Assembly: GCA_947168315.1 (NCBI GenBank)
Contig: CAMVLL010000001.1
Span: forward strand, 1 to 64,000
DNA from: an uncultured Bacteroidota bacterium
GTDB taxonomy: Bacteria; Bacteroidota; Bacteroidia; Bacteroidales; Bacteroidaceae
Length of the DNA stretch: 64,000 nucleotides
Direction: 5' to 3'
The notes beneath the pieces were generated by a model. The model was not told the DNA's origin. It searched no databases and saw nothing but the letters and a program-made list of their open reading frames with translations. Positions 1-64,000 of this stretch are shown one piece after another; within the stretch, counting starts at the first letter, position 1, and each line of letters opens with the position of its first letter. The translations under genes were made by a program, and so were the position numbers.

Positions 1-1306
1 CGGCACAGAATACCAAATCCATGTCGGGCTTCAATTGAGACAAGGAAGTACGGAAATGTTCTGTCAGCCAAGTGAACGTTTCGCAACTAGTCAAAGGTTT
101 TCCTGTAATATGCGCAGCGGAAGAGGCATATTTCAGCATAGATAGATCCGAATAGTTTGGCCGCGTAAGATTCGAATCAGTTCTCAGTCCTTTTATTCCA
201 AAATCGGATAAGCCGAAACCTTCTACTTCAGGAATGTCTACTGCAGCATAAACATCTATCAAATTGGCAGGAGAACCATGTGCCTGATTTCTCGTACGTA
301 CGCCATGGCTATGTGCCCATTCCGTCCACTGTTGAGTAAAATTCTGAAGTAGCATCTCCCCTAACGTTGCCCGATAGTCGATTAACACCTGTGCCTCATG
401 CTCGCCTCCCAGCAATAAATCCGGTAGGTAAGGTTCCAGGTCGTATCCCCTCCTAACCTTAAACTCATCCAATAAGGTAGGTGTCCAATCTGCACCATAT
501 ACCTCATAGCTGTCATTAAAGAACGTGGCAGGAAAAGATACTCCACTCGACAAAAATGCTTTATCAAACCGTTGTAGATAATGGGCCACAGCATCTCTGT
601 TGAAATGGTCAATCACCCAACCTTCACCTCCAGGTGACGGTCTTTTCACTTTCTGCAAGGTACGTAACACATACAACGAAAGCACTTGCCAACGTCCTTT
701 GGGCATTTTCCAATGAACATGCCCATCACTCACTGAAGAAGTAAGGTCAAAGTATATCCCTTTCTTTTCTAATGAATAAGCAATCACACGTTGTAACTTG
801 GCTGTCTGAAGGATTTCCTTGCTAACCGAGGAACGTCTTGTCGACGTACGTATGCTTGAATGGTCTAATGAAACGGGAAAATCCATCACACGGGTTTTAC
901 TTACAGAAAAAGTATCAACCCGAAACCCAACAAAGCAGGAAGCTTCGTCCAAGGGCACCTCCGGACCGCCAAAAGGCCAGCCAGTACCACAATTCATATC
1001 AATCTGAATAGAATCTCTCAGACCTGTCTGCTCGACAAATCGTAAGATATCCATCCACCTGGGTGATAGAAAGTCAATATTATTATTGTCATTACCCTTG
1101 ACACCATATATCGGTGTTATCTCCAATGTATGAATTCCATGACTTGCCAATTCGGACATACTCCGACTTAGCTCTTGCTCAGTTACAGCAGATCCAAGCC
1201 ACCACCAGCGGGATCCAGGTTTTGTTTGGATAGAAGAAACTGGCCATTCCTGTGCTTGACAGAATAGGGAGAAAAGAAAGAATAAAATGAAACAAAACTT
1301 CTTCAT
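1..1306 (-). CDS. Glycoside hydrolase, GH106-like (alpha-L-rhamnosidase-type), 3' end outside window
   Basis: Manual translation from the start at 1306: signal peptide MKKFCFILFFLFSLFCQAQ, then GSRWWWLGSAVTEQELSRSMSELASHGIHTLEITPIYGVKG...NCGTGWPFGG, typical of GH106-like proteins; open to the window edge. Confidence 0.75.
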   Translation of the reverse strand, partial: MKKFCFILFFLFSLFCQAQEWPVSSIQTKPGSRWWWLGSAVTEQELSRSMSELASHGIHTLEITPIYGVKGNDNNNIDFLSPRWMDILRFVEQTGLRDSIQIDMNCGTGWPFGGPEVPLDEASCFVGFRVDTFSVSKTRVMDFPVSLDHSSIRTSTRRSSVSKEILQTAKLQRVIAYSLEKKGIYFDLTSSVSDGHVHWKMPKGRWQVLSLYVLRTLQKVKRPSPGGEGWVIDHFNRDAVAHYLQRFDKAFLSSGVSFPATFFNDSYEVYGADWTPTLLDEFKVRRGYDLEPYLPDLLLGGEHEAQVLIDYRATLGEMLLQNFTQQWTEWAHSHGVRTRNQAHGSPANLIDVYAAVDIPEVEGFGLSDFGIKGLRTDSNLTRPNYSDLSMLKYASSAAHITGKPLTSCETFTWLTEHFRTSLSQLKPDMDLVFCA

Positions 1307-1370
1307 CGTCGTCGATTTATTTCCAAAGATAATAAATATAAGCGAGAAGAAAGAGAGAGCATATAAAAAA

Positions 1371-1405
1371 GAAAGGATGTTTCGATTGAAACATCCTTTC
1401 TTTTT
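1371..1405 (-). terminator. Intrinsic terminator after the exbD operon
   Basis: GAAAGGATGTTTC-gatt-GAAACATCCTTTC followed by a T run. Confidence 0.75.
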
Positions 1406-1419
1406 AGTATAGTCAACTA

Positions 1420-1884
1420 TTACATACGTTGTGTCGCAGAATAGTTAATATTCAATGCATAAGCCTTACGCAGAGCCTGCTTAACTTCCGTGACGATACC
1501 CATCTTCGTATCTTTATCGATCTTCAGTGAAACAGTCATGAACGGCTGGTCAGCCTCACTCATGTTTTCACGTTCCTGATAGATATAGTCTTGAACTTCG
1601 TCAGCTTCAGCAAACTTATCGTTCAACTGGATACGGCTTTCAGAACCCATCTTCTTTTGGAATTCAGGCATTGGTTTACCGATATAGATGAATGAAACCA
1701 ATGATTTCTTTTCAAGCTTTTCCAACTCAGTTGCCTGCGGAGCTTTAAACTGCACCTTCAACGTTACTTCACGCATACTTGTAATCATCATGAAGAAGAA
1801 CAACATGGTAAAGATCAAGTCAGGTAATGAAGACGTGTTCAGCTCGGGCATACCCCGTTTACCGGATTTATTAAATCTTCCCAT
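1420..1884 (-). CDS. exbD: Biopolymer transporter ExbD/TolR family
   Basis: 154 aa, N-terminal TM, MPELNTSSLPDLIFTMLFFFMM motif. Confidence 0.88.
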   Translation of the reverse strand: MGRFNKSGKRGMPELNTSSLPDLIFTMLFFFMMITSMREVTLKVQFKAPQATELEKLEKKSLVSFIYIGKPMPEFQKKMGSESRIQLNDKFAEADEVQDYIYQERENMSEADQPFMTVSLKIDKDTKMGIVTEVKQALRKAYALNINYSATQRM

Positions 1885-1886
1885 AC

Positions 1887-2480
1887 TTATTTTCCTCCAT
1901 ACTTTTTAGGTTCTGCTTCAGAAATCTTCTGTGGGTAGTATGTACGGATAGCCTCTTTTTGGTCATCGTTGCATTCCTTATAAGCCTTGCCGAACTTTGA
2001 GTGAGCAAGGTCGTCACGCAACTCGTTATAAGCAGCTACCAATTCATTCTGCACGTCGATATAAGCTTGATAACTTGTACCAACGTCATTCTGAAGAGAA
2101 ATAACGTGATTTTCAGTAATCATACACTCACCACCCAGCAAAGGAATATTCTTCGAGTGCTTCTCAGGGAGGTTAGCGTCATCATTAGGATTAGCTATAA
2201 ACTCTTTAGCTTTTTCTTTAAGTTGCCTTACATCCAGCCATTCTGAACCAACCATCAACTGATTGTCCTTGTTCAGACGAACCTGGAGAACGTTACGTTC
2301 CTTAACAATAATATCATCGTTCTTCTTCTGATTTGGATCTGGTGGGTTTGGAAGACGTCTTGCCAAGCCTCGGTCCGTATCCATAGAAGTAGTGATAAGG
2401 AAGAAGATAAGCAAAATAAAGGCAATGTCGGCTGTAGAGCTAGAGTTTACCTGTGGTACACTTTTTTTCTTTCTTGCCAT
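1887..2480 (-). CDS. exbD: Biopolymer transporter ExbD/TolR family (second copy)
   Basis: VPQVNSSSTADIAFILLIFFLITTSMD motif. Confidence 0.88.
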   Translation of the reverse strand: MARKKKSVPQVNSSSTADIAFILLIFFLITTSMDTDRGLARRLPNPPDPNQKKNDDIIVKERNVLQVRLNKDNQLMVGSEWLDVRQLKEKAKEFIANPNDDANLPEKHSKNIPLLGGECMITENHVISLQNDVGTSYQAYIDVQNELVAAYNELRDDLAHSKFGKAYKECNDDQKEAIRTYYPQKISEAEPKKYGGK

Positions 2481-2510
2481 TTTATTACTTTTTTATTATC
2501 AAAAATGATA

Positions 2511-2978
2511 TTATTTAATTTTCTTAAAGATACCGCTTAAGTTGAGTAAAGTACCAAGAGCAGCGATTCCAAACAATGCATAGATTGCATAGATCATCAT
2601 GTCAGACACCTTCAACATTGTAGCGTCAGAGAAGATTGAACCATCAGCAAGAGCCAGAGGCTTGTCAGATGCAATCATCCATGTAACAATGAACAATACA
2701 ACCAAAAGTACATCGAATGCCAAGAAACGCAAACCGGTTTTTGGTTCATGCTTTAACAATGATAACAAGTGAACGCACTTACCTACAACGAAGAGGATTG
2801 CTGCGATAGCCACCATTGCATAGATCAAGAAGATCAACAACTCCGTATTCTTCGGAGCATTATATTCACCTACCGGATTGTTATATCCTACAAAATAGAA
2901 TAATGCCAACACAATTAGAATGATAGCAAAGAGGATATAAAGGATCCAAGATGAAAATTTGTGAGATAACTTTGCCAT
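2511..2978 (-). CDS. Membrane protein between exbB and exbD
   Basis: 155 aa, four hydrophobic segments, same strand as exbB/exbD. Confidence 0.7.
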   Translation of the reverse strand: MAKLSHKFSSWILYILFAIILIVLALFYFVGYNNPVGEYNAPKNTELLIFLIYAMVAIAAILFVVGKCVHLLSLLKHEPKTGLRFLAFDVLLVVLFIVTWMIASDKPLALADGSIFSDATMLKVSDMMIYAIYALFGIAALGTLLNLSGIFKKIK

Positions 2979-2988
2979 TTTATTCTAA

Positions 2989-3750
2989 TTATTTGTTGTA
3001 TTTCAAATTATACTTTGTAATCATGTCGAGCAATGTGATAGAAGAATCTTCCATATCACTTGTGAGCTCTTCAATCTTAGAAAGAATGTAGTTATAGAAT
3101 ACCTGGAGGATCAAAGCTGCGATCAAACCGAAGATAGTAGTGATCAAAGCGACCTTCATACCACCTGCAACGACTGTCGGAGAAATATCACCAGCCTGTT
3201 GGATGTTATCGAATGCCTGAACCATACCAATCACAGTTCCCAAGAATCCTAATGACGGAGACATTGCGATGAACAAGGTGATCCAAGAACAACCCTTCTC
3301 AAGGTAACCAGCCTGAACACCACCGTAAGCTGTTACAGAACGCTCAACAACGTCAAGACCCTGATCAGCTCTCATCAAACCCTGATAGCAAATTGAAGCT
3401 ACCGGACCGCGAGTGTTACGACATACAGCCTTTGCACCTTCCAAGTCACCCTTTTCAAGGTTCTCTTCAATACTCTTCATCAATTTCTTTGTGTTAACCT
3501 GAGCCAAGCTGAGGTAAATGATACGCTCAATACAGAATGCAAGACCGATTACCAATGCGATAGCAACCAATGACATGAAGCCTGCACTACCTTCAATAAA
3601 CTTAGTCTTTAATTCCTTATGAATACCACCTTCTTCAACAGCAACCTCTGTTGCAGCTGGTTCTGTTTGAGCTTCTTCCTGAGCCATTACAGGAACTGAA
3701 CCTAGAGTAAGAACTCCCATCAATGCAAGAATTGCAAATAACTTTTTCAT
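2989..3750 (-). CDS. exbB: MotA/TolQ/ExbB proton channel family protein
   Basis: GCSWITLFIAMSPSLGFLGTVIGMVQAFD...GGMKVALITTIFGLIAALILQ, typical ExbB/TolQ. Confidence 0.92.
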   Translation of the reverse strand: MKKLFAILALMGVLTLGSVPVMAQEEAQTEPAATEVAVEEGGIHKELKTKFIEGSAGFMSLVAIALVIGLAFCIERIIYLSLAQVNTKKLMKSIEENLEKGDLEGAKAVCRNTRGPVASICYQGLMRADQGLDVVERSVTAYGGVQAGYLEKGCSWITLFIAMSPSLGFLGTVIGMVQAFDNIQQAGDISPTVVAGGMKVALITTIFGLIAALILQVFYNYILSKIEELTSDMEDSSITLLDMITKYNLKYNK

Positions 3751-3816
3751 TGTGTGTCTAATTTTTTAAGATTAATTAATTAATTATTTGTTTAACATAT
3801 TATTTCAAACTTTATT

Positions 3817-3907
3817 TGGCGGAGAAACCGGGATTCGAACCCGGGATACCCTTTAGGGGTATACACGCTTTCCAGGCGTGCCTCTTAAGCCACTCGAGCA
3901 TCTCTCC
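3817..3907 (-). tRNA. tRNA-Ser(GGA), CCA encoded
   Basis: Reverse strand GGAGAGATGCTCGAGTGGCTTAAGAGGCACGCCTGGAAAGCGTG...GGTTCGAATCCCGGTTTCTCCGCCA; anticodon loop CTGGAAA; long variable arm. Confidence 0.95.
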
Positions 3908-4081
3908 TTGTGAACTTAGTACCTCTTTTCAGGCCCTTCATACCAAATCGGGTGCAAATTACAAAAAATTTGGCAATTGCAAACGATTTTATCCACAAAT
4001 GTATTCTTTTTTTTTAATCTTTCTCATCTATGAGGCAAAGAAAGATTATTTTAGAGTACAAATTTAATAAACTTTATAAAA

Positions 4082-4852
4082 TTATGGCAACCTTTTGAAA
4101 ACTTTTATTGCATTTTTTGTAGTAACAGCATCTATTTCCGACAAATCACACTGATATATCTCCGACAACTTCATTGCGACCTGACGTACATACGAACTTT
4201 CATTCCGCTTCCCCCTAAAAGGCACTGGTGACAAATAGGGTGAATCGGTTTCCATGACAATCCGACTCAAAGGAACGACTGAAGGAAGGACTTGCGGGAG
4301 GGTGCTTTTCTTGAATGTCACAATCCCGTTCACGCCCAACATGAATCCTTCATATTCCAACAAGGCTTCTGCTTCTTTTTCCGTTCCCTCAAAACAATGG
4401 AACACTCCTGTCAACTGTTTCTGATAGGGTGAAAGAACTTCAAATAGTTCCGGATATGCTTTGCGACAATGGATCATGACCGGCAGATCATATTCCATAG
4501 CCCACTGCACTTGTATGTCGAGTGCCTCCTGTTGCTCTTTTCGAAAGGTTTGATCCCAGTAGAGGTCCATTCCTACCTCTCCTATTGCTATAAAGGAATG
4601 ACTAGAAAGAAATGTCTTCATTGGAAGTAACCGTTCTCGAAAACGCGCGTCCACACATTCCGGATGGAAACCCAACATCGGATAACAATAACCTGGATAC
4701 TCTTCACACACGTGCAACACCGCCTCGATAGTGGTCTCGTCCTCATTGGGAAGGAAGATTTTCTCCACCCCAACGGCTTTCGCACGTGCCATCACCTCGG
4801 CACGGTCGACATCGAAAACCTTATCATACAAATGTGAATGAGTATCTATCAT
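4082..4852 (-). CDS. TatD family hydrolase
   Basis: MIDTHSHLYD...GEVGMDLYWD...VMIHCRKAYPE...METDSPYLSP. Confidence 0.93.
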   Translation of the reverse strand: MIDTHSHLYDKVFDVDRAEVMARAKAVGVEKIFLPNEDETTIEAVLHVCEEYPGYCYPMLGFHPECVDARFRERLLPMKTFLSSHSFIAIGEVGMDLYWDQTFRKEQQEALDIQVQWAMEYDLPVMIHCRKAYPELFEVLSPYQKQLTGVFHCFEGTEKEAEALLEYEGFMLGVNGIVTFKKSTLPQVLPSVVPLSRIVMETDSPYLSPVPFRGKRNESSYVRQVAMKLSEIYQCDLSEIDAVTTKNAIKVFKRLP

Positions 4853-5829
4853 TACATGTTTCGTTTCATCAATTGACGGGAGAAGGCTATAAGTAGTTCC
4901 TTCCGTTCTTCTGGTGCCTTTACATCATCCAGAATCTGCAATCCTGCGGCATAGAGGTCCTCTATTTTCCGCAAACAAATCTCTCCTACACCTATCTTAT
5001 TATAAATATCCGTCATTTCTCGGATCTTCTCAGACGGATCATAGGCTGTTGCTTCCAGCCACTTCTGTATTTTTTTCCCTTGCTCGTCATCCGACTTTTG
5101 AATGGCTGTAATCAACATATAGGTCTTCTTGTTGCAAAGGATATCACCGCCGATATTCTTCCCAAAAACTTTTGGATCCCCATATACATCCAGGTAATCG
5201 TCCTGCAATTGGAAAGCCAGTCCCATCTTGATACCGAAATCATAGAGTTTCTGCGCCTCTTCCTCAGGAGCATCTCCCATGATAGCTCCAATCTTTAATG
5301 CGCCGGCAAGCAACACAGATGTTTTCAGACGGATCATATTCAGATACTCCTCTGCAGTAACGTCCGTACGAGTTTCGAAATCCATATCCCATTGCTGTCC
5401 CTCGCAGATACCTAAAGCCAGTTCGTTGAACACATCCAATACAGGTTTCAAATACTTTTCACTACAATTAGTCATCAGTTTATAGGCCAGGATGGTCATG
5501 GCATCGCCCGAAAGGATGGCGGTATTTTCATTCCATATCTTATGCACGGTCAGCTTGCCTCGCCGGCGGTCAGCTTTGTCCATCACGTCATCGTGCAGCA
5601 ACGTGAAATTATGATAGGTTTCGATACCTGCAGCCTGCGGCAACACGTGTTCCACATCATCTTTATAGAGCTGGTAAGCCAACATCAACAAGAGAGGGCG
5701 CAAGCGTTTTCCGCCCAGTTCCAACTCATAATTGATAGGATCATACAAGCCTTTCGGCTCCATGTCGTAACGCAAACTGGCAAGATACCTATTGAACAGG
5801 TCTTGTAATTGGGAGATCGTATATTTCAT
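4852..5829 (-). CDS. Polyprenyl synthetase family protein
   Basis: GGKRLRPLL, LLHDDVMDKADRRRG and FQLQDDYLDVYGD motifs. Confidence 0.94.
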   Translation of the reverse strand: MKYTISQLQDLFNRYLASLRYDMEPKGLYDPINYELELGGKRLRPLLLMLAYQLYKDDVEHVLPQAAGIETYHNFTLLHDDVMDKADRRRGKLTVHKIWNENTAILSGDAMTILAYKLMTNCSEKYLKPVLDVFNELALGICEGQQWDMDFETRTDVTAEEYLNMIRLKTSVLLAGALKIGAIMGDAPEEEAQKLYDFGIKMGLAFQLQDDYLDVYGDPKVFGKNIGGDILCNKKTYMLITAIQKSDDEQGKKIQKWLEATAYDPSEKIREMTDIYNKIGVGEICLRKIEDLYAAGLQILDDVKAPEERKELLIAFSRQLMKRNM

Positions 5830-5847
5830 AAGTCAGGTAGATAAAAA

Positions 5848-5874
5848 AGAAGGCTGCTTATAGGGCAGCCTCCT
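5848..5874 (-). terminator. Terminator downstream of tonB
   Basis: GGCTGC-ttatag-GGCAGCC hairpin with T run on the minus strand. Confidence 0.65.
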
Positions 5875-5891
5875 CTATCATTTAATCTAAA

Positions 5892-6578
5892 TTACTGTAA
5901 TCTGAATTGAACAGGTAAAGTAAATCTTGTACGTACAGGTTTACCACGCTGCTTTCCAGGTTTCCACTTAGGCATGGTTGAAACCACGCGCAAAGCCTCT
6001 TTATCCAAATACGGGTCAACACCACGCATTACCTGAGTATCAACGATTGAACCGTCACGGTTAACGACGAACTGTACGATAACACGACCTTGAACACCGT
6101 TCTCCTGAGAGATAGTCGGATATTTAATATTCTTCTGCAAGAACTTCATCAACTCGATCTGACCACCCGGGAATTCCGGCTGCTCTTCTACAACCTGGAA
6201 GATTTGCTCTTCTTCTGGTTCTTCTTCAACAACCTCAACTGGAGTATACTTCACTTCGATAGCTTGTTTTGTATCATCAGTTGCCTGAATTGTTGACTCT
6301 TGTACGTTCGCGTCGTTCTCAACGATCTTCAAAACTTCCTCAACCTTCGGTGCTTCTGGAGGAGGAGGAGCTTGCTTAGGTTCTTCTTGTTCAGTGATTG
6401 GAATAATTTCCTCTTCAAAGTCCACTTGAGCTATGCCTGTATCTGTAGCCACCTTCTTGTCACGCTCACTCCATTCGAACGCAATGAATGTTACTGCAAG
6501 TACAAACACATAACCAATGAGCAGCCAGGTACTTCTTTTACCTTCGAGATCTGCTTTTGGGGATTTTTTAATTTCCAT
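5892..6578 (-). CDS. tonB: Energy transducer TonB
   Basis: N-terminal TM, proline-rich linker, C-terminal PEFPGG...GRVIVQFVVNRDGSIVD...PKWKPGKQRGKPVRTRFTLPVQF. Confidence 0.93.
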   Translation of the reverse strand: MEIKKSPKADLEGKRSTWLLIGYVFVLAVTFIAFEWSERDKKVATDTGIAQVDFEEEIIPITEQEEPKQAPPPPEAPKVEEVLKIVENDANVQESTIQATDDTKQAIEVKYTPVEVVEEEPEEEQIFQVVEEQPEFPGGQIELMKFLQKNIKYPTISQENGVQGRVIVQFVVNRDGSIVDTQVMRGVDPYLDKEALRVVSTMPKWKPGKQRGKPVRTRFTLPVQFRLQ

Positions 6579-6755
6579 ATAAATGTGTTTATAAATTTAG
6601 TGTGCACTATTGCACGACGCAAATATAACACTAACTTTTAAAACTAAAAATAAAAAACCATAAAAATTTGGGGTGCTCACTTATTTTATTGCTTTTTATC
6701 TCTTTATACTCAACTTTTGCTTATCTTTGCTCAATAAGCACTAAAAGGTTTTATC

Positions 6756-7445
6756 ATGAAAAAGATTACAATTGCCATTGACGGCTATTCTTCCTGTGGG
6801 AAAAGCACGATGGCTAAGGATTTAGCACGTCAGATAGGATACATTTATATAGACAGCGGTGCCATGTACCGCTCTGTAACGCTTTATTGCCTGGATCATG
6901 GACTGTTCAAAGGTAAGGAGATTCAGACTGAGGCTTTGAAGGAGGTTCTTCCTTCTCTTCAGATTACCTTTAAACTGGATCCTGAAACTAAAAAGCCGGT
7001 TACATATCTGAACGGCGAAGAGGTGGAAAGCCGTATCCGCTCGTTAGAGGTGTCTAATCACGTCAGCTTGATAGCTGCCCTTCCTTTTGTCCGTGAGGAG
7101 TTAGTTCGTCAGCAGCAGGCGATGGGTCGCGAGAAGGGTATCGTGATGGATGGCCGTGACATTCAGACGGTGGTCTTCCCAGATGCAGAACTGAAAATCT
7201 TTGTAATCGCATCGGCTGAGGTAAGAGCTCAACGCCGTTACGATGAATTGAAGGCTAAGGGACAAGAGGCTTCGTATGAGGATATCCTGAAAAACGTGAA
7301 GGAACGGGATTACTTGGACGAGCATCGTGAGGTAAGTCCTTTGAAGAAGGCGGATGACGCTATCGTACTCGACAACAGCGATATGACCATCGATGAGCAG
7401 AACGCTTGGCTGATGGAACAATTCAATAAGGTGGTAAATGATTAA
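6756..7445 (+). CDS. cmk: (d)CMP kinase
   Basis: [61 protein letters not shown]. Confidence 0.95.
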
Positions 7446-8328
7446 CGTTGAGATTGACGAAGGATCCGGATTCTGTTTCGGTGTAACCCGAGCCATCAAT
7501 AAAGCGGAGGAAGAATTAGCCAAAGGTCATACGCTTTATTGCTTGGGGGATATTGTACATAACGGACAGGAATGTCAACGCCTGGAGAAGTTAGGATTAA
7601 TCACAATCAATCACCAGCAACTCACCGATCTTCATCATGCCAAGGTTCTTTTCCGCGCTCATGGTGAGCCACCTGAGACCTATGAGATTGCTAGAAAGAA
7701 CGATATTCAACTGATTGACGCGACTTGTCCTGTGGTGCTGCAGTTGCAGAAGCGCATCAAGTCGCAGTACGACAATCACGTATCCGGAAAAGAGAAACAA
7801 ATTGTCATCTATGGAAAGAACGGGCACGCGGAAGTCTTAGGACTTGTCGGTCAAACCAAAGGGGAAGCCATCGTGTTGGAACATCCCGACGATGTTACCC
7901 GATTGGATTTCAGCAAGGATATCTACCTTTATTCTCAAACGACAAAGTCGTTAGAAGAGTTCTGGAAGATTATCAACTATATCCAAGAACACATATCGCC
8001 CAATGCTGTTTTCGAATACTATGACACCATCTGTCGACAGGTAGCCAACCGTATGCCTCACCTGCAGGAGTTTGCCCAAGCACATGAATTGATCTTCTTT
8101 GTCAGCGGACAAAAGAGCTCAAATGGACGAATCCTCTACCACGAATGTCAAAAAGTAAATCCCAACACACATTTTGTATCGCGACCAGAGGATATTGAGA
8201 AATCTCTTCTGAAAGATATACAATCAGTTGGTGTCTGCGGTGCCACCTCAACTCCGAAATGGTTGATGGAGGCGTGTCGGAAAAGAATACTATACCTTTC
8301 GGAAGATGAAGCGAAGCACAACCCCTGA
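7438..8328 (+). CDS. ispH: 4-hydroxy-3-methylbut-2-enyl diphosphate reductase
   Basis: [43 protein letters not shown]; overlaps cmk by 8 bp. Confidence 0.95.
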
Positions 8329-8372
8329 TAACGAATACACACAGAACAAAACATCGAAAGATTATGTTTCCC

Positions 8373-8443
8373 TGTAGGGGACGACCTTATGTTGTACCGC
8401 AAACAATGTGAATTCACGGACCTACACAAGGTAGGCCCCTACA
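8373..8443. repeat. 71-bp imperfect palindromic dispersed element, copy 1
   Basis: TGTAGGGGACGACCTTATG...CACAAGGTAGGCCCCTACA; second copy of identical length at 12388-12458. Confidence 0.85.
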
Positions 8444-8485
8444 ATAATAATTAAGCAAACAAATAAATAAACAAAACAAATACTT

Positions 8486-8622
8486 CCGGCCTTAGCAAAA
8501 AAGCGTGAAGAAAATTGAAGATGTTTTCCGTTAAAAACGAGCCTCGTCAAGCGAGCGAAGCGAGGGCGTTTGGCTCGTTTAGGGAAACATGCTTTAATTT
8601 TTAGCTTTTTTGCGCGAGCCGG
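8486..8622. repeat. 137-bp interrupted palindrome
   Basis: CCGGCcttaGCAAAAAAGC...AACGAGCC / GGCTCGTT...GCTTTTTTGCgcgaGCCGG. Confidence 0.8.
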
Positions 8623-8637
8623 TGACTTTTTTCTTTG

Positions 8638-8676
8638 GTTCGGTTTCTTTTTTGGTCATGCAAAAAAGAAATGAAC
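8638..8676. repeat. 39-bp inverted repeat
   Basis: GTTCGGTTTCTTTTTTG-gtcatg-CAAAAAAGAAATGAAC. Confidence 0.8.
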
Positions 8677-8721
8677 ATACACACCCCTTCAGAGGAAAAA
8701 TTATACAAAATCATAAAAAAA

Positions 8722-8746
8722 ATGGGCCGACATAAGGTCGACCCAT
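8722..8746 (-). terminator. Putative terminator downstream of meaB
   Basis: ATGGGCCGAC-ataag-GTCGACCCAT hairpin with flanking A/T runs. Confidence 0.5.
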
Positions 8747-8771
8747 ATAAAATTACTTCGGAATTCGATTC

Positions 8772-9866
8772 TTATTTCTTCAGCAGATCAAAATATTTGT
8801 CTAACAAGTATTTTGCAGCGATGAACGATGTGCGTTTACCCATCTGAACATCCTGCTCAGCTTTCTCCAGCATAGAACTGATTATTTCGTTCTGATAGAA
8901 GTTATTCTTCAGGTGCTCATTGATAGATTCATACATCCAGTACTTTGCCTGCTCATTTCTCCGGTAATCAAAATACCCATTATTTTTAACGAACACAAAA
9001 TACTGATCGATCATGTCCCAAATCTCCTTGATTCCCAAGCCATAGAAACCGGAGTAAGTCAACACCTTTGGTGTCCAGCCCGAATCCGGCATCGGGAAAT
9101 AATGCAACGCATTACGGAAATGAGTTGCCGCAAGCTCTGCCTTCTCGATATTACTACCATCAGCCTTGTTGATGACGATACCATCCGCCATCTCCATGAT
9201 ACCACGTTTGATACCTTGCAACTCATCACCTGTGCCAGCCAACTGTATCAGCAAGAAGAAATCGACCATACTATGACAAGCCGTCTCACTTTGTCCAACA
9301 CCTACGGTCTCCACGAAGATTTTATCGAAGCCTCCAGCCTCACAGAGGATGATGGTCTCACGTGTCTTTCGTGCCACACCTCCCAGCGAACCTGCCGAAG
9401 GACTAGGACGAATGAACGCATTTGGATGTACGGCCAAGTGTTCCATTCGTGTCTTATCACCCAGAATACTACCATGCGACCGTTCACTACTCGGGTCGAT
9501 GGCCAGTACAGCCAATTTCCCGCCTTTTTCCAGCACATGTAATCCGAAAACATCTATTGAAGTACTCTTTCCGGCTCCCGGCACACCGCTGATACCGATA
9601 CGAACAGAGTTACCTGAGTGAGGCAAACATTTTTCAATCACCTCCTGTGCAATAGCCTGATGCTCTGCGCGAACACTCTCCACCAAGGTTACGGCACGGC
9701 TTAGCACTGTAATATCACCTTTTAGGATTCCTTCTACATAATCATTGACAGACAGTTCACGACGAGCTTTCCGATGTTTCATATAGGGATTGATGATAGA
9801 CGGTTGCTTCACACCGTCGTTCACCTTCAGACCTTTGTACTGTTCTTCATTCTCAGGATGTTCCAT
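8772..9866 (-). CDS. meaB: Methylmalonyl-CoA mutase-associated GTPase MeaB
   Basis: GISGVPGAGKSTSIDVFG, AVLAIDPSSERSHGSILGDKTRM, PSPSAGSLGGVA. Confidence 0.95.
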   Translation of the reverse strand: MEHPENEEQYKGLKVNDGVKQPSIINPYMKHRKARRELSVNDYVEGILKGDITVLSRAVTLVESVRAEHQAIAQEVIEKCLPHSGNSVRIGISGVPGAGKSTSIDVFGLHVLEKGGKLAVLAIDPSSERSHGSILGDKTRMEHLAVHPNAFIRPSPSAGSLGGVARKTRETIILCEAGGFDKIFVETVGVGQSETACHSMVDFFLLIQLAGTGDELQGIKRGIMEMADGIVINKADGSNIEKAELAATHFRNALHYFPMPDSGWTPKVLTYSGFYGLGIKEIWDMIDQYFVFVKNNGYFDYRRNEQAKYWMYESINEHLKNNFYQNEIISSMLEKAEQDVQMGKRTSFIAAKYLLDKYFDLLKK

Positions 9867-9868
9867 AG

Positions 9869-10937
9869 TTATTTCGTTAACGTAGTATTCACTTTTATCA
9901 TTACTTTCGGGTTCTCAGGATCGTTTGTTATCAGCAAGATGCGAGGTACGCTCTTCAGGTCCTTCAGATGCGATCCCTCAACGGTAATCTTCATTTTTGT
10001 TTTCTTACCCGGGGCCAATTCACGTTTCTTCAAGTCAGCTCCAAGTCCACCGTTCAGCACCTGCAAATCAAGGATCTTTAAATTCGATCTTCCGACATTC
10101 CGGATCTCTACTGACAATCTCCGTCTCTCTGATGCCATCAACATATAGTTCCTCTTCAGCCAACTGTATCTTAGGCGGGTTCTGTCGTTCCGACGATGAC
10201 CTGTGACTGAAGTCCGGCAAGTTGATAACAGAAACCGGTATCTCATTCTCCGCTCCAACCACATCGCCTGGGAAGCGCGACAAATAAACAGAGGCAGTTG
10301 TCAGACCGAGTTTTGGAAGTTTCTCACTATCCAAGGTCACTATCATTGTTCCTACCATATTCTTGCCCACCTTCTCAGGTGTTATCTCAGCCGAAAGGTA
10401 TGGAGGAAGATGCATCAACGCCGGTTCGTAGATCTCACCGGTACCATTCATCACCTTGATCTCAAAGGTCGGTTTCTCACCCTTGTTGACATCATCAAAC
10501 TCAATCGATGAATGGCTGAGCCTCAGCGAACCAATCTGATAAGGATAGTTGTTGGCATCCTCGAACACCTCAGTAGCGACCTCACCACGGAAGGCGAGAT
10601 ACACCGGTTTTTCCGAAGCATTGGTATAGACCGCAACATCCTTGTAGAAATGTCCAAGTGTTTTTGCGTCATATACCACACTTATCTCCCCCATTTTCTG
10701 AGGAGCGATCGGTTCCTTGGTCCATTCCGCCTCACTGCATGCACACGAGGGAACCACCCTCTCTATGATGAGGGGTTGATTACCCGTGTTTGTCATCTGA
10801 TAATATACCGTCACAGGTTGTTTCCACAACAGCATACCGATATTCTTATCCTTCGCATCGAACTGTGCGACAGGCTGAGCATGACCTTGGATCATCACGC
10901 AACAACAGAATACCAACCATAGGACCACATGCTTCAT
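9869..10937 (-). pseudogene. DUF1573-like protein, apparently frameshifted near 10124-10131
   Basis: ORF 10068-10991 (signal peptide, ...IQLAEEELYVDGI) and ORF 9869-10264 (...LSVEIRNVGRSNLKILDLQVLNGG...) are continuous halves in different frames; CTCTCT run at the junction. Confidence 0.75.
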
Positions 10938-11005
10938 GAGCGACTTTTTTGAATGAGACAGCAAAGGTACAAAATAATCCAAACCTTGCAAATATTCACC
11001 CGTTA

Positions 11006-11725
11006 TTAACGTCTTCTGCTTGCTGAACCCTGTTGTGAGTTGTTGTTATTATTGGTCGTAGTCGTCTGCTGTTGAGTCTCGCTTCTCGTCTGTTGATTAT
11101 AGTTCGACTGCTGTCTGCGGTAGCTGCTTGCGCTTTGACGCGTATCATTCTTCTGTTGTTCACGTCCACCTCTTACAGCTTCACTCTTGGACTTATTCGG
11201 CTGAGCCGGTGTTCTTGTAGTCGGCATCTGAGGAGGCTGGTTGCTTGGTACGTTCATATAAGAACGTCCTTGGTACGGACTGTAATGATACTGTTTATGA
11301 GCACCCTTATAAGTGCTGTAGACCGTTGGAGCATTTCTGAAATATTTATTCCGCGGATAACGGTTATATACCACCAGCGTGATTGAATTAGACACGCGAT
11401 GTACAGGACGATAGAAGTATTCCAATGCAAGGAAACGCTGATATTGAGCAACTGTCAGCACATACTCCAAGTCATAGTTACGACGCTTCCAGTAGTCGCC
11501 AAAGAAATCTCCATGGTTGTTCAAGCTCAACAAATAGTCCAGGTTGATTTCGTACACAGCATTATACTGGTCCATCGTCAAGTTCAACTCATAAGCCATC
11601 TTATCCGACAGGTACAAAGCCTCTGTTCTCGCACGTGAATAGCTCATTCCCGTATCTTCGTATACGCCACACGACGTTAGAATTGCAGTAAACATTACTG
11701 CCAAAACTAAGATCCACTTTTTCAT
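11006..11725 (-). CDS. Hypothetical lipoprotein with Q/N-rich C-terminus
   Basis: MKKWILVLAVMFTAILTSCGVYED lipobox; low-complexity QQTTTTNNNNNSQQ tail. Confidence 0.7.
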   Translation of the reverse strand: MKKWILVLAVMFTAILTSCGVYEDTGMSYSRARTEALYLSDKMAYELNLTMDQYNAVYEINLDYLLSLNNHGDFFGDYWKRRNYDLEYVLTVAQYQRFLALEYFYRPVHRVSNSITLVVYNRYPRNKYFRNAPTVYSTYKGAHKQYHYSPYQGRSYMNVPSNQPPQMPTTRTPAQPNKSKSEAVRGGREQQKNDTRQSASSYRRQQSNYNQQTRSETQQQTTTTNNNNNSQQGSASRRR

Positions 11726-12017
11726 ATCATACTTATTTTTAAATTTATAATCTCATAAAAATCTCAATCTATTATTTACAAATATACAAAACCATTTTCA
11801 CATATCCAATTTTTAAGTTGATAATTTGACTATTACAACACTTTTTAAGAGGATATTAGTGTTGTATGCGTGGCGACAAATACGCCCTCCCAAAGCATTG
11901 ATTTACAATAAATTAAAAATATTTAAACATGCTGGTTCACAAACTGTACAATAATTAGTCAATTTTTGACACTCGCAACTTGCTGAATCAAAATGAATTA
12001 TCGCAAATGTTAAAGGG

Positions 12018-12053
12018 TTTAGTTCACAGTTTAGTTTACAAATTAGTTTAAAA
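12018..12053. repeat. Three tandem degenerate 12-bp units
   Basis: TTTAGTTCACAG / TTTAGTTTACAA / ATTAGTTTAAAA. Confidence 0.5.
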
Positions 12054-12260
12054 TCGGATGTTTTTTTGATGCCTTACACCTTATCTATGGTATCAATTAT
12101 ATTATATATATTATTATAATTCCTACAGTATACTTAGTATACGTATATGTTATTAAAATAAAAGTAAAACATATGAGTTAATCGCGCGAGAGATTTTTTT
12201 TAATTTAATTTTTTCGTTTATAAGTCTTGTATCCAACACCCCACCTCAAACCCCTCCCCT

Positions 12261-12365
12261 CTTCAAAAACTCGGTGTTTCGCTTCAGAAACTTGACCATT
12301 TGCTTCAAAATCTCGACACTGAGCGATAAATACTTGATTATTGAAACAGAAAACACGATGATAGA
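12261..12365. repeat. Degenerate 21-bp tandem array, five units
   Basis: cttcaaaaactcggtgtttcg / cttcagaaacttgaccatttg / cttcaaaatctcgacactgag / cgataaatacttgattattga / aacagaaaacacgatgataga. Confidence 0.75.
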
Positions 12366-12387
12366 AACAAACGATGGATTAATTCCC

Positions 12388-12458
12388 TGTAGGGGACGAC
12401 CTTGTGTCGTACCGCAAACAATGTACAATCACGGGCCTACACAAGGTAGGCCCCTACA
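12388..12458. repeat. 71-bp imperfect palindromic dispersed element, copy 2
   Basis: TGTAGGGGACGACCTTGTGTCGTACCGCAAACAATGTACAATCACGGGCCTACACAAGGTAGGCCCCTACA. Confidence 0.85.
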
Positions 12459-12487
12459 GAGGACAGAAAGCAAGCATTGCTTTTTCT

Positions 12488-12568
12488 GACACTTTTTGGA
12501 CATTTCCGACTATTTCCGACCTTTTTTGGACATTTTCGGACATCTTCGTACAAAATCGGACATTGCCA
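12488..12568. repeat. Helically phased ~10-bp degenerate array (GACATTTTCG-like)
   Basis: GAC/TAC starts at 12488, 12499, 12508, 12518, 12529, 12539, 12549, 12559. Confidence 0.7.
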
Positions 12569-12840
12569 ATTTTCGCGATATTATCTTTGCAGTACAAAGT
12601 TCATGAACACCAAGCGTTCTTTGACATGTTGAAATCTTAAGAATTTACCTTCAAGCCATGCAAAAAGACTTTTCGAAACTCTTTCTCCCGTTTCACTTAC
12701 TTTTCTCTTTCAAATCACATATAGAGATTGTATCATAACCGATGTTGCAACAAAAATGTTAATTATCACTAAGAAATATAGGTGAGATATATCAATTTTA
12801 TGCATATCTAAAAATAATTTAATATTTTATTTCATTTTTA

Positions 12841-12871
12841 TTGGTTTTTTAAAAATTAATCTATATTTTTG
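12841..12871 (+). promoter_or_regulatory. Putative Bacteroidetes sigma-ABfr promoter for susC/susD
   Basis: TTG at 12841, 20-nt spacer, TATTTTTG at 12864-12871 (TAnnTTTG). Confidence 0.6.
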
Positions 12872-13087
12872 TATCAATAACCCTAATAAGTTTTAAAAAG
12901 ATAAATTTAATATTTAACTAACAATTATTGCCTATGAAGAACAAAACAAGTTAACTGAACTTTAGTCTGTCCAAAAGAAAAACAATTCATACAGACTATC
13001 GACTATCTCCCAAAAATTTAGTAAAATCCTATTTTCAGGAGAACTGAACAATAGGAAATATTAACCTTATCAAATCTAAAAAGTACA

Positions 13088-16000
13088 ATGAACAATGGTT
13101 TTTGTAGAGCATTGACTCTATTGTCATTAATTTTGTGCACGACATTTGCAATCGCGCAACAGAAGACTGTTTCCGGTACTGTTGTTGACCAGTCCGGAGC
13201 GCCTCTCATTGGCGTTAACGTAGTCGTAAAGGGTACTACTACCGGTATCATTACAGATGTTGATGGTAATTACTCTTTGACGGCACCAGCCAATTCTACT
13301 CTTGTTTTCTCTTACATTGGATATAAGACTCAAGAAATTGCAGTCGGCAACCAGGTAAAAATCAACGTTACAATGCAAGAAGAATCAGAGCAAATCGAAG
13401 AAGTCGTAGTCGTTGGTTATGGTACTCAAAAGAAAGTGACCGTAACAGGTGCCGTAGCCAGTGTAACTGGTGAGAAACTGACAGCATCCCCAACTACGAA
13501 CTTGTCTAACGGTATGTTAGGTCGTTTGCCAGGTGTTATCGGCTTCCAGCGTTCTGACGAGCCGGGCGGTGGCGCAACTACCATCCGTATCCGTGGTAAC
13601 AATACATTAGGTAGCAAAGACCCGTTGATCGTAGTCGATGGTGTCGCTGACCGTGCCGGTGGTATGGACCGTATCGATCCTAATGATATTGAAAGTATAT
13701 CTGTGTTGAAAGACGCTGCTGCTTCTATCTACGGTTCTCGTGCTGCAAACGGTGTAATCTTGATCACTACAAAGAAGGGTAAAGAAGGAAAAACAAATGT
13801 ACAGTTCACTGGAAGCTACGGTTTCTCTAAACCAACTTTGTTGCCTGAAATGTGTGATGCTTACGAATACGCTACCATGATTAACGAAATTCAGCCAGGT
13901 GCTTATTCAGATGAGGAGCTGGCTCTATATAGAAATGGTAACGACCCATGGGGACACCCAAATACCAATTGGTACAAAGCAGTTATCAAAAACTTCTCTC
14001 CGATTTACCGTGCTGATTTAAGTATCAATGGTGGTACAAACAAGATGAAGTATTATGTAAACTTTGGTACAAACGGTGAAGATGGTATTTACAAGCACTC
14101 AGCAAACCGCTATGACCAATACGGAATACGTGCGAACTTAGACTTTAAGTTGAGCGAGTATATCAGTTTATCATACGGAACGACCGCTCGTTACCAATAT
14201 ACTCAGTATCCTGCTAAGTCCGCAAGTTCAATCTTCTCTGCTACTCGTCGTAGTAAACCGACATTGCCGGCATATTGGCCAACAGGTGAAGTAGGTCCGG
14301 ATATCGAGTATGGTGATAACCCAGTAGCGACAGCATCAGATGCTGCCGGATGGAATCACCAAAAGAATTACTATATCCAGAACAATGTAAAATTGACCAT
14401 CGATATTCCTTGGGTAAAAGGATTGAAGTTCACCGGAACAGCTTCTTACGATAAACGTTTCTATAACGGAAAGAACTGGAACCAACCAGTAGTATTGTAT
14501 TCTTGGGACGGTGTAACTGAAGACTCATCAGGTTTGACTCCTTATAAAGCTTGGATTTCTGACCCACGTTTAACCCGTACAGATAATGACTTCACTGATT
14601 GGCTGCTCAATGGTGTACTGAGTTGGGATCGCACATTTGGTCGTCATACAGTAGGTATCATGGTCGGTATCGAAGGTCAGAGCAAAGATAGAGATTATTT
14701 GCAGGCTTATCGTCGCTACTTCCCATCAACAGCATTGACCGATTTGGATTTGGGTAGTGTAACCGGTATGACTACTGCAGGTAACTCTTACACAGAAACC
14801 CGTCGTAATTACTTCGGTCGTGTTTCTTACAACTACTTAGAGCGTTATCTGTTTGAGTTCGTTTGGCGTTATGATGGTTCATACCGTTTCCCATCCGAGA
14901 ATCGCTACGGATTCTTCCCAGGTATCATGGCTGCATGGCGTGTATCTGAAGAGCCTTGGTTCAAGGAGAAAGTTAAATGGATGGATTATTTGAAGGTACG
15001 TGCTTCTATTTCACAGACAGGTAACGATATCTTAACAGATGCTGATAGCGTTATTGACCAAAGTATCCAATACCTGAACACATTTGCTTTCCAAGGCACA
15101 GGTTGGATCTTCGGAACAAAAGAGTCACAACGTTTATATCCGTCACGTACACCAAACCCAAGCATCACCTGGGAGCGTGGTACAACTTACGATGTTGGTT
15201 TGGAAATGAAGTTCTTTGACAATCGTTTGAGCATTGAAGGCGACTGGTTCCTCCACAAACGTACAGATATGTTGATCACCCGTGCCGCTTCATTCCCACA
15301 GATTGCCGGTTTCACACTTCCTCGTGAAAACTTAGGTAAGATGCAGAACACAGGTTTCGATGCTTTAATTGACTGGCAAGACAAAGTTGGCGAAGTAGGC
15401 TACAATCTCTCTTTAAATATGTCATATGCTCGCAACAAGGTGACATTCTGGGATGAAATCAATAGCGATGATGTACCTGAATGGCAACGCGCAACTGGTC
15501 ACCCAATACCAACCAGCGGTACATACGCTGCGTTAAGAGACGGTGGTGGTTTGTACTACAAAGCCGATGGCGTATTCAACACTCAAGAGGAATTAGACAA
15601 TTATCCTCATTGGGCTGGTGCACAGTTAGGTGACGTGAAGTTCGTAGATATAAACAATGATGGCAAGATCGACTGGAAAGACCGCATCCGTTCTGACAAG
15701 AACCAGACGCCACGCTTTGTAGCTGGTTTCACCGTAGGTCTGAATTACAAGAACTTTGACTTAATGGCAATGTTCCAAGGTGCAATGGGCGCTGAAACTT
15801 ACATTCAAACATGGTCTGGTACCGTAGGTAATTTCTTGAAAGAATACTACGACCAGCGTTGGACGAAAGATAATTGGCAATCAGAGCATCCACGTACATA
15901 TGAGCGTGAGAATCAATACTGGATTAACAACGCTAACACGATGTTCTTGCGTAACAACGACTACATTCGTTTAAAGAACGTAGAAATTGGTTATACCTTA

Positions 16001-16168
16001 CCTAGGGGTATCAGCAAGATAGGCGTATCGAAGTTGCGTTTCTTCATCAACGGACAGAATATCTTCACGACCTGTGGAGTACCGGGCGACCCAGAAAATA
16101 CTGCTGCCAGCTTCGACTATTATCCACAGAGACAGTACTATAGTGTAGGTTTAACAGCTAACTTCTAA
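13088..16168 (+). CDS. SusC/RagA family TonB-linked outer membrane protein
   Basis: 1026 aa; carboxypeptidase-like N-terminus VSGTVVDQSGAPLIGVNVVVKGTTTG, EEVVVVGYGTQKK, LKDAAASIYGSRAANGVILITTKKG. Confidence 0.97.
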   Translation: MNNGFCRALTLLSLILCTTFAIAQQKTVSGTVVDQSGAPLIGVNVVVKGTTTGIITDVDGNYSLTAPANSTLVFSYIGYKTQEIAVGNQVKINVTMQEESEQIEEVVVVGYGTQKKVTVTGAVASVTGEKLTASPTTNLSNGMLGRLPGVIGFQRSDEPGGGATTIRIRGNNTLGSKDPLIVVDGVADRAGGMDRIDPNDIESISVLKDAAASIYGSRAANGVILITTKKGKEGKTNVQFTGSYGFSKPTLLPEMCDAYEYATMINEIQPGAYSDEELALYRNGNDPWGHPNTNWYKAVIKNFSPIYRADLSINGGTNKMKYYVNFGTNGEDGIYKHSANRYDQYGIRANLDFKLSEYISLSYGTTARYQYTQYPAKSASSIFSATRRSKPTLPAYWPTGEVGPDIEYGDNPVATASDAAGWNHQKNYYIQNNVKLTIDIPWVKGLKFTGTASYDKRFYNGKNWNQPVVLYSWDGVTEDSSGLTPYKAWISDPRLTRTDNDFTDWLLNGVLSWDRTFGRHTVGIMVGIEGQSKDRDYLQAYRRYFPSTALTDLDLGSVTGMTTAGNSYTETRRNYFGRVSYNYLERYLFEFVWRYDGSYRFPSENRYGFFPGIMAAWRVSEEPWFKEKVKWMDYLKVRASISQTGNDILTDADSVIDQSIQYLNTFAFQGTGWIFGTKESQRLYPSRTPNPSITWERGTTYDVGLEMKFFDNRLSIEGDWFLHKRTDMLITRAASFPQIAGFTLPRENLGKMQNTGFDALIDWQDKVGEVGYNLSLNMSYARNKVTFWDEINSDDVPEWQRATGHPIPTSGTYAALRDGGGLYYKADGVFNTQEELDNYPHWAGAQLGDVKFVDINNDGKIDWKDRIRSDKNQTPRFVAGFTVGLNYKNFDLMAMFQGAMGAETYIQTWSGTVGNFLKEYYDQRWTKDNWQSEHPRTYERENQYWINNANTMFLRNNDYIRLKNVEIGYTLPRGISKIGVSKLRFFINGQNIFTTCGVPGDPENTAASFDYYPQRQYYSVGLTANF

Positions 16169-16180
16169 AATTTTACGAAT

Positions 16181-18088
16181 ATGAAGAATAAATTCAAATA
16201 TATATTAATGACAGCCGGTGTTTGTGGTGCAATGAACCTTGTTTCTTGTAGTTCAGACTTTATGGATGTTAAGCCTCATGACCAATATGACCAAGAGGCA
16301 GTCTTTGAGGATGCCGGTTTGACCCAATCTCTTGTTAATAGTATTTATTACTACGCAAAGGATGGAGCTCGCGAGCATACGACTACCGGTTTAACCGATG
16401 ATGCTTACTTTACCCACAACTACGGCCAGATTGCTGTTAATGAATCGACCGTATCAGGAGGTAACTTGCAATGGTACAGTCAATCCAACTGTCCTTTCCG
16501 TTGGGATCATGCATTCACAGGCATTTATTACGCCAACTTAGTTTTAGCTAACATTAATGACGTACCTGATAACGGCAGCGCAAGTCCAAGCGTAATGGAA
16601 GGAGAAACCCGTTTCTTACGTGCTTATATTTACTCTAATTTGCTCCGTGGATTCGGTGGTGTACCTATCATAAAAGACGTTTTCGGTTTGGATGATGCAG
16701 AGGCCGTAAAAGTCCCGCGTAATAGCGTAGGTGAAGTGTTGGATTTCATTATTGAAGATTGCGAAAAAGCATTCAGTTTGTTGCCAGCAACAATGGAAGC
16801 AGGCCGTGCAAACAAATGGGCAGCCAAAGCATTGGAAGCACGTATGTATTTACATGTAGCCAGCGAATTGTACGCCGACCGCACCATCAACACTTTGAAA
16901 TGTAACCAATACGACGGTGACCGTTCTCAATTGTATCAAAAAGCATTAGCCGCTGCTAAGGAGGTTATCAACAGCGGTAAATACTCATTGTTAGATTGTC
17001 GTGCCGGCAGTGTGGAGGAAATAGCAGACTTATATCATCGGATTGCTATTTCTAATAATTCTGAAACTATTTTTGCACGCCAATTCGACTTGACTCGTGT
17101 AACGAACTGGATTGGTTTGCAACACGGTCCTAACGGTTACCACAACTGGTCTGGTACCACTCCTACCAACGACTTCGTTATGTCATTCGAAATGGCTGAT
17201 GGTTCTGTTAGTGATGCCATGACGACCGTAGGTGAAAGAATGGATAGCAACCCATATTTGGGCCGTGAACCACGATTCTACGCTGACTTAGGTTTTGATG
17301 GTAGTATCTGGGGACGTAAACGTGCTGCCGATGGTTATGCATTAGATCCTACACCTCTGGGCAACTTACAATGTGGTGTATACGAATTGTCATCAGGAGG
17401 TAAAGCTGTAGAAGCTGTATACTATCCGGATGCAACAGGTAACCCAGTTAAACTGTGGAGTGGAAACGGAACATATGGTTGCGATACTCGTAAGGGCCCG
17501 ATCGAGGACTGGAACGGTTCTTTCACTTCTTACTATGAGAAGAAATTGATTGATACAACTGTTGACGCTGCTAACTCCGCACAGGTTACTCCATATCCAT
17601 ACATCCGCTTAAGTGAGATGTACTTGATTGCTGCAGAAGCTTGCATCGAATTAGGTCAATTAGACGAAGCTATTTCGTTTATCAACCCGTTGCGCGCTCG
17701 TATCAGCATGCCAGACACAGAAGCGACATTGGCTGTCCGTGGACAATCGAAAAACCAGGCAGACATGCGTGACTTACTTCGACGTGAGCGTCGCTCAGAA
17801 TTAGCATACGAAGATTCTCGTTACTTCGATGTTCGTCGTTGGATGATTGCAAATGTTACTCAGAACAAACCTGTCACGGGTATGAGTGTGTGGGCAACCT
17901 TGAAACCGGGCAAAACCGCATCTGCTCCTTACGTACACAATGAAGATATATGGGACTACCATTATGTGGTAAGCGACCTGTCTTATCGTGAAAATCGTAA
18001 ATGGGATAATAAAATGTATTTTGCTCCAATCAATGTGAACGAAATAAATCGTACAGATGGAATTATCGTTCAGAATCCAGGACATTAA
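16181..18088 (+). CDS. RagB/SusD family nutrient uptake outer membrane lipoprotein
   Basis: Lipobox LVSCSSDFMDVKPHDQ; LRAYIYSNLLRGFGGVPII; YPYIRLSEMYLIAAEACIELGQ; immediately after susC. Confidence 0.96.
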   Translation: MKNKFKYILMTAGVCGAMNLVSCSSDFMDVKPHDQYDQEAVFEDAGLTQSLVNSIYYYAKDGAREHTTTGLTDDAYFTHNYGQIAVNESTVSGGNLQWYSQSNCPFRWDHAFTGIYYANLVLANINDVPDNGSASPSVMEGETRFLRAYIYSNLLRGFGGVPIIKDVFGLDDAEAVKVPRNSVGEVLDFIIEDCEKAFSLLPATMEAGRANKWAAKALEARMYLHVASELYADRTINTLKCNQYDGDRSQLYQKALAAAKEVINSGKYSLLDCRAGSVEEIADLYHRIAISNNSETIFARQFDLTRVTNWIGLQHGPNGYHNWSGTTPTNDFVMSFEMADGSVSDAMTTVGERMDSNPYLGREPRFYADLGFDGSIWGRKRAADGYALDPTPLGNLQCGVYELSSGGKAVEAVYYPDATGNPVKLWSGNGTYGCDTRKGPIEDWNGSFTSYYEKKLIDTTVDAANSAQVTPYPYIRLSEMYLIAAEACIELGQLDEAISFINPLRARISMPDTEATLAVRGQSKNQADMRDLLRRERRSELAYEDSRYFDVRRWMIANVTQNKPVTGMSVWATLKPGKTASAPYVHNEDIWDYHYVVSDLSYRENRKWDNKMYFAPINVNEINRTDGIIVQNPGH

Positions 18089-18102
18089 TTCATAACCTCT
18101 AA

Positions 18103-18141
18103 AAAAGAGAGCACGCTCCAAAGAACGTGCTCTCTTTTTGT
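18103..18141 (+). terminator. Terminator downstream of susD
   Basis: GAGAGCACG-ctccaaagaa-CGTGCTCTC followed by TTTTT. Confidence 0.85.
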
Positions 18142-18479
18142 AATATAAATAAAGGAAGAATCGCTTCTATTATTTTTTTATGTACATACTTTTATCTCAA
18201 ATTAAGGAAACGTCATTCCTCTTCATTACATACATCTCCTCACGCAATTTCTTTCTTTTCATCGTCTAATATAAATCCCATTCAATTATTTAATTCTGCT
18301 TTTTTCTTTTGAATAAAGTCTCTCCAATGTGATGACTCATACTATATTTTAACTCTTAAATTGTGACTTTAAAAGAAAACGTTTATTTTATCACATAAAA
18401 AACACTTTTTTTCTCTCAAAAACGTCGTTTTTTCAAGAAAAACTATTAACTTCATAGCGCCAATTTTAAACAAAGAACC

Positions 18480-19652
18480 ATGAAAAACAGAAAACTCAGA
18501 ATGGGTATGATCGGTGGCGGAAGTGATGCCTTCATTGGTGCCATCCATCGTCGTGCCGCTTTAATGGAAAACGGAATTGATTTAGTATGCGGATGCTTTA
18601 GTATTAAACCTGAGATATCCCTAAGCTCAGGGCGAGAGTATTTTGTCCCCGACGATCGTATTTACTTTACTTGGCAGGAGATGCTTGAGAAAGAGGCTGC
18701 TATGCCTGCCGACAAACGCATCGATTTTGTGACAATTGTCACGCCAAACAAGTTCCACTGCGAACCAGCTCTTAAAGCATTGGATGCCGGATTCAACGTG
18801 GTTATCGATAAACCCATGACCTACTCGCTCGAAGAGGCTCTGCTCCTACGCGACAAGGTAAAGGAAACAGGATTAACCCTGGCGTTAACCCATGTCTATA
18901 GCGCTTATCCTGCTATCAAGGAAATGAAGAAACGTATTGCCAGAGGTGATATCGGAAAGGTTCGCCGCGTCTTCATGGAATATTCTCAGGGATGGCTTAC
19001 CCAACGTATTGAATTGAAGGGAGGCAACAATGCCGTTTGGAGAAACGATCCGAAGTCGGCTGGTAAGGGTGGATGTATCGGTGATATCGGTACTCATGCT
19101 TGGCACCTGACAGAGTACGTAACCGGAGCAAAGGTAATAGAAGTGTGTGCCGACTTGCTGCACGTCGCTGACGGACGTCCACTGGATGATGACGCCTGTG
19201 CTTTCATGCGCTACGATCAAGGATTTACCGGCTTGCTTCAGGCTACTCAGATTGCCACCGGCGAAGAGAACAATATCCGTTTGCGCGTGTATGGCGAGAA
19301 AGCCGGAATGGAATGGCGACAGATGGAGCCGAACACACTTTGGGTAAAATGGATTGACCGTCCAGCAGAATATGTCAGAATGGGTAACGGATACGCTTCA
19401 TTAACCGATTTCACGAAGTGGAACACACGTATTCCGGGAGGACACCCCGAAGGATTCATCGAAGCATTTGCCAATATCTATCGCAACTTCGCTCTTACCG
19501 TTCGGGCTCGCGCCAATAACGAAACGCCAACCGAGGAAATGCTTGATTTCCCAACTGTTGAGGATGGTGTAAGAGGCATGCAGTTTATCGAAACGATGGT
19601 GAAAGCCGGTTACGACAAGGAACAAAAATGGCATAAATGGGTTGAGAAATAA
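18480..19652 (+). CDS. Gfo/Idh/MocA family oxidoreductase, no export signal
   Basis: LRMGMIGGGSDAFIGAIHRRA Rossmann start; VVIDKPMTYSLEEA; GGCIGDIGTHAWHLTEYV. Confidence 0.93.
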   Translation: MKNRKLRMGMIGGGSDAFIGAIHRRAALMENGIDLVCGCFSIKPEISLSSGREYFVPDDRIYFTWQEMLEKEAAMPADKRIDFVTIVTPNKFHCEPALKALDAGFNVVIDKPMTYSLEEALLLRDKVKETGLTLALTHVYSAYPAIKEMKKRIARGDIGKVRRVFMEYSQGWLTQRIELKGGNNAVWRNDPKSAGKGGCIGDIGTHAWHLTEYVTGAKVIEVCADLLHVADGRPLDDDACAFMRYDQGFTGLLQATQIATGEENNIRLRVYGEKAGMEWRQMEPNTLWVKWIDRPAEYVRMGNGYASLTDFTKWNTRIPGGHPEGFIEAFANIYRNFALTVRARANNETPTEEMLDFPTVEDGVRGMQFIETMVKAGYDKEQKWHKWVEK

Positions 19653-19701
19653 CAAATCTTGACCAATTGGTCCATTTTTGTTTAAAAATATTTGATAACG
19701 G

Positions 19702-19732
19702 TTGGAATTTTGTGATAAAATTAGTAAATTTG
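19702..19732 (+). promoter_or_regulatory. Putative Bacteroidetes promoter for the cytochrome-oxidoreductase operon
   Basis: TTG at 19702-19704, 20-nt spacer, TAAATTTG at 19725-19732. Confidence 0.65.
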
Positions 19733-19787
19733 GCCGTTTGATGTAAATTCTTTTTAAAGAGAGTATTAGGTTATAAACGAATTAGAT

Positions 19788-21320
19788 ATGTCAAAGTCTG
19801 GTAGTAAAAAGAAGTTTTTACTTATTGGGTTAGGAGGATTAGTCCTTGGTATAGCGTTAATGATTGCATTTGACTGGATGTGGGAGGAGACTTCTACCAA
19901 TGAGTCGTGTATGGCGTGTCACTTCCATGAAAAAGCGGATGACGCATGGAAACAATCCGTTCACTACAGTAATAACAAGAGTGGCGTAATGACCGATTGT
20001 GCCGCTTGTCATCTTCCACCCAAAGGAACTTTCAAACATTTCACTGCTAAGGCATCGATGGGTATAAAGGACATCTGGTCGTATCTCACCAAAGATAAAG
20101 AAAAAATCAATTGGGAACGGAAAGGTGAACTGGAATATGCTCAAAAGATTGTTTATAACGAATCATGTAAGGCTTGTCACACTAACCTCTTCCCTACAGG
20201 AATCACGGACGATGGTGTCAAGGCTCACCTCTATTATGAGGAAAACGAGAAGAAACTGAACTTACAGTGCATTAGCTGTCACCTGGATGCAGGTCACTTT
20301 AACCCGAATTACAAGCATGGCAAGATGGAAGGTATGGTTAATACCGGAAATGGCGTTGTTTATGACTCGTTAGCTGTAGTGACCGAATTCGCAAACTTCA
20401 CGGAAACAGTTCCAGGAACCTCTGCTGCTATCAACATGGTAGCCATCCCTGGTGGAACATTCACCATGGGTAGTCCTGAGAACGAACCGTTCAGACAAGC
20501 AGATGAATCTCCTCAACGGCAGATTACCATTTCTCCGTTCTTCATGGCCGAGTTGGAAGTAACCTGGGATCAATACTGGGCATTCTATAACGAGACCATG
20601 TCGGAAGGACGTACAGCTCCGGAAGTTGTCTTCGCTAACAACTCGCGTGAAGATGTGGATGCTGTATCCGGTCCTACTCCACCATTCGGATTCCCTGACC
20701 AAGGTTGGGGTATGGGTAATCGTCCGGCCATTACCATGACACACTATGCAGCCGAGACCTTCTGTCAATGGTTGTCACTGAAGACAGGACGTAAATATCG
20801 TCTGCCGACCGAGGCGGAATGGGAATATGCTGCCCGCGGAGGTACATCTACACCTTACTTCTTTGAAGGTAGCCCGAAGAAATATACGAACGAAGGACTC
20901 ATGAAGAAGATCTTCGGTATCGATACGACTTCCATCAACGGCTATATCATCTATGCCAACAATAGTATGGACAAGACACAAGAGCCATCACGCGTAAAAG
21001 CAAATCCTTTCGGCTTGAAGAACATGCTTGGTAACGTTATGGAGTATTGTGCTGACAAGTACAAAGAGAATGCTTATGAAGGATTCAAGGATGGTGCTGT
21101 CGATCCTATCAACGAGGATGGAACAGAATTCGTAGTACGTGGAGGTAACTATCTGGATGATGCCTCTAAGTTACGCTGTGCTGCTCGTGGTCATACAGAA
21201 AACGACAACTGGTTGAGGACAGACCCACAAAATCCGAAGAGTATCTGGTGGTACTCGGACATCAAGGGTATCGGATTCCGTGTCGTATGTGAGGTTCCGG
21301 AAGGAATAAGTGCAAAATAA
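19788..21320 (+). CDS. Tetraheme c-type cytochrome (NapC/NirT/NrfH-like) fused to a SUMF1/FGE-like domain
   Basis: N-terminal TM; CxxCH motifs CMACH, CAACH, CKACH, CISCH; C-terminal MVAIPGGTFTMGSPENEPFRQADESP...YRLPTEAEWEYAARGG...NMLGNVMEYCAD...GIGFRVVCE. Confidence 0.88.
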   Translation: MSKSGSKKKFLLIGLGGLVLGIALMIAFDWMWEETSTNESCMACHFHEKADDAWKQSVHYSNNKSGVMTDCAACHLPPKGTFKHFTAKASMGIKDIWSYLTKDKEKINWERKGELEYAQKIVYNESCKACHTNLFPTGITDDGVKAHLYYEENEKKLNLQCISCHLDAGHFNPNYKHGKMEGMVNTGNGVVYDSLAVVTEFANFTETVPGTSAAINMVAIPGGTFTMGSPENEPFRQADESPQRQITISPFFMAELEVTWDQYWAFYNETMSEGRTAPEVVFANNSREDVDAVSGPTPPFGFPDQGWGMGNRPAITMTHYAAETFCQWLSLKTGRKYRLPTEAEWEYAARGGTSTPYFFEGSPKKYTNEGLMKKIFGIDTTSINGYIIYANNSMDKTQEPSRVKANPFGLKNMLGNVMEYCADKYKENAYEGFKDGAVDPINEDGTEFVVRGGNYLDDASKLRCAARGHTENDNWLRTDPQNPKSIWWYSDIKGIGFRVVCEVPEGISAK

Positions 21321-21352
21321 ATTATTATACAAACCATTTAATTTCAAACATC

Positions 21353-22753
21353 ATGGGAAAGAAAAAAATTAGCAGAAGAGACTTTTTCTCATACTCAGCA
21401 ATGATTGGTGCATCGGGTATGATTGGTACATCTTCAATCCTGTCATCTTGTGCCGGCAAAGAAAAGGGTCCGGTTTACACTCCGTTGAAACAACCTGGAG
21501 AATATTACGTTCCAGAACTTCCTGACAAAGCTATCGAAGGCAAACCTTTGAAAGTTGGTATGGTAGGTTGTGGTGGTCGTGGTTCAGGTGCAATCGTTAA
21601 CTTGCTGGAAGCTGCCGACGGTATCACCGTTGTTGCTTTAGGCGATGTATTTGCTGACCGTTTGGAAAACGTTCGTAAGATGTTAGCCGAGAAACATAAC
21701 CAAAATGTTCCTGAAGAGAACTGCTTCGTAGGCTTCGACGCCTATAAGAAAGTGATTGACTCAGGCATCGACATGGTTATCTTGACTACTCCTCCTGTAT
21801 TCCGCCCGTATCATTTCCAATATGCAACTGAAAAGGGTGTTCACTCATTCTTGGAGAAACCTATTGCTGTTGACTCAAAGGGTTACCGTACCATCATGGC
21901 TACTGCTAAGCAGGCTAAGGCTAAGAACTTAAGCGTAGTAACAGGTGTACAACGCCATCACCAACGTCCATACGTAGAAGCTTTCCAGAAGATTCAGGAA
22001 GGTTATATCGGTGAAATCACTGGTGGTAACGTTTACTGGAACCAAGGTATGCTTTGGTATCGCAACCGTCAACAAGGATGGAGCGATATGGAATGGATGA
22101 TCCGCGACTGGGTAAACTGGAAATGGCTTTCTGGTGACCATATCGTTGAGCAACACGTTCACAACATCGATATCTTCTTGTGGATGAGTGGTTTGAAACC
22201 TGTTAAGGCAACTGCATTCGGTAGCCGCCAACGCCGTATCACAGGTGACCAATATGATAACTTCAGCGTTGACTTTGAATTCGAAAACGGTATTCACCTG
22301 CACAGTATGTGCCGCCAGATCGATGGCTGTAGCAATAACGTAAGTGAGTTCGTTCAAGGAACAAAGGGTTCATGGAACAGTGCAACTCACGAAATCAAAG
22401 ACTTGGCTGGTAATGTAATCTGGAAGTATGACGAAGAAGCTGCAAAGGCTGAATTCAAACAACATAATCCATACGTTCTTGAGCATGTAGATTGGGTTAA
22501 CCATATCCGTAAGGGCGAGGCTCATGACGAAGCTGAATATACAGGCATCTCAACACTTGCTGGTGTAATGGGTCGTGAGGCTGCTTACAGTGGTAAGACT
22601 GTTACTTGGGATGAGATCAGTGCTGCTGAGTTGGACTATATGCCAGAAAAACTTGAACTCGGTAAGATGGATATGTCGAAGTACACCGTTATGGTTCCAG
22701 GTATTTCTGAAGCTGAAAAGTTACAGCAGAGACAACAGAGACAACAGAAATAG
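21353..22753 (+). CDS. Gfo/Idh/MocA family oxidoreductase with Tat signal and lipobox
   Basis: KKISRRDFFSYSAMIGASGMIGTSSILSSCAGK; LKVGMVGCGGRGSGAI; FLEKPIAVDSKGYRTIM. Confidence 0.93.
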   Translation: MGKKKISRRDFFSYSAMIGASGMIGTSSILSSCAGKEKGPVYTPLKQPGEYYVPELPDKAIEGKPLKVGMVGCGGRGSGAIVNLLEAADGITVVALGDVFADRLENVRKMLAEKHNQNVPEENCFVGFDAYKKVIDSGIDMVILTTPPVFRPYHFQYATEKGVHSFLEKPIAVDSKGYRTIMATAKQAKAKNLSVVTGVQRHHQRPYVEAFQKIQEGYIGEITGGNVYWNQGMLWYRNRQQGWSDMEWMIRDWVNWKWLSGDHIVEQHVHNIDIFLWMSGLKPVKATAFGSRQRRITGDQYDNFSVDFEFENGIHLHSMCRQIDGCSNNVSEFVQGTKGSWNSATHEIKDLAGNVIWKYDEEAAKAEFKQHNPYVLEHVDWVNHIRKGEAHDEAEYTGISTLAGVMGREAAYSGKTVTWDEISAAELDYMPEKLELGKMDMSKYTVMVPGISEAEKLQQRQQRQQK

Positions 22754-22768
22754 TAAAATGATTGCATT

Positions 22769-23674
22769 ATGAATAGAAAACAATTTTTTCAACGTTCGTT
22801 TGCAGGCATGGCTGCTTTAGCTGCTACAGCTAGTCCTTTCGGCTTTGCTTCTTGCGCAGCTAAGAAAGAAAAAAACAACGTTCCTTTGAACCTCTCTTTC
22901 CAGGAAGGTATCGCTCCGGGTGAAAACCTTAACGAGAAGTTGGATTTCATGGAGAAGTTGGGTATCGTTGGTTTCGAACCTAATGGCCGCAACTTAGCCA
23001 ACCGTGTTAAAGAGATTCAGGACGCACTGAAGAACAGAAATATCAAAGTTTCTGCTATCTGTGCTGGCTTCAGAGGCTTTATTTTAGCAGAAGATCCAGC
23101 TGTTAAGGCAGAGTTTGACACCACAATGCGTGAAATCGTTGCCGCTGCTGGTGAGTTAGGTTCTGTTGGCGTGATCATGGTTCCTGCTTTCAATGGTCAG
23201 AAACCTTGTTTGCCTCATACCATGGAGACTCGCGAATATCTTTGCGAACAACTTCATGAGTTAGGTGAATACGCTTTAAAGTGCGGTACAACCGTTATTT
23301 TGGAGCCTCTGAATAGAAGAGAGTGCTTCTATATGCGTCTGGTGGCTGATGGCGCCGCTATTGCTCGCGATGCTAAGAGTGAAGGCGTGAAAGTAATGGG
23401 TGATTTCTGGCACATGCAAGAAGAGACTTCTGACTACGGTGCATTCTGGTCAGCTGGTACGAAATATCTGCAGCATGTTCACATAGCAAGCCGCGGACGT
23501 CGTATCATGCCGGGCGAAGACGGTGATCTGGATAACTACGTTGACGGATTCCGTGCTCTGAAGGAAATGAAGTACGATAAGTATGTTTGCTTCGAATGTG
23601 GAACCAAGGGTGATCGTAATGTAACTGTACCTGCTGCTGTTGAGCTGTTAAGAGCTCAGTGGGAACAAGCATAA
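22769..23674 (+). CDS. Exported sugar phosphate isomerase/epimerase-like TIM-barrel protein
   Basis: MNRKQFFQRSFAGMAALAATASPFGFASCAAKK signal/lipobox; TTVILEPLNRRECF; KVMGDFWHMQEE; HVHIASRGRR. Confidence 0.88.
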   Translation: MNRKQFFQRSFAGMAALAATASPFGFASCAAKKEKNNVPLNLSFQEGIAPGENLNEKLDFMEKLGIVGFEPNGRNLANRVKEIQDALKNRNIKVSAICAGFRGFILAEDPAVKAEFDTTMREIVAAAGELGSVGVIMVPAFNGQKPCLPHTMETREYLCEQLHELGEYALKCGTTVILEPLNRRECFYMRLVADGAAIARDAKSEGVKVMGDFWHMQEETSDYGAFWSAGTKYLQHVHIASRGRRIMPGEDGDLDNYVDGFRALKEMKYDKYVCFECGTKGDRNVTVPAAVELLRAQWEQA

Positions 23675-23682
23675 GATTCATT

Positions 23683-24894
23683 ATGTCTACCTCTTGGGGT
23701 TATAAAAAAGCTTTTGGGCGCTGTGCTTGCATATTTTTAGCAGGCATAGCGCTTCAATTTTGTCTAGGGGATTTGAACAATGCCTTTTTGCATTACCCTT
23801 GGAGTGTGATTGCAGCACTGTTCTTTGCATATGCTCTTTACCTTATTTATTATCTCTCCGACAAATTCCCTGGTCTGAGAAAACTTTACGATCACTATGC
23901 ATGTGTAAGTGCTTTGGCTGCGATGGTTATCATGACCATTTTCTTCGGATCTATCGCTCAGAACGATGAGGCAACTGGATTCTTCAGCAAGATTGGTTTT
24001 ACCCGAATGACTTCATCTTGGCCATTTAACCTGATCCTGCTGTATTTCACTGCGACATTGGGATTAGGTGTGATCAACGATTTGGCACACATTAAACATA
24101 AAAAATGGGTTCCTGTCATCTCACATCTATGCGTATTCGTTATCCTGACAGCTGGAATCTTTGGTAGTGCTGATAAGAAATTCATTGAATTAACTGCTAC
24201 ACTGAATAAGCCAACGAGCACCGGCGTTGTAGAAGGAACAGGAGAATCATATAATTTACCGTTCGAGATGACCTTGAAAAAGTTCACCATCGAAGAGTAT
24301 CCTCCTCGCCTTCGTGTGATCAATATGCAAGATAGGAATACCTCCAGAGATTTTCTATCCATCGAACAGGCAGGACTGTCTAAATCGTTTGGTGATTGGG
24401 ATGTTAAGGTTGACCAATTCATGCTTAATGCTATGCCTGACAGTCTTGGATTTAGAGAGTTGACTCATGTCGGATCAGCTCCTGCAGCTTTGGTTACCGC
24501 TACCAACCGTGTGACAAAACAGTCAAGCCAGGGATGGATCACTAGTGGCAGTTTCATCTTTGAGCCAGAACGGTTACAACTCACCCCTACTGAGATGGTG
24601 AGCATGTCTCCGTCTATTCCTAAGCACTATCAATCGGATGTGCACATCGTAGATGCGAAAGGTAAGGAGAAAGATCTTGCAATAGTAGTCAACAGTCCTG
24701 CACAAATAGACTCTTGGCAAATCTATCAATACAGTTACGATACAGAACGAGGGAAATATAGTACCATCAGCATCTTCGAATGTATTCATGATGGTTGGTA
24801 TAGTATTGTTCAAGTAGCCTTATGGTTACTCCTCTTGGTTGGTGTTATGATGTTTTTTACTGCCGGTAGGCGGAGAAAGGAGGATAAGAAATGA
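23683..24894 (+). CDS. ResB-like cytochrome c biogenesis protein
   Basis: Several N-terminal TMs, large soluble domain, C-terminal TM; INSWQIYQ-type segment (IDSWQIYQYSYDTERGKYS); precedes CcsA gene. Start chosen at MSTSWGYKK. Confidence 0.8.
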   Translation: MSTSWGYKKAFGRCACIFLAGIALQFCLGDLNNAFLHYPWSVIAALFFAYALYLIYYLSDKFPGLRKLYDHYACVSALAAMVIMTIFFGSIAQNDEATGFFSKIGFTRMTSSWPFNLILLYFTATLGLGVINDLAHIKHKKWVPVISHLCVFVILTAGIFGSADKKFIELTATLNKPTSTGVVEGTGESYNLPFEMTLKKFTIEEYPPRLRVINMQDRNTSRDFLSIEQAGLSKSFGDWDVKVDQFMLNAMPDSLGFRELTHVGSAPAALVTATNRVTKQSSQGWITSGSFIFEPERLQLTPTEMVSMSPSIPKHYQSDVHIVDAKGKEKDLAIVVNSPAQIDSWQIYQYSYDTERGKYSTISIFECIHDGWYSIVQVALWLLLLVGVMMFFTAGRRRKEDKK

Positions 24895-25673
24895 GTTGGG
24901 AACAATTACCTATTATATCATTACTATCTGTAATCTTTTGGCTGTGTGGTATATTCTTTGCTTTTAAGGGCAAACGACCAGGCACTGCTGTGATCCTTTC
25001 TGCTATCGGAACGGCCATCTTCTTGGTTTTCATCATCAGCATGTGGATTTCGTTAGGACGTCCTCCTATGCGGACGATGGGAGAAACCCGCCTTTGGTAT
25101 TCACTTTTCCTCTCAATCATAGGTATTTTACTTTATGCTCGCTTTAAATACCATTGGTTGTTGGCTTTCAGTATACTGATGGCTGTGGTTTTCATCGGTG
25201 TAAACATCTTCAAACCAGAGATACACGACCGTGCTATAATGCCGGCTTTGCAAAGCGCATGGTTTGTTCCTCATGTGATTGTCTATATGATGGCATACGC
25301 ATTATTGGGTGCAAACGTTGTCTTTGTACTATATCTTTGGTTCCGCCCAAAGAAACATGTCATCACCCCACAAGAACTGGGCCTGTGCGATACCCTTATC
25401 CGAATTGGTTGGGCTTTCCTGACATTGGGAATGGTGATGGGTGCGTTGTGGGCTAAGCAAGCTTGGGGCGATTACTGGTCATGGGACCCGAAAGAGACAT
25501 GGGCTGCCGCTACTTGGTTCAGTTATCTGCTGTACTTACACCTCCGCCAAAGAGTAAAAGATACAGATGTGCTCTTCGCTGTGTCAATATTCTCATTCCT
25601 CCTCTTGCAGATGTGCTGGTGGGGAATCAACTACCTACCTTCCGCACAAGGAATGAGCGTACATACATATTAA
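24891..25673 (+). CDS. ccsA: CcsA/CcmF-like cytochrome c biogenesis protein
   Basis: Multi-TM with heme-handling motif WGDYWSWDPKETWA; overlaps ResB-like stop by 4 bp. Confidence 0.93.
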   Translation: MSWEQLPIISLLSVIFWLCGIFFAFKGKRPGTAVILSAIGTAIFLVFIISMWISLGRPPMRTMGETRLWYSLFLSIIGILLYARFKYHWLLAFSILMAVVFIGVNIFKPEIHDRAIMPALQSAWFVPHVIVYMMAYALLGANVVFVLYLWFRPKKHVITPQELGLCDTLIRIGWAFLTLGMVMGALWAKQAWGDYWSWDPKETWAAATWFSYLLYLHLRQRVKDTDVLFAVSIFSFLLLQMCWWGINYLPSAQGMSVHTY

Positions 25674-25675
25674 TA

Positions 25676-25710
25676 AGAAAAGGCATCATTACTGATGCCT
25701 TTTCTTTTAT
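25676..25710. terminator. Bidirectional terminator between ccsA and the A2M gene
   Basis: AAAAGGCATCA-ttac-TGATGCCTTTTCTTTT. Confidence 0.85.
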
Positions 25711-28700
25711 TCTACACTGATTACTTTTCCACTACTTCTTCCACTGAACTCAGGCGCATAGGCTGATTGGATGCTTGCTGCTCCTGCGCTATACGTACCT
25801 TTTCTATTTATAAACACTTGGTACTCGATAACGTACTCACCCTTTCTGAACATATCCACGAAGAAGAGGGTTGCCGCATCTCGCGTACTTTGATACAAGC
25901 CTAAAACACCCTTCCATCGATAACCCGAGAGCACGTCGGTAGGTTCCATACATGCCGCACGCTCGTCCTTAATTTGTACAAAGTCGATATCACGATCGGA
26001 TTGAACAGTCAAACGAACTGTCACCTTATCACCGATTTGCAACGAGGTTGTCCGATCAATCAGCTGACCGTTCTTCAGTAATTCTTTCTTGATAGTCAAG
26101 GATTTGCCATCAGCCTCCACCTTATCCATATCCTCAAAATACTGGGCATATACCGCACCCCAAGAGACGCCGTCCGTTGTTTTCTCCACGGACAGGCTCT
26201 TGGCCTCCATATCCTTATCTGGGATTGATTGCTTCACATAGCCTAGTGGCGCATCCTTTTCAGATGGTTCAACGATGGTCTTGCCAACCTTCACCTTTAT
26301 GCCACCTTCATTTGCCAACAAATCTCTTTCTCCTGTGTTAAGTAATGCATAGACTGCATTGACAGACGCTATCGGCGTCTCCCACATCTGCGTCTGCTTT
26401 TGTCTCAGGAGCCAACGTTGCATCTCATCAATCGTCTGCTGATTTTTCGTCAATCGGTTGACCGCCTCGATAGCGGCAACTTCCGTAGGAATCAGATAAG
26501 AACACCATGAATAGTAGGCACTCGGTGAGTCATAATAACGTCCCATCTCATCTGTATATACAGTATACTCCATCAATGATTGGAAGAATTCCTGCGCCTT
26601 CTCCTTTCGTCCAAAGTCGTAAAGGATAACCGAAGTTCTGGCTTTCCCATAGATGGTAAGAGCATGCGGATGTTTGACAACCTTGTCGAGGAAGTAGTCC
26701 ATCATGGTCTTAAACTCACCCGTCTGCTTTCCAAGATCTGCATCTCGATGGGACAGCGACCAGATATATAAGAAATCCAGCGTATTCTCGGAAGGACAGA
26801 GATCGCTCTTCGGGTTCTTCTTTTCAAAATCCTTCATCCGAGTATATTCTTCTTTGGCCTGATTTTGCAGATAATCCATTGCGCGACTGTACATCTGATT
26901 GACATTTCCACCGAATGATTTTCCAGTAAGCATCTGCAAGCGGGATAACATCTCCATTACCGAGGTAGTGATATACCGATTGCTCTTCATGCCTTCGAAC
27001 CAGCTCCAACCTCCATCACTTTTCTGTAACTCTAATAGTTTCTTTTCGGCAATCGATAGCTTGTTGCGCATCTCGTTGAGGTCGAACAGTGTGGAGAGAC
27101 GTTGCCGTTGAGCAGTTTCCGATTCAGCCTCCAACACCCACGGAGTCTCTTGCAACAAAAGATTCTTCAGTTCCTGGTTCTTCTCCAACTGACTAATCAA
27201 CGACTCTTTGTCCTTTCCTTCCGCTTGCCATTGCTCAAATACTTGTTTCAACTTAGGATGGGTATCTGAAATATGCTGAGCCAACGAGTTCGCATAATAA
27301 GATGTTGCCCACGAGATAGCACTTTCGTTCTCCGGATTACTCATTGTCGGCAATGCTTGTACTGCATACCATGCCGGATTAGCAGTCAACTCAAGGGCCA
27401 TCTTCTTGCTTGTAGCCGTCTGACTATGGTGATTGAACAAAGACTCCAACGAATAAGTCTTCTCTCCTTTCCCATTTATATAGAAAGGAATAGTCTCCGT
27501 GATCCACTGACGGTTCGACAGTACAGGCAAATAATGTTGCTCACCATCGCTGAAAGTTCCGCCATCAGCCACCATCCGTACAATCAGCATTGGATACTGA
27601 TCAGTAACCAAGAAGTGGAAATCGGCTGCGACAGTCTTTCCTGCCTCAACAGTAAATGGCATACTCTCCTTATGGATGACCTTGTTGGTTTCAGGATCCA
27701 AAAGTTCCATACGGACGGTCCCATTTACTTGTCCTTCCGAACGATTCATCACCTGGGCTGTGATATGAGCATCGTCACCGATACGTACGAAACGAGGCAT
27801 ATTCGGCTGCAGCATAAAGTCTTTGCTAGCCGTAATCCGCTCGTTCAGCATACCATAGTCCATTTGTTGAGTATGGGCAAAGGCCTTGAAGTTCCATTGT
27901 GTCAAGCTCTCGGGCAAGGTGAACGCAATGCTTACCTCACCGTTCTCGTTCGTGCGTAGCTGTGGAAAGAAGAATGCAGTTTCATTGAAGTTCTCTCGTA
28001 CCGAAACGGTTTGTTCCTGTGTTCCTTCCTCCTGAACGGCCTCTTCCGTCTCAGACTGTCGGGCTCCCATCGCCATCACTTCTTCCGCTGCCTCAGCAAC
28101 AACCATATTACCATCATCCATGCTTCTGGCACTTTTCATCGATACGATCATCGCCATAGGGGCTTCAGCCATATCGTACATGACTCCTTTTGATCTCGAC
28201 ATCAAAATACGACCATAGAATCTGGTAAAAGGAATGATCAGTTCTGAGTAAACTTTCGATTTTTCATCCAGGTAGTGATAAGGAACTGAAGCATGGCTGG
28301 ATGCTCCCTGCACATTCTTTATCTGCCATATTGAACGAGGAACAAATCGTTGGAAATACGGTGCCCAATAAACAGAATGACTATAGAGCTTATCCAATGA
28401 GGCATCGTACATCATCGCCAACATCTCTGCTTCTGCCGGTTTACCATCCGGACCAGCAATGCTCAATCTCCACTCCTCTTGCTGCCCCGGCAACAGTTTA
28501 TCACGAAAGACCTTCCACTTCATCACAAGTTTTTTATCTGGTCGTGAACGAATAAACTCAGATCTTCTGCTGATTAAGTTTCCATTTCTCACAAAAGCCC
28601 ATGTCACCAGAATGCCATCACCATATTCTTGCTTGTACGGATAAGACAGTTTAACGATTTCATCCGAGATAATCATCCTGCGAGACTCAAGACGTTGGTT

Positions 28701-31472
28701 TCCTGAGAACACATCATACAACAAATACACGTTCTCCTCGCTTGTTCCGATATACAAAGCTGGAGGATTCGACGCATCAAACTCATTTCCTGTCTGATAC
28801 CACCAATCAGTCTTATACTCTGGCAGTTTCTTATCGTTTAAAGAAAGGAGAAGGATATCCTCCGATGCCTTACAAATGCGTCCTTGATCATCCTTGGCTT
28901 CAATCTTAATCCGGTATCTGCCTGACGGTTGCTCAAATAGTTTTTCCCAATTCCATGGCGCATTTGCCTCCTTTTCACCCTCATCGAGCTTCTTTACCTC
29001 TTTATATAGATAGTTATCTGACTTTTCTTCCGCTGATAGAGCATCCAATTCTTCCTGTGTTCGCTTTGCGAGTTGGTACAATTCATAGTGAACATTCACT
29101 TGAATAGGCTCATGCGACAGGTTGTATGCACCGAAAAGAATCTGATTCCTATTCTCTTTGATGACCTCATTACCATTAGGCAGACCTCCTATTTGAAGAA
29201 TCAAGGAGGTAGAACCCAACGGTATGGATGTTGTTCCTGTTTGTGTCTCTCCACCCATCGATGTCACATCCGCTGATATATGGAACGAATAATAACGACG
29301 ATAGAGAGGAGCACCGTCTTCTACCAACAACTTCACCGGAACCGTAAAGTTACCGTCGTCATCGGTCGTCACATCCCCATCCCATGAAGCAGAGTTAGAG
29401 AAGAACCACCAGTCACGCCGCTCTATTCTGTAATGTACATTGGCTTGCTGAACAGGAACACTGGCAAAGGTCATGGCCTTACCTTTCACAGAGATGGAAT
29501 CTCCTTGCTGATATTGTTCTTTTACATCCTCAAAGGTCACCTCAAAGGTTGGACGTTTATACTCTTCCATGCGAATAGTTGCCTGACTATTCACAGAAGC
29601 ACGGTCAGTCATCTTTGCTCTTATCGTAAACTGTCCGGTCAAGCCTCCAGAAGGCAACGTGAACTGATCACTGAAACTACCGAACTCATTGGTTCTTACG
29701 TTCCGTTTTTCTACCTCTTTCCAATTACTGTCGATCAGAGTCAGTTCAATACTTTGATCAGGCAATGCCCTCAAGTCATCTTTCATCTGATCATTCAAGA
29801 AGCCGGATACATAAACGGTTTGTCCGGGACGATAAATGGAACGATCGGTAAACAGTTTGAGATGATATGAGCGTTTTGCTTCCTCCTGCTTCGTATAATT
29901 TGTCATCCACAGGCGATCGAGGTCCATGGCCTCATCACCAGGTTTTGTAGCATGCAGGTAGTATCCACGTTCCTTGTCTTGCAAAACGACTGTACCTTGC
30001 TCATCCACCTTCACTTTCTCAACCTGTTGATAGACATTTCTATCCAATTTGTAGACAACGATTGAAGCATCCTTCACAGGATGTCCAGTTTCTGAGTCCA
30101 CCACCACCAGCTCCTGACGTTTTTCAGGCAATGGTCGGTTAATAATTCGCATCGTTGTGACATGCAAATATGCACCATTGGTGTGTTTTACCAACATATT
30201 ATCAGGAATAGCCCTGATATAATATAGTCCACAGTCTGGCGCTTGTACTTGAACGACAGTGGTTTTTGTCTTATAATCATCGGTCGGCACCAAGTCGAAG
30301 TGTTCCTCTTTATAGAGTTTGGCATATCTCGCCAACACCGTCTCCTGTTTTTCAAACAAAACGGACGAATAGACAGGCAGATTAATCTTGTAGATATACA
30401 GTTTCACACCCGTCACGTTCTGATACGAGATGCTCACATCCACTTTCTTTTGCGGATATGAGGCAGGAACGGATAAGTCGAGCGACGGTTCAAGTATCAT
30501 GCCTTCGATATTCTTGAACGCATTGATATTTTCATACTTAGGAAACTTTCTTATTGCCTCACGAGCAAGTCCTAAGCGCTCCTTTGGCTGATCAATTCGA
30601 AGTTTATTCTCACTGCAATATGCTAGATAAACATCTGGCAAGGCCTTGTCCGTAGGATAATCCGCAATCCATCTCTTGTACAGTTCTATCCGCTGCCCCT
30701 CATCCATAAAGGAAGGGAATGTTCCACGAAGATATTTAAGGAAGTCCAAGGCCGTCAGTAACCATGCCGAACGCTCTTTCCCATTATCGTACGTTTCCAA
30801 CATCGCCTGATAAGTTTGAACGATAGCCGCATTGACATCACAGTCGCTAGCAGGCTCTATCTTTGCCTTCAACAAGGAGTCAAAGTCATGGATATTCTTC
30901 GGCAAAAATTCGGTCTGATTGCCCTCTCGGGAAGCATCCCAACGATGTTCTTCTAAGATAGAAATGGCTCTCCGAGCCAAGAACTCATACAAATTATTAT
31001 TGAAATAGTCTATACTGGTAGGGCCTGATCCCACCAAAGGGTCGTAATCTGACGCGGAAATCTTCTTTAATGATTTGACATCTGCAATCGAAAGCATCAG
31101 CTTATCGAAGGCAGGTTTCACTTCTTCTTCCATCTTACAACCTGCCCAGATAGAATATAGAACAGCTTGATCCTTCTTGTCGGTAGTTGAATCAGCCCAA
31201 CTTAGCAGTTTTTCCATGTCCACCTTCAGACTGTCACGGGAAATCCGATAACGATAGTCCATACCAGTGAGGAAAGCCTTCATCATCTGAGGAACTTGAT
31301 GCTCTTTTTCAGCTTTATCATAAATCTGCTGGACCACTTTCAAAGCGGACTTCGGCAGGTCTTTCTTTTCAAATTCAACTACACTCTTCCATAGTGATTG
31401 ATAGGTTTGAGCATTACTTTGTGAACTAAATAAACTCATCATAACAACAATAAAAAATAAAACACGTTTCAT
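25707..31472 (-). CDS. Alpha-2-macroglobulin family protein
   Basis: 1921 aa; KLFTDRSIYRPGQTVYVSGFLND; TEEAVQEEGTQEQTVSVRENFNETAFFFPQLRTNENGEVSIAFTLPESLTQWNFKAFAHT; LQPNMPRFVRIGD. Confidence 0.93.
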   Translation of the reverse strand: MKRVLFFIVVMMSLFSSQSNAQTYQSLWKSVVEFEKKDLPKSALKVVQQIYDKAEKEHQVPQMMKAFLTGMDYRYRISRDSLKVDMEKLLSWADSTTDKKDQAVLYSIWAGCKMEEEVKPAFDKLMLSIADVKSLKKISASDYDPLVGSGPTSIDYFNNNLYEFLARRAISILEEHRWDASREGNQTEFLPKNIHDFDSLLKAKIEPASDCDVNAAIVQTYQAMLETYDNGKERSAWLLTALDFLKYLRGTFPSFMDEGQRIELYKRWIADYPTDKALPDVYLAYCSENKLRIDQPKERLGLAREAIRKFPKYENINAFKNIEGMILEPSLDLSVPASYPQKKVDVSISYQNVTGVKLYIYKINLPVYSSVLFEKQETVLARYAKLYKEEHFDLVPTDDYKTKTTVVQVQAPDCGLYYIRAIPDNMLVKHTNGAYLHVTTMRIINRPLPEKRQELVVVDSETGHPVKDASIVVYKLDRNVYQQVEKVKVDEQGTVVLQDKERGYYLHATKPGDEAMDLDRLWMTNYTKQEEAKRSYHLKLFTDRSIYRPGQTVYVSGFLNDQMKDDLRALPDQSIELTLIDSNWKEVEKRNVRTNEFGSFSDQFTLPSGGLTGQFTIRAKMTDRASVNSQATIRMEEYKRPTFEVTFEDVKEQYQQGDSISVKGKAMTFASVPVQQANVHYRIERRDWWFFSNSASWDGDVTTDDDGNFTVPVKLLVEDGAPLYRRYYSFHISADVTSMGGETQTGTTSIPLGSTSLILQIGGLPNGNEVIKENRNQILFGAYNLSHEPIQVNVHYELYQLAKRTQEELDALSAEEKSDNYLYKEVKKLDEGEKEANAPWNWEKLFEQPSGRYRIKIEAKDDQGRICKASEDILLLSLNDKKLPEYKTDWWYQTGNEFDASNPPALYIGTSEENVYLLYDVFSGNQRLESRRMIISDEIVKLSYPYKQEYGDGILVTWAFVRNGNLISRRSEFIRSRPDKKLVMKWKVFRDKLLPGQQEEWRLSIAGPDGKPAEAEMLAMMYDASLDKLYSHSVYWAPYFQRFVPRSIWQIKNVQGASSHASVPYHYLDEKSKVYSELIIPFTRFYGRILMSRSKGVMYDMAEAPMAMIVSMKSARSMDDGNMVVAEAAEEVMAMGARQSETEEAVQEEGTQEQTVSVRENFNETAFFFPQLRTNENGEVSIAFTLPESLTQWNFKAFAHTQQMDYGMLNERITASKDFMLQPNMPRFVRIGDDAHITAQVMNRSEGQVNGTVRMELLDPETNKVIHKESMPFTVEAGKTVAADFHFLVTDQYPMLIVRMVADGGTFSDGEQHYLPVLSNRQWITETIPFYINGKGEKTYSLESLFNHHSQTATSKKMALELTANPAWYAVQALPTMSNPENESAISWATSYYANSLAQHISDTHPKLKQVFEQWQAEGKDKESLISQLEKNQELKNLLLQETPWVLEAESETAQRQRLSTLFDLNEMRNKLSIAEKKLLELQKSDGGWSWFEGMKSNRYITTSVMEMLSRLQMLTGKSFGGNVNQMYSRAMDYLQNQAKEEYTRMKDFEKKNPKSDLCPSENTLDFLYIWSLSHRDADLGKQTGEFKTMMDYFLDKVVKHPHALTIYGKARTSVILYDFGRKEKAQEFFQSLMEYTVYTDEMGRYYDSPSAYYSWCSYLIPTEVAAIEAVNRLTKNQQTIDEMQRWLLRQKQTQMWETPIASVNAVYALLNTGERDLLANEGGIKVKVGKTIVEPSEKDAPLGYVKQSIPDKDMEAKSLSVEKTTDGVSWGAVYAQYFEDMDKVEADGKSLTIKKELLKNGQLIDRTTSLQIGDKVTVRLTVQSDRDIDFVQIKDERAACMEPTDVLSGYRWKGVLGLYQSTRDAATLFFVDMFRKGEYVIEYQVFINRKGTYSAGAASIQSAYAPEFSGRSSGKVISVE

Positions 31473-31595
31473 CTTGTTCTCTATTTTTTTTAAAGAAACA
31501 AAAGTTATGCCATAATACGGCTTTTTGAACCGTTAAATTAAACAAAAAAGGCTGATTTCTAACTTTTTCATACGTTTCTTAACGGATGTTTTACG

Positions 31596-31603
31596 TATAT
31601 TTG
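31596..31603 (+). promoter_or_regulatory. -7 motif upstream of the SDR gene
   Basis: TATATTTG, 28 bp before the start codon. Confidence 0.4.
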
Positions 31604-31630
31604 TGATAACAGTAATCAATATATAAGAAT

Positions 31631-32392
31631 ATGGACAAGAAAACAGTTTTGATAACAGGAGCAACCTCTGGTATTGGCTTGGGATGCGCCTGTAAATTTG
31701 CCCGACACGGATACAAAATCATCCTGAACGGAAGGAAACAAGAGAAGTTAGATGCCATCAAACAGAATCTGACATCCACTTTCGGTGCAGAAGTTTGTAT
31801 TGCTCTCTTTGATGTACGTGACCGACAGGCTGCACAAACTGCCTTGGAACAATTACCGGAAGAGTACAAACAGATTGATGTCCTTGTCAACAATGCCGGT
31901 TTAGTCTTTGGCGTGGACAAGGAATGGGAAGGAAACCTGGATGAATGGGAGATTATGCTCGACACAAATATCAAAGGATTGCTGGCGATGACCCGATTGG
32001 TTGTCCCTGGTATGGTGGAAAGAGGTCGTGGACATATTATCAATATCGGAAGTATCGCAGGCGACTATACATATCCGGGTGGAAGCGTGTACTGTGCTAC
32101 GAAAGCGGCAGTGAAAATGTTGTCGGACGGATTACGAATCGACTTGGTAGACACACCTCTTCGTGTGACAAATATCAAGCCGGGACTGGTGGAGACCAAT
32201 TTTTCCGTAACACGCTATCGCGGCGATAAAGCAGCAGCCGATAAGGTTTACCAAGGCATTCATCCGCTCAATGGTGATGATATCGCCGAAGTCGTTTACT
32301 GGACTGCCTCCGTACCTGATTACATGCAGATTGCCGAAGTATTGGTACTACCGACCAATCAGGCGACAGGAACCATCGTATATAGAAAATAA
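31631..32392 (+). CDS. SDR family NAD(P)-dependent oxidoreductase
   Basis: VLITGATSGIGLGCACKFA; NNAGLVFG; YCATKAAVKMLSDGLR. Confidence 0.94.
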   Translation: MDKKTVLITGATSGIGLGCACKFARHGYKIILNGRKQEKLDAIKQNLTSTFGAEVCIALFDVRDRQAAQTALEQLPEEYKQIDVLVNNAGLVFGVDKEWEGNLDEWEIMLDTNIKGLLAMTRLVVPGMVERGRGHIINIGSIAGDYTYPGGSVYCATKAAVKMLSDGLRIDLVDTPLRVTNIKPGLVETNFSVTRYRGDKAAADKVYQGIHPLNGDDIAEVVYWTASVPDYMQIAEVLVLPTNQATGTIVYRK

Positions 32393-32404
32393 ATGGTATA
32401 TGTA

Positions 32405-32440
32405 AAGAGGGCACTTCGATTTGAAGTGCCCTCTTTTTTT
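32405..32440. terminator. Terminator between convergent SDR and murF
   Basis: AAGAGGGCACTTC-gatt-TGAAGTGCCCTCTTTTTTT. Confidence 0.88.
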
Positions 32441-33731
32441 ATAGTATCTCCTGCAGCTGTGCCAACTTCATACTGTTGGATCCTTTAATAAGGATGTACA
32501 TATTCTCGGGAAGATGTTGCGCTAGAACGACTTTCAACGCTTCGACATCCGGATAATGTTCGTAGCCGGTGTTTACCTTTCCGAACTCCTCTCCTACCAA
32601 GATCACACGGTCGAAGTCACAAGTCGACAAGTATTCAAGCACTTTCTGATGAGCCTCCACACTGCTGGCACCCAGTTCTCGCATATCGCCCAAGATCACC
32701 ATCTTATGGGGCACGTTCATGATACGGAAATTCTCCAACGCAGCATGCATACTGGTTGGATTTGCGTTATAGGCATCCACCACTAAATGGTTATGTTCCG
32801 TCTCAGTCAGTTGAGAACGGTTGTTATGAGGCACATATTCCTCCAAAGCCTCACAAATAGCAGGTGCAGGCACATGGAAGAAACAACCGATTGTGATAGC
32901 AGCCAAGGCATTTTTCAGATTATATGATCCAATCAGATGGGTTTTCACCTCATGTTCTTTGCCTTCAAACGACCATTTGAATGTGAGGAACGGATCACAT
33001 GGGCCCAATGTCCCTTTGACATAAAGATCGTCACCTTCCGTTCCGTAGGAAATCACTGTCAGATCTTGCGAACGTGCTTTTAGATGCTCATTTTCCGCAT
33101 CCATGAAAACGGTATGCCAACCATGTACCCGCAAATAGTCATACAATTCACACTTTGTGTTCAACACCCCTTCAAATGATCCGAATCCTTCCAGATGAGC
33201 CATTCCCACATTTGTGATGATTCCATAGTCTGGGTCTGCGATATCGACCAATTCCTTGATATCACCAGGATGACTTGCTCCCATCTCCACTACCGCCATA
33301 TCCAGATCTTCGTTCAATTTCAACAAAGTCAAAGGTACACCGATTTGATTGTTTAGATTTCCTTCAGTCGCTAAGATTTGATATTTCTTACGCAGGACAG
33401 CGGCAATCAATTCTTTTGTCGTAGTCTTACCATTTGTTCCGGTGATACCAATGATTGGAATTCCAATCTCATGACGATGAAGTTTAGCCAACTTCTGAAG
33501 AGTCTCCAAAACATTCTTTACCAAAAAGATTCGTGGATTACCATTTACATATTGCTCTTCATCTACAACCGCATATCGGCATCCCTTCTCCAAGGCAGCC
33601 TCAGCAAAAGCATTTCCATTAAAATTACTGCCTTTCAAGGCGAAAAACATTGATCCTTCTGGGCAATGACGAGAGTCTGTCGTCACCATCCCACATTCAA
33701 TAAAATAGTCATAAAGTCTTAATAGTGTCAT
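32439..33731 (-). CDS. murF: UDP-N-acetylmuramoyl-tripeptide--D-alanyl-D-alanine ligase
   Basis: GITGTNGKTTTKELIAAVL; TDSRHCPEGSMFFALKG; VVDAYNANPTSMHAAL; start set at MTLLRLYDYF rather than the longer ORF. Confidence 0.93.
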   Translation of the reverse strand: MTLLRLYDYFIECGMVTTDSRHCPEGSMFFALKGSNFNGNAFAEAALEKGCRYAVVDEEQYVNGNPRIFLVKNVLETLQKLAKLHRHEIGIPIIGITGTNGKTTTKELIAAVLRKKYQILATEGNLNNQIGVPLTLLKLNEDLDMAVVEMGASHPGDIKELVDIADPDYGIITNVGMAHLEGFGSFEGVLNTKCELYDYLRVHGWHTVFMDAENEHLKARSQDLTVISYGTEGDDLYVKGTLGPCDPFLTFKWSFEGKEHEVKTHLIGSYNLKNALAAITIGCFFHVPAPAICEALEEYVPHNNRSQLTETEHNHLVVDAYNANPTSMHAALENFRIMNVPHKMVILGDMRELGASSVEAHQKVLEYLSTCDFDRVILVGEEFGKVNTGYEHYPDVEALKVVLAQHLPENMYILIKGSNSMKLAQLQEIL

Positions 33732-33856
33732 GATTATTAGTTTTATTTGTCTAATTTCATGCAAATATACAGCTAACTTGCAAAAAAGAGTCAAGAAATA
33801 GGAGAAAAATCAATTATTGTCGTAAATTTGCTAAGCAAAACAGCCACGGACAAACG

Positions 33857-34690
33857 ATGAATAAACTGATAAATGTCAACGGCCAACTGATGGATTTTGA
33901 GCGCCCGAGAGTGATGGGTATACTGAACGTCACTCCAGATTCTTTCTATGCAGGAAGTCGTCAACAAACGGCTGATGATATCACACGCAGAGTACATCAG
34001 ATAATTGAGGAAGGTGGTGACATTATTGACATCGGCGCCTATTCATCCCGTCCTTTTGCCGAAGATGTATCGCCAGAAGAAGAGATGCGTCGGTTACGTC
34101 AAGGCTTGGGAATCGTACGAAAAGTTGCACCTGAGGCTATTATCTCGGTAGATACTTTTCGCTCGGACGTAGCAAGGATGTGCGTTGAGGAATTTGATGT
34201 AGCTATCATCAACGATATTTCGGGCGGGGAGATGGATCAACACATGTTTGCTACCATTGCCGAGTTACAGGTTCCCTATATTCTGATGCACATGAAGGGC
34301 ACTCCACAGGACATGCAGGTTAACCCTGGTTATGAGCATCTACTGAAAGAGGTGTTGTATTATTTCTCCAAGAAAGTGGCACAGTTGCATGACCTCGGGG
34401 TGAAAGATATCATCCTAGATCCCGGATTCGGGTTTGGGAAGACCATTGACGACAATTATTTGTTGCTGGAGCACTTGGATGATTTCCAAATACTCGAACT
34501 CCCGATATTGGTAGGCGTCTCACGTAAATCGATGATATACAAAGTTCTTGGAATAACGCCAGAAGATGCTCTCAATGGTACGACAGCCTTGAACACCATC
34601 GCCTTGATGAAAGGCGCTGACTTACTGAGGGTGCACGATGTGAGGGAGGCGACAGAAGTGATAAACATTGTTGAAAAGATAAAGAGATAA
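33857..34690 (+). CDS. folP: Dihydropteroate synthase
   Basis: RVMGILNVTPDSFYAGSRQ; DIGAYSSRPFAEDVS; ILDPGFGFGKTIDDNYLLL. Confidence 0.96.
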   Translation: MNKLINVNGQLMDFERPRVMGILNVTPDSFYAGSRQQTADDITRRVHQIIEEGGDIIDIGAYSSRPFAEDVSPEEEMRRLRQGLGIVRKVAPEAIISVDTFRSDVARMCVEEFDVAIINDISGGEMDQHMFATIAELQVPYILMHMKGTPQDMQVNPGYEHLLKEVLYYFSKKVAQLHDLGVKDIILDPGFGFGKTIDDNYLLLEHLDDFQILELPILVGVSRKSMIYKVLGITPEDALNGTTALNTIALMKGADLLRVHDVREATEVINIVEKIKR

Positions 34691-34692
34691 TT

Positions 34693-35457
34693 ATGTTTTT
34701 TGATTTTGGCATAAAAGACTTGGTCGACATATTACTGGTAGCATATATCTTGTACCAGACCTACCGACTGATGAAAGATTCCGGCTCTATCAACATCTTT
34801 ACCGGAGTGTTGATACTTATCGCCTTCTGGGTTGTCGTATCACAAGTGTTTGAGATGCGGTTGATGGGAGCCATCCTCGACAAGTTCATTAGCGTAGGTG
34901 CCATCGCACTGATTATTTTGTTCCAGGATGATATCCGGAAATTCCTCGTCCAGTTGGGATCACACAACCAGATTGGAAGTATTGTCAAGTTTTTCTCTCA
35001 TAACAAGAATGAAAAGATTGACCATTCCGACATCATGCCAATTGTCATGGCCTGTATGAGCATGAGTAAAGATAAGGTGGGAGCACTTATCGTCTTAGAG
35101 AAGTCGATGCCACTGAACGATATCATCCGTACTGGTGACGAGATTGATGCCAATGTCAACCAACGACTGATCGAGAATATCTTCTTTAAGAACAGTCCTC
35201 TGCACGATGGTGCCATGATTATCCGTAACAAACGAATCATCGCTGCAGGCTGTATCCTCCCCGTCTCACACGACATGGATATTCCAAAGGAACTGGGACT
35301 GCGCCACCGTGCCGCCATGGGTATCTCACAGGAGACCGACGCCATGGCCATCATTGTTTCGGAAGAGACTGGTGGCATCTCCATCGCTTATAAAGGACAG
35401 TTCCATTTGCATCTGACAGCAGAAGAGTTGGAACGAATGATTACCTCTGTAGAATAA
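34693..35457 (+). CDS. cdaA: Diadenylate cyclase CdaA (DisA_N domain)
   Basis: FKNSPLHDGAMIIRNKRIIAAGCILP; LGLRHRAAMGISQETDAMAIIVSEETG; N-terminal TM. Confidence 0.95.
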   Translation: MFFDFGIKDLVDILLVAYILYQTYRLMKDSGSINIFTGVLILIAFWVVVSQVFEMRLMGAILDKFISVGAIALIILFQDDIRKFLVQLGSHNQIGSIVKFFSHNKNEKIDHSDIMPIVMACMSMSKDKVGALIVLEKSMPLNDIIRTGDEIDANVNQRLIENIFFKNSPLHDGAMIIRNKRIIAAGCILPVSHDMDIPKELGLRHRAAMGISQETDAMAIIVSEETGGISIAYKGQFHLHLTAEELERMITSVE

Positions 35458-35558
35458 GCCTTTGGGCGATATAAAAAATGCAAGTGTTTAGCCTTTTTAT
35501 GATAAATATTAGCTAAATTTGCGGAAACCTTAGAAAATAATAATTAATAGATAGTATC

Positions 35559-36572
35559 ATGGATTTATTTACTCAACTCGTAGAACGTGCAAAGGCTAAC
35601 AAGCAACGCATCGTTCTTCCAGAAGGTACTGAAGAACGTACCTTGAAAGCAGCCGACCGTATTCTGGCTGAGGACATTGCTGACCTGACGATTATCGGTA
35701 ATACCGCTGAAATCAAGAAGTTGGCAGAAGAATGGGGATTGAAGCATCTCGATAAAGCGACAATTCTCGATCCGGAAACCAACCCGAAGAAAGAAGAATA
35801 TGCACAAGTATTGTGTGAGCTCCGTAAGAAAAAGGGAATGACCATTGAAGAAGCTCGCAAGAAAATGCTTGATCCTCTCTACTTAGGCTGTATGATCATC
35901 AAGATGGGTGAGGCAGACGGTCAGTTAGCTGGTGCACGCAACACAACTGGTGATGTTCTGCGTCCTGCTCTTCAGATTATTAAGACAGCTCCGGGTATCA
36001 CTTGCGTATCAGGTGGTATGATTCTGGTAACAGAAGCCAAAGAATATGGTGAGGATGGTGTAGTAGTGATAGGTGACGTAGCTGTAACCCCAATGCCGGA
36101 TGCAAACCAATTGGCTCAGATCGCTGTATGTACCGCACAAACTGCCAAAGCAGTTGCCGGTATTGAACCAAGAGTAGCTATGTTAAGCTTCTCAACAAAG
36201 GGTTCGGCAAAGCATGAGGTAGTCGACAAAGTGGTTGAAGCCTTGGCTATCGCAAAGGAAATGAATCCGAACCTTTTGGTGGATGGCGAATTGCAGGCTG
36301 ACGCCGCTCTGGTTCCAAGAGTAGGTGCTTCCAAAGCTCCGGGATCTCCAGTTGCCGGTAAAGCAAATGTACTCATCGTTCCTTGTCTGGAAGTAGGAAA
36401 CATCGCCTATAAGCTGGTTGAGCGTTTGGGACATGCTATCGCAGTTGGCCCAATCCTGCAAGGTATCGCACGCCCAGTGAACGACTTGTCACGCGGATGC
36501 TCTACAGAAGATGTATATAAGATGATCGCCATCACGGCAAACCAAGCTATTGCAGCAAAAGCAAATCAATAA
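35559..36572 (+). CDS. pta: Phosphate acetyltransferase
   Basis: IVLPEGTEERTLKAA; MLSFSTKGSAKHE; ADAALVPRVGASKAPGSPVAGKANVLIVP. Confidence 0.96.
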   Translation: MDLFTQLVERAKANKQRIVLPEGTEERTLKAADRILAEDIADLTIIGNTAEIKKLAEEWGLKHLDKATILDPETNPKKEEYAQVLCELRKKKGMTIEEARKKMLDPLYLGCMIIKMGEADGQLAGARNTTGDVLRPALQIIKTAPGITCVSGGMILVTEAKEYGEDGVVVIGDVAVTPMPDANQLAQIAVCTAQTAKAVAGIEPRVAMLSFSTKGSAKHEVVDKVVEALAIAKEMNPNLLVDGELQADAALVPRVGASKAPGSPVAGKANVLIVPCLEVGNIAYKLVERLGHAIAVGPILQGIARPVNDLSRGCSTEDVYKMIAITANQAIAAKANQ

Positions 36573-36593
36573 TTAACCAGAAAATAGATCAAT

Positions 36594-37805
36594 ATGAAGA
36601 TATTAGTATTAAACTGTGGAAGTTCATCCATCAAGTATAAGTTGTTCGACATGGATTCGAACAAGGTCATTGCTAAAGGTGGTGTAGAAAAACTGGGTAT
36701 GCCTGGAGCATTCCTTGAGCTTAAATTGCCAAATGGTGAGAAGGTCTTAATCGAGAAGGAGATGCAGGAACATACAGCCGGTGTGGAATTTATCTTGGAG
36801 AATTTGTTACACCCTGTACATGGTGCCATCAAATCATTGGATGAGATCGATGCTGTAGGTCATCGTATCGTTCACGGTGGTGAGCATTTCAACCAGTCCG
36901 TACTCCTTGATGAGAAGATGTTGGAAGTTATCGAGTCTTGCAATGACTTAGCTCCGTTGCACAATCCTGCAAACCTAAAGGGTGTTGCCGCTATCAGCAA
37001 GACCATGCCGAAAGTTCCTCAGGTCGGTGTCTTTGATACGGCTTTCCATCAGACCATGCCGAAATATGCTTATCTCTATGCTATCCCATACGAACTATAC
37101 AAAAAATATGGCATCCGTCGTTATGGCTTCCACGGAACATCCCACCGTTATGTATCCAAACGGGTATGCGAATATTTGGGTATCAAACAAGAAGGTACAC
37201 GCATCATCACTTGCCACATCGGTAACGGCGCTTCTATCGCAGCTGTGAAGGATGGCAAATGTATTGATACGTCAATGGGATTAACTCCACTGGAAGGATG
37301 TATCATGGGAACTCGTAGTGGTGACATCGATCCGGGAGCTATCATTTATATGATGAGCAAACTTGGTTTGGACACAAATGGAATTTCTGATTTGCTGAAC
37401 AAGAAGTCGGGTATGCTGGGTGTTTCCGGCGTATCTTCCGATATGCGTGAGATTGAGGATGCGATTGTTGAAGGTAATAAACAGTGTGTTTTAGCTGAGG
37501 AGATGTATTTCTACCGCATTCGTAAGTACATCGGTGCATACGCTGCAGCCATGGGTGGTGTTGATATCATCGTCTTTGCAGGTGGTGTTGGTGAGAACCA
37601 GTGGAACTCTCGTGAATTCTCTTGCGAAGGTCTGGATTTCTTGGGCGTTAAGATTGATAAGGAGTTCAACCGTACTATCTGGCGCAGCACATTGCGCGAG
37701 GCTGTAGTATCTACTCCTGATTCTAAGGTGAAGGTTGTCGTTATCCCTACCGACGAGGAACTGATGATTGCAACAGATACCATGGATATCTTGAAGAAAC
37801 TTTGA
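36594..37805 (+). CDS. ackA: Acetate kinase
   Basis: KILVLNCGSSSIKYKLFDM; HRIVHGG; RYGFHGTSHRYVS; CHIGNGASIAAVKDGKCIDTSMG. Confidence 0.97.
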   Translation: MKILVLNCGSSSIKYKLFDMDSNKVIAKGGVEKLGMPGAFLELKLPNGEKVLIEKEMQEHTAGVEFILENLLHPVHGAIKSLDEIDAVGHRIVHGGEHFNQSVLLDEKMLEVIESCNDLAPLHNPANLKGVAAISKTMPKVPQVGVFDTAFHQTMPKYAYLYAIPYELYKKYGIRRYGFHGTSHRYVSKRVCEYLGIKQEGTRIITCHIGNGASIAAVKDGKCIDTSMGLTPLEGCIMGTRSGDIDPGAIIYMMSKLGLDTNGISDLLNKKSGMLGVSGVSSDMREIEDAIVEGNKQCVLAEEMYFYRIRKYIGAYAAAMGGVDIIVFAGGVGENQWNSREFSCEGLDFLGVKIDKEFNRTIWRSTLREAVVSTPDSKVKVVVIPTDEELMIATDTMDILKKL

Positions 37806-37919
37806 TCAAACAGATTATTTCCTATACAATAAAGGCGTGTCAATCGATACGCCATTATTATTTATAAAGTATTCATCCTTCCCCCATACGTCATTAAATT
37901 CCCATATTCCACCCTACCC

Positions 37920-38004
37920 TTTCAAAAACTCGACGTTTGGCTTCAGAAACTTGATATTTCTGTGCAAAAACTCGAAGATCATCGTGCAAAAACACGATGA
38001 TTGA
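37920..38004. repeat. Degenerate 21-bp tandem array, four units (related to 12261-12365)
   Basis: tttcaaaaactcgacgtttgg / cttcagaaacttgatatttct / gtgcaaaaactcgaagatcat / (c) gtgcaaaaacacgatgattga. Confidence 0.75.
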
Positions 38005-38066
38005 AAAACAAAATATGGTGAGAAAAAGTAAAAACTCAACAATGACAACTGTAAAGCAAGAAAGTA

Positions 38067-38834
38067 CTATTCGAACTTCGTTTCTCCTTCTACATATTGT
38101 TCGAGGAAGAGATGCTCACCATCAAAAACCGCAAACGAATAGCTCTTGATCCAATCCCCTAAGATCAGCATTCGGGATGCCTCCGTTAACATCAGGTCGA
38201 GCATGATATGACGATGTCCATAGATAAAATAGTTGATATTCGGATGGTTGCTCAGATAATCTTTTGAGAACCGAACCAACGGCTCTTTCTCCTCCCCTTG
38301 GAAAGGAGGCTCCATCTCGTTCTCTCGTTTCAGTCGACTATGCTTTGCCCACGCCAAACCGAAGTCGATTCCCCAACGCGGATGAATCATCGAGAACAAT
38401 TTGATAAGTGTCTTGTTATGAAAGATACTTCGGAGAATCTTAAACTGACGATCATCATCGCCAAGTCCATCTCCATGGGCTATAAAGAACTCCTTGCCGT
38501 CAATCTCACAAGTAAAGGAGGTGCGATGCAGGATGACTCCACACTCTTTTTGCAAATAATCTCCGCACCAGATATCATGATTGCCCGTGAAGAAATGTAC
38601 CTCCACGCCCAAGTCCGTAAGTTCGGATATTTTCCCCAGGAAACGAGTAAAACCTTTTGGCACAGTCAACTTATATTCGAACCAAAAGTCGAACATATCG
38701 CCGAGCAAGTAAACAGCTGATGCCGTATGCTTGATACTGTCCAGGAAGTTAACCAACCTGCGTTCCTGGTTCCGTGAATGTGCAATAGCACGTGAGCCTA
38801 AATGGGCGTCCGAGAGGAAATATACATTCTTCAT
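38067..38834 (-). CDS. lpxH: UDP-2,3-diacylglucosamine diphosphatase
   Basis: YFLSDAHLGS, LLGDMFDFWFEYK, FFTGNHDIW, GDGLGD, YGHRH motifs. Confidence 0.9.
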   Translation of the reverse strand: MKNVYFLSDAHLGSRAIAHSRNQERRLVNFLDSIKHTASAVYLLGDMFDFWFEYKLTVPKGFTRFLGKISELTDLGVEVHFFTGNHDIWCGDYLQKECGVILHRTSFTCEIDGKEFFIAHGDGLGDDDRQFKILRSIFHNKTLIKLFSMIHPRWGIDFGLAWAKHSRLKRENEMEPPFQGEEKEPLVRFSKDYLSNHPNINYFIYGHRHIMLDLMLTEASRMLILGDWIKSYSFAVFDGEHLFLEQYVEGETKFE

Positions 38835-38835
38835 A

Positions 38836-39156
38836 TTAAATAAAACCTAAATCAAGTTTGGCTTCCTCACTCATCATATCTTTATTCCACTCCGGTTCAA
38901 AAACCAGATTGATATCAGTCTGCTTGATACCTTCGATGGAGTCCACTTTCTGGCGAACATCCTCCACAATAAAGTCGGCGGCCGGACAGTTTGGAGCCGT
39001 CATCGTCATATCGATCTCTACCGAGAGGTCCTCGTTTACCTCAATGCGGTAGATCAATCCTAAATCATACACATTTACTGGGATTTCGGGATCGTAAACC
39101 GTCTTGAGCATCCGCACAATCTTTTCTTCCAAGTCCAAACGTATATTTTCGTCCAT
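38836..39156 (-). CDS. MIP18/DUF59 family metal-sulfur cluster assembly factor
   Basis: MLKTVYDPEIPVNVYDLGLIYRIEV; MTMTAPNCPAADFI. Confidence 0.93.
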   Translation of the reverse strand: MDENIRLDLEEKIVRMLKTVYDPEIPVNVYDLGLIYRIEVNEDLSVEIDMTMTAPNCPAADFIVEDVRQKVDSIEGIKQTDINLVFEPEWNKDMMSEEAKLDLGFI

Positions 39157-39194
39157 ACTCCTTTATTTAATGATGTTACAAATATAATCAAATT

Positions 39195-39881
39195 CTATAA
39201 TCTTCCTTCATCTGCGTAACTATAAAAATTTCCGTCCGTCACGATGACGTGGTCGATTAGTCGAAGGCTCATGACCTCGGCCGACCTACGCAACTGCTCC
39301 GTCAAACGGTCATCCTCCCTACTTGGCCGCAGATTTCCCGACGGATGATTATGACAAAGCACCATCGACACCGCTTTTTTGAGTAAAGCCTCACGAAGGA
39401 TGCAGCGCACATCGACCGCGGTAGCGACCAGTCCGCCTCGACTCATACGCACCTTGTCAATCACTTTTGCTGCCTGGTTCAGCAACAAGATCCAACATTC
39501 CTCCACCGACAAATCGCTCATCAAGGGATAAAAACAGTCGTACACATCTTTCGATGTCTTGATCGTTACTCGATCATGGATATCTTCCTTACGTCGCTTA
39601 CCCAACTCGACTGCCGCCAGAATAGTTATAGCTTTGGCCTGACCGATTCCTTTATATTGGCAAAGCTCATCAACAGAGCATTTGCCCAATTCCCTCAAAC
39701 TGTTATGTACATCACCCAAAAGGCGTCGCATCAACTCGACGGCAGACTCTTCGCCATTGCCCGAACCAATCAGGATTGCCAACAACTCAGCATTCGACAA
39801 GGCCGAAGCACCATTCATCATCATTTTTTCACGCGGGCGATCCTCCTCTGCCCATTCTCGAATAGTTAGTTTATCTATCAT
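39195..39881 (-). CDS. radC: DNA repair protein RadC (JAB domain)
   Basis: ALSNAELLAILIGSG; LCHNHPSGNLRPSREDDRLTEQL. Confidence 0.95.
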   Translation of the reverse strand: MIDKLTIREWAEEDRPREKMMMNGASALSNAELLAILIGSGNGEESAVELMRRLLGDVHNSLRELGKCSVDELCQYKGIGQAKAITILAAVELGKRRKEDIHDRVTIKTSKDVYDCFYPLMSDLSVEECWILLLNQAAKVIDKVRMSRGGLVATAVDVRCILREALLKKAVSMVLCHNHPSGNLRPSREDDRLTEQLRRSAEVMSLRLIDHVIVTDGNFYSYADEGRL

Positions 39882-39887
39882 AGTTAT

Positions 39888-40877
39888 TTATTTATAAAAG
39901 GTCTTTTCAAAGGCGGCGAACTCATCTTTTCCCTTCACGCACCGTCGCCACCAGGCTAAGATGAATCCACTTCCGTACCCGACAAGCTGGATGAACGAGG
40001 CAGCCACCGAGAGACATCCGATACGAATGCTCTTATTGCGAATGCTCGCATCTATAAAGATGAGAAGGATAAACAATAAAATTGGGAGTAAGCACCATAG
40101 GCACCAAAGCGAGCCGAGCAACAACACCAACAACCCCACCGTAAAAGCTGCCGGCAGGAGGTGTACCACCTTGAGCGACTCAGGATATTTCTTATATAAG
40201 TTGATGCGGGCTATCCCAGAGTTATGTACTTGCTTGAAGAATTTCCGGAAGTCCGTCCGCCGTTTATGCCAGACCCACGCTTCCGGGAACAGCCGACAAC
40301 AGTATCCATTTTTAAAGATGCGGATACTGAAGTCGATATCCTCACCAAAGCGCATCTTCGAGAAGCCACCTAACGCTTGATAAGCCTCAGCACGAACGCC
40401 CATGTTAAAGCTTCGCGGATAGAACTTATCCATTTTCTTCTTTCCTCCTCGTATTCCGCCAGTCGTAAAGAATGAAGTCATCGCATAGTTTATCGCCTTT
40501 TGTATATCCGAGAATGAGCTGTGGGCACGATCTGGACCGCCAAAAGCATCCGCTGGCTCACGGTTCAACTCCGCTTCGACCGCCTCGAGATAAGTGGGTG
40601 GAACAATGCAATCTGAATCAAGGATCAACAGATACTCACCCTCTGCTCTTTCAGCACCGTAATTGCGTGTCTGTCCAGGCCCGGAATTAGGTTTCACAAA
40701 ATATTTTATGGACAATAAATCATCATATTTCTCCACGATATCCTTGCAAGGAACGGCCGATCCATCCTCAATGACGAGCACCTCGAAGTCGCGGAACGTT
40801 TGGTGCGTCAAACTATCGAGCAGTTCGTCCACTTCTTCCGGACGGTTATATACTGGAATAATGAAAGAATACTTCAT
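39888..40877 (-). CDS. Glycosyltransferase family 2 protein
   Basis: YSFIIPVYNRPEEVDELLDSL; GPGQTRNYGAERAEGEYLLILDSDC; C-terminal TMs. Confidence 0.93.
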   Translation of the reverse strand: MKYSFIIPVYNRPEEVDELLDSLTHQTFRDFEVLVIEDGSAVPCKDIVEKYDDLLSIKYFVKPNSGPGQTRNYGAERAEGEYLLILDSDCIVPPTYLEAVEAELNREPADAFGGPDRAHSSFSDIQKAINYAMTSFFTTGGIRGGKKKMDKFYPRSFNMGVRAEAYQALGGFSKMRFGEDIDFSIRIFKNGYCCRLFPEAWVWHKRRTDFRKFFKQVHNSGIARINLYKKYPESLKVVHLLPAAFTVGLLVLLLGSLWCLWCLLPILLFILLIFIDASIRNKSIRIGCLSVAASFIQLVGYGSGFILAWWRRCVKGKDEFAAFEKTFYK

Positions 40878-40918
40878 AATTTAGTATTTAGTTTGCTTGG
40901 GGGCAAAGGAACAAAAAA

Positions 40919-40947
40919 AGGTGGAACTTGCAAAAAGTTCCACCTTA
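40919..40947 (-). terminator. Terminator downstream of efp
   Basis: AAGGTGGAACTT-gcaaa-AAGTTCCACCTT with T run on the minus strand. Confidence 0.85.
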
Positions 40948-40965
40948 ATCTTATTTAAAGAACTG

Positions 40966-41529
40966 TTATTTCACGCGGCCAACATATGAACCATCACGAG
41001 TATCAATTTCGATGGTTTCACCTTCGTTGATGAACAAAGGAACGCGAACTTCAGCACCGCACTCTACAGTAGCAGGTTTCAGTGTGTTTGTAGCAGTATC
41101 ACCCTTCAAGCCCGGTTCAGTATAAGTCACTTTCTGTTGTACTTTGATAGGCAGGTCAGCGAACAAGACAGTTTCAGTAGAAGCATCCGAAACCACATCA
41201 ACCACCATACCTTCGAGCAGGAAGTTCACACCATTGATAATTTTACCTGAGATAGGCACCTGGTCGTAAGTCTCCTGGTTCATGAAGATATAATCATCTC
41301 CATCCTTATAAAGGAACTGATAAGGGCGACGCTCTACGCGTACATCCTCCAACTTCTCACCGATATTGAAACGGCGTTCCAAAACATAGCCATCCACAAC
41401 ATCTTTCAGCTTCGTACGCATGAAGGTGTTACCTTTACCTGGTTTTACATGCAGGAAGTCGATGCAGAAATACAACTTTCCATCCATGCGGATCGCTGTT
41501 CCGATTTTAATGTCTTGAGCATTAATCAT
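40966..41529 (-). CDS. efp: Elongation factor P
   Basis: MINAQDIKIGTAIRMDGKLYFCIDFLHVKPGKGNTFMRTKLKD; start at 41529 rather than the extended ORF. Confidence 0.95.
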   Translation of the reverse strand: MINAQDIKIGTAIRMDGKLYFCIDFLHVKPGKGNTFMRTKLKDVVDGYVLERRFNIGEKLEDVRVERRPYQFLYKDGDDYIFMNQETYDQVPISGKIINGVNFLLEGMVVDVVSDASTETVLFADLPIKVQQKVTYTEPGLKGDTATNTLKPATVECGAEVRVPLFINEGETIEIDTRDGSYVGRVK

Positions 41530-41568
41530 ACTTATTCTAATTAAATTATTATTGATTCTATTTCGACA

Positions 41569-41600
41569 CAAAAGTAATGGATTCCAAGAAAAAACGCAAA
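41569..41600 (-). promoter_or_regulatory. Promoter of efp
   Basis: Minus strand TTTG (41597-41600), 20-nt spacer, TACTTTTG (41569-41576). Confidence 0.65.
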
Positions 41601-41627
41601 AAGAATTACGTAAATTTACAAGAAATC

Positions 41628-41658
41628 TTTGGTTATTAAAAAAAAGTCCGTAATTTTG
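41628..41658 (+). promoter_or_regulatory. Promoter of rpmH
   Basis: TTTG at 41628-41631, 19-nt spacer, TAATTTTG at 41651-41658. Confidence 0.75.
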
Positions 41659-41703
41659 CAGCCCGTTATGACGTGAAATATAAAACAATAAAAAGATAAA
41701 GCA

Positions 41704-41859
41704 ATGAAAAGAACATTCCAACCCTCTAACAGAAAGAGAAAGAACAAACACGGTTTCCGTGAGAGAATGGCTACAGCTAACGGTCGCCGCGTTTTGGCAA
41801 GCCGTCGTGCTAAAGGTCGTAAGAAATTAACTGTATCTGACGAAGTTCACGGAAAATAA
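41704..41859 (+). CDS. rpmH: 50S ribosomal protein L34
   Basis: Manual translation [51 protein letters not shown]; too short for the ORF track. Confidence 0.97.
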
Positions 41860-41880
41860 TCCGTTGACTTGAAAGAAATA

Positions 41881-41918
41881 AGATGGGAGAAGAACGAATC
41901 GTTCCTCTCCCATCTTAT
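41881..41918 (+). terminator. Terminator downstream of rpmH
   Basis: AGATGGGAGAaGAACG-aat-CGTTCcTCTCCCATCT then T-rich. Confidence 0.85.
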
Positions 41919-42051
41919 TTTATATCAGCAATAAACCATACCCGAATTGTCTTTTATTCCCCCTCGGTCAAAGTCTTTCGTTATTTGATTTATTTTTTAT
42001 TACTTTTTTCATTGAAATCTATTATATTTGTCGTAAACAAATAATAATACC

Positions 42052-43845
42052 ATGAAAAAGTTCCTATCTGTCTTATTCGTATGCTCCTTTTTTATTCTTA
42101 CGGGATTGTACGCTCAAGAAATTGATGTCCGTCATTTATCGGACTCACACACGATGATACGTGTATCTGCTGATAAGAAATTCATTCTTCTGCCTATTCA
42201 AGAGTCGGCTCCCGAAGCGCGCATCAAAGTATTAATAGACACCCGGCTGGAACATACTATTCAAGCTCGGCTCGCTGTCGAAAAAGTAGATTATTTTGTT
42301 CCTTTCAATCTTTCTCCTTATAAGGGGAAACAAGTACTTTTCGACTTGACACAACACGCTGGTAGAGAATCGAAACGTACGATTGCCGACAATGTGTGCT
42401 GGAAAGAGCTGAAGTACAGTGATTCTTTCGACACAACGAACCGTGAAAAGTTCCGTCCGGACTATCACTTCACTCCGGCCTACGGATGGATGAACGATCC
42501 AAACGGAATGGTGTACAAGGATGGAGAGTATCACCTCTTCTATCAATATAATCCTTATGGAAGTATGTGGGGAAACATGACGTGGGGACACGCTGTCACA
42601 ACCGACCTTACCCATTGGACACACCTTGAACCGGCTATTTTTGCCAACGAGCTAGGAGCAGTGTTCAGCGGAAGTGCGATCGTCGACAAGAATAATATCG
42701 CAGGATTTGGCAAAGATGCCATCATCGCCATGTACACCTCCGCAGGAACGAACCAGACTCAGAGTCTTGCCTACAGCAACGACAATGGAAGGACATTTAA
42801 GATCTATGAGAAGAATCCTGTAATTACCTCAGATATTCCTGATTTCCGCGACCCGAAACTGTTCTTTGACGAGCAGACAAACGAGTGGAAAGTGATTATC
42901 GCCTCCGGACAGGAAGTGCGTTTCTTTACGTCAAAGAATCTGAAGGATTGGACATACGAGAGCAGCTTTGGTTTAGGCTATGGTAATCATGATGGCGTAT
43001 GGGAATGTCCCGACTTAGTTAAGGTGAAAGTGCAAGGAAGCAACGAGACAAAAGATGTTTTATTGCTGAACATCAACCCGGGATTCCCCTTTGGAGGCTC
43101 TGCCACACAGTATTTTGTCGGTCGCTTCGACGGCCATCGCTTTATCTGCGACTCAAAGCCGGAGATCACCAAGTGGATGGACTACGGAAAGGATCATTAT
43201 GCTACAGTTACTTGGAGCAATGCTCCCGACAACCGTGTCATCGCCTTGGCTTGGATGAGCAATTGGCAGTACGCAAATAACGTCCCAACCCAACAGTTCC
43301 GCAGTGCCAACTCAGTTCCTCGTGATTTGAGCTTGTTCAAATATGAGGGAGAACACTATTTATGCAGTTCTCCGTCACCCGAGTTACTATCACTTCGTGA
43401 GAAATCATGGCTCAATAAGCGTGTCACCATCGCTAAACGCGAATATGCTTACACATTCAAGAAAGATATTCCGACCTACGAAATAGTTCTTTCGGCCGAT
43501 GCGCCAATATCCACTACTCAGGTTTGTCTTTCGAATGATTTGGGCGAGAAAGTACTCATGACATACGATGCAAGTAAAAAAACTTTCTCCATGAATCGCG
43601 ACAAGAGTGGTGATGTTAGTTTCAGTAAGGACTTCCCTATTGTTACGACTGCACCAGCTTACATAGATAATGGCTTCGAACTTCGCATTCTCGTTGACCG
43701 CTGCAGCATCGAAGCGTTCTTGAATAACGGTCGCACGGCCATGACCAACCTGGTGTTCCCGACGAAACCATACAATCGGTTGAGTGTCACCAGTGAAAGA
43801 GCCAACAAAGTAAACATTCAAGTATATCCACTAAATAACAAATAA
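42052..43845 (+). CDS. Glycoside hydrolase family 32 (fructan hydrolase/levanase-like)
   Basis: Signal peptide; FTPAYGWMNDPNGMVYKDGEYHLFYQYNP; DFRDPKLFF; GVWECPDLVKV. Confidence 0.95.
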   Translation: MKKFLSVLFVCSFFILTGLYAQEIDVRHLSDSHTMIRVSADKKFILLPIQESAPEARIKVLIDTRLEHTIQARLAVEKVDYFVPFNLSPYKGKQVLFDLTQHAGRESKRTIADNVCWKELKYSDSFDTTNREKFRPDYHFTPAYGWMNDPNGMVYKDGEYHLFYQYNPYGSMWGNMTWGHAVTTDLTHWTHLEPAIFANELGAVFSGSAIVDKNNIAGFGKDAIIAMYTSAGTNQTQSLAYSNDNGRTFKIYEKNPVITSDIPDFRDPKLFFDEQTNEWKVIIASGQEVRFFTSKNLKDWTYESSFGLGYGNHDGVWECPDLVKVKVQGSNETKDVLLLNINPGFPFGGSATQYFVGRFDGHRFICDSKPEITKWMDYGKDHYATVTWSNAPDNRVIALAWMSNWQYANNVPTQQFRSANSVPRDLSLFKYEGEHYLCSSPSPELLSLREKSWLNKRVTIAKREYAYTFKKDIPTYEIVLSADAPISTTQVCLSNDLGEKVLMTYDASKKTFSMNRDKSGDVSFSKDFPIVTTAPAYIDNGFELRILVDRCSIEAFLNNGRTAMTNLVFPTKPYNRLSVTSERANKVNIQVYPLNNK

Positions 43846-43848
43846 GGT

Positions 43849-45006
43849 ATGAAAGAAAACAAAATGCTCAAGCTGATCCCCGTAATGTTCTGCTTCTTTG
43901 CGATGGGCTTCGTGGATCTGGTAGGAATTGCCTCCAACTATGTGAAGGCTGATTTGAATCTCTCGGATTCTTCTGCAAACATATTCCCTTCTCTGGTATT
44001 CTTCTGGTTCCTGATCTTCTCTGTGCCGACAGGTATGCTCATGAACAAGATAGGAAGAAAGAATACTGTGCTTCTGAGTTTGCTGATTACGGTTCTCTCT
44101 TTATTGATACCGATCTTTGGTGAGAGCTATATGTTGATGCTCGTCTCTTTCTCTTTGCTGGGAATCGGCAATACCTTGATGCAAACAGCACTGAATCCGC
44201 TTGTATCGAATATTATCAATGGTGATAAGCTTGCCAGCACACTGACATTCGGCCAGTTCATCAAGGCAATCGCCTCTTTCATGGCTCCATTGATCGCCGC
44301 TTGGGGCGCACAAGCCTCCATTCCTGCTTTCGGACTGAGTTGGAGAGTGCTCTTCCCTATCTATATGGTTGTAGGAATCATCGCATCCATCGGCTTGGCG
44401 CTTACGTCTATCAAAGAAGAGGAGATTACAGGAAAGGCTTCCACATTTGTTGAATGCTTCAAACTGTTGGGCAAACCAATCATTTTGTTCTCGTTCTTAA
44501 GTATCATGTGCCATGTAGGTATCGACGTAGGTACGAATACCACAGCCCCGAAACTGCTCATCGAACGAGTAGGCATGTCTTTGAACGATGCTGCTTTTGC
44601 CACAACACTTTATTTTATCTTCCGTACAATCGGATGTTTCACTGGATCGTATGCTTTGGCAAAGCTCAATCATAAGAAATTCTTCCTGTTCAGTGTCGTA
44701 CTGATGGCACTCGCAATGATTGGAATGTTCGTCGGAACTAGCAAGGCTGTCCTTTACACCGCCATCGCCTTGGTTGGTTTAGGCAACTCGAATATTTTCT
44801 CAATCGTATTCTCACAGGCATTGCTCTCATTGCCAGAAAAGAAGAACGAAGTATCAGGCCTTATGATTATGGGACTCTTCGGTGGTACCATCTTCCCATT
44901 GTTGATGGGATTTGCAAGCGATGCTATCGGACAAGTAGGTGCTGTCTTCGTGATGGCACTCGGCGTGATTTACCTATTCTATTATATGACAAAAATTGAT
45001 AAATAA
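43849..45006 (+). CDS. MFS sugar transporter (probably fructose)
   Basis: ~12 TM; FPSLVFFWFLIFSVPTGMLMNKIGRKNTV; between GH32 and PfkB-kinase genes. Confidence 0.88.
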   Translation: MKENKMLKLIPVMFCFFAMGFVDLVGIASNYVKADLNLSDSSANIFPSLVFFWFLIFSVPTGMLMNKIGRKNTVLLSLLITVLSLLIPIFGESYMLMLVSFSLLGIGNTLMQTALNPLVSNIINGDKLASTLTFGQFIKAIASFMAPLIAAWGAQASIPAFGLSWRVLFPIYMVVGIIASIGLALTSIKEEEITGKASTFVECFKLLGKPIILFSFLSIMCHVGIDVGTNTTAPKLLIERVGMSLNDAAFATTLYFIFRTIGCFTGSYALAKLNHKKFFLFSVVLMALAMIGMFVGTSKAVLYTAIALVGLGNSNIFSIVFSQALLSLPEKKNEVSGLMIMGLFGGTIFPLLMGFASDAIGQVGAVFVMALGVIYLFYYMTKIDK

Positions 45007-45008
45007 AT

Positions 45009-45893
45009 ATGAAAGATTATTTGGTTATTGGATTAGGCGAAGCTTTATGGGATATGCTTCCCGAAGGTAAGAAGTTAGGTGGTGCTCCTGCCAACTTTGC
45101 ATACCATGCTTCACAGTTTGGATTAAAGGGTGTGGCTGTCAGTGCCATCGGTCAAGATGCATTAGGCGATGAGATCATTGAAGCCCTTGATGCTAAAGGA
45201 TTGAAATATTACATCGAGCGACTCAGCTATCCTACAGGGACCGTACAGGTAACATTGGACGAAAAAGGTATTCCCCAATACGAGATCAAGACAGATGTGG
45301 CTTGGGATAATATCCCATATACAGCAGAACTGGATGCGATGGCAAAACAATGCCGTGCCGTGTGCTTCGGTTCATTAGCTCAACGGCATGCTGTCTCGAG
45401 AGAAACAATCAATCGCTTTTTGGATAATATGCCGGAAGATGAAGGACAACTGAAAATCTTCGACATCAACCTCCGCCAACAATTCTACAACAAGGAAGTG
45501 CTTGAGAACTCATTCCGTAAGTGCAATGTTCTGAAGATTAATGACGAGGAACTACTTGTCGTTTCCAAGATGTTTGATATCGAGTCAACAGATTTCGAGG
45601 TTATCTGTCGCGAGCTGTTGGCTGAGTATCAATTAAAGATGTTGATTCTGACATGTGGTGTTGACGGCAGCTATATCTTCACCGAGCATATCACATCTTT
45701 CCAACCAACTCCAAAGGTTGAAGTAGCTGATACTGTTGGTGCCGGTGACTCATTCACTGGATCTTTCTGTGCCGCTATCCTGAAAGGACTGCCAATCACT
45801 CAGGCTCATGAACTCGCAGTCAAGGTTTCTGCCTTTGTATGCACACAACAAGGCGCCATGCCTGTTTTGCCTGAAGAACTGACGAAGGCATAA
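45009..45893 (+). CDS. PfkB family carbohydrate kinase (fructokinase)
   Basis: GLGEALWDMLPEGKKLGGAPANFAYHASQFG; VEVADTVGAGDSFTGSFCAAIL. Confidence 0.93.
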   Translation: MKDYLVIGLGEALWDMLPEGKKLGGAPANFAYHASQFGLKGVAVSAIGQDALGDEIIEALDAKGLKYYIERLSYPTGTVQVTLDEKGIPQYEIKTDVAWDNIPYTAELDAMAKQCRAVCFGSLAQRHAVSRETINRFLDNMPEDEGQLKIFDINLRQQFYNKEVLENSFRKCNVLKINDEELLVVSKMFDIESTDFEVICRELLAEYQLKMLILTCGVDGSYIFTEHITSFQPTPKVEVADTVGAGDSFTGSFCAAILKGLPITQAHELAVKVSAFVCTQQGAMPVLPEELTKA

Positions 45894-45913
45894 TTGAAAA
45901 CAATCACATAAAT

Positions 45914-45950
45914 AAGATAAAGGTTCGCAAAATTTGCGAACCTTTATCTT
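45914..45950. terminator. Perfect 37-bp palindromic bidirectional terminator
   Basis: AAGATAAAGGTTCGCAAA-a-TTTGCGAACCTTTATCTT, 18-bp perfect arms between convergent genes. Confidence 0.85.
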
Positions 45951-45953
45951 GTA

Positions 45954-48587
45954 TTACATCCTCACCTCTACTTTTACTTCATCGCTCTGTGGGAGCTGAT
46001 AGACATATCGCCCATACTTATCTATCGATGGTTGAAGACGAGTGCCATTCGCACGAAGCGTTGGAGCTCCTTCTCCCTTGAGACGCTCAAAGGTTAACTC
46101 AACAGATTTACCTTCCGTACGTATTGTTGTTTGAATGGTCCGAAGGTTCTTTGAGATAAATACAGGAACAGATTCTGACCAATGACCCCGATTGATGGAA
46201 AGTCCGACACGTTGTTTTTCAGAAATCAGATACAGCACCCGCTCTACTCCATCTTCGGGCACAAAACGGAAACCATCCGACGACTCCTGAAGATTTCCTC
46301 CATATAAAGTCCAACCAAATAGCGGATCTTGTGCCAAGATGGTGGATGCCGTGCGTGTAATTGCACACATTCCCAAGTCACCCTCACCACAATAACGCCA
46401 CGGTCCACGTGATTCTTGAGTACCAATCCATGCAGAACCATATTTCATCGGAGTAAACGCTTGTCCCATCGCTCCGTCTTTCTCCGCTCCCGGATACCAG
46501 TATCCATAGTTAGATGACGCATCACCCGCATTCACCAATCCAAACGGGTCCAAATAGCTGGAATATCCTAGGCGAATCCAATTATAAGGTTCATCAGCAT
46601 AACGCAATCCATAATCTAATACGGACCAACCTCCCATTCTGGCCATATAACTCATCAAGCTCCAATCGGAAGAACCGAAGAAATCGCTTCCCAGCATGAA
46701 CCATTGGTTCTCCAACGTTCCTCGACATGCTAAATTAGCATAGTGCTGGCGTTCCATAAAGTCGCGCGTCGACTTCGGATCAATGCCGTTTCGCATTCCA
46801 TAACGAGCCAAGGCGTATGTTGATTCGAAGGCGGTGCGGTCGGCAGCATATTCCGAACGATAAGGATAACGGTCTTCATACACAAAGTAATGGAATTTTC
46901 TCTCCCACTCTGTCCGAAGGACGGCTGCCTCATCAGTTCGACCTACCTTCTCCAACTCATCAATAATCTCTGGTATCAGTAATTCATTGTAGTCGCCCCA
47001 CTTAAATGGCTCATAGTATTCACCAAGCAACTCCTTTGGATATTTAAAGAATACGCGCGCAGTCTGATATGCTCGTTCCAAAAGTTCAGCAGCCGATGCA
47101 TAATGTGTCATCTCCGGATAGTCACGGGCAATCTTATACATCTCCCACCACAGCATGACTACATGCGGATAGTCGTATGTTCTCCACGTACGAGTGGTTT
47201 CCGTTTTATATTCTGTCTGTGTCAGACGTAAGTCCTGATGACGATTGATATACCAGTTTGGAGTACCATACACCCCGTATTCGAGAGGTTTCTCCTGATC
47301 TGTCCGCTGCAAGCCACCCCATACGAAATGTTTCAAATGATATTCCAAGGATTCAATCTCTTTTGCATCGGGCCAGACAGCATTTTTTGATGCGATAAAC
47401 GGAGCCTTTCCCAGAATCGGATCATCACTGGCCAAGAAATAGGTCAACCGTTCATCGAAGTAATCCGGATTATCCGGACCTCGAAGCTGTCCCGTAACCA
47501 TATCATACACACCATACAAGCCATCATACCAGCGGCCTGTATCACGGAACTGCTGATGCTGTGTAAGGAAAGCGCTTCGTTTCGACATCAACTCCTTTGG
47601 AGTAAGCGAACAGAAGAACTCTAAGTAAGTTTTCCGGCCACCATCAAACCAAATCGTCAACTTGTTCTCACCTAACTTTGTAAATTCCACCTCATAGAGA
47701 ATTGTATCTCCTTTCTTTGATTTCAAACGCAACGATGTAGCCGTTGGGAATTCTGATAAGACAGAATCGATGGAGCATTTAGAACGTAAAGCAAACACAG
47801 CCTTTTGCCCACGTGGCACAGTCATTCCCGGTACAATCTTCGTATCGATGGAGCCACTCTCGTAAATCAGTTGCCTCATCTCCGGATAAGATTTTGCAGC
47901 GATATAAGAAAATCCGTATTCTCTTTTCTCACCCGGCCCCAAAACGTCACCTGTGTGTGTTTGTCGCCAAGTACCACGAGTCTCCTGCCGTCCACTTTTC
48001 GCCGAACGTATATAAGCGAGATATTGTCGTCGATTATTCGCATAGTATTCCAAAGGAGTCCCCACATCTGGAAGCAACATGATGTAAGGTGCTTCTCCAT
48101 TGAAACGTGTAAAATAGAAGAATGAAGCATCCCCACTCACAAACGCATGTTTGATAAATGACCGCTCGAAGATTTCCTTCGGTTCTTCTCCTGAATTTCC
48201 TTTCCAAGGTATCGTTACAGCCAGATCTCCAATCTCTACAGGAAAGGAAGAACGATTTTCCAATACGATTCCCCAATGGAGCGTTTCCCTCTCTTGACGA
48301 AATGTCTGTGTGACGACCATGGCATCACCCATTCCCCGGTCTGTATAGGTGAGTACGTCATTTGAGACATTCATCAGTCGGTTTCCACGAGGCAATGTTT
48401 GCCATAGTCCTTCTTTTACTTTATACGTAACCACCACATCGCCCAAACGACCTTCTCCTAACAAGTTGGCACTGTATACATCTTGTGTAGAAACTAAGTC
48501 CGTTATACCCAGCGAATCGTATTTTATATCCCATGAGCCCAAAGAAGGGAGCAACAAAGTCAACAGATTAAACAACAGGATTTTCAT
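45954..48587 (-). CDS. DUF5695-like large exported protein, probable glycan-active enzyme
   Basis: Start at MKILLFNLLTLLLPSLGSWDIKYDSLGITDL; all-alpha toroid-like C-terminal half and beta-rich N-terminus by eye; family assignment from memory. Confidence 0.6.
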   Translation of the reverse strand: MKILLFNLLTLLLPSLGSWDIKYDSLGITDLVSTQDVYSANLLGEGRLGDVVVTYKVKEGLWQTLPRGNRLMNVSNDVLTYTDRGMGDAMVVTQTFRQERETLHWGIVLENRSSFPVEIGDLAVTIPWKGNSGEEPKEIFERSFIKHAFVSGDASFFYFTRFNGEAPYIMLLPDVGTPLEYYANNRRQYLAYIRSAKSGRQETRGTWRQTHTGDVLGPGEKREYGFSYIAAKSYPEMRQLIYESGSIDTKIVPGMTVPRGQKAVFALRSKCSIDSVLSEFPTATSLRLKSKKGDTILYEVEFTKLGENKLTIWFDGGRKTYLEFFCSLTPKELMSKRSAFLTQHQQFRDTGRWYDGLYGVYDMVTGQLRGPDNPDYFDERLTYFLASDDPILGKAPFIASKNAVWPDAKEIESLEYHLKHFVWGGLQRTDQEKPLEYGVYGTPNWYINRHQDLRLTQTEYKTETTRTWRTYDYPHVVMLWWEMYKIARDYPEMTHYASAAELLERAYQTARVFFKYPKELLGEYYEPFKWGDYNELLIPEIIDELEKVGRTDEAAVLRTEWERKFHYFVYEDRYPYRSEYAADRTAFESTYALARYGMRNGIDPKSTRDFMERQHYANLACRGTLENQWFMLGSDFFGSSDWSLMSYMARMGGWSVLDYGLRYADEPYNWIRLGYSSYLDPFGLVNAGDASSNYGYWYPGAEKDGAMGQAFTPMKYGSAWIGTQESRGPWRYCGEGDLGMCAITRTASTILAQDPLFGWTLYGGNLQESSDGFRFVPEDGVERVLYLISEKQRVGLSINRGHWSESVPVFISKNLRTIQTTIRTEGKSVELTFERLKGEGAPTLRANGTRLQPSIDKYGRYVYQLPQSDEVKVEVRM

Positions 48588-48740
48588 ATTACTTCCATTA
48601 AATTCTATACAAAAATAAACATTTTTCACAAAAGGCCAATATGAGCCGACTTTTTGTTTATAAATAGTTGATTTTTCAATCAAACACTTTCGTTTCCATC
48701 CTTTTCTATGTATTTTTGTTGAAAGAATAATGAAGAAAAT

Positions 48741-50006
48741 ATGATGAAACAACTATCTCTCATAAGTATCCTGATGCTTCTTTGTATGGGTTGTAATAAA
48801 ACCGATGAAGTCAAGACTCGAAAAGCCATCTTTGTCATCGTAGACGGTATCGCTGCTGATAATATGGAACGACTTCAGCCGCCATATATCTTTGATATCG
48901 CGAAAACCGGACATTACAGCCGGGGCTATTGCGGTGGCGCAGTGGGAACTTACAGCGAAACGCCAACCATCTCGGCTATTGGCTACACAAGTATCCTCAC
49001 AGGTACGTGGATGAACAAACATAATGTTCGAGGCAACAGCAATATTGATGCGAATTACAATTACTGGACTCTCTTCCGCATTGCCAAAGAACAAAAACAA
49101 TCCTATAAAACAGCCATATTCTCCAGTTGGACTGATAATCGTACCGTCTTGTTGGGAGAAGGACGACCTGAAACCAACAACCTGAAGATTGATTATGTAT
49201 TTGATGGGTATGATCTTGACACGCTTCGATTTCCCAAACAAAAAGACGATCTTCACATCTACGCTATCGACTCCCTCGTTTGTCAGAAAGCAGCCTCCTG
49301 TGTACAAGAAGATGCTCCCGACCTAAGTTGGGTTTACCTCTGGTATACGGATGATGCCTACCATCAGTATGGAAACGGAGCCTATTCGGATGGATATGTG
49401 TTAAAAGAAGATGCACTGATTGGGAAGATTTGGGAAGCTGTGCAATATCGTGAGAAGAACTTTAATGAGGAATGGTTGATAATTGTCACTACCGATCACG
49501 GACGGGACATCATGGGATATGGACACGGAGGACAAACTGAACGGGAAAGGACTATCTGGATGGCGACAAATCTAAAAGATGTCAACAAACAATTCACTCC
49601 AAATTCGCTTTCACACGTCGACATCAACCCAACCATCTGCCGTTTTATGGGATTCACACTGCCACAAGATGTAAACTTTGAAATCGATGGTACAAGTTTC
49701 TATGGGAAACGTGATATTTCCGACTTGCACGTATACAACTATGAGGACAAGGCCATCCTATCATGGCAAGCCGACGATAGTCAGGCGATGGTCGACATCT
49801 ATATGACGCCAACCAATCACTATAAAGAAGGAGGAAAAGATACGTGGCAACATGTGGGCACAGCGAAGGCTGGCGACCGACAGTTCACTGTCGACTTGCA
49901 CGATGCCCCATCCAATATTTATAAGTTCGTGGTCGTTGCACCTAATAATCAATTAACCATTTGGGATATCAAAGACCAGAAACGTCCGTTTGCTCCTAAA
50001 AAATAG
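48741..50006 (+). CDS. Alkaline phosphatase-superfamily/nucleotide pyrophosphatase-like lipoprotein
   Basis: Lipobox LLCMGCNK; AIFVIVDGIAADNM; TPTISAIGYTSILTGTWMNKHNV; VTTDHGRDIMGYGHGGQ. Confidence 0.85.
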   Translation: MMKQLSLISILMLLCMGCNKTDEVKTRKAIFVIVDGIAADNMERLQPPYIFDIAKTGHYSRGYCGGAVGTYSETPTISAIGYTSILTGTWMNKHNVRGNSNIDANYNYWTLFRIAKEQKQSYKTAIFSSWTDNRTVLLGEGRPETNNLKIDYVFDGYDLDTLRFPKQKDDLHIYAIDSLVCQKAASCVQEDAPDLSWVYLWYTDDAYHQYGNGAYSDGYVLKEDALIGKIWEAVQYREKNFNEEWLIIVTTDHGRDIMGYGHGGQTERERTIWMATNLKDVNKQFTPNSLSHVDINPTICRFMGFTLPQDVNFEIDGTSFYGKRDISDLHVYNYEDKAILSWQADDSQAMVDIYMTPTNHYKEGGKDTWQHVGTAKAGDRQFTVDLHDAPSNIYKFVVVAPNNQLTIWDIKDQKRPFAPKK

Positions 50007-50020
50007 ATTATAACGATATC

Positions 50021-51316
50021 CTATTTCTCAACCGAGAAGATGGCACCTTTTGCTTGAGGCTCTTCGTCGTAGAACAACACCGCACTGTCGTTCATACGAG
50101 GATGCTGGCTTTTCAAGAGTTGAATGATCTCTGCCCCAGCCCAAATGGCAGGGCCATAACCATGAGCAGCGAAGACATTCACCGGACGATAATAGTAGAA
50201 GGCAGGATCAAAACCCATTCCTGTACCGACACAGACTCCTTCTACTTGTCCTTCCGCATTAATCTTTGAAGTCACAGCATGCCATCCCAAAACTGCGGCA
50301 GGACCATATACCTTAGCATCGATCCAACCTTTATTGATGGCATGTGCAATACAATATGTATAAATGGCTGTCGCCGAAGTTTCCAGATAAGAATCATTGC
50401 GGTCAAGGAGCTGGTGCCAAAAACCATCACCTCCTTGCAAGGCGGCGAGACCTTCAATATGTTCACGCAGCAACGAAAGCACTTCTGCCCTACCAGGATA
50501 GTTCTCTGGAAGTACGTCAAGGACCTCACACAGAGTTAGAATAGCCCATCCGTTGGCACGTCCCCAATGGAAAGCTGGGTGCGATTGCATACTCTCTACC
50601 CATCCATGGCGGAAAAGTTTCTTCTCTGGTACCCACATCCGCTTTTTAAATCCTAAGATTTGGTTGACTGCTTCTGTATAGTATTCGTTGGCATGCGACT
50701 TATCGACCATTGCATAACATGCGATGGGTGAGATCCCCATGAACATATCATCGAGCCAAACTGAGTTATACATTGGTCGTTTACGAGCAAAGGTACCATC
50801 AGCAAGACGATATTCATGATGGAGTATATAATCCATATAATGATCAATCTGTTTACGATAGTTCAGTTTCGGGTTCATGACCAATGCTTTGCACATTGCT
50901 GCACAGACCGCTCCCGCATCATCCAGGGCATGCGGATCGGTAACCTGGCGATAATGTTCGGCATGATTGACAAAGAAATTCATCCGACTGAATACATAAT
51001 CACGATATTTAGCATCACCAGTTGAATTATATGCTGCAAGTAACGCAGAATATGTTACACCCCACTCATAACTGGTTAGTCGGAATGCTCCGACCTCGGG
51101 TTTTCCATCAACTAATCGCGCCGGCGTATTGGGTTCAATATAGTGGAAAACCTTGTCGACCGTCGCTTTTACTTCATCGATAGTCGGCACACCATAACCA
51201 TTTCGATAGGCAGGTTTCAGTAAATGTAAGGGTGTATTGCTATCGTTCTGTTGTGCATAAGAGTTGATTGCAAGAATACTAACGACAATCAACAGAGTAA
51301 TATTTTTCTGCTTCAT
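50021..51316 (-). CDS. Glycoside hydrolase family 88/105 (unsaturated rhamnogalacturonyl hydrolase-like)
   Basis: WLDDMFMGISPIACYAM; HPAFHWGRANGWAILTLCEVLDVLPENYPGR; LLDRNDSYLETSATAIYTYCIAHAINKGW; start at MKQKNITLLIVV. Confidence 0.9.
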   Translation of the reverse strand: MKQKNITLLIVVSILAINSYAQQNDSNTPLHLLKPAYRNGYGVPTIDEVKATVDKVFHYIEPNTPARLVDGKPEVGAFRLTSYEWGVTYSALLAAYNSTGDAKYRDYVFSRMNFFVNHAEHYRQVTDPHALDDAGAVCAAMCKALVMNPKLNYRKQIDHYMDYILHHEYRLADGTFARKRPMYNSVWLDDMFMGISPIACYAMVDKSHANEYYTEAVNQILGFKKRMWVPEKKLFRHGWVESMQSHPAFHWGRANGWAILTLCEVLDVLPENYPGRAEVLSLLREHIEGLAALQGGDGFWHQLLDRNDSYLETSATAIYTYCIAHAINKGWIDAKVYGPAAVLGWHAVTSKINAEGQVEGVCVGTGMGFDPAFYYYRPVNVFAAHGYGPAIWAGAEIIQLLKSQHPRMNDSAVLFYDEEPQAKGAIFSVEK

Positions 51317-51375
51317 GATTTTTACTTTTGACCTTTGCACAAAAATAAGAAAAATAATTCTAATATCATAAAGAA

Positions 51376-51405
51376 TCGGCTACAGCCCCAAGAGGTTGTA
51401 GCCGA
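51376..51405 (-). terminator. Putative terminator downstream of pepD
   Basis: TCGGCTACA-gccccaagaggt-TGTAGCCGA. Confidence 0.6.
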
Positions 51406-51427
51406 TATTATATGGTTTAAGAATGAA

Positions 51428-52885
51428 TCATTTCTTAGGAGTGTTCTCGAGAGTAGCGACCAAGAAATCATAAAAACGTTGTACACTCGGGATATGACAA
51501 CGTTCATTCGGTGTATGAGGTGACTCCAATGTCGGACCGAAAGAAATCATATCCAAGCCCGGAACAGTCGCACCAATAACGCCACATTCCAAACCGGCAT
51601 GAACGACTTTCACTAAAGCCTCCTTACCAAACTGTGCTTTGTATGCCTCCTTCATCGCTTTTAAGATAGGACTGTTCACATCAGGAGCCCACCCACTGTA
51701 AGCGCCTGAGAAGCCAACCTTCATTCCTGCCATGCGGAACGCAGCTGCAATACTCTTAGCCATATATCTCTTCATACTATCGCGTGAGCTACGAGTCAGG
51801 ATATTCACCTCTACCTTTCCTTCCTTCACTTTAACGATAGCAAGATTTGAAGAAGTCTCAACAGTATCGCGTACCGACGGGATATAACGCATAACACCAT
51901 TCTGACATGCTAATAAAGCATCGATAATGTTATCTGAAATTTCTTGAGGAACCTCCATTGCTGGCAAGTCTACATCTTTTACCAATATATGAATCTTACT
52001 GTCAACTTCGTTGAACTCGTCATTGAACACTTTCTCACAAGCAACAGCTCTTTCCTTCGCGTCGGTTAAACAATCGGCATCAACAGTCAAGATAACATCC
52101 ACCTCACGAGGAATGGAGTTGCGCATGTTACCACCTTCCCAGCTAACCAAGCAAGCGCCGTCATGCTCAGCCAACTCTGTAACAAGACGAGCCATCAACT
52201 TGTTCGAATTTGCACGTCCTTCACTGATCTCCAAGCCAGAATGACCGCCACGAGGACCTTTCACAACAACTTTAATTGCTGCTTTCCCTTCCGTAACAGG
52301 CACTTCTTTGTATTCCATCGTACAAGTAACGTCCACTCCACCTGCACAACCGATATACAACTGACCTTCTGTCTCAGAATCAAGGTTCAATAAGATATCA
52401 CCGTCGATTGTTCCTGGCTTCAATCCAAAGGCACCGAACATACCTGTCTCTTCATCAGCTGTAATCAACGCCTGCAGAGGACCATGCTTTAAGTTCTTGT
52501 CCTCCATCACAGCCATAATAGCAGCGACACCCATACCATCATCCGAGCCCAAAGTAGTACCGTCTGCATATACCCAGTCATCAACGATGCGAGTAGTAAT
52601 AGGATCGGTAACAAAGTTGTGTTCCTTATCCTTATTTTTTTGAGGAACCATATCCATATGAGCCTGAAGGATTACAGTTTTCCGATCCTCCATTCCCGGA
52701 TAAGCAGGTTTCTTATAAATAATATTTCCAATTTCATCTTTAAATGTCTCAACACCGATTTCCTTACCAAAGTTCAACAAAAATTTCTGAATATTTTCCA
52801 GATGTCCAGAAGGACGAGGAACCTGTGTTAATTCATGAAAATGCTTCCATACAGATTGTGGAGCAAGATTAAGAATTGTACTCAT
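51428..52885 (-). CDS. pepD: Aminoacyl-histidine dipeptidase (M20)
   Basis: VILQAHMDMVPQKN; LGSDDGMGVAAIMAVMED; TADEETGMFGAFGLK; GPRGGHSGLEI. Confidence 0.94.
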   Translation of the reverse strand: MSTILNLAPQSVWKHFHELTQVPRPSGHLENIQKFLLNFGKEIGVETFKDEIGNIIYKKPAYPGMEDRKTVILQAHMDMVPQKNKDKEHNFVTDPITTRIVDDWVYADGTTLGSDDGMGVAAIMAVMEDKNLKHGPLQALITADEETGMFGAFGLKPGTIDGDILLNLDSETEGQLYIGCAGGVDVTCTMEYKEVPVTEGKAAIKVVVKGPRGGHSGLEISEGRANSNKLMARLVTELAEHDGACLVSWEGGNMRNSIPREVDVILTVDADCLTDAKERAVACEKVFNDEFNEVDSKIHILVKDVDLPAMEVPQEISDNIIDALLACQNGVMRYIPSVRDTVETSSNLAIVKVKEGKVEVNILTRSSRDSMKRYMAKSIAAAFRMAGMKVGFSGAYSGWAPDVNSPILKAMKEAYKAQFGKEALVKVVHAGLECGVIGATVPGLDMISFGPTLESPHTPNERCHIPSVQRFYDFLVATLENTPKK

Positions 52886-53889
52886 AACGTATTATTTTTA
52901 AGATTAGATTTAACAAACGATAATGCCACCATGGCATATATACCCAACAAAATTAGTAAAAAGGTTTGTATTCCATGCACAATTAATGCAAAAATTCCCG
53001 CATCTTCCCGACTTACTCCCAAGAGCACCATCATTGTAATAATGGCAAAGTGCCACGGGCCTGCACCATTGGGTGTAGGAACTATCACAGCGATAGAGCC
53101 GACAACAAACAAGAGCAGAGCAGCCATCACTCCAATATTCCCGGTAAATGGGAAACAGAAGACAGCCACATAAAACTCCAGGAAATAACACAGCCAAATA
53201 CCTATAGTATAAGCAATAAACAATGACAAGTGCTGTACTTTCTTCAGCGAAAGGATACCTTCCCAAATATTTTTCAAGACACTCTTAACCTTTCCAAAGA
53301 TACTTAGTCGACGAACCAAAAAGTATAACAGGATGACAATGGCGACAATACAGATCAGGATGATATAGAAATCAACTGAAAGCAATAACGATTTAAGATC
53401 GGGAACCCTCGTTCCTGTCTGTGCAAAGAAATTTAGGAGGACATCCCTTTGAGCCAGCAAGGTAAATCCCGTAATAATTAATACACACAACGTGTCGACG
53501 AGCCTCTCTGAAACGACCGTGCCCAAGGCTTTACTGAACGAAGTACCGTCGTACTTTCGTAAGACACCGCAACGAGAGACCTCTCCTATTCGCGGTACGA
53601 CCAAATTCGCTGCATAAGAAAAGAAAATCGCATAGATACAATGACTTGTCTTAGGATACTCACCGATAGGAGCAAGCGTCAACTTCCAACGTACGCCACG
53701 GATAACATGTCCCAGCACCCCAAAGAGCAAGGAAAGCATCATCCATTTCCAATCCATGACATCTGTCATCACATATCCCACTCTGGAGAATTCAAAATCC
53801 TTATAAACCCACCAAAGAATCATGCCTCCCAACAATAGTGGAAGAACAATTTGCACGACACGTTTGAATATTTGCTTGAAAAAAGCCAC
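52882..53889 (-). CDS. Lysylphosphatidylglycerol synthase TM region/UPF0104-type flippase-like membrane protein
   Basis: Multi-TM; GHVIRGVRWKLTL; NLVVPRIGEVSRCGVLRKYDG; VPTPNGAGPWHFAII. Confidence 0.88.
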   Translation of the reverse strand: MAFFKQIFKRVVQIVLPLLLGGMILWWVYKDFEFSRVGYVMTDVMDWKWMMLSLLFGVLGHVIRGVRWKLTLAPIGEYPKTSHCIYAIFFSYAANLVVPRIGEVSRCGVLRKYDGTSFSKALGTVVSERLVDTLCVLIITGFTLLAQRDVLLNFFAQTGTRVPDLKSLLLSVDFYIILICIVAIVILLYFLVRRLSIFGKVKSVLKNIWEGILSLKKVQHLSLFIAYTIGIWLCYFLEFYVAVFCFPFTGNIGVMAALLLFVVGSIAVIVPTPNGAGPWHFAIITMMVLLGVSREDAGIFALIVHGIQTFLLILLGIYAMVALSFVKSNLKNNTL

Positions 53890-53971
53890 TAAATCAATCT
53901 ATTTTCTTTATCTTTGCAAAGATAATATCTTAAGGAGATATCTGGATTGTTTAATTGCAAAAATTAACGAA

Positions 53972-54769
53972 ATGCCATTAGTAAGACCTAAAAAATCGCT
54001 GGGACAGCACTTTTTGAAAGACCTTCAAATAGCTCAACGTATAGCAGATACCGTTGATGTATGTCCACAACTCCCGATTTTGGAAGTAGGTCCGGGCATG
54101 GGAGTGCTGACGCAATTCCTTATTCCAAAGAAACGGGATCTTAAGGTGGTGGAATTGGATACAGAGTCGGTTGCTTACCTTCAAGAACATTTTCCAGAGA
54201 TTGAAGATAAGATTATCGCAAACGATTTTCTCAAGATGGATTTGAGTAAGGTCTTCGAAGGACAACCTTTTTTACTCACTGGAAATTACCCGTATAACAT
54301 TTCCAGTCAGATTTTTTTCAAAATGCTGGAATATAAAGACCTGATTCCTTGTTGCACCGGTATGATTCAAAAAGAAGTAGCTGAACGTATTGCGGCTACA
54401 CCTGGGCATAAAACGAATGGCATCTTGAGTATCTTGATACAAGCATGGTATCGGGTAGAATATCTGTTCACCGTCGATGAGCATGTATTCAACCCGCCAC
54501 CAAAAGTAAAGAGTGCGGTCATTCGTATGACACGAAATGAGACCACCGATTTAGGATGTGATGAGAAACTGTTCAAACAAATCGTCAAGACGACCTTCAA
54601 TCAACGTCGCAAACAGATGAGGAACAGTATACAAACAATATTGCCAAAAGATAATCCTTTTAGCAATGACCCTATTTTGAACCTTCGTCCCGAACAACTC
54701 TCTGTGCATGAGTTCATCGACCTAACCAATCGGGTTGATGCAGCACTTAAGGATTGTCCGGTAAAATAG
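53972..54769 (+). CDS. rsmA: 16S rRNA (adenine1518/1519-N6)-dimethyltransferase
   Basis: RPKKSLGQHFLKDLQIAQRIAD; LEVGPGMGVLT; GNYPYNISSQIFFKML. Confidence 0.96.
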   Translation: MPLVRPKKSLGQHFLKDLQIAQRIADTVDVCPQLPILEVGPGMGVLTQFLIPKKRDLKVVELDTESVAYLQEHFPEIEDKIIANDFLKMDLSKVFEGQPFLLTGNYPYNISSQIFFKMLEYKDLIPCCTGMIQKEVAERIAATPGHKTNGILSILIQAWYRVEYLFTVDEHVFNPPPKVKSAVIRMTRNETTDLGCDEKLFKQIVKTTFNQRRKQMRNSIQTILPKDNPFSNDPILNLRPEQLSVHEFIDLTNRVDAALKDCPVK

Positions 54770-54800
54770 TAAGAGTAAGAACCATCAAAACTGTCGTACC

Positions 54801-56141
54801 ATGAAGGAGGAAGAAATCGAAAGAATACAACAACTGATCGAGAACAAGGAAGCCGACCAACTAAAAGAGATCTTGGATCATCTGCACCCTGCCGACATTG
54901 CTGAGCTATGTAATGAGTTGGATGCGGAGGAGGCCCGTTATATCTATCTGTTACTCGATAATGAGAAAGCAGCCGATGTACTCGTCGAGATGGACGAGGA
55001 TGCACGAAACGAGTTTTTGGACATCATTCCTTCGGATGTCATCGCGAAACGGTTCGTCGACAACATGGATTCGGATGATGCTGTTGAGATTATCCGTAAC
55101 ATGGATGATGAGAAACAGCAGGAGGTGTTGAAACAAATTGATGACGTCGACCAGGCTGGCGACATCGTCGACTTGTTGAAGTACGATGAGGACACCGCCG
55201 GTGGTTTGATGGGTACAGAGATGGTCGTGGTGAACGAGAACTGGAGTATGCCCGAATGTTTGCGCGAAATGCGTCAACAGGCAGAAGAGATGGACGAGAT
55301 CTACTATGTATATGTAGTGGATGACGACGAACGGTTGCAAGGTGTATTCCCGTTGAAAAAAGTGATCACCAGCCCATCAGTCTCGAAGGTAAAACATGTG
55401 ATGAAAAAGGAGCCTATCTCCGTCAAAGAAGATACACCAATCGACGAAGTTGTTCAACTAATTGAGAAATATAACCTCGTGGCCATACCTGTTGTCGACA
55501 GTATTGGGCGACTGGTTGGACGGATTACCGTCGATGACGTCATGGATGAGGTTCGTGAACGAGGAAATCGTGATTACCAGTTGGCATCCGGTTTGTCTCA
55601 AGACGTAGAAACTGATGATAATGTATTCCAACAAACCAAAGCACGCTTACCATGGTTGATGATTGGTATGCTCGGTGGTATTGCGAACTCCATGATTTTG
55701 GGAAATTTCGACAGTACTTTCGCTGCGCACCCAGAGATGGCACTCTATATCCCGTTGATTGGTGGAACAGGAGGAAATGTCGGAACACAGTCATCCGCAA
55801 TTGTCGTTCAAGGTCTCGCCAACAATTCGTTAGACTCGAACGAAACATGGAAACAACTCCTCAAGGAATCGGTGGTGGCACTTATCAACGCCAGCATCAT
55901 CTCCATGATTGTATATATCTATAACATTGTCCGTTTTGGTCCGAACGAGACCGTATCTTATTCAGTGTCACTCAGTTTGTTTGCCGTAGTCATGTTCGCC
56001 AGCTTATTTGGAACCCTGGTGCCGATGACGCTGGAGAAAATGAAAATTGATCCGGCTTTGGCCACCGGACCGTTCATTCAAATTACCAACGACATCATCG
56101 GAATGCTGCTCTACGGTGGAATTACCTTACTTTTGTCATAA
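54801..56141 (+). CDS. mgtE: Magnesium transporter MgtE
   Basis: MgtE_N LHPADIAELCNEL; CBS domains; IGGTGGNVGTQSSAIVVQGLA. Confidence 0.96.
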   Translation: MKEEEIERIQQLIENKEADQLKEILDHLHPADIAELCNELDAEEARYIYLLLDNEKAADVLVEMDEDARNEFLDIIPSDVIAKRFVDNMDSDDAVEIIRNMDDEKQQEVLKQIDDVDQAGDIVDLLKYDEDTAGGLMGTEMVVVNENWSMPECLREMRQQAEEMDEIYYVYVVDDDERLQGVFPLKKVITSPSVSKVKHVMKKEPISVKEDTPIDEVVQLIEKYNLVAIPVVDSIGRLVGRITVDDVMDEVRERGNRDYQLASGLSQDVETDDNVFQQTKARLPWLMIGMLGGIANSMILGNFDSTFAAHPEMALYIPLIGGTGGNVGTQSSAIVVQGLANNSLDSNETWKQLLKESVVALINASIISMIVYIYNIVRFGPNETVSYSVSLSLFAVVMFASLFGTLVPMTLEKMKIDPALATGPFIQITNDIIGMLLYGGITLLLS

Positions 56142-56268
56142 GAAAGGACATCGTCGATAAATCAAGAATTTCAAAAAAAAATCACTTTTTTTTATGAAGT
56201 TATGATTTAATTCTCTTAATTTGTATTTTAATCTCTCTCAGATAGTAGATTAACAAATTAAAAGAAAA

Positions 56269-58203
56269 ATGATGGAAGCAAACGAGACCAATCGCCCTCT
56301 AACTGAAGTTCCAGTTGATAATACTCCTGAAACTACAGTTGTACAGACTTCGCCTGAAAACCAGCCCGAAGTAACTAAAGAAGATATTCCTGTTGCAGAA
56401 GAACCTGTTGCAGATGTTGAAACTCCAGCTGAAGCCGTAATGGAACCAGCTCAGGAATCCGATATTGATGCACCTATCGTAGAGGAGGAAAAAGAGGAGA
56501 CAACAGCGAAACCTGAACCTAAGACAAAGGACGAGATTATTGAGCGTCTGAAAGAAATCGACGCTAATGGCGGCAATGCTGAAAAGGCTGAGCTTGACAC
56601 GTTAAAAGTCATTTTCTACAAATTGCACAAAGCAGGCATCGAAGCTGCCAAGAAAGCATTTGAAGAAAAAGGAGATGAAGGAGAATTTGTTGTTCCTGTA
56701 GATGAATATGAGGAACAATTCAAATCCATCATGGCATCTATCAAAGAGAAGAGAAACACCCTTGCTGCTGCAGATGAAAAAGAGCAGGCTGAAAACCTCG
56801 CACGCAAAATCGCCATCATCGAACGCATCAAAGCCCTCACCGAAAGTCAAGATGATGCGAACAAATCGTATAACGAGTTCAAAAAGCTCCAGCAAGAATG
56901 GAAAGAAATCAAACACATCCCTGCTAATAAGGTTAGTGAACTCTGGAGAAACTATCAACTCTATACAGAGAAGTTCTACGACCTGATTAAGTTGAACAAC
57001 GAGTTCCGTGAATACGACTTCAAGAAGAACTTGGAGATCAAGACTCGTCTTTGCGAAGCCGCTGAGAAACTCGCCAACGAACCAGATGTTATCTCTGCCT
57101 TCCATCAATTACAGAAATTACATCAAGAATTCCGGGAGACAGGACCGATTGTAAAGGACTTACGTGAACAAATCTGGACACGGTTCAAAGCTGCTTCTAC
57201 AGCAGTAAACCGTCGTCATCAACAATATTTCGACCAGCTAAAAGAACAAGAGCAAACAAATCTGGATGCCAAGACCGTTATCTGCGAGATTGTGGAAGGC
57301 ATGGAGTTCGACAAATTTACCAGTTTCCGTGATTGGAATAACAAGACTCAGGAAGTGTTGGCACTTCAAGCTAAGTGGAAAACGATTGGTTATGCTCCAC
57401 GAAAGATGAATGTGAAAATCTTCGAACGTTTCCGCACCGCATGTGACGAATTCTTCAAGAAGAAAGCTGAATACTTCAAGAAGATGAAAGACGACATGAA
57501 CGGTAACTTGGAGAAAAAACGCGAATTGGCTGAAAAAGCAGAAGCTCTGAAGGATAGTACCGACTGGAAAAAGACAGCGGAGCAACTGGCTGAATTGCAG
57601 AAACAGTGGAAAGAGATCGGACCGGTTTCAAAGAAACACTCCGACGCCTTGTGGAAACGATTCATCGAAGCATGCGACTATTTCTTCGATCAACGTAACA
57701 AGGCTACATCTTCTCAGCATAACTCTGAAATTGAGAACTTGAAAGCAAAAAAGGAAATCATCCAACAGCTCAACGAATTGGAGGCAGATGACGACCACTC
57801 ATACGAAGCTGAAGAGAAATTCCAAGAATTGATGAAGAGATGGAACGAGATTGGCCATGTTCCATTCCGCGAAAAGGATAAGATCTATAAGCAATATCAC
57901 AATATTGTTGATAATCTTTATCCTAAGTATGGCAACGCTGGCAGACGCTACTCCAATGATTCACGCTCAGGCAACAAAGCTTCAGGAGGAAAAGAAAAGG
58001 ATAAGTTGACTAAGTTGTATGAAAACATGCGTAATGAGATCCAAACCTACGAGAACAATCTTGGATTCCTCAGTGCATCATCGAAGAAAGGCAACGGCTT
58101 GGTTGACGAGATGAAGAAGAAAGTTGAAAAACTGAAAGCTGAGGCTGAAGCTGTTCTGCAAAAGATTCAACATCTTGATGAAGTCAATTCTGAAAACGAA
58201 TAA
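56269..58203 (+). CDS. DUF349 domain-containing protein
   Basis: Acidic N-terminus and repeated LQ(Q/K)EWKEI / W..IG..P units. Confidence 0.92.
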   Translation: MMEANETNRPLTEVPVDNTPETTVVQTSPENQPEVTKEDIPVAEEPVADVETPAEAVMEPAQESDIDAPIVEEEKEETTAKPEPKTKDEIIERLKEIDANGGNAEKAELDTLKVIFYKLHKAGIEAAKKAFEEKGDEGEFVVPVDEYEEQFKSIMASIKEKRNTLAAADEKEQAENLARKIAIIERIKALTESQDDANKSYNEFKKLQQEWKEIKHIPANKVSELWRNYQLYTEKFYDLIKLNNEFREYDFKKNLEIKTRLCEAAEKLANEPDVISAFHQLQKLHQEFRETGPIVKDLREQIWTRFKAASTAVNRRHQQYFDQLKEQEQTNLDAKTVICEIVEGMEFDKFTSFRDWNNKTQEVLALQAKWKTIGYAPRKMNVKIFERFRTACDEFFKKKAEYFKKMKDDMNGNLEKKRELAEKAEALKDSTDWKKTAEQLAELQKQWKEIGPVSKKHSDALWKRFIEACDYFFDQRNKATSSQHNSEIENLKAKKEIIQQLNELEADDDHSYEAEEKFQELMKRWNEIGHVPFREKDKIYKQYHNIVDNLYPKYGNAGRRYSNDSRSGNKASGGKEKDKLTKLYENMRNEIQTYENNLGFLSASSKKGNGLVDEMKKKVEKLKAEAEAVLQKIQHLDEVNSENE

Positions 58204-58205
58204 AA

Positions 58206-58242
58206 AAGGAGGCGGATGATTATCCGCCTCTTATTTTTTTCA
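58206..58242 (+). terminator. Terminator downstream of the DUF349 gene
   Basis: GGCGGAT-gatt-ATCCGCC then T-rich run. Confidence 0.8.
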
Positions 58243-58328
58243 AAAAAAAATCGTTTTTATTTGGCAATTGGTATAAAAGCAGTATATTTGCACCGTCTTT
58301 CGCAAAGGGTATTTGTGATGACATTGAT

Positions 58329-58399
58329 TGGAGTATGGTGTAATGGTAACACTACAGATTCTGGTCCTGTCATTCCAGGTTCGAATCCTGGTACTCCAA
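58329..58399 (+). tRNA. tRNA-Gln(CTG)
   Basis: TGGAGTATGGTGTAATGGTAACACTACAGATTCTGGTCCTGTCATTCCAGGTTCGAATCCTGGTACTCCAA; perfect acceptor stem; loop TTCTGGT. Confidence 0.9.
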
Positions 58400-58526
58400 C
58401 TTAAATAGAGTTCGTTTTGAACTCTATTTTCTTTTATACCCTCTCTTTGCTAAAAAATAACAAAAAACAAATGATTTCAATCCTTATTTTTGTGCAATAA
58501 AGAAAAGGGAGTATCTTTGTATAAAA

Positions 58527-58907
58527 ATGAAATATAACTCATTAAGAATGAACGAAACCGATTTATTATTAAAATCCATCATTGAAGGAATCCAAGAAAA
58601 GAAAGGTAAAGACATCGTGGTAGCTGATCTCAAAGGTATTGACGGAGCTATTTGTCAATATTTTGTAATCTGTCAGGGGAACACTCCTACACAAGTTGAT
58701 GCCATCACTGAGTCTGTTTACGATATAGTTTATGAAAAGACAAAAGACCGTCCGACAACGATAAACGGATTACGTAATGCTCAATGGGTGGGCATGGACT
58801 ATGGAAGTATCCTGGTTCATATTTTCCTTCCTGAATTACGGAATTTCTATAACCTTGAACATCTTTGGGCAGATTCCAAACTGACCCAGATTCCCAATTT
58901 AGACTAA
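58527..58907 (+). CDS. rsfS: Ribosome silencing factor RsfS
   Basis: DIVVADLKGIDGAICQYFVICQGNTPTQVDAI; NAQWVGMDYGSILVHIFLPELRNFYNLEHLWAD; start may be 58548. Confidence 0.95.
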   Translation: MKYNSLRMNETDLLLKSIIEGIQEKKGKDIVVADLKGIDGAICQYFVICQGNTPTQVDAITESVYDIVYEKTKDRPTTINGLRNAQWVGMDYGSILVHIFLPELRNFYNLEHLWADSKLTQIPNLD

Positions 58908-58918
58908 ACAAGATCAAC

Positions 58919-60880
58919 ATGTCAAACAATAATCCTAAAAAGAATATATCCAAGTTCAATATCAACTGGCTTTATCTGATTATCTTTATCAGCATTGGCA
59001 TTCTACTCTTTAATCCGTCAGGAAGTGGAGTGGACAAGGAAGTCACATACTCAGAGTTTAAGGAAATGGTCATGAACGGCTATGCGGATAAAATCGTTGC
59101 TTACAATGACTATAGCGTAGATATGTATGTGAAGCCAGAGTTCGTCCAGAAAATTTTCAAGGAAAACGCCAAGCGTGTGGGTAGAAGTCCTATCGTTCAC
59201 GTGGAGGTTGGTTCATTAGATGCGCTCGACACGTTCTTGACTGAAGCTCAAAAAGAAGGTCACTTCGACGGATCCGTCAAATACGAAAAGAAAAGCGATG
59301 TCTGGAGCATGATTCTTTGGAATACCATTCCTTTTCTCTTTCTGATTGCACTTTACATCTTCTTGGTTCGTAGGATGAGCGGAGGAGGTGGTGGCGTTGG
59401 AGGTGCAAACCCATTCAATGTCGGCAAAAGCCGTGCACAGATGTACGAGAACCAAGATGAAAAGAGCCGTATCACGTTCAAAGATGTAGCAGGACAGGAT
59501 GAAGCCAAGCAAGAAGTACAGGAAATCGTAGAGTTCCTGAAGAACCCACAGAAATATACTGAACTCGGTGGTAAGATTCCTAAAGGAGCGTTGTTGGTTG
59601 GCCCTCCGGGAACCGGTAAAACTCTGTTGGCCAAGGCGGTTGCTGGCGAAGCCAACGTACCATTTTTCTCTATGTCGGGTTCCGACTTCGTAGAGATGTT
59701 CGTAGGTGTTGGCGCATCCCGCGTACGCGACTTGTTCCGTCAGGCCAAAGAAAAAGCTCCTTGTATCATCTTTATTGATGAAATAGATGCAGTAGGTCGA
59801 GCTAGAGGACGTAATCCGAACATGGGCGGCAATGATGAACGCGAGAACACATTGAACCAATTGCTTACCGAGATGGATGGTTTCCAATCAAATTCAGGCG
59901 TTATCATCTTGGCAGCAACCAACCGCGTAGATATGTTGGACAAAGCATTGTTACGTGCCGGACGATTTGACCGTCAAATCCATGTAGACCTTCCTGACTT
60001 GAACGAACGGAAACAAATATTTGGTGTGCACATGCGACCGCTCAAGATGGATGAGACAGTAGATGTGGACCTGTTGGCAAGACAAACTCCTGGCTTCAGT
60101 GGAGCTGACATCGCAAATGTCTGCAATGAAGCAGCTTTGATTGCGGCCAGACATGGTAAGAATGCTATCAGCAAGCAAGATTTCAACAATGCCATTGACC
60201 GAATCGTGGGTGGTCTGGAGAAAAAGACCAAAGTAATGACGGCAGATGAAAAACGATCCATCGCAATCCATGAGGCCGGACATGCTACTTTGTCTTGGTT
60301 CTTGGAGCATGCGAACCCATTGGTAAAGGTCACCATCGTACCACGTGGCCGTGCTTTGGGCGCTGCATGGTATCTTCCTGAAGAAAGACAGATCACAACC
60401 AAAGAACAAATGTTGGATGAGATGTGTGCACTTCTGGGAGGGCGTGCCGCTGAAGAATTATTCACTGGTCATATCTCAACCGGAGCGATGAATGATTTGG
60501 AACGCGTTACCAAACAAGCATACGGAATGATTGCGTATGTCGGCATGAGTGACAAACTTCCGAACCTCTGCTACTATAACAGTGGAGAAGATTATTCTTT
60601 CCAAAAGCCATATAGTGACAAGACCGCCGAACTTATTGACTCTGAAGTAAAACAGATGGTCAACGAACAGTATGCCCGTGCTAAGGCAATCCTCTCCGAA
60701 CACAAGGAGGGTCACAACAAATTGGCAGAAGTACTGATTGAACGAGAAGTTATCATGGCTGATGATGTTGAACAGATCTTTGGGAAACGCCCATGGACCT
60801 CACGTTCGGAGGAATTGATGGCAGAGGAAGAACAGAAGAAAAACGCAGATCAACAAAAAGAGAAGGCCGATGAAGAATAA
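58919..60880 (+). CDS. ftsH: ATP-dependent zinc metalloprotease FtsH
   Basis: [21 protein letters not shown] region [27 protein letters not shown] zinc motif. Confidence 0.98.
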
Positions 60881-61718
60881 CTTTATACTTCGTACACTCA
60901 CAGGGATTCTCTTCGTCTTAATCTTAGTCGGAGGAATCATAGGAGGATCTGTTCCTTTTGGAATATTGTTCCTTATTATCACCCTTCTGAGTGTTAGAGA
61001 GTTTTGTACCCTTGTGAATCAATACGAGCAAGGCATCCACCTTAACACGTACCTATGTACAATAGCTGGAGGCTTATTATTCCTGACTTTTTATCATTAT
61101 CAGCATATCTCTTCATGGGTAATCCTACCGCTTTACCTTTGTTTCTTGATTGCGATATTAGTTGTTCAGCTTTATGCTAAAAAGTCCAATCCGGCTGGGA
61201 ACTGGGCGTTCAGTTTCATGAGTCAGGTGTATGTGGCCTTGCCTTTTGCCCTACTAAACGTCATTGCTTGTATCATTCCCAACGCAGGTAGCAATTCCAC
61301 ATACAGCTATATCCTTCCCCTTTCTTTGTTTATTTTCACATGGATCAACGATACCGGAGCATACTGTGTAGGAGTGACACTTGGGAAGCATCGTCTGTTC
61401 GAGCGTATTTCTCCGAAGAAATCATGGGAAGGATCGATTGGAGGAGCCATTTTCTGCATTATTGCAGCCGTTATCCTCGCACATTTCTTCCCTATCCTAA
61501 ACAGTTGGGAATGGACAGGCTTTGCTCTTGTCGTCGTTGTCTTCGGCACATGGGGTGATCTCTGTGAATCCTTGATAAAACGACATTGGGGTATAAAAGA
61601 TTCTGGCAAGATTCTTCCAGGACATGGAGGAATGCTCGACCGTTTCGACAGTACATTATTGGCTGTTCCTGCTGTTTTGGTTTACCTTTTATTGGTTTTG
61701 ATGGTACGTAGTCTTTAA
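60870..61718 (+). CDS. cdsA: Phosphatidate cytidylyltransferase
   Basis: WINDTGAYCVGVTLGKHRLFERISPKKSWEGSIGG; KDSGKILPGHGGMLDRFDS. Confidence 0.96.
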   Translation: MKNNFILRTLTGILFVLILVGGIIGGSVPFGILFLIITLLSVREFCTLVNQYEQGIHLNTYLCTIAGGLLFLTFYHYQHISSWVILPLYLCFLIAILVVQLYAKKSNPAGNWAFSFMSQVYVALPFALLNVIACIIPNAGSNSTYSYILPLSLFIFTWINDTGAYCVGVTLGKHRLFERISPKKSWEGSIGGAIFCIIAAVILAHFFPILNSWEWTGFALVVVVFGTWGDLCESLIKRHWGIKDSGKILPGHGGMLDRFDSTLLAVPAVLVYLLLVLMVRSL

Positions 61719-62849
61719 CAAGTCCACCATCTTTTGAGCAGCGTGCTGAGAAGCTCCCGGTTCACCAAGTAAATTGATAATCTCATCATAATCCGCCAGC
61801 ATTCGTTGGCGGTTTTTTGTGTCATAAAGGATGGCATTCAGTTCAGAACGGATAATACTCTCCTTCATCTGATCAGCTACCAGTTCCTTAACGACTTCAC
61901 GATCGGCAATCAGATTGACTAACGAGATGAAACGGACTGATAGTATTCTCTTTTTTAAGAAGGAAATAATCTTCCCTATAGGAGTATAATAACAAACCAC
62001 CTGAGGAACTCTGAACAAGCACGTTTCTAAAGTCGATGTACCGGAAACAACCAAAGCCCCCTCTGCATGGTTCAACAAGCGATATGTCTGCTGATGAACG
62101 ATATGTACCCACGGATGACGTTCTTTATACTGTTGATAAATGGACGGTTCGATGCCCGGAGCTGCGCCAAGCACTATTTGATAGTCATCTTTGCATGAGG
62201 AAGAAGCCTCAAGCATCAGCTCCAAATTATCTTTAATCTCCTGTTTCCTACTACCAGGCAATAAAGCCAACACCGGCTTCGATTCTTCCAAACCGTTATC
62301 CTGTGCAAAAGCCTTGAATGAATCTTTCCGACCATCCCGATAAGAGGCTACAGCATCGACACACGGGTTTCCGATATAATGAATTTGATAATGATGCTTT
62401 TGATAGAAAGGTACCTCAAACGGAAGAATCGAGAACAGTTCATCGACATCTCGTTTGATGTTTTTAATACGGTATTCTTTCCATGCCCATATCTTAGGTG
62501 AGATATAATAGAATACAGGAATATGAGTATGTTTTTTCAGGTATTTCGCCACTTTCAGATTGAAGCCCGGATAGTCAACCAAGATAACCACATCAGGTTT
62601 CCAAGCCACGATATCCTCTTCGCAGATCTCCATATTCCGAAAGATAGTCCGGAGATGCATCAAAACAGGGATAAAACCCATATATGCCAGTTCCTTATAA
62701 TGTTTGACACATGTGCCGCCAACAGCTTTCATCAAGTCTCCACCCAAGAAACGAAATGATGCGTTGTGATCTTCTTCAAGAATTGCTTTCATCAAGTTGG
62801 ATGCATGCAAATCTCCTGAGGCTTCTCCCACTATCAAGTAATATTTCAT
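61689..62849 (-). CDS. lpxB: Lipid-A-disaccharide synthase
   Basis: YYLIVGEASGDLHASNLM; FYYISPKIWAWKEYRIKNIK; LALLPGSRKQEI. Confidence 0.96.
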   Translation of the reverse strand: MKYYLIVGEASGDLHASNLMKAILEEDHNASFRFLGGDLMKAVGGTCVKHYKELAYMGFIPVLMHLRTIFRNMEICEEDIVAWKPDVVILVDYPGFNLKVAKYLKKHTHIPVFYYISPKIWAWKEYRIKNIKRDVDELFSILPFEVPFYQKHHYQIHYIGNPCVDAVASYRDGRKDSFKAFAQDNGLEESKPVLALLPGSRKQEIKDNLELMLEASSSCKDDYQIVLGAAPGIEPSIYQQYKERHPWVHIVHQQTYRLLNHAEGALVVSGTSTLETCLFRVPQVVCYYTPIGKIISFLKKRILSVRFISLVNLIADREVVKELVADQMKESIIRSELNAILYDTKNRQRMLADYDEIINLLGEPGASQHAAQKMVDLLKTTYHQNQ

Positions 62850-62850
62850 C

Positions 62851-63618
62851 CTACAAATTCCAAGAATTTAACTCATCCATAAACTCATAAGCCGTCACAT
62901 CAATCTTAGTTGGTGTGATAGCCACATATCCATGATCCAAAGCCCAATGATCGGTATCAGGAGATTCCGGCTCAAAGTTCTTATATTCTCCGGTTACCCA
63001 AAAATAATTATCACGATACGGGTGTGGACAAGGCTTGAATTCCCTTATCCAATCTCCATCTGTCTGACGGCAAATCTTCACACCTTTGAAACTTGGTACA
63101 ACCGGGAAGTTTACGTTCAAGCAAATACCTTTCGGAAGCCCTTTTTCTAATACTTTTTCCGTGATTTTCCGAACATAAGGCAACATCGGTCCGAAGTCCG
63201 CGTTCAAATCATGGTCACACAACGAGAAAGCGACAGAAGGAATTCCTTTCATACAACCTTCCTTTACGACCCCCATCGTACCAGAGTAATGCACATTGAT
63301 GGCGGAATTATCTCCATGATTAATACCGCCAATTACAATATCCGGTCTTCGAGGTGCAAGTTGATGTAAAGCCAATTTCACACAGTCGGTCGGTGTACCA
63401 CTACATCTGAAAACTTTCACGTCGGGCTCTTGACGAACCAGACTATAATATACAGGAACCTGGGTGGTAAAACAGTTCGAGAAGCCAGAACGAGGACCAT
63501 CTGGGGCCATTACAATAATCTCGCCCAATCCACTCAAAGCACCTATTAGCTCATTCAATCCTTTTGCATTGAAGCCATCGTCATTCGACAATAACAGCAA
63601 TGGTTTTTGTTTCTCCAT
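62851..63618 (-). CDS. surE: 5'/3'-nucleotidase SurE
   Basis: LLLSNDDGFNAKGL; CSGTPTDCVKLAL; GINHGDNSAINVHYSGTMGVVKEG. Confidence 0.96.
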   Translation of the reverse strand: MEKQKPLLLLSNDDGFNAKGLNELIGALSGLGEIIVMAPDGPRSGFSNCFTTQVPVYYSLVRQEPDVKVFRCSGTPTDCVKLALHQLAPRRPDIVIGGINHGDNSAINVHYSGTMGVVKEGCMKGIPSVAFSLCDHDLNADFGPMLPYVRKITEKVLEKGLPKGICLNVNFPVVPSFKGVKICRQTDGDWIREFKPCPHPYRDNYFWVTGEYKNFEPESPDTDHWALDHGYVAITPTKIDVTAYEFMDELNSWNL

Positions 63619-63739
63619 AATTCTACTTTTTCACTACAAAGATACGACACTTTCCGTACAAACTGTTTGAATAAAAGAAAATTAACTTAATGAAAGCCAA
63701 CAACAACACAAAAAGGCCTGTCAATTAAACGGTTTTTGT

Positions 63740-63747
63740 TATCTTTG
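63740..63747 (+). promoter_or_regulatory. -7 motif upstream of parA
   Basis: TATCTTTG; no clear -33 partner. Confidence 0.35.
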
Positions 63748-63859
63748 CACCTACGGTTATTAACAAAACCCTGAAGTTATCAACAGTTTCAGCGAATGGC
63801 AAGTTGTTTTGGTAGGTTACTTCTACAATTCTTTGTTATTTTGCAGAAAGATAAAATGA

Positions 63860-64000
<141 letters not shown>

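Follow-up and report, generated by a model that had tools for sequence, protein, structure and literature searches.

Helically phased 10-bp repeat arrays at Bacteroidales promoters as candidate operators for DUF4248-type proteins

The array and its surroundings in the window

The window, which here means the whole 64,000-nucleotide stretch of Bacteroidaceae DNA that was analysed, contains a SusC/SusD gene pair and, some distance ahead of it, a series of short direct repeats leading into a promoter-like box (Table 1). The start of SusC, the only annotated candidate target in the window, lies 490 bp downstream of this promoter, which implies a leader of approximately 490 nt, and no intrinsic terminator was found between the array and SusC. 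The original prediction that no annotated ORF starts at the array is correct locally, but it leaves out SusC at 13088. Another promoter-like box (12864-12871) lies closer to the SusC/SusD genes than the array promoter does, and neither a DUF4248 gene nor an HU gene was found in the window.

Table 1. Positions of the array, its promoter elements and the neighbouring genes in the window
Feature	Positions	Strand	Remarks
Phased array, eight 10-bp units, consensus NNNNCGGACA	12488-12562	+	In exact register with the -7 box; paralogous arrays on contigs C15 and C68 of the same genome (G000)
First unit of the array	12483-12492	+
Last unit of the array	12553-12562	+
19-bp spacer, last unit to -7 box	12563-12581	+	Same length in relatives and where the array is built of other units; lag-10 identity ends at -20
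TATCTTTG, Bacteroidales -7 element (TAnnTTTG)	12582-12589	+	Assigned from sequence; kept at related loci
Perfect palindrome GTTCATGAAC	12599-12608		Just past the predicted start; common to the C15 copy
Putative nine-codon ORF, MNTKRSLTC*	12603-12632	+	Sequence only; MNTIRSLTC* in the C15 copy
Second -7-like box TATTTTTG	12864-12871	+	217 bp ahead of the SusC start; candidate alternative SusC/SusD promoter
SusC-type TonB-dependent receptor (CarbopepD_reg_2, Plug)	13088-16168	+	First annotated gene downstream of the array
SusD-family lipoprotein, SusC partner	16181-18088	+	From annotation and domains

The trinucleotide GAC recurs at 12488, 12499, 12508, 12518, 12529, 12539 and 12559, with TAC at 12549, so that every coordinate originally given for the eight positions, their phase of about 10 bp and the TATCTTTG box proved right. 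Tandem Repeats Finder describes 12482-12564 as a repeat of period 10 with 8.2 copies and the consensus TTTTCGGACA. Divided into exact 10-bp steps, the array consists of the units TTTCTGACAC, TTTTTGGACA, TTTCCGACTA, TTTCCGACCT, TTTTTGGACA, TTTTCGGACA, TCTTCGTACA and AAATCGGACA, the last of which stops at 12562, 19 bp ahead of TATCTTTG. The self-identity of the array at lag 10 is 41/60, the top value in the 64 kb over lags 7 to 13; 1000 local dinucleotide shuffles averaged 25.7 and peaked at 35 at this lag, and the periodicity was reached by none of these and by none of 60 whole-window dinucleotide shuffles. Phased A/T tracts are found at about 12493, 12502, 12512, 12522, 12532 and 12552, and transcription is predicted to start near 12595.

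Several other identities of the region were considered. The ORF that overlaps the array (12404-12640) gave no Pfam hit, and a coding sequence or known RNA as the identity of the array was rejected, the only Rfam match being a chance one to Xist. A boxA-like antitermination leader (GTTCTTTGACAT) was also rejected: it occurs once in the genome of the window and, of two complete relatives, has one occurrence in the first and none in the second, and this sporadic occurrence leaves a general rRNA-type leader unsupported. A REP-like inverted repeat (CCTGTAGGGG...CCCCTACA) is located at 12385-12460 and 8371-8443 of the window, with more than a dozen further full or partial copies in the same genome. 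In a search for the orthologous SusC locus in relatives, the nearest SusC of another genome was only 41% identical, which precludes a like-for-like comparison of the region upstream.

Copies in the same genome and in relatives

By pattern search only, three arrays were counted in the genome of the window (G000, a draft with 89% completeness and 167 contigs totalling 2.57 Mb), namely the window array, one on contig C15 and one on contig C68. GGACATTG, the length of the 19-bp spacer and TATCTTTG are common to all three, and the copies differ from one another by whole-unit changes in which the phase is preserved; the window and C15 copies also have approximately 50 bp past the -7 box in common. 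The C15 array precedes the gene of a CD225-type membrane protein, and no clear downstream gene was found for the C68 array. An HU-gene relic after the C68 array was rejected, as it amounts to a 7-residue resemblance to an HU start with no tblastn support. No DUF4248 gene was found in the 89% complete G000 by Pfam or a custom profile, and the 1.2 kb around each of its three arrays are free of HU genes; the window copy is thus an orphan member of the array class.

Among 61 genomes of the genus, GGACA-N5-GGACA-N5-GGACA occurs in 17, with zero hits for the reversed-pattern control, and GGACA-N5-GGACA-N19-TAnnTTTG (one mismatch) has sites in 11, with controls at or near zero. The (NNNNCGGACA)n-N19-TAnnTTTG layout is present three times in G000 and about 36 times in 11 of the 61. 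Exact matches to the promoter layout were obtained in 4 of 301 sampled genomes of the family, G000 among them, and a scan of the genomes of 84,980 species yielded 29 stretches, all from Bacteroidales and mostly from herbivore-gut assemblies. A scan of viral contigs yielded one stretch, and the search of plasmids gave no match. Conservation in relatives, on which the original prediction had been made to hinge, was found for both the array and its phase. Many arrays sit near contig ends, those at L098, L102, L117, L249 and L254 at distances of 30-300 bp; the array cassettes are probably multicopy and break the assemblies, and the array counts are lower bounds because so many lie near contig ends.

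Short palindromes (TTTCGAAA, TTCCGGAA) also follow the promoter at GGACA loci of other genomes, in the same position as GTTCATGAAC in the window, and such a palindrome is a possible second operator. Some of the hits in the 17 genomes belong to a different repeat, direct repeats of GGGACA 10 bp apart in conjugative-transposon-like DNA (L025, L028, L041 and L043-L045, from G026, G029, G031, G032 and G036). In these five genomes they break the 19-bp rule to TAnnTTTG, and they are possibly iterons or a transfer-related site.

Gene neighbourhoods were compared at 37 array loci, 36 in the genus and one elsewhere in the family, in a different genus. At 23 of these loci a DUF4248 gene (PF14053) is found no more than 500 bp away, usually divergent and separated from the downstream gene by the array; the other 14 have no DUF4248 nearby. 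At 18 of the 37 loci, an HU-family gene (PF18291, HU-HIG) begins 52-220 bp past the promoter, and the predicted product of an array promoter in relatives is usually an HU-family mRNA. Other arrays precede VapE-like (PF05272), ClpC and M28-peptidase genes; the GGACA arrays at L094 and L116 are immediately upstream of ClpC genes, which suggests a link to protein quality control. Genomes with arrays have a mean of 5.4 DUF4248 genes, versus 1.4 in those without (Mann-Whitney p = 3e-5). A conserved 5' hairpin was sought in the transcripts from array promoters and was not significant (mean z -0.4). DUF4248 relatives with 33-54% identity also occur in ten unannotated faecal 'Bacteriophage sp.' contigs (phage hits H1-H10), and for this reason the gene may travel on mobile elements.

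The DUF4248-adjacent phased-array class defined here comprises at least three units of about 10 bp in phase, a 19-bp gap to TAnnTTTG, an adjoining DUF4248 gene and an HU-HIG gene just downstream. The window has the first two, but no DUF4248 gene adjoins its array, and the gene downstream is SusC at +490, with no HU gene in the window. Most related arrays are housed in the DUF4248/HU-HIG/VapE-like neighbourhoods of Bacteroidales (PF14053, PF18291, PF05272), whereas the window has neither DUF4248 nor HU.

Unit types and covariation with DUF4248

The relation to DUF4248 was generalised with a set of 70 DUF4248 genes of at most 85% mutual identity, whose nearby promoter boxes were compared with control boxes; the periodicity and covariation statistics refer to loci from one genus. 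The boxes near these genes show a lag-10 self-identity of 0.44, compared to 0.29 in the control (z = 7.1). Lag 20 is also raised (z = 5.1), the other lags are flat, and the signal stops at -20. When the GGACA types are left out, the identity is 0.387 at lag 10 against 0.26-0.29 at most other lags. Because taking the best box for each DUF4248 gene gives periodic ones an advantage, an equal threshold was applied at other lags as well: a lag-10 array is found at 34 of the 54 DUF4248 genes with a nearby box, versus 4-6 at other lags.

The unit types include GGACA, TCAACT, TCTACA/TCGACA, GTGTCA, GGGGTCA, GAGACA and GTGACA, and in clear cases the gap from the array to TAnnTTTG is 19 bp. DUF4248 genes in genomes without GGACA arrays have arrays of other 10-bp units nearby, again with the 19-bp spacing. 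The TCAACT array has a single occurrence in each of two complete genomes, where it lies beside its DUF4248 paralogue. Outside the family, the -7 layout is clear at one or two of 20 DUF4248 loci, and other 10-bp arrays are present there. At two loci from another family of the order (L222, L234), arrays near DUF4248 that are built of AGTTCACAAC and AGGAACGTTT units are followed by TATACTTGCA instead of TATCTTTG.

Among 34 representatives, the more two DUF4248 proteins differ, the more their units differ as well (Mantel r = 0.545), and none of 5000 permutations gave a value as high. The correlation persists for pairs less than 60% identical (r = 0.32, p = 2e-4) and less than 50% identical (r = 0.30, p = 6e-4). 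For the 19-bp spacer, the corresponding value below 50% identity is r = 0.11 (p = 0.15), although spacers covary with DUF4248 too once close pairs are included. Co-inheritance of the cassette thus explains part of the unit-protein covariation; since the spacer is uncorrelated below 50% identity, shared descent of the flanking DNA is not the whole explanation. The protein positions best tied to the unit, in a small sample, are 14, 23 and 31, the latter two of which fall within the second helix.

The AlphaFold model of DUF4248, of very high confidence (pLDDT 97), shows four helices and a short pair of strands packed into one compact domain. A profile search against PDB chains gave nothing credible, including no similarity to solved BldC members, and Foldseek against the PDB gave a best E of 1.5 and no HTH hit. 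An HTH identity found no match in these sequence and fold searches, and DNA binding by DUF4248 is put forward here as a proposal because no solved relative was found by sequence or fold. The passages found in a search of the open literature mention no DNA target for DUF4248.

A candidate operator and its alternatives

Starting from the layout, its fixed spacing, its recurrence, the adjacency of DUF4248 and the unit-protein covariation, all of which are observed, we propose with a probability of roughly 0.6 that the arrays are phased operators to which a DUF4248-type protein binds cooperatively at a housekeeping promoter, and that the window copy is an orphan among them. The array would be a multi-site operator ending over the -33 region of a TAnnTTTG promoter. 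A DUF4248-type protein would bind one protomer per 10-bp unit, cooperatively, head to tail and on one face of the DNA, and once bound it would set the activity of the promoter. The typical target would be an HU-HIG gene beside a divergent DUF4248 gene, and arrays at VapE-like, ClpC and M28 peptidase genes would respond in trans. We infer binding by DUF4248, its cooperativity and activation; the main argument for DUF4248 as the reader of the array is that the unit sequence covaries with the DUF4248 sequence. The cooperative binding to phased sites before a promoter that had been predicted for the window gains strong backing from the 19-bp spacer, the recurrence and this covariation, as far as sequence comparison can speak to it.

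Housekeeping promoters of Bacteroidetes have a TTTG consensus at the -33 spacing. The array promoter of the window resembles them in the -7 TAnnTTTG, which TATCTTTG matches and which is kept in relatives, but lacks TTTG at -33, where GGACATTG/the last array unit is found instead. Activation by the array-bound protein is favoured on the grounds that a good TTTG is missing at -33 and that the last unit sits there instead; repression is possible. The 10-bp spacing is slightly below the 10.5 bp of relaxed DNA, and by our own reasoning a filament would either have to wind the DNA a little tighter or run along a shallow helix.

The nearest model, and a solved precedent for this kind of binding, is BldC of Streptomyces, a 68-residue protein that forms head-to-tail cooperative multimers on direct repeats about one helical turn apart, acting at the smeA-ssfA and whiI promoters on 9-bp repeats or loosely matching repeats (PMC5859096). 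The likeness lies in a small protein (DUF4248 has about 70 aa) and in promoter-proximal, helically phased direct repeats, and the shortened BldC site TGTCCGAATTGTCCGAATTG closely resembles the reverse complement of the window array, TGTCCGAAAATGTCCGAAAA. However, the present arrays have more units, exactly 10 bp apart, a fixed -7 spacing and many unit types, and the searches by sequence and by fold link DUF4248 to neither BldC nor any other solved structure; BldC is offered as an analogy, and membership of DUF4248 in its family is not claimed. RdfS, Xis and other wHTH recombination directionality factors are likewise small, can form DNA filaments and are often found on mobile elements, but RdfS has no consensus motif (PMC11963761), whereas the present arrays have an explicit one.

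For the window copy, the strict spacing in three copies argues for recent function and the degenerate middle units argue for decay; the array may be active under a regulator missing from the assembly or may be a relic. It is possible, if on balance doubtful, that the copy is a functionless relic decaying after the loss of DUF4248 and HU, with SusC/SusD using the 12864-12871 box. This would fit the absence of DUF4248 from G000 and of HU within 1.2 kb of its three arrays, the degenerate mid-array units (TTTCCGACTA, TTTCCGACCT), the closer -7-like box upstream of SusC, and the mere 7-residue resemblance to an HU start after the C68 copy. The exact 19-bp spacing and TATCTTTG in all three G000 copies, the in-phase unit changes and the leader of about 50 bp common to two of them speak against decay. 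A relic of this kind would affect no more than the window copy and can stand beside the operator reading for the class as a whole.

It is unlikely that a different trans-acting protein, such as the HU-HIG product or an unrelated regulator, binds the arrays and that DUF4248 is a passenger of the cassette. The three G000 arrays do persist without a detectable DUF4248, some arrays of Prevotella and Mediterranea (L256, L260, L269) are near an HU gene with no DUF4248, and DUF4248 has no recognised DNA-binding fold. Paralogues of one genome, however, have different units; units track DUF4248 below 50% identity and the spacer does not; and several array-bearing DUF4248 loci were located via DUF4248 rather than HU. 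HU-type proteins generally have low sequence specificity, which tells against HU as the binder.

Intrinsic curvature was the other option in the original prediction; it would act through phased A/T tracts with no sequence-reading protein. The six tracts of the window array (12493 to 12552) bear this out locally, but only 13 of the 34 representative arrays have such tracts, and lineage-specific cores recur (GGACA, TCAACT, GTGTCA, GGGGTCA). Curvature was rejected as the main explanation, for which it is very improbable, and could be at most secondary. A functionless chance or low-complexity repeat expansion, which would give whole-unit differences between copies such as those seen, is scarcely credible given the 0/1000 shuffles, the promoter spacing fixed across genomes and the confinement to Bacteroidales and to DUF4248/HU loci.

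Returning to the operator reading, the recurrence of one layout with varied motifs at DUF4248 genes points to an undescribed family of regulators reading repeated DNA motifs. In its fullest form, which we hold tentatively and at slightly less than even odds, DUF4248 would be a diversified family of regulators that are very small, recognise specific sequences and polymerise on helically phased arrays, the own 10-bp unit of each paralogue 19 bp from a -7 box would make up a natural protein-DNA recognition code, and the window array would be an orphan operator now placed before a SusC/SusD nutrient-uptake operon. What follows for the window itself is modest, a single orphan promoter whose use is uncertain. 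If true, the proposal would give a function and a DNA target to DUF4248, a family whose function is unknown and which is common among gut Bacteroidales, and at least 30 natural protein-operator pairs of differing specificity would make a recognition code derivable. It would also provide orthogonal small regulators for Bacteroides engineering and would explain the control of HU-family and VapE-like gene cassettes.
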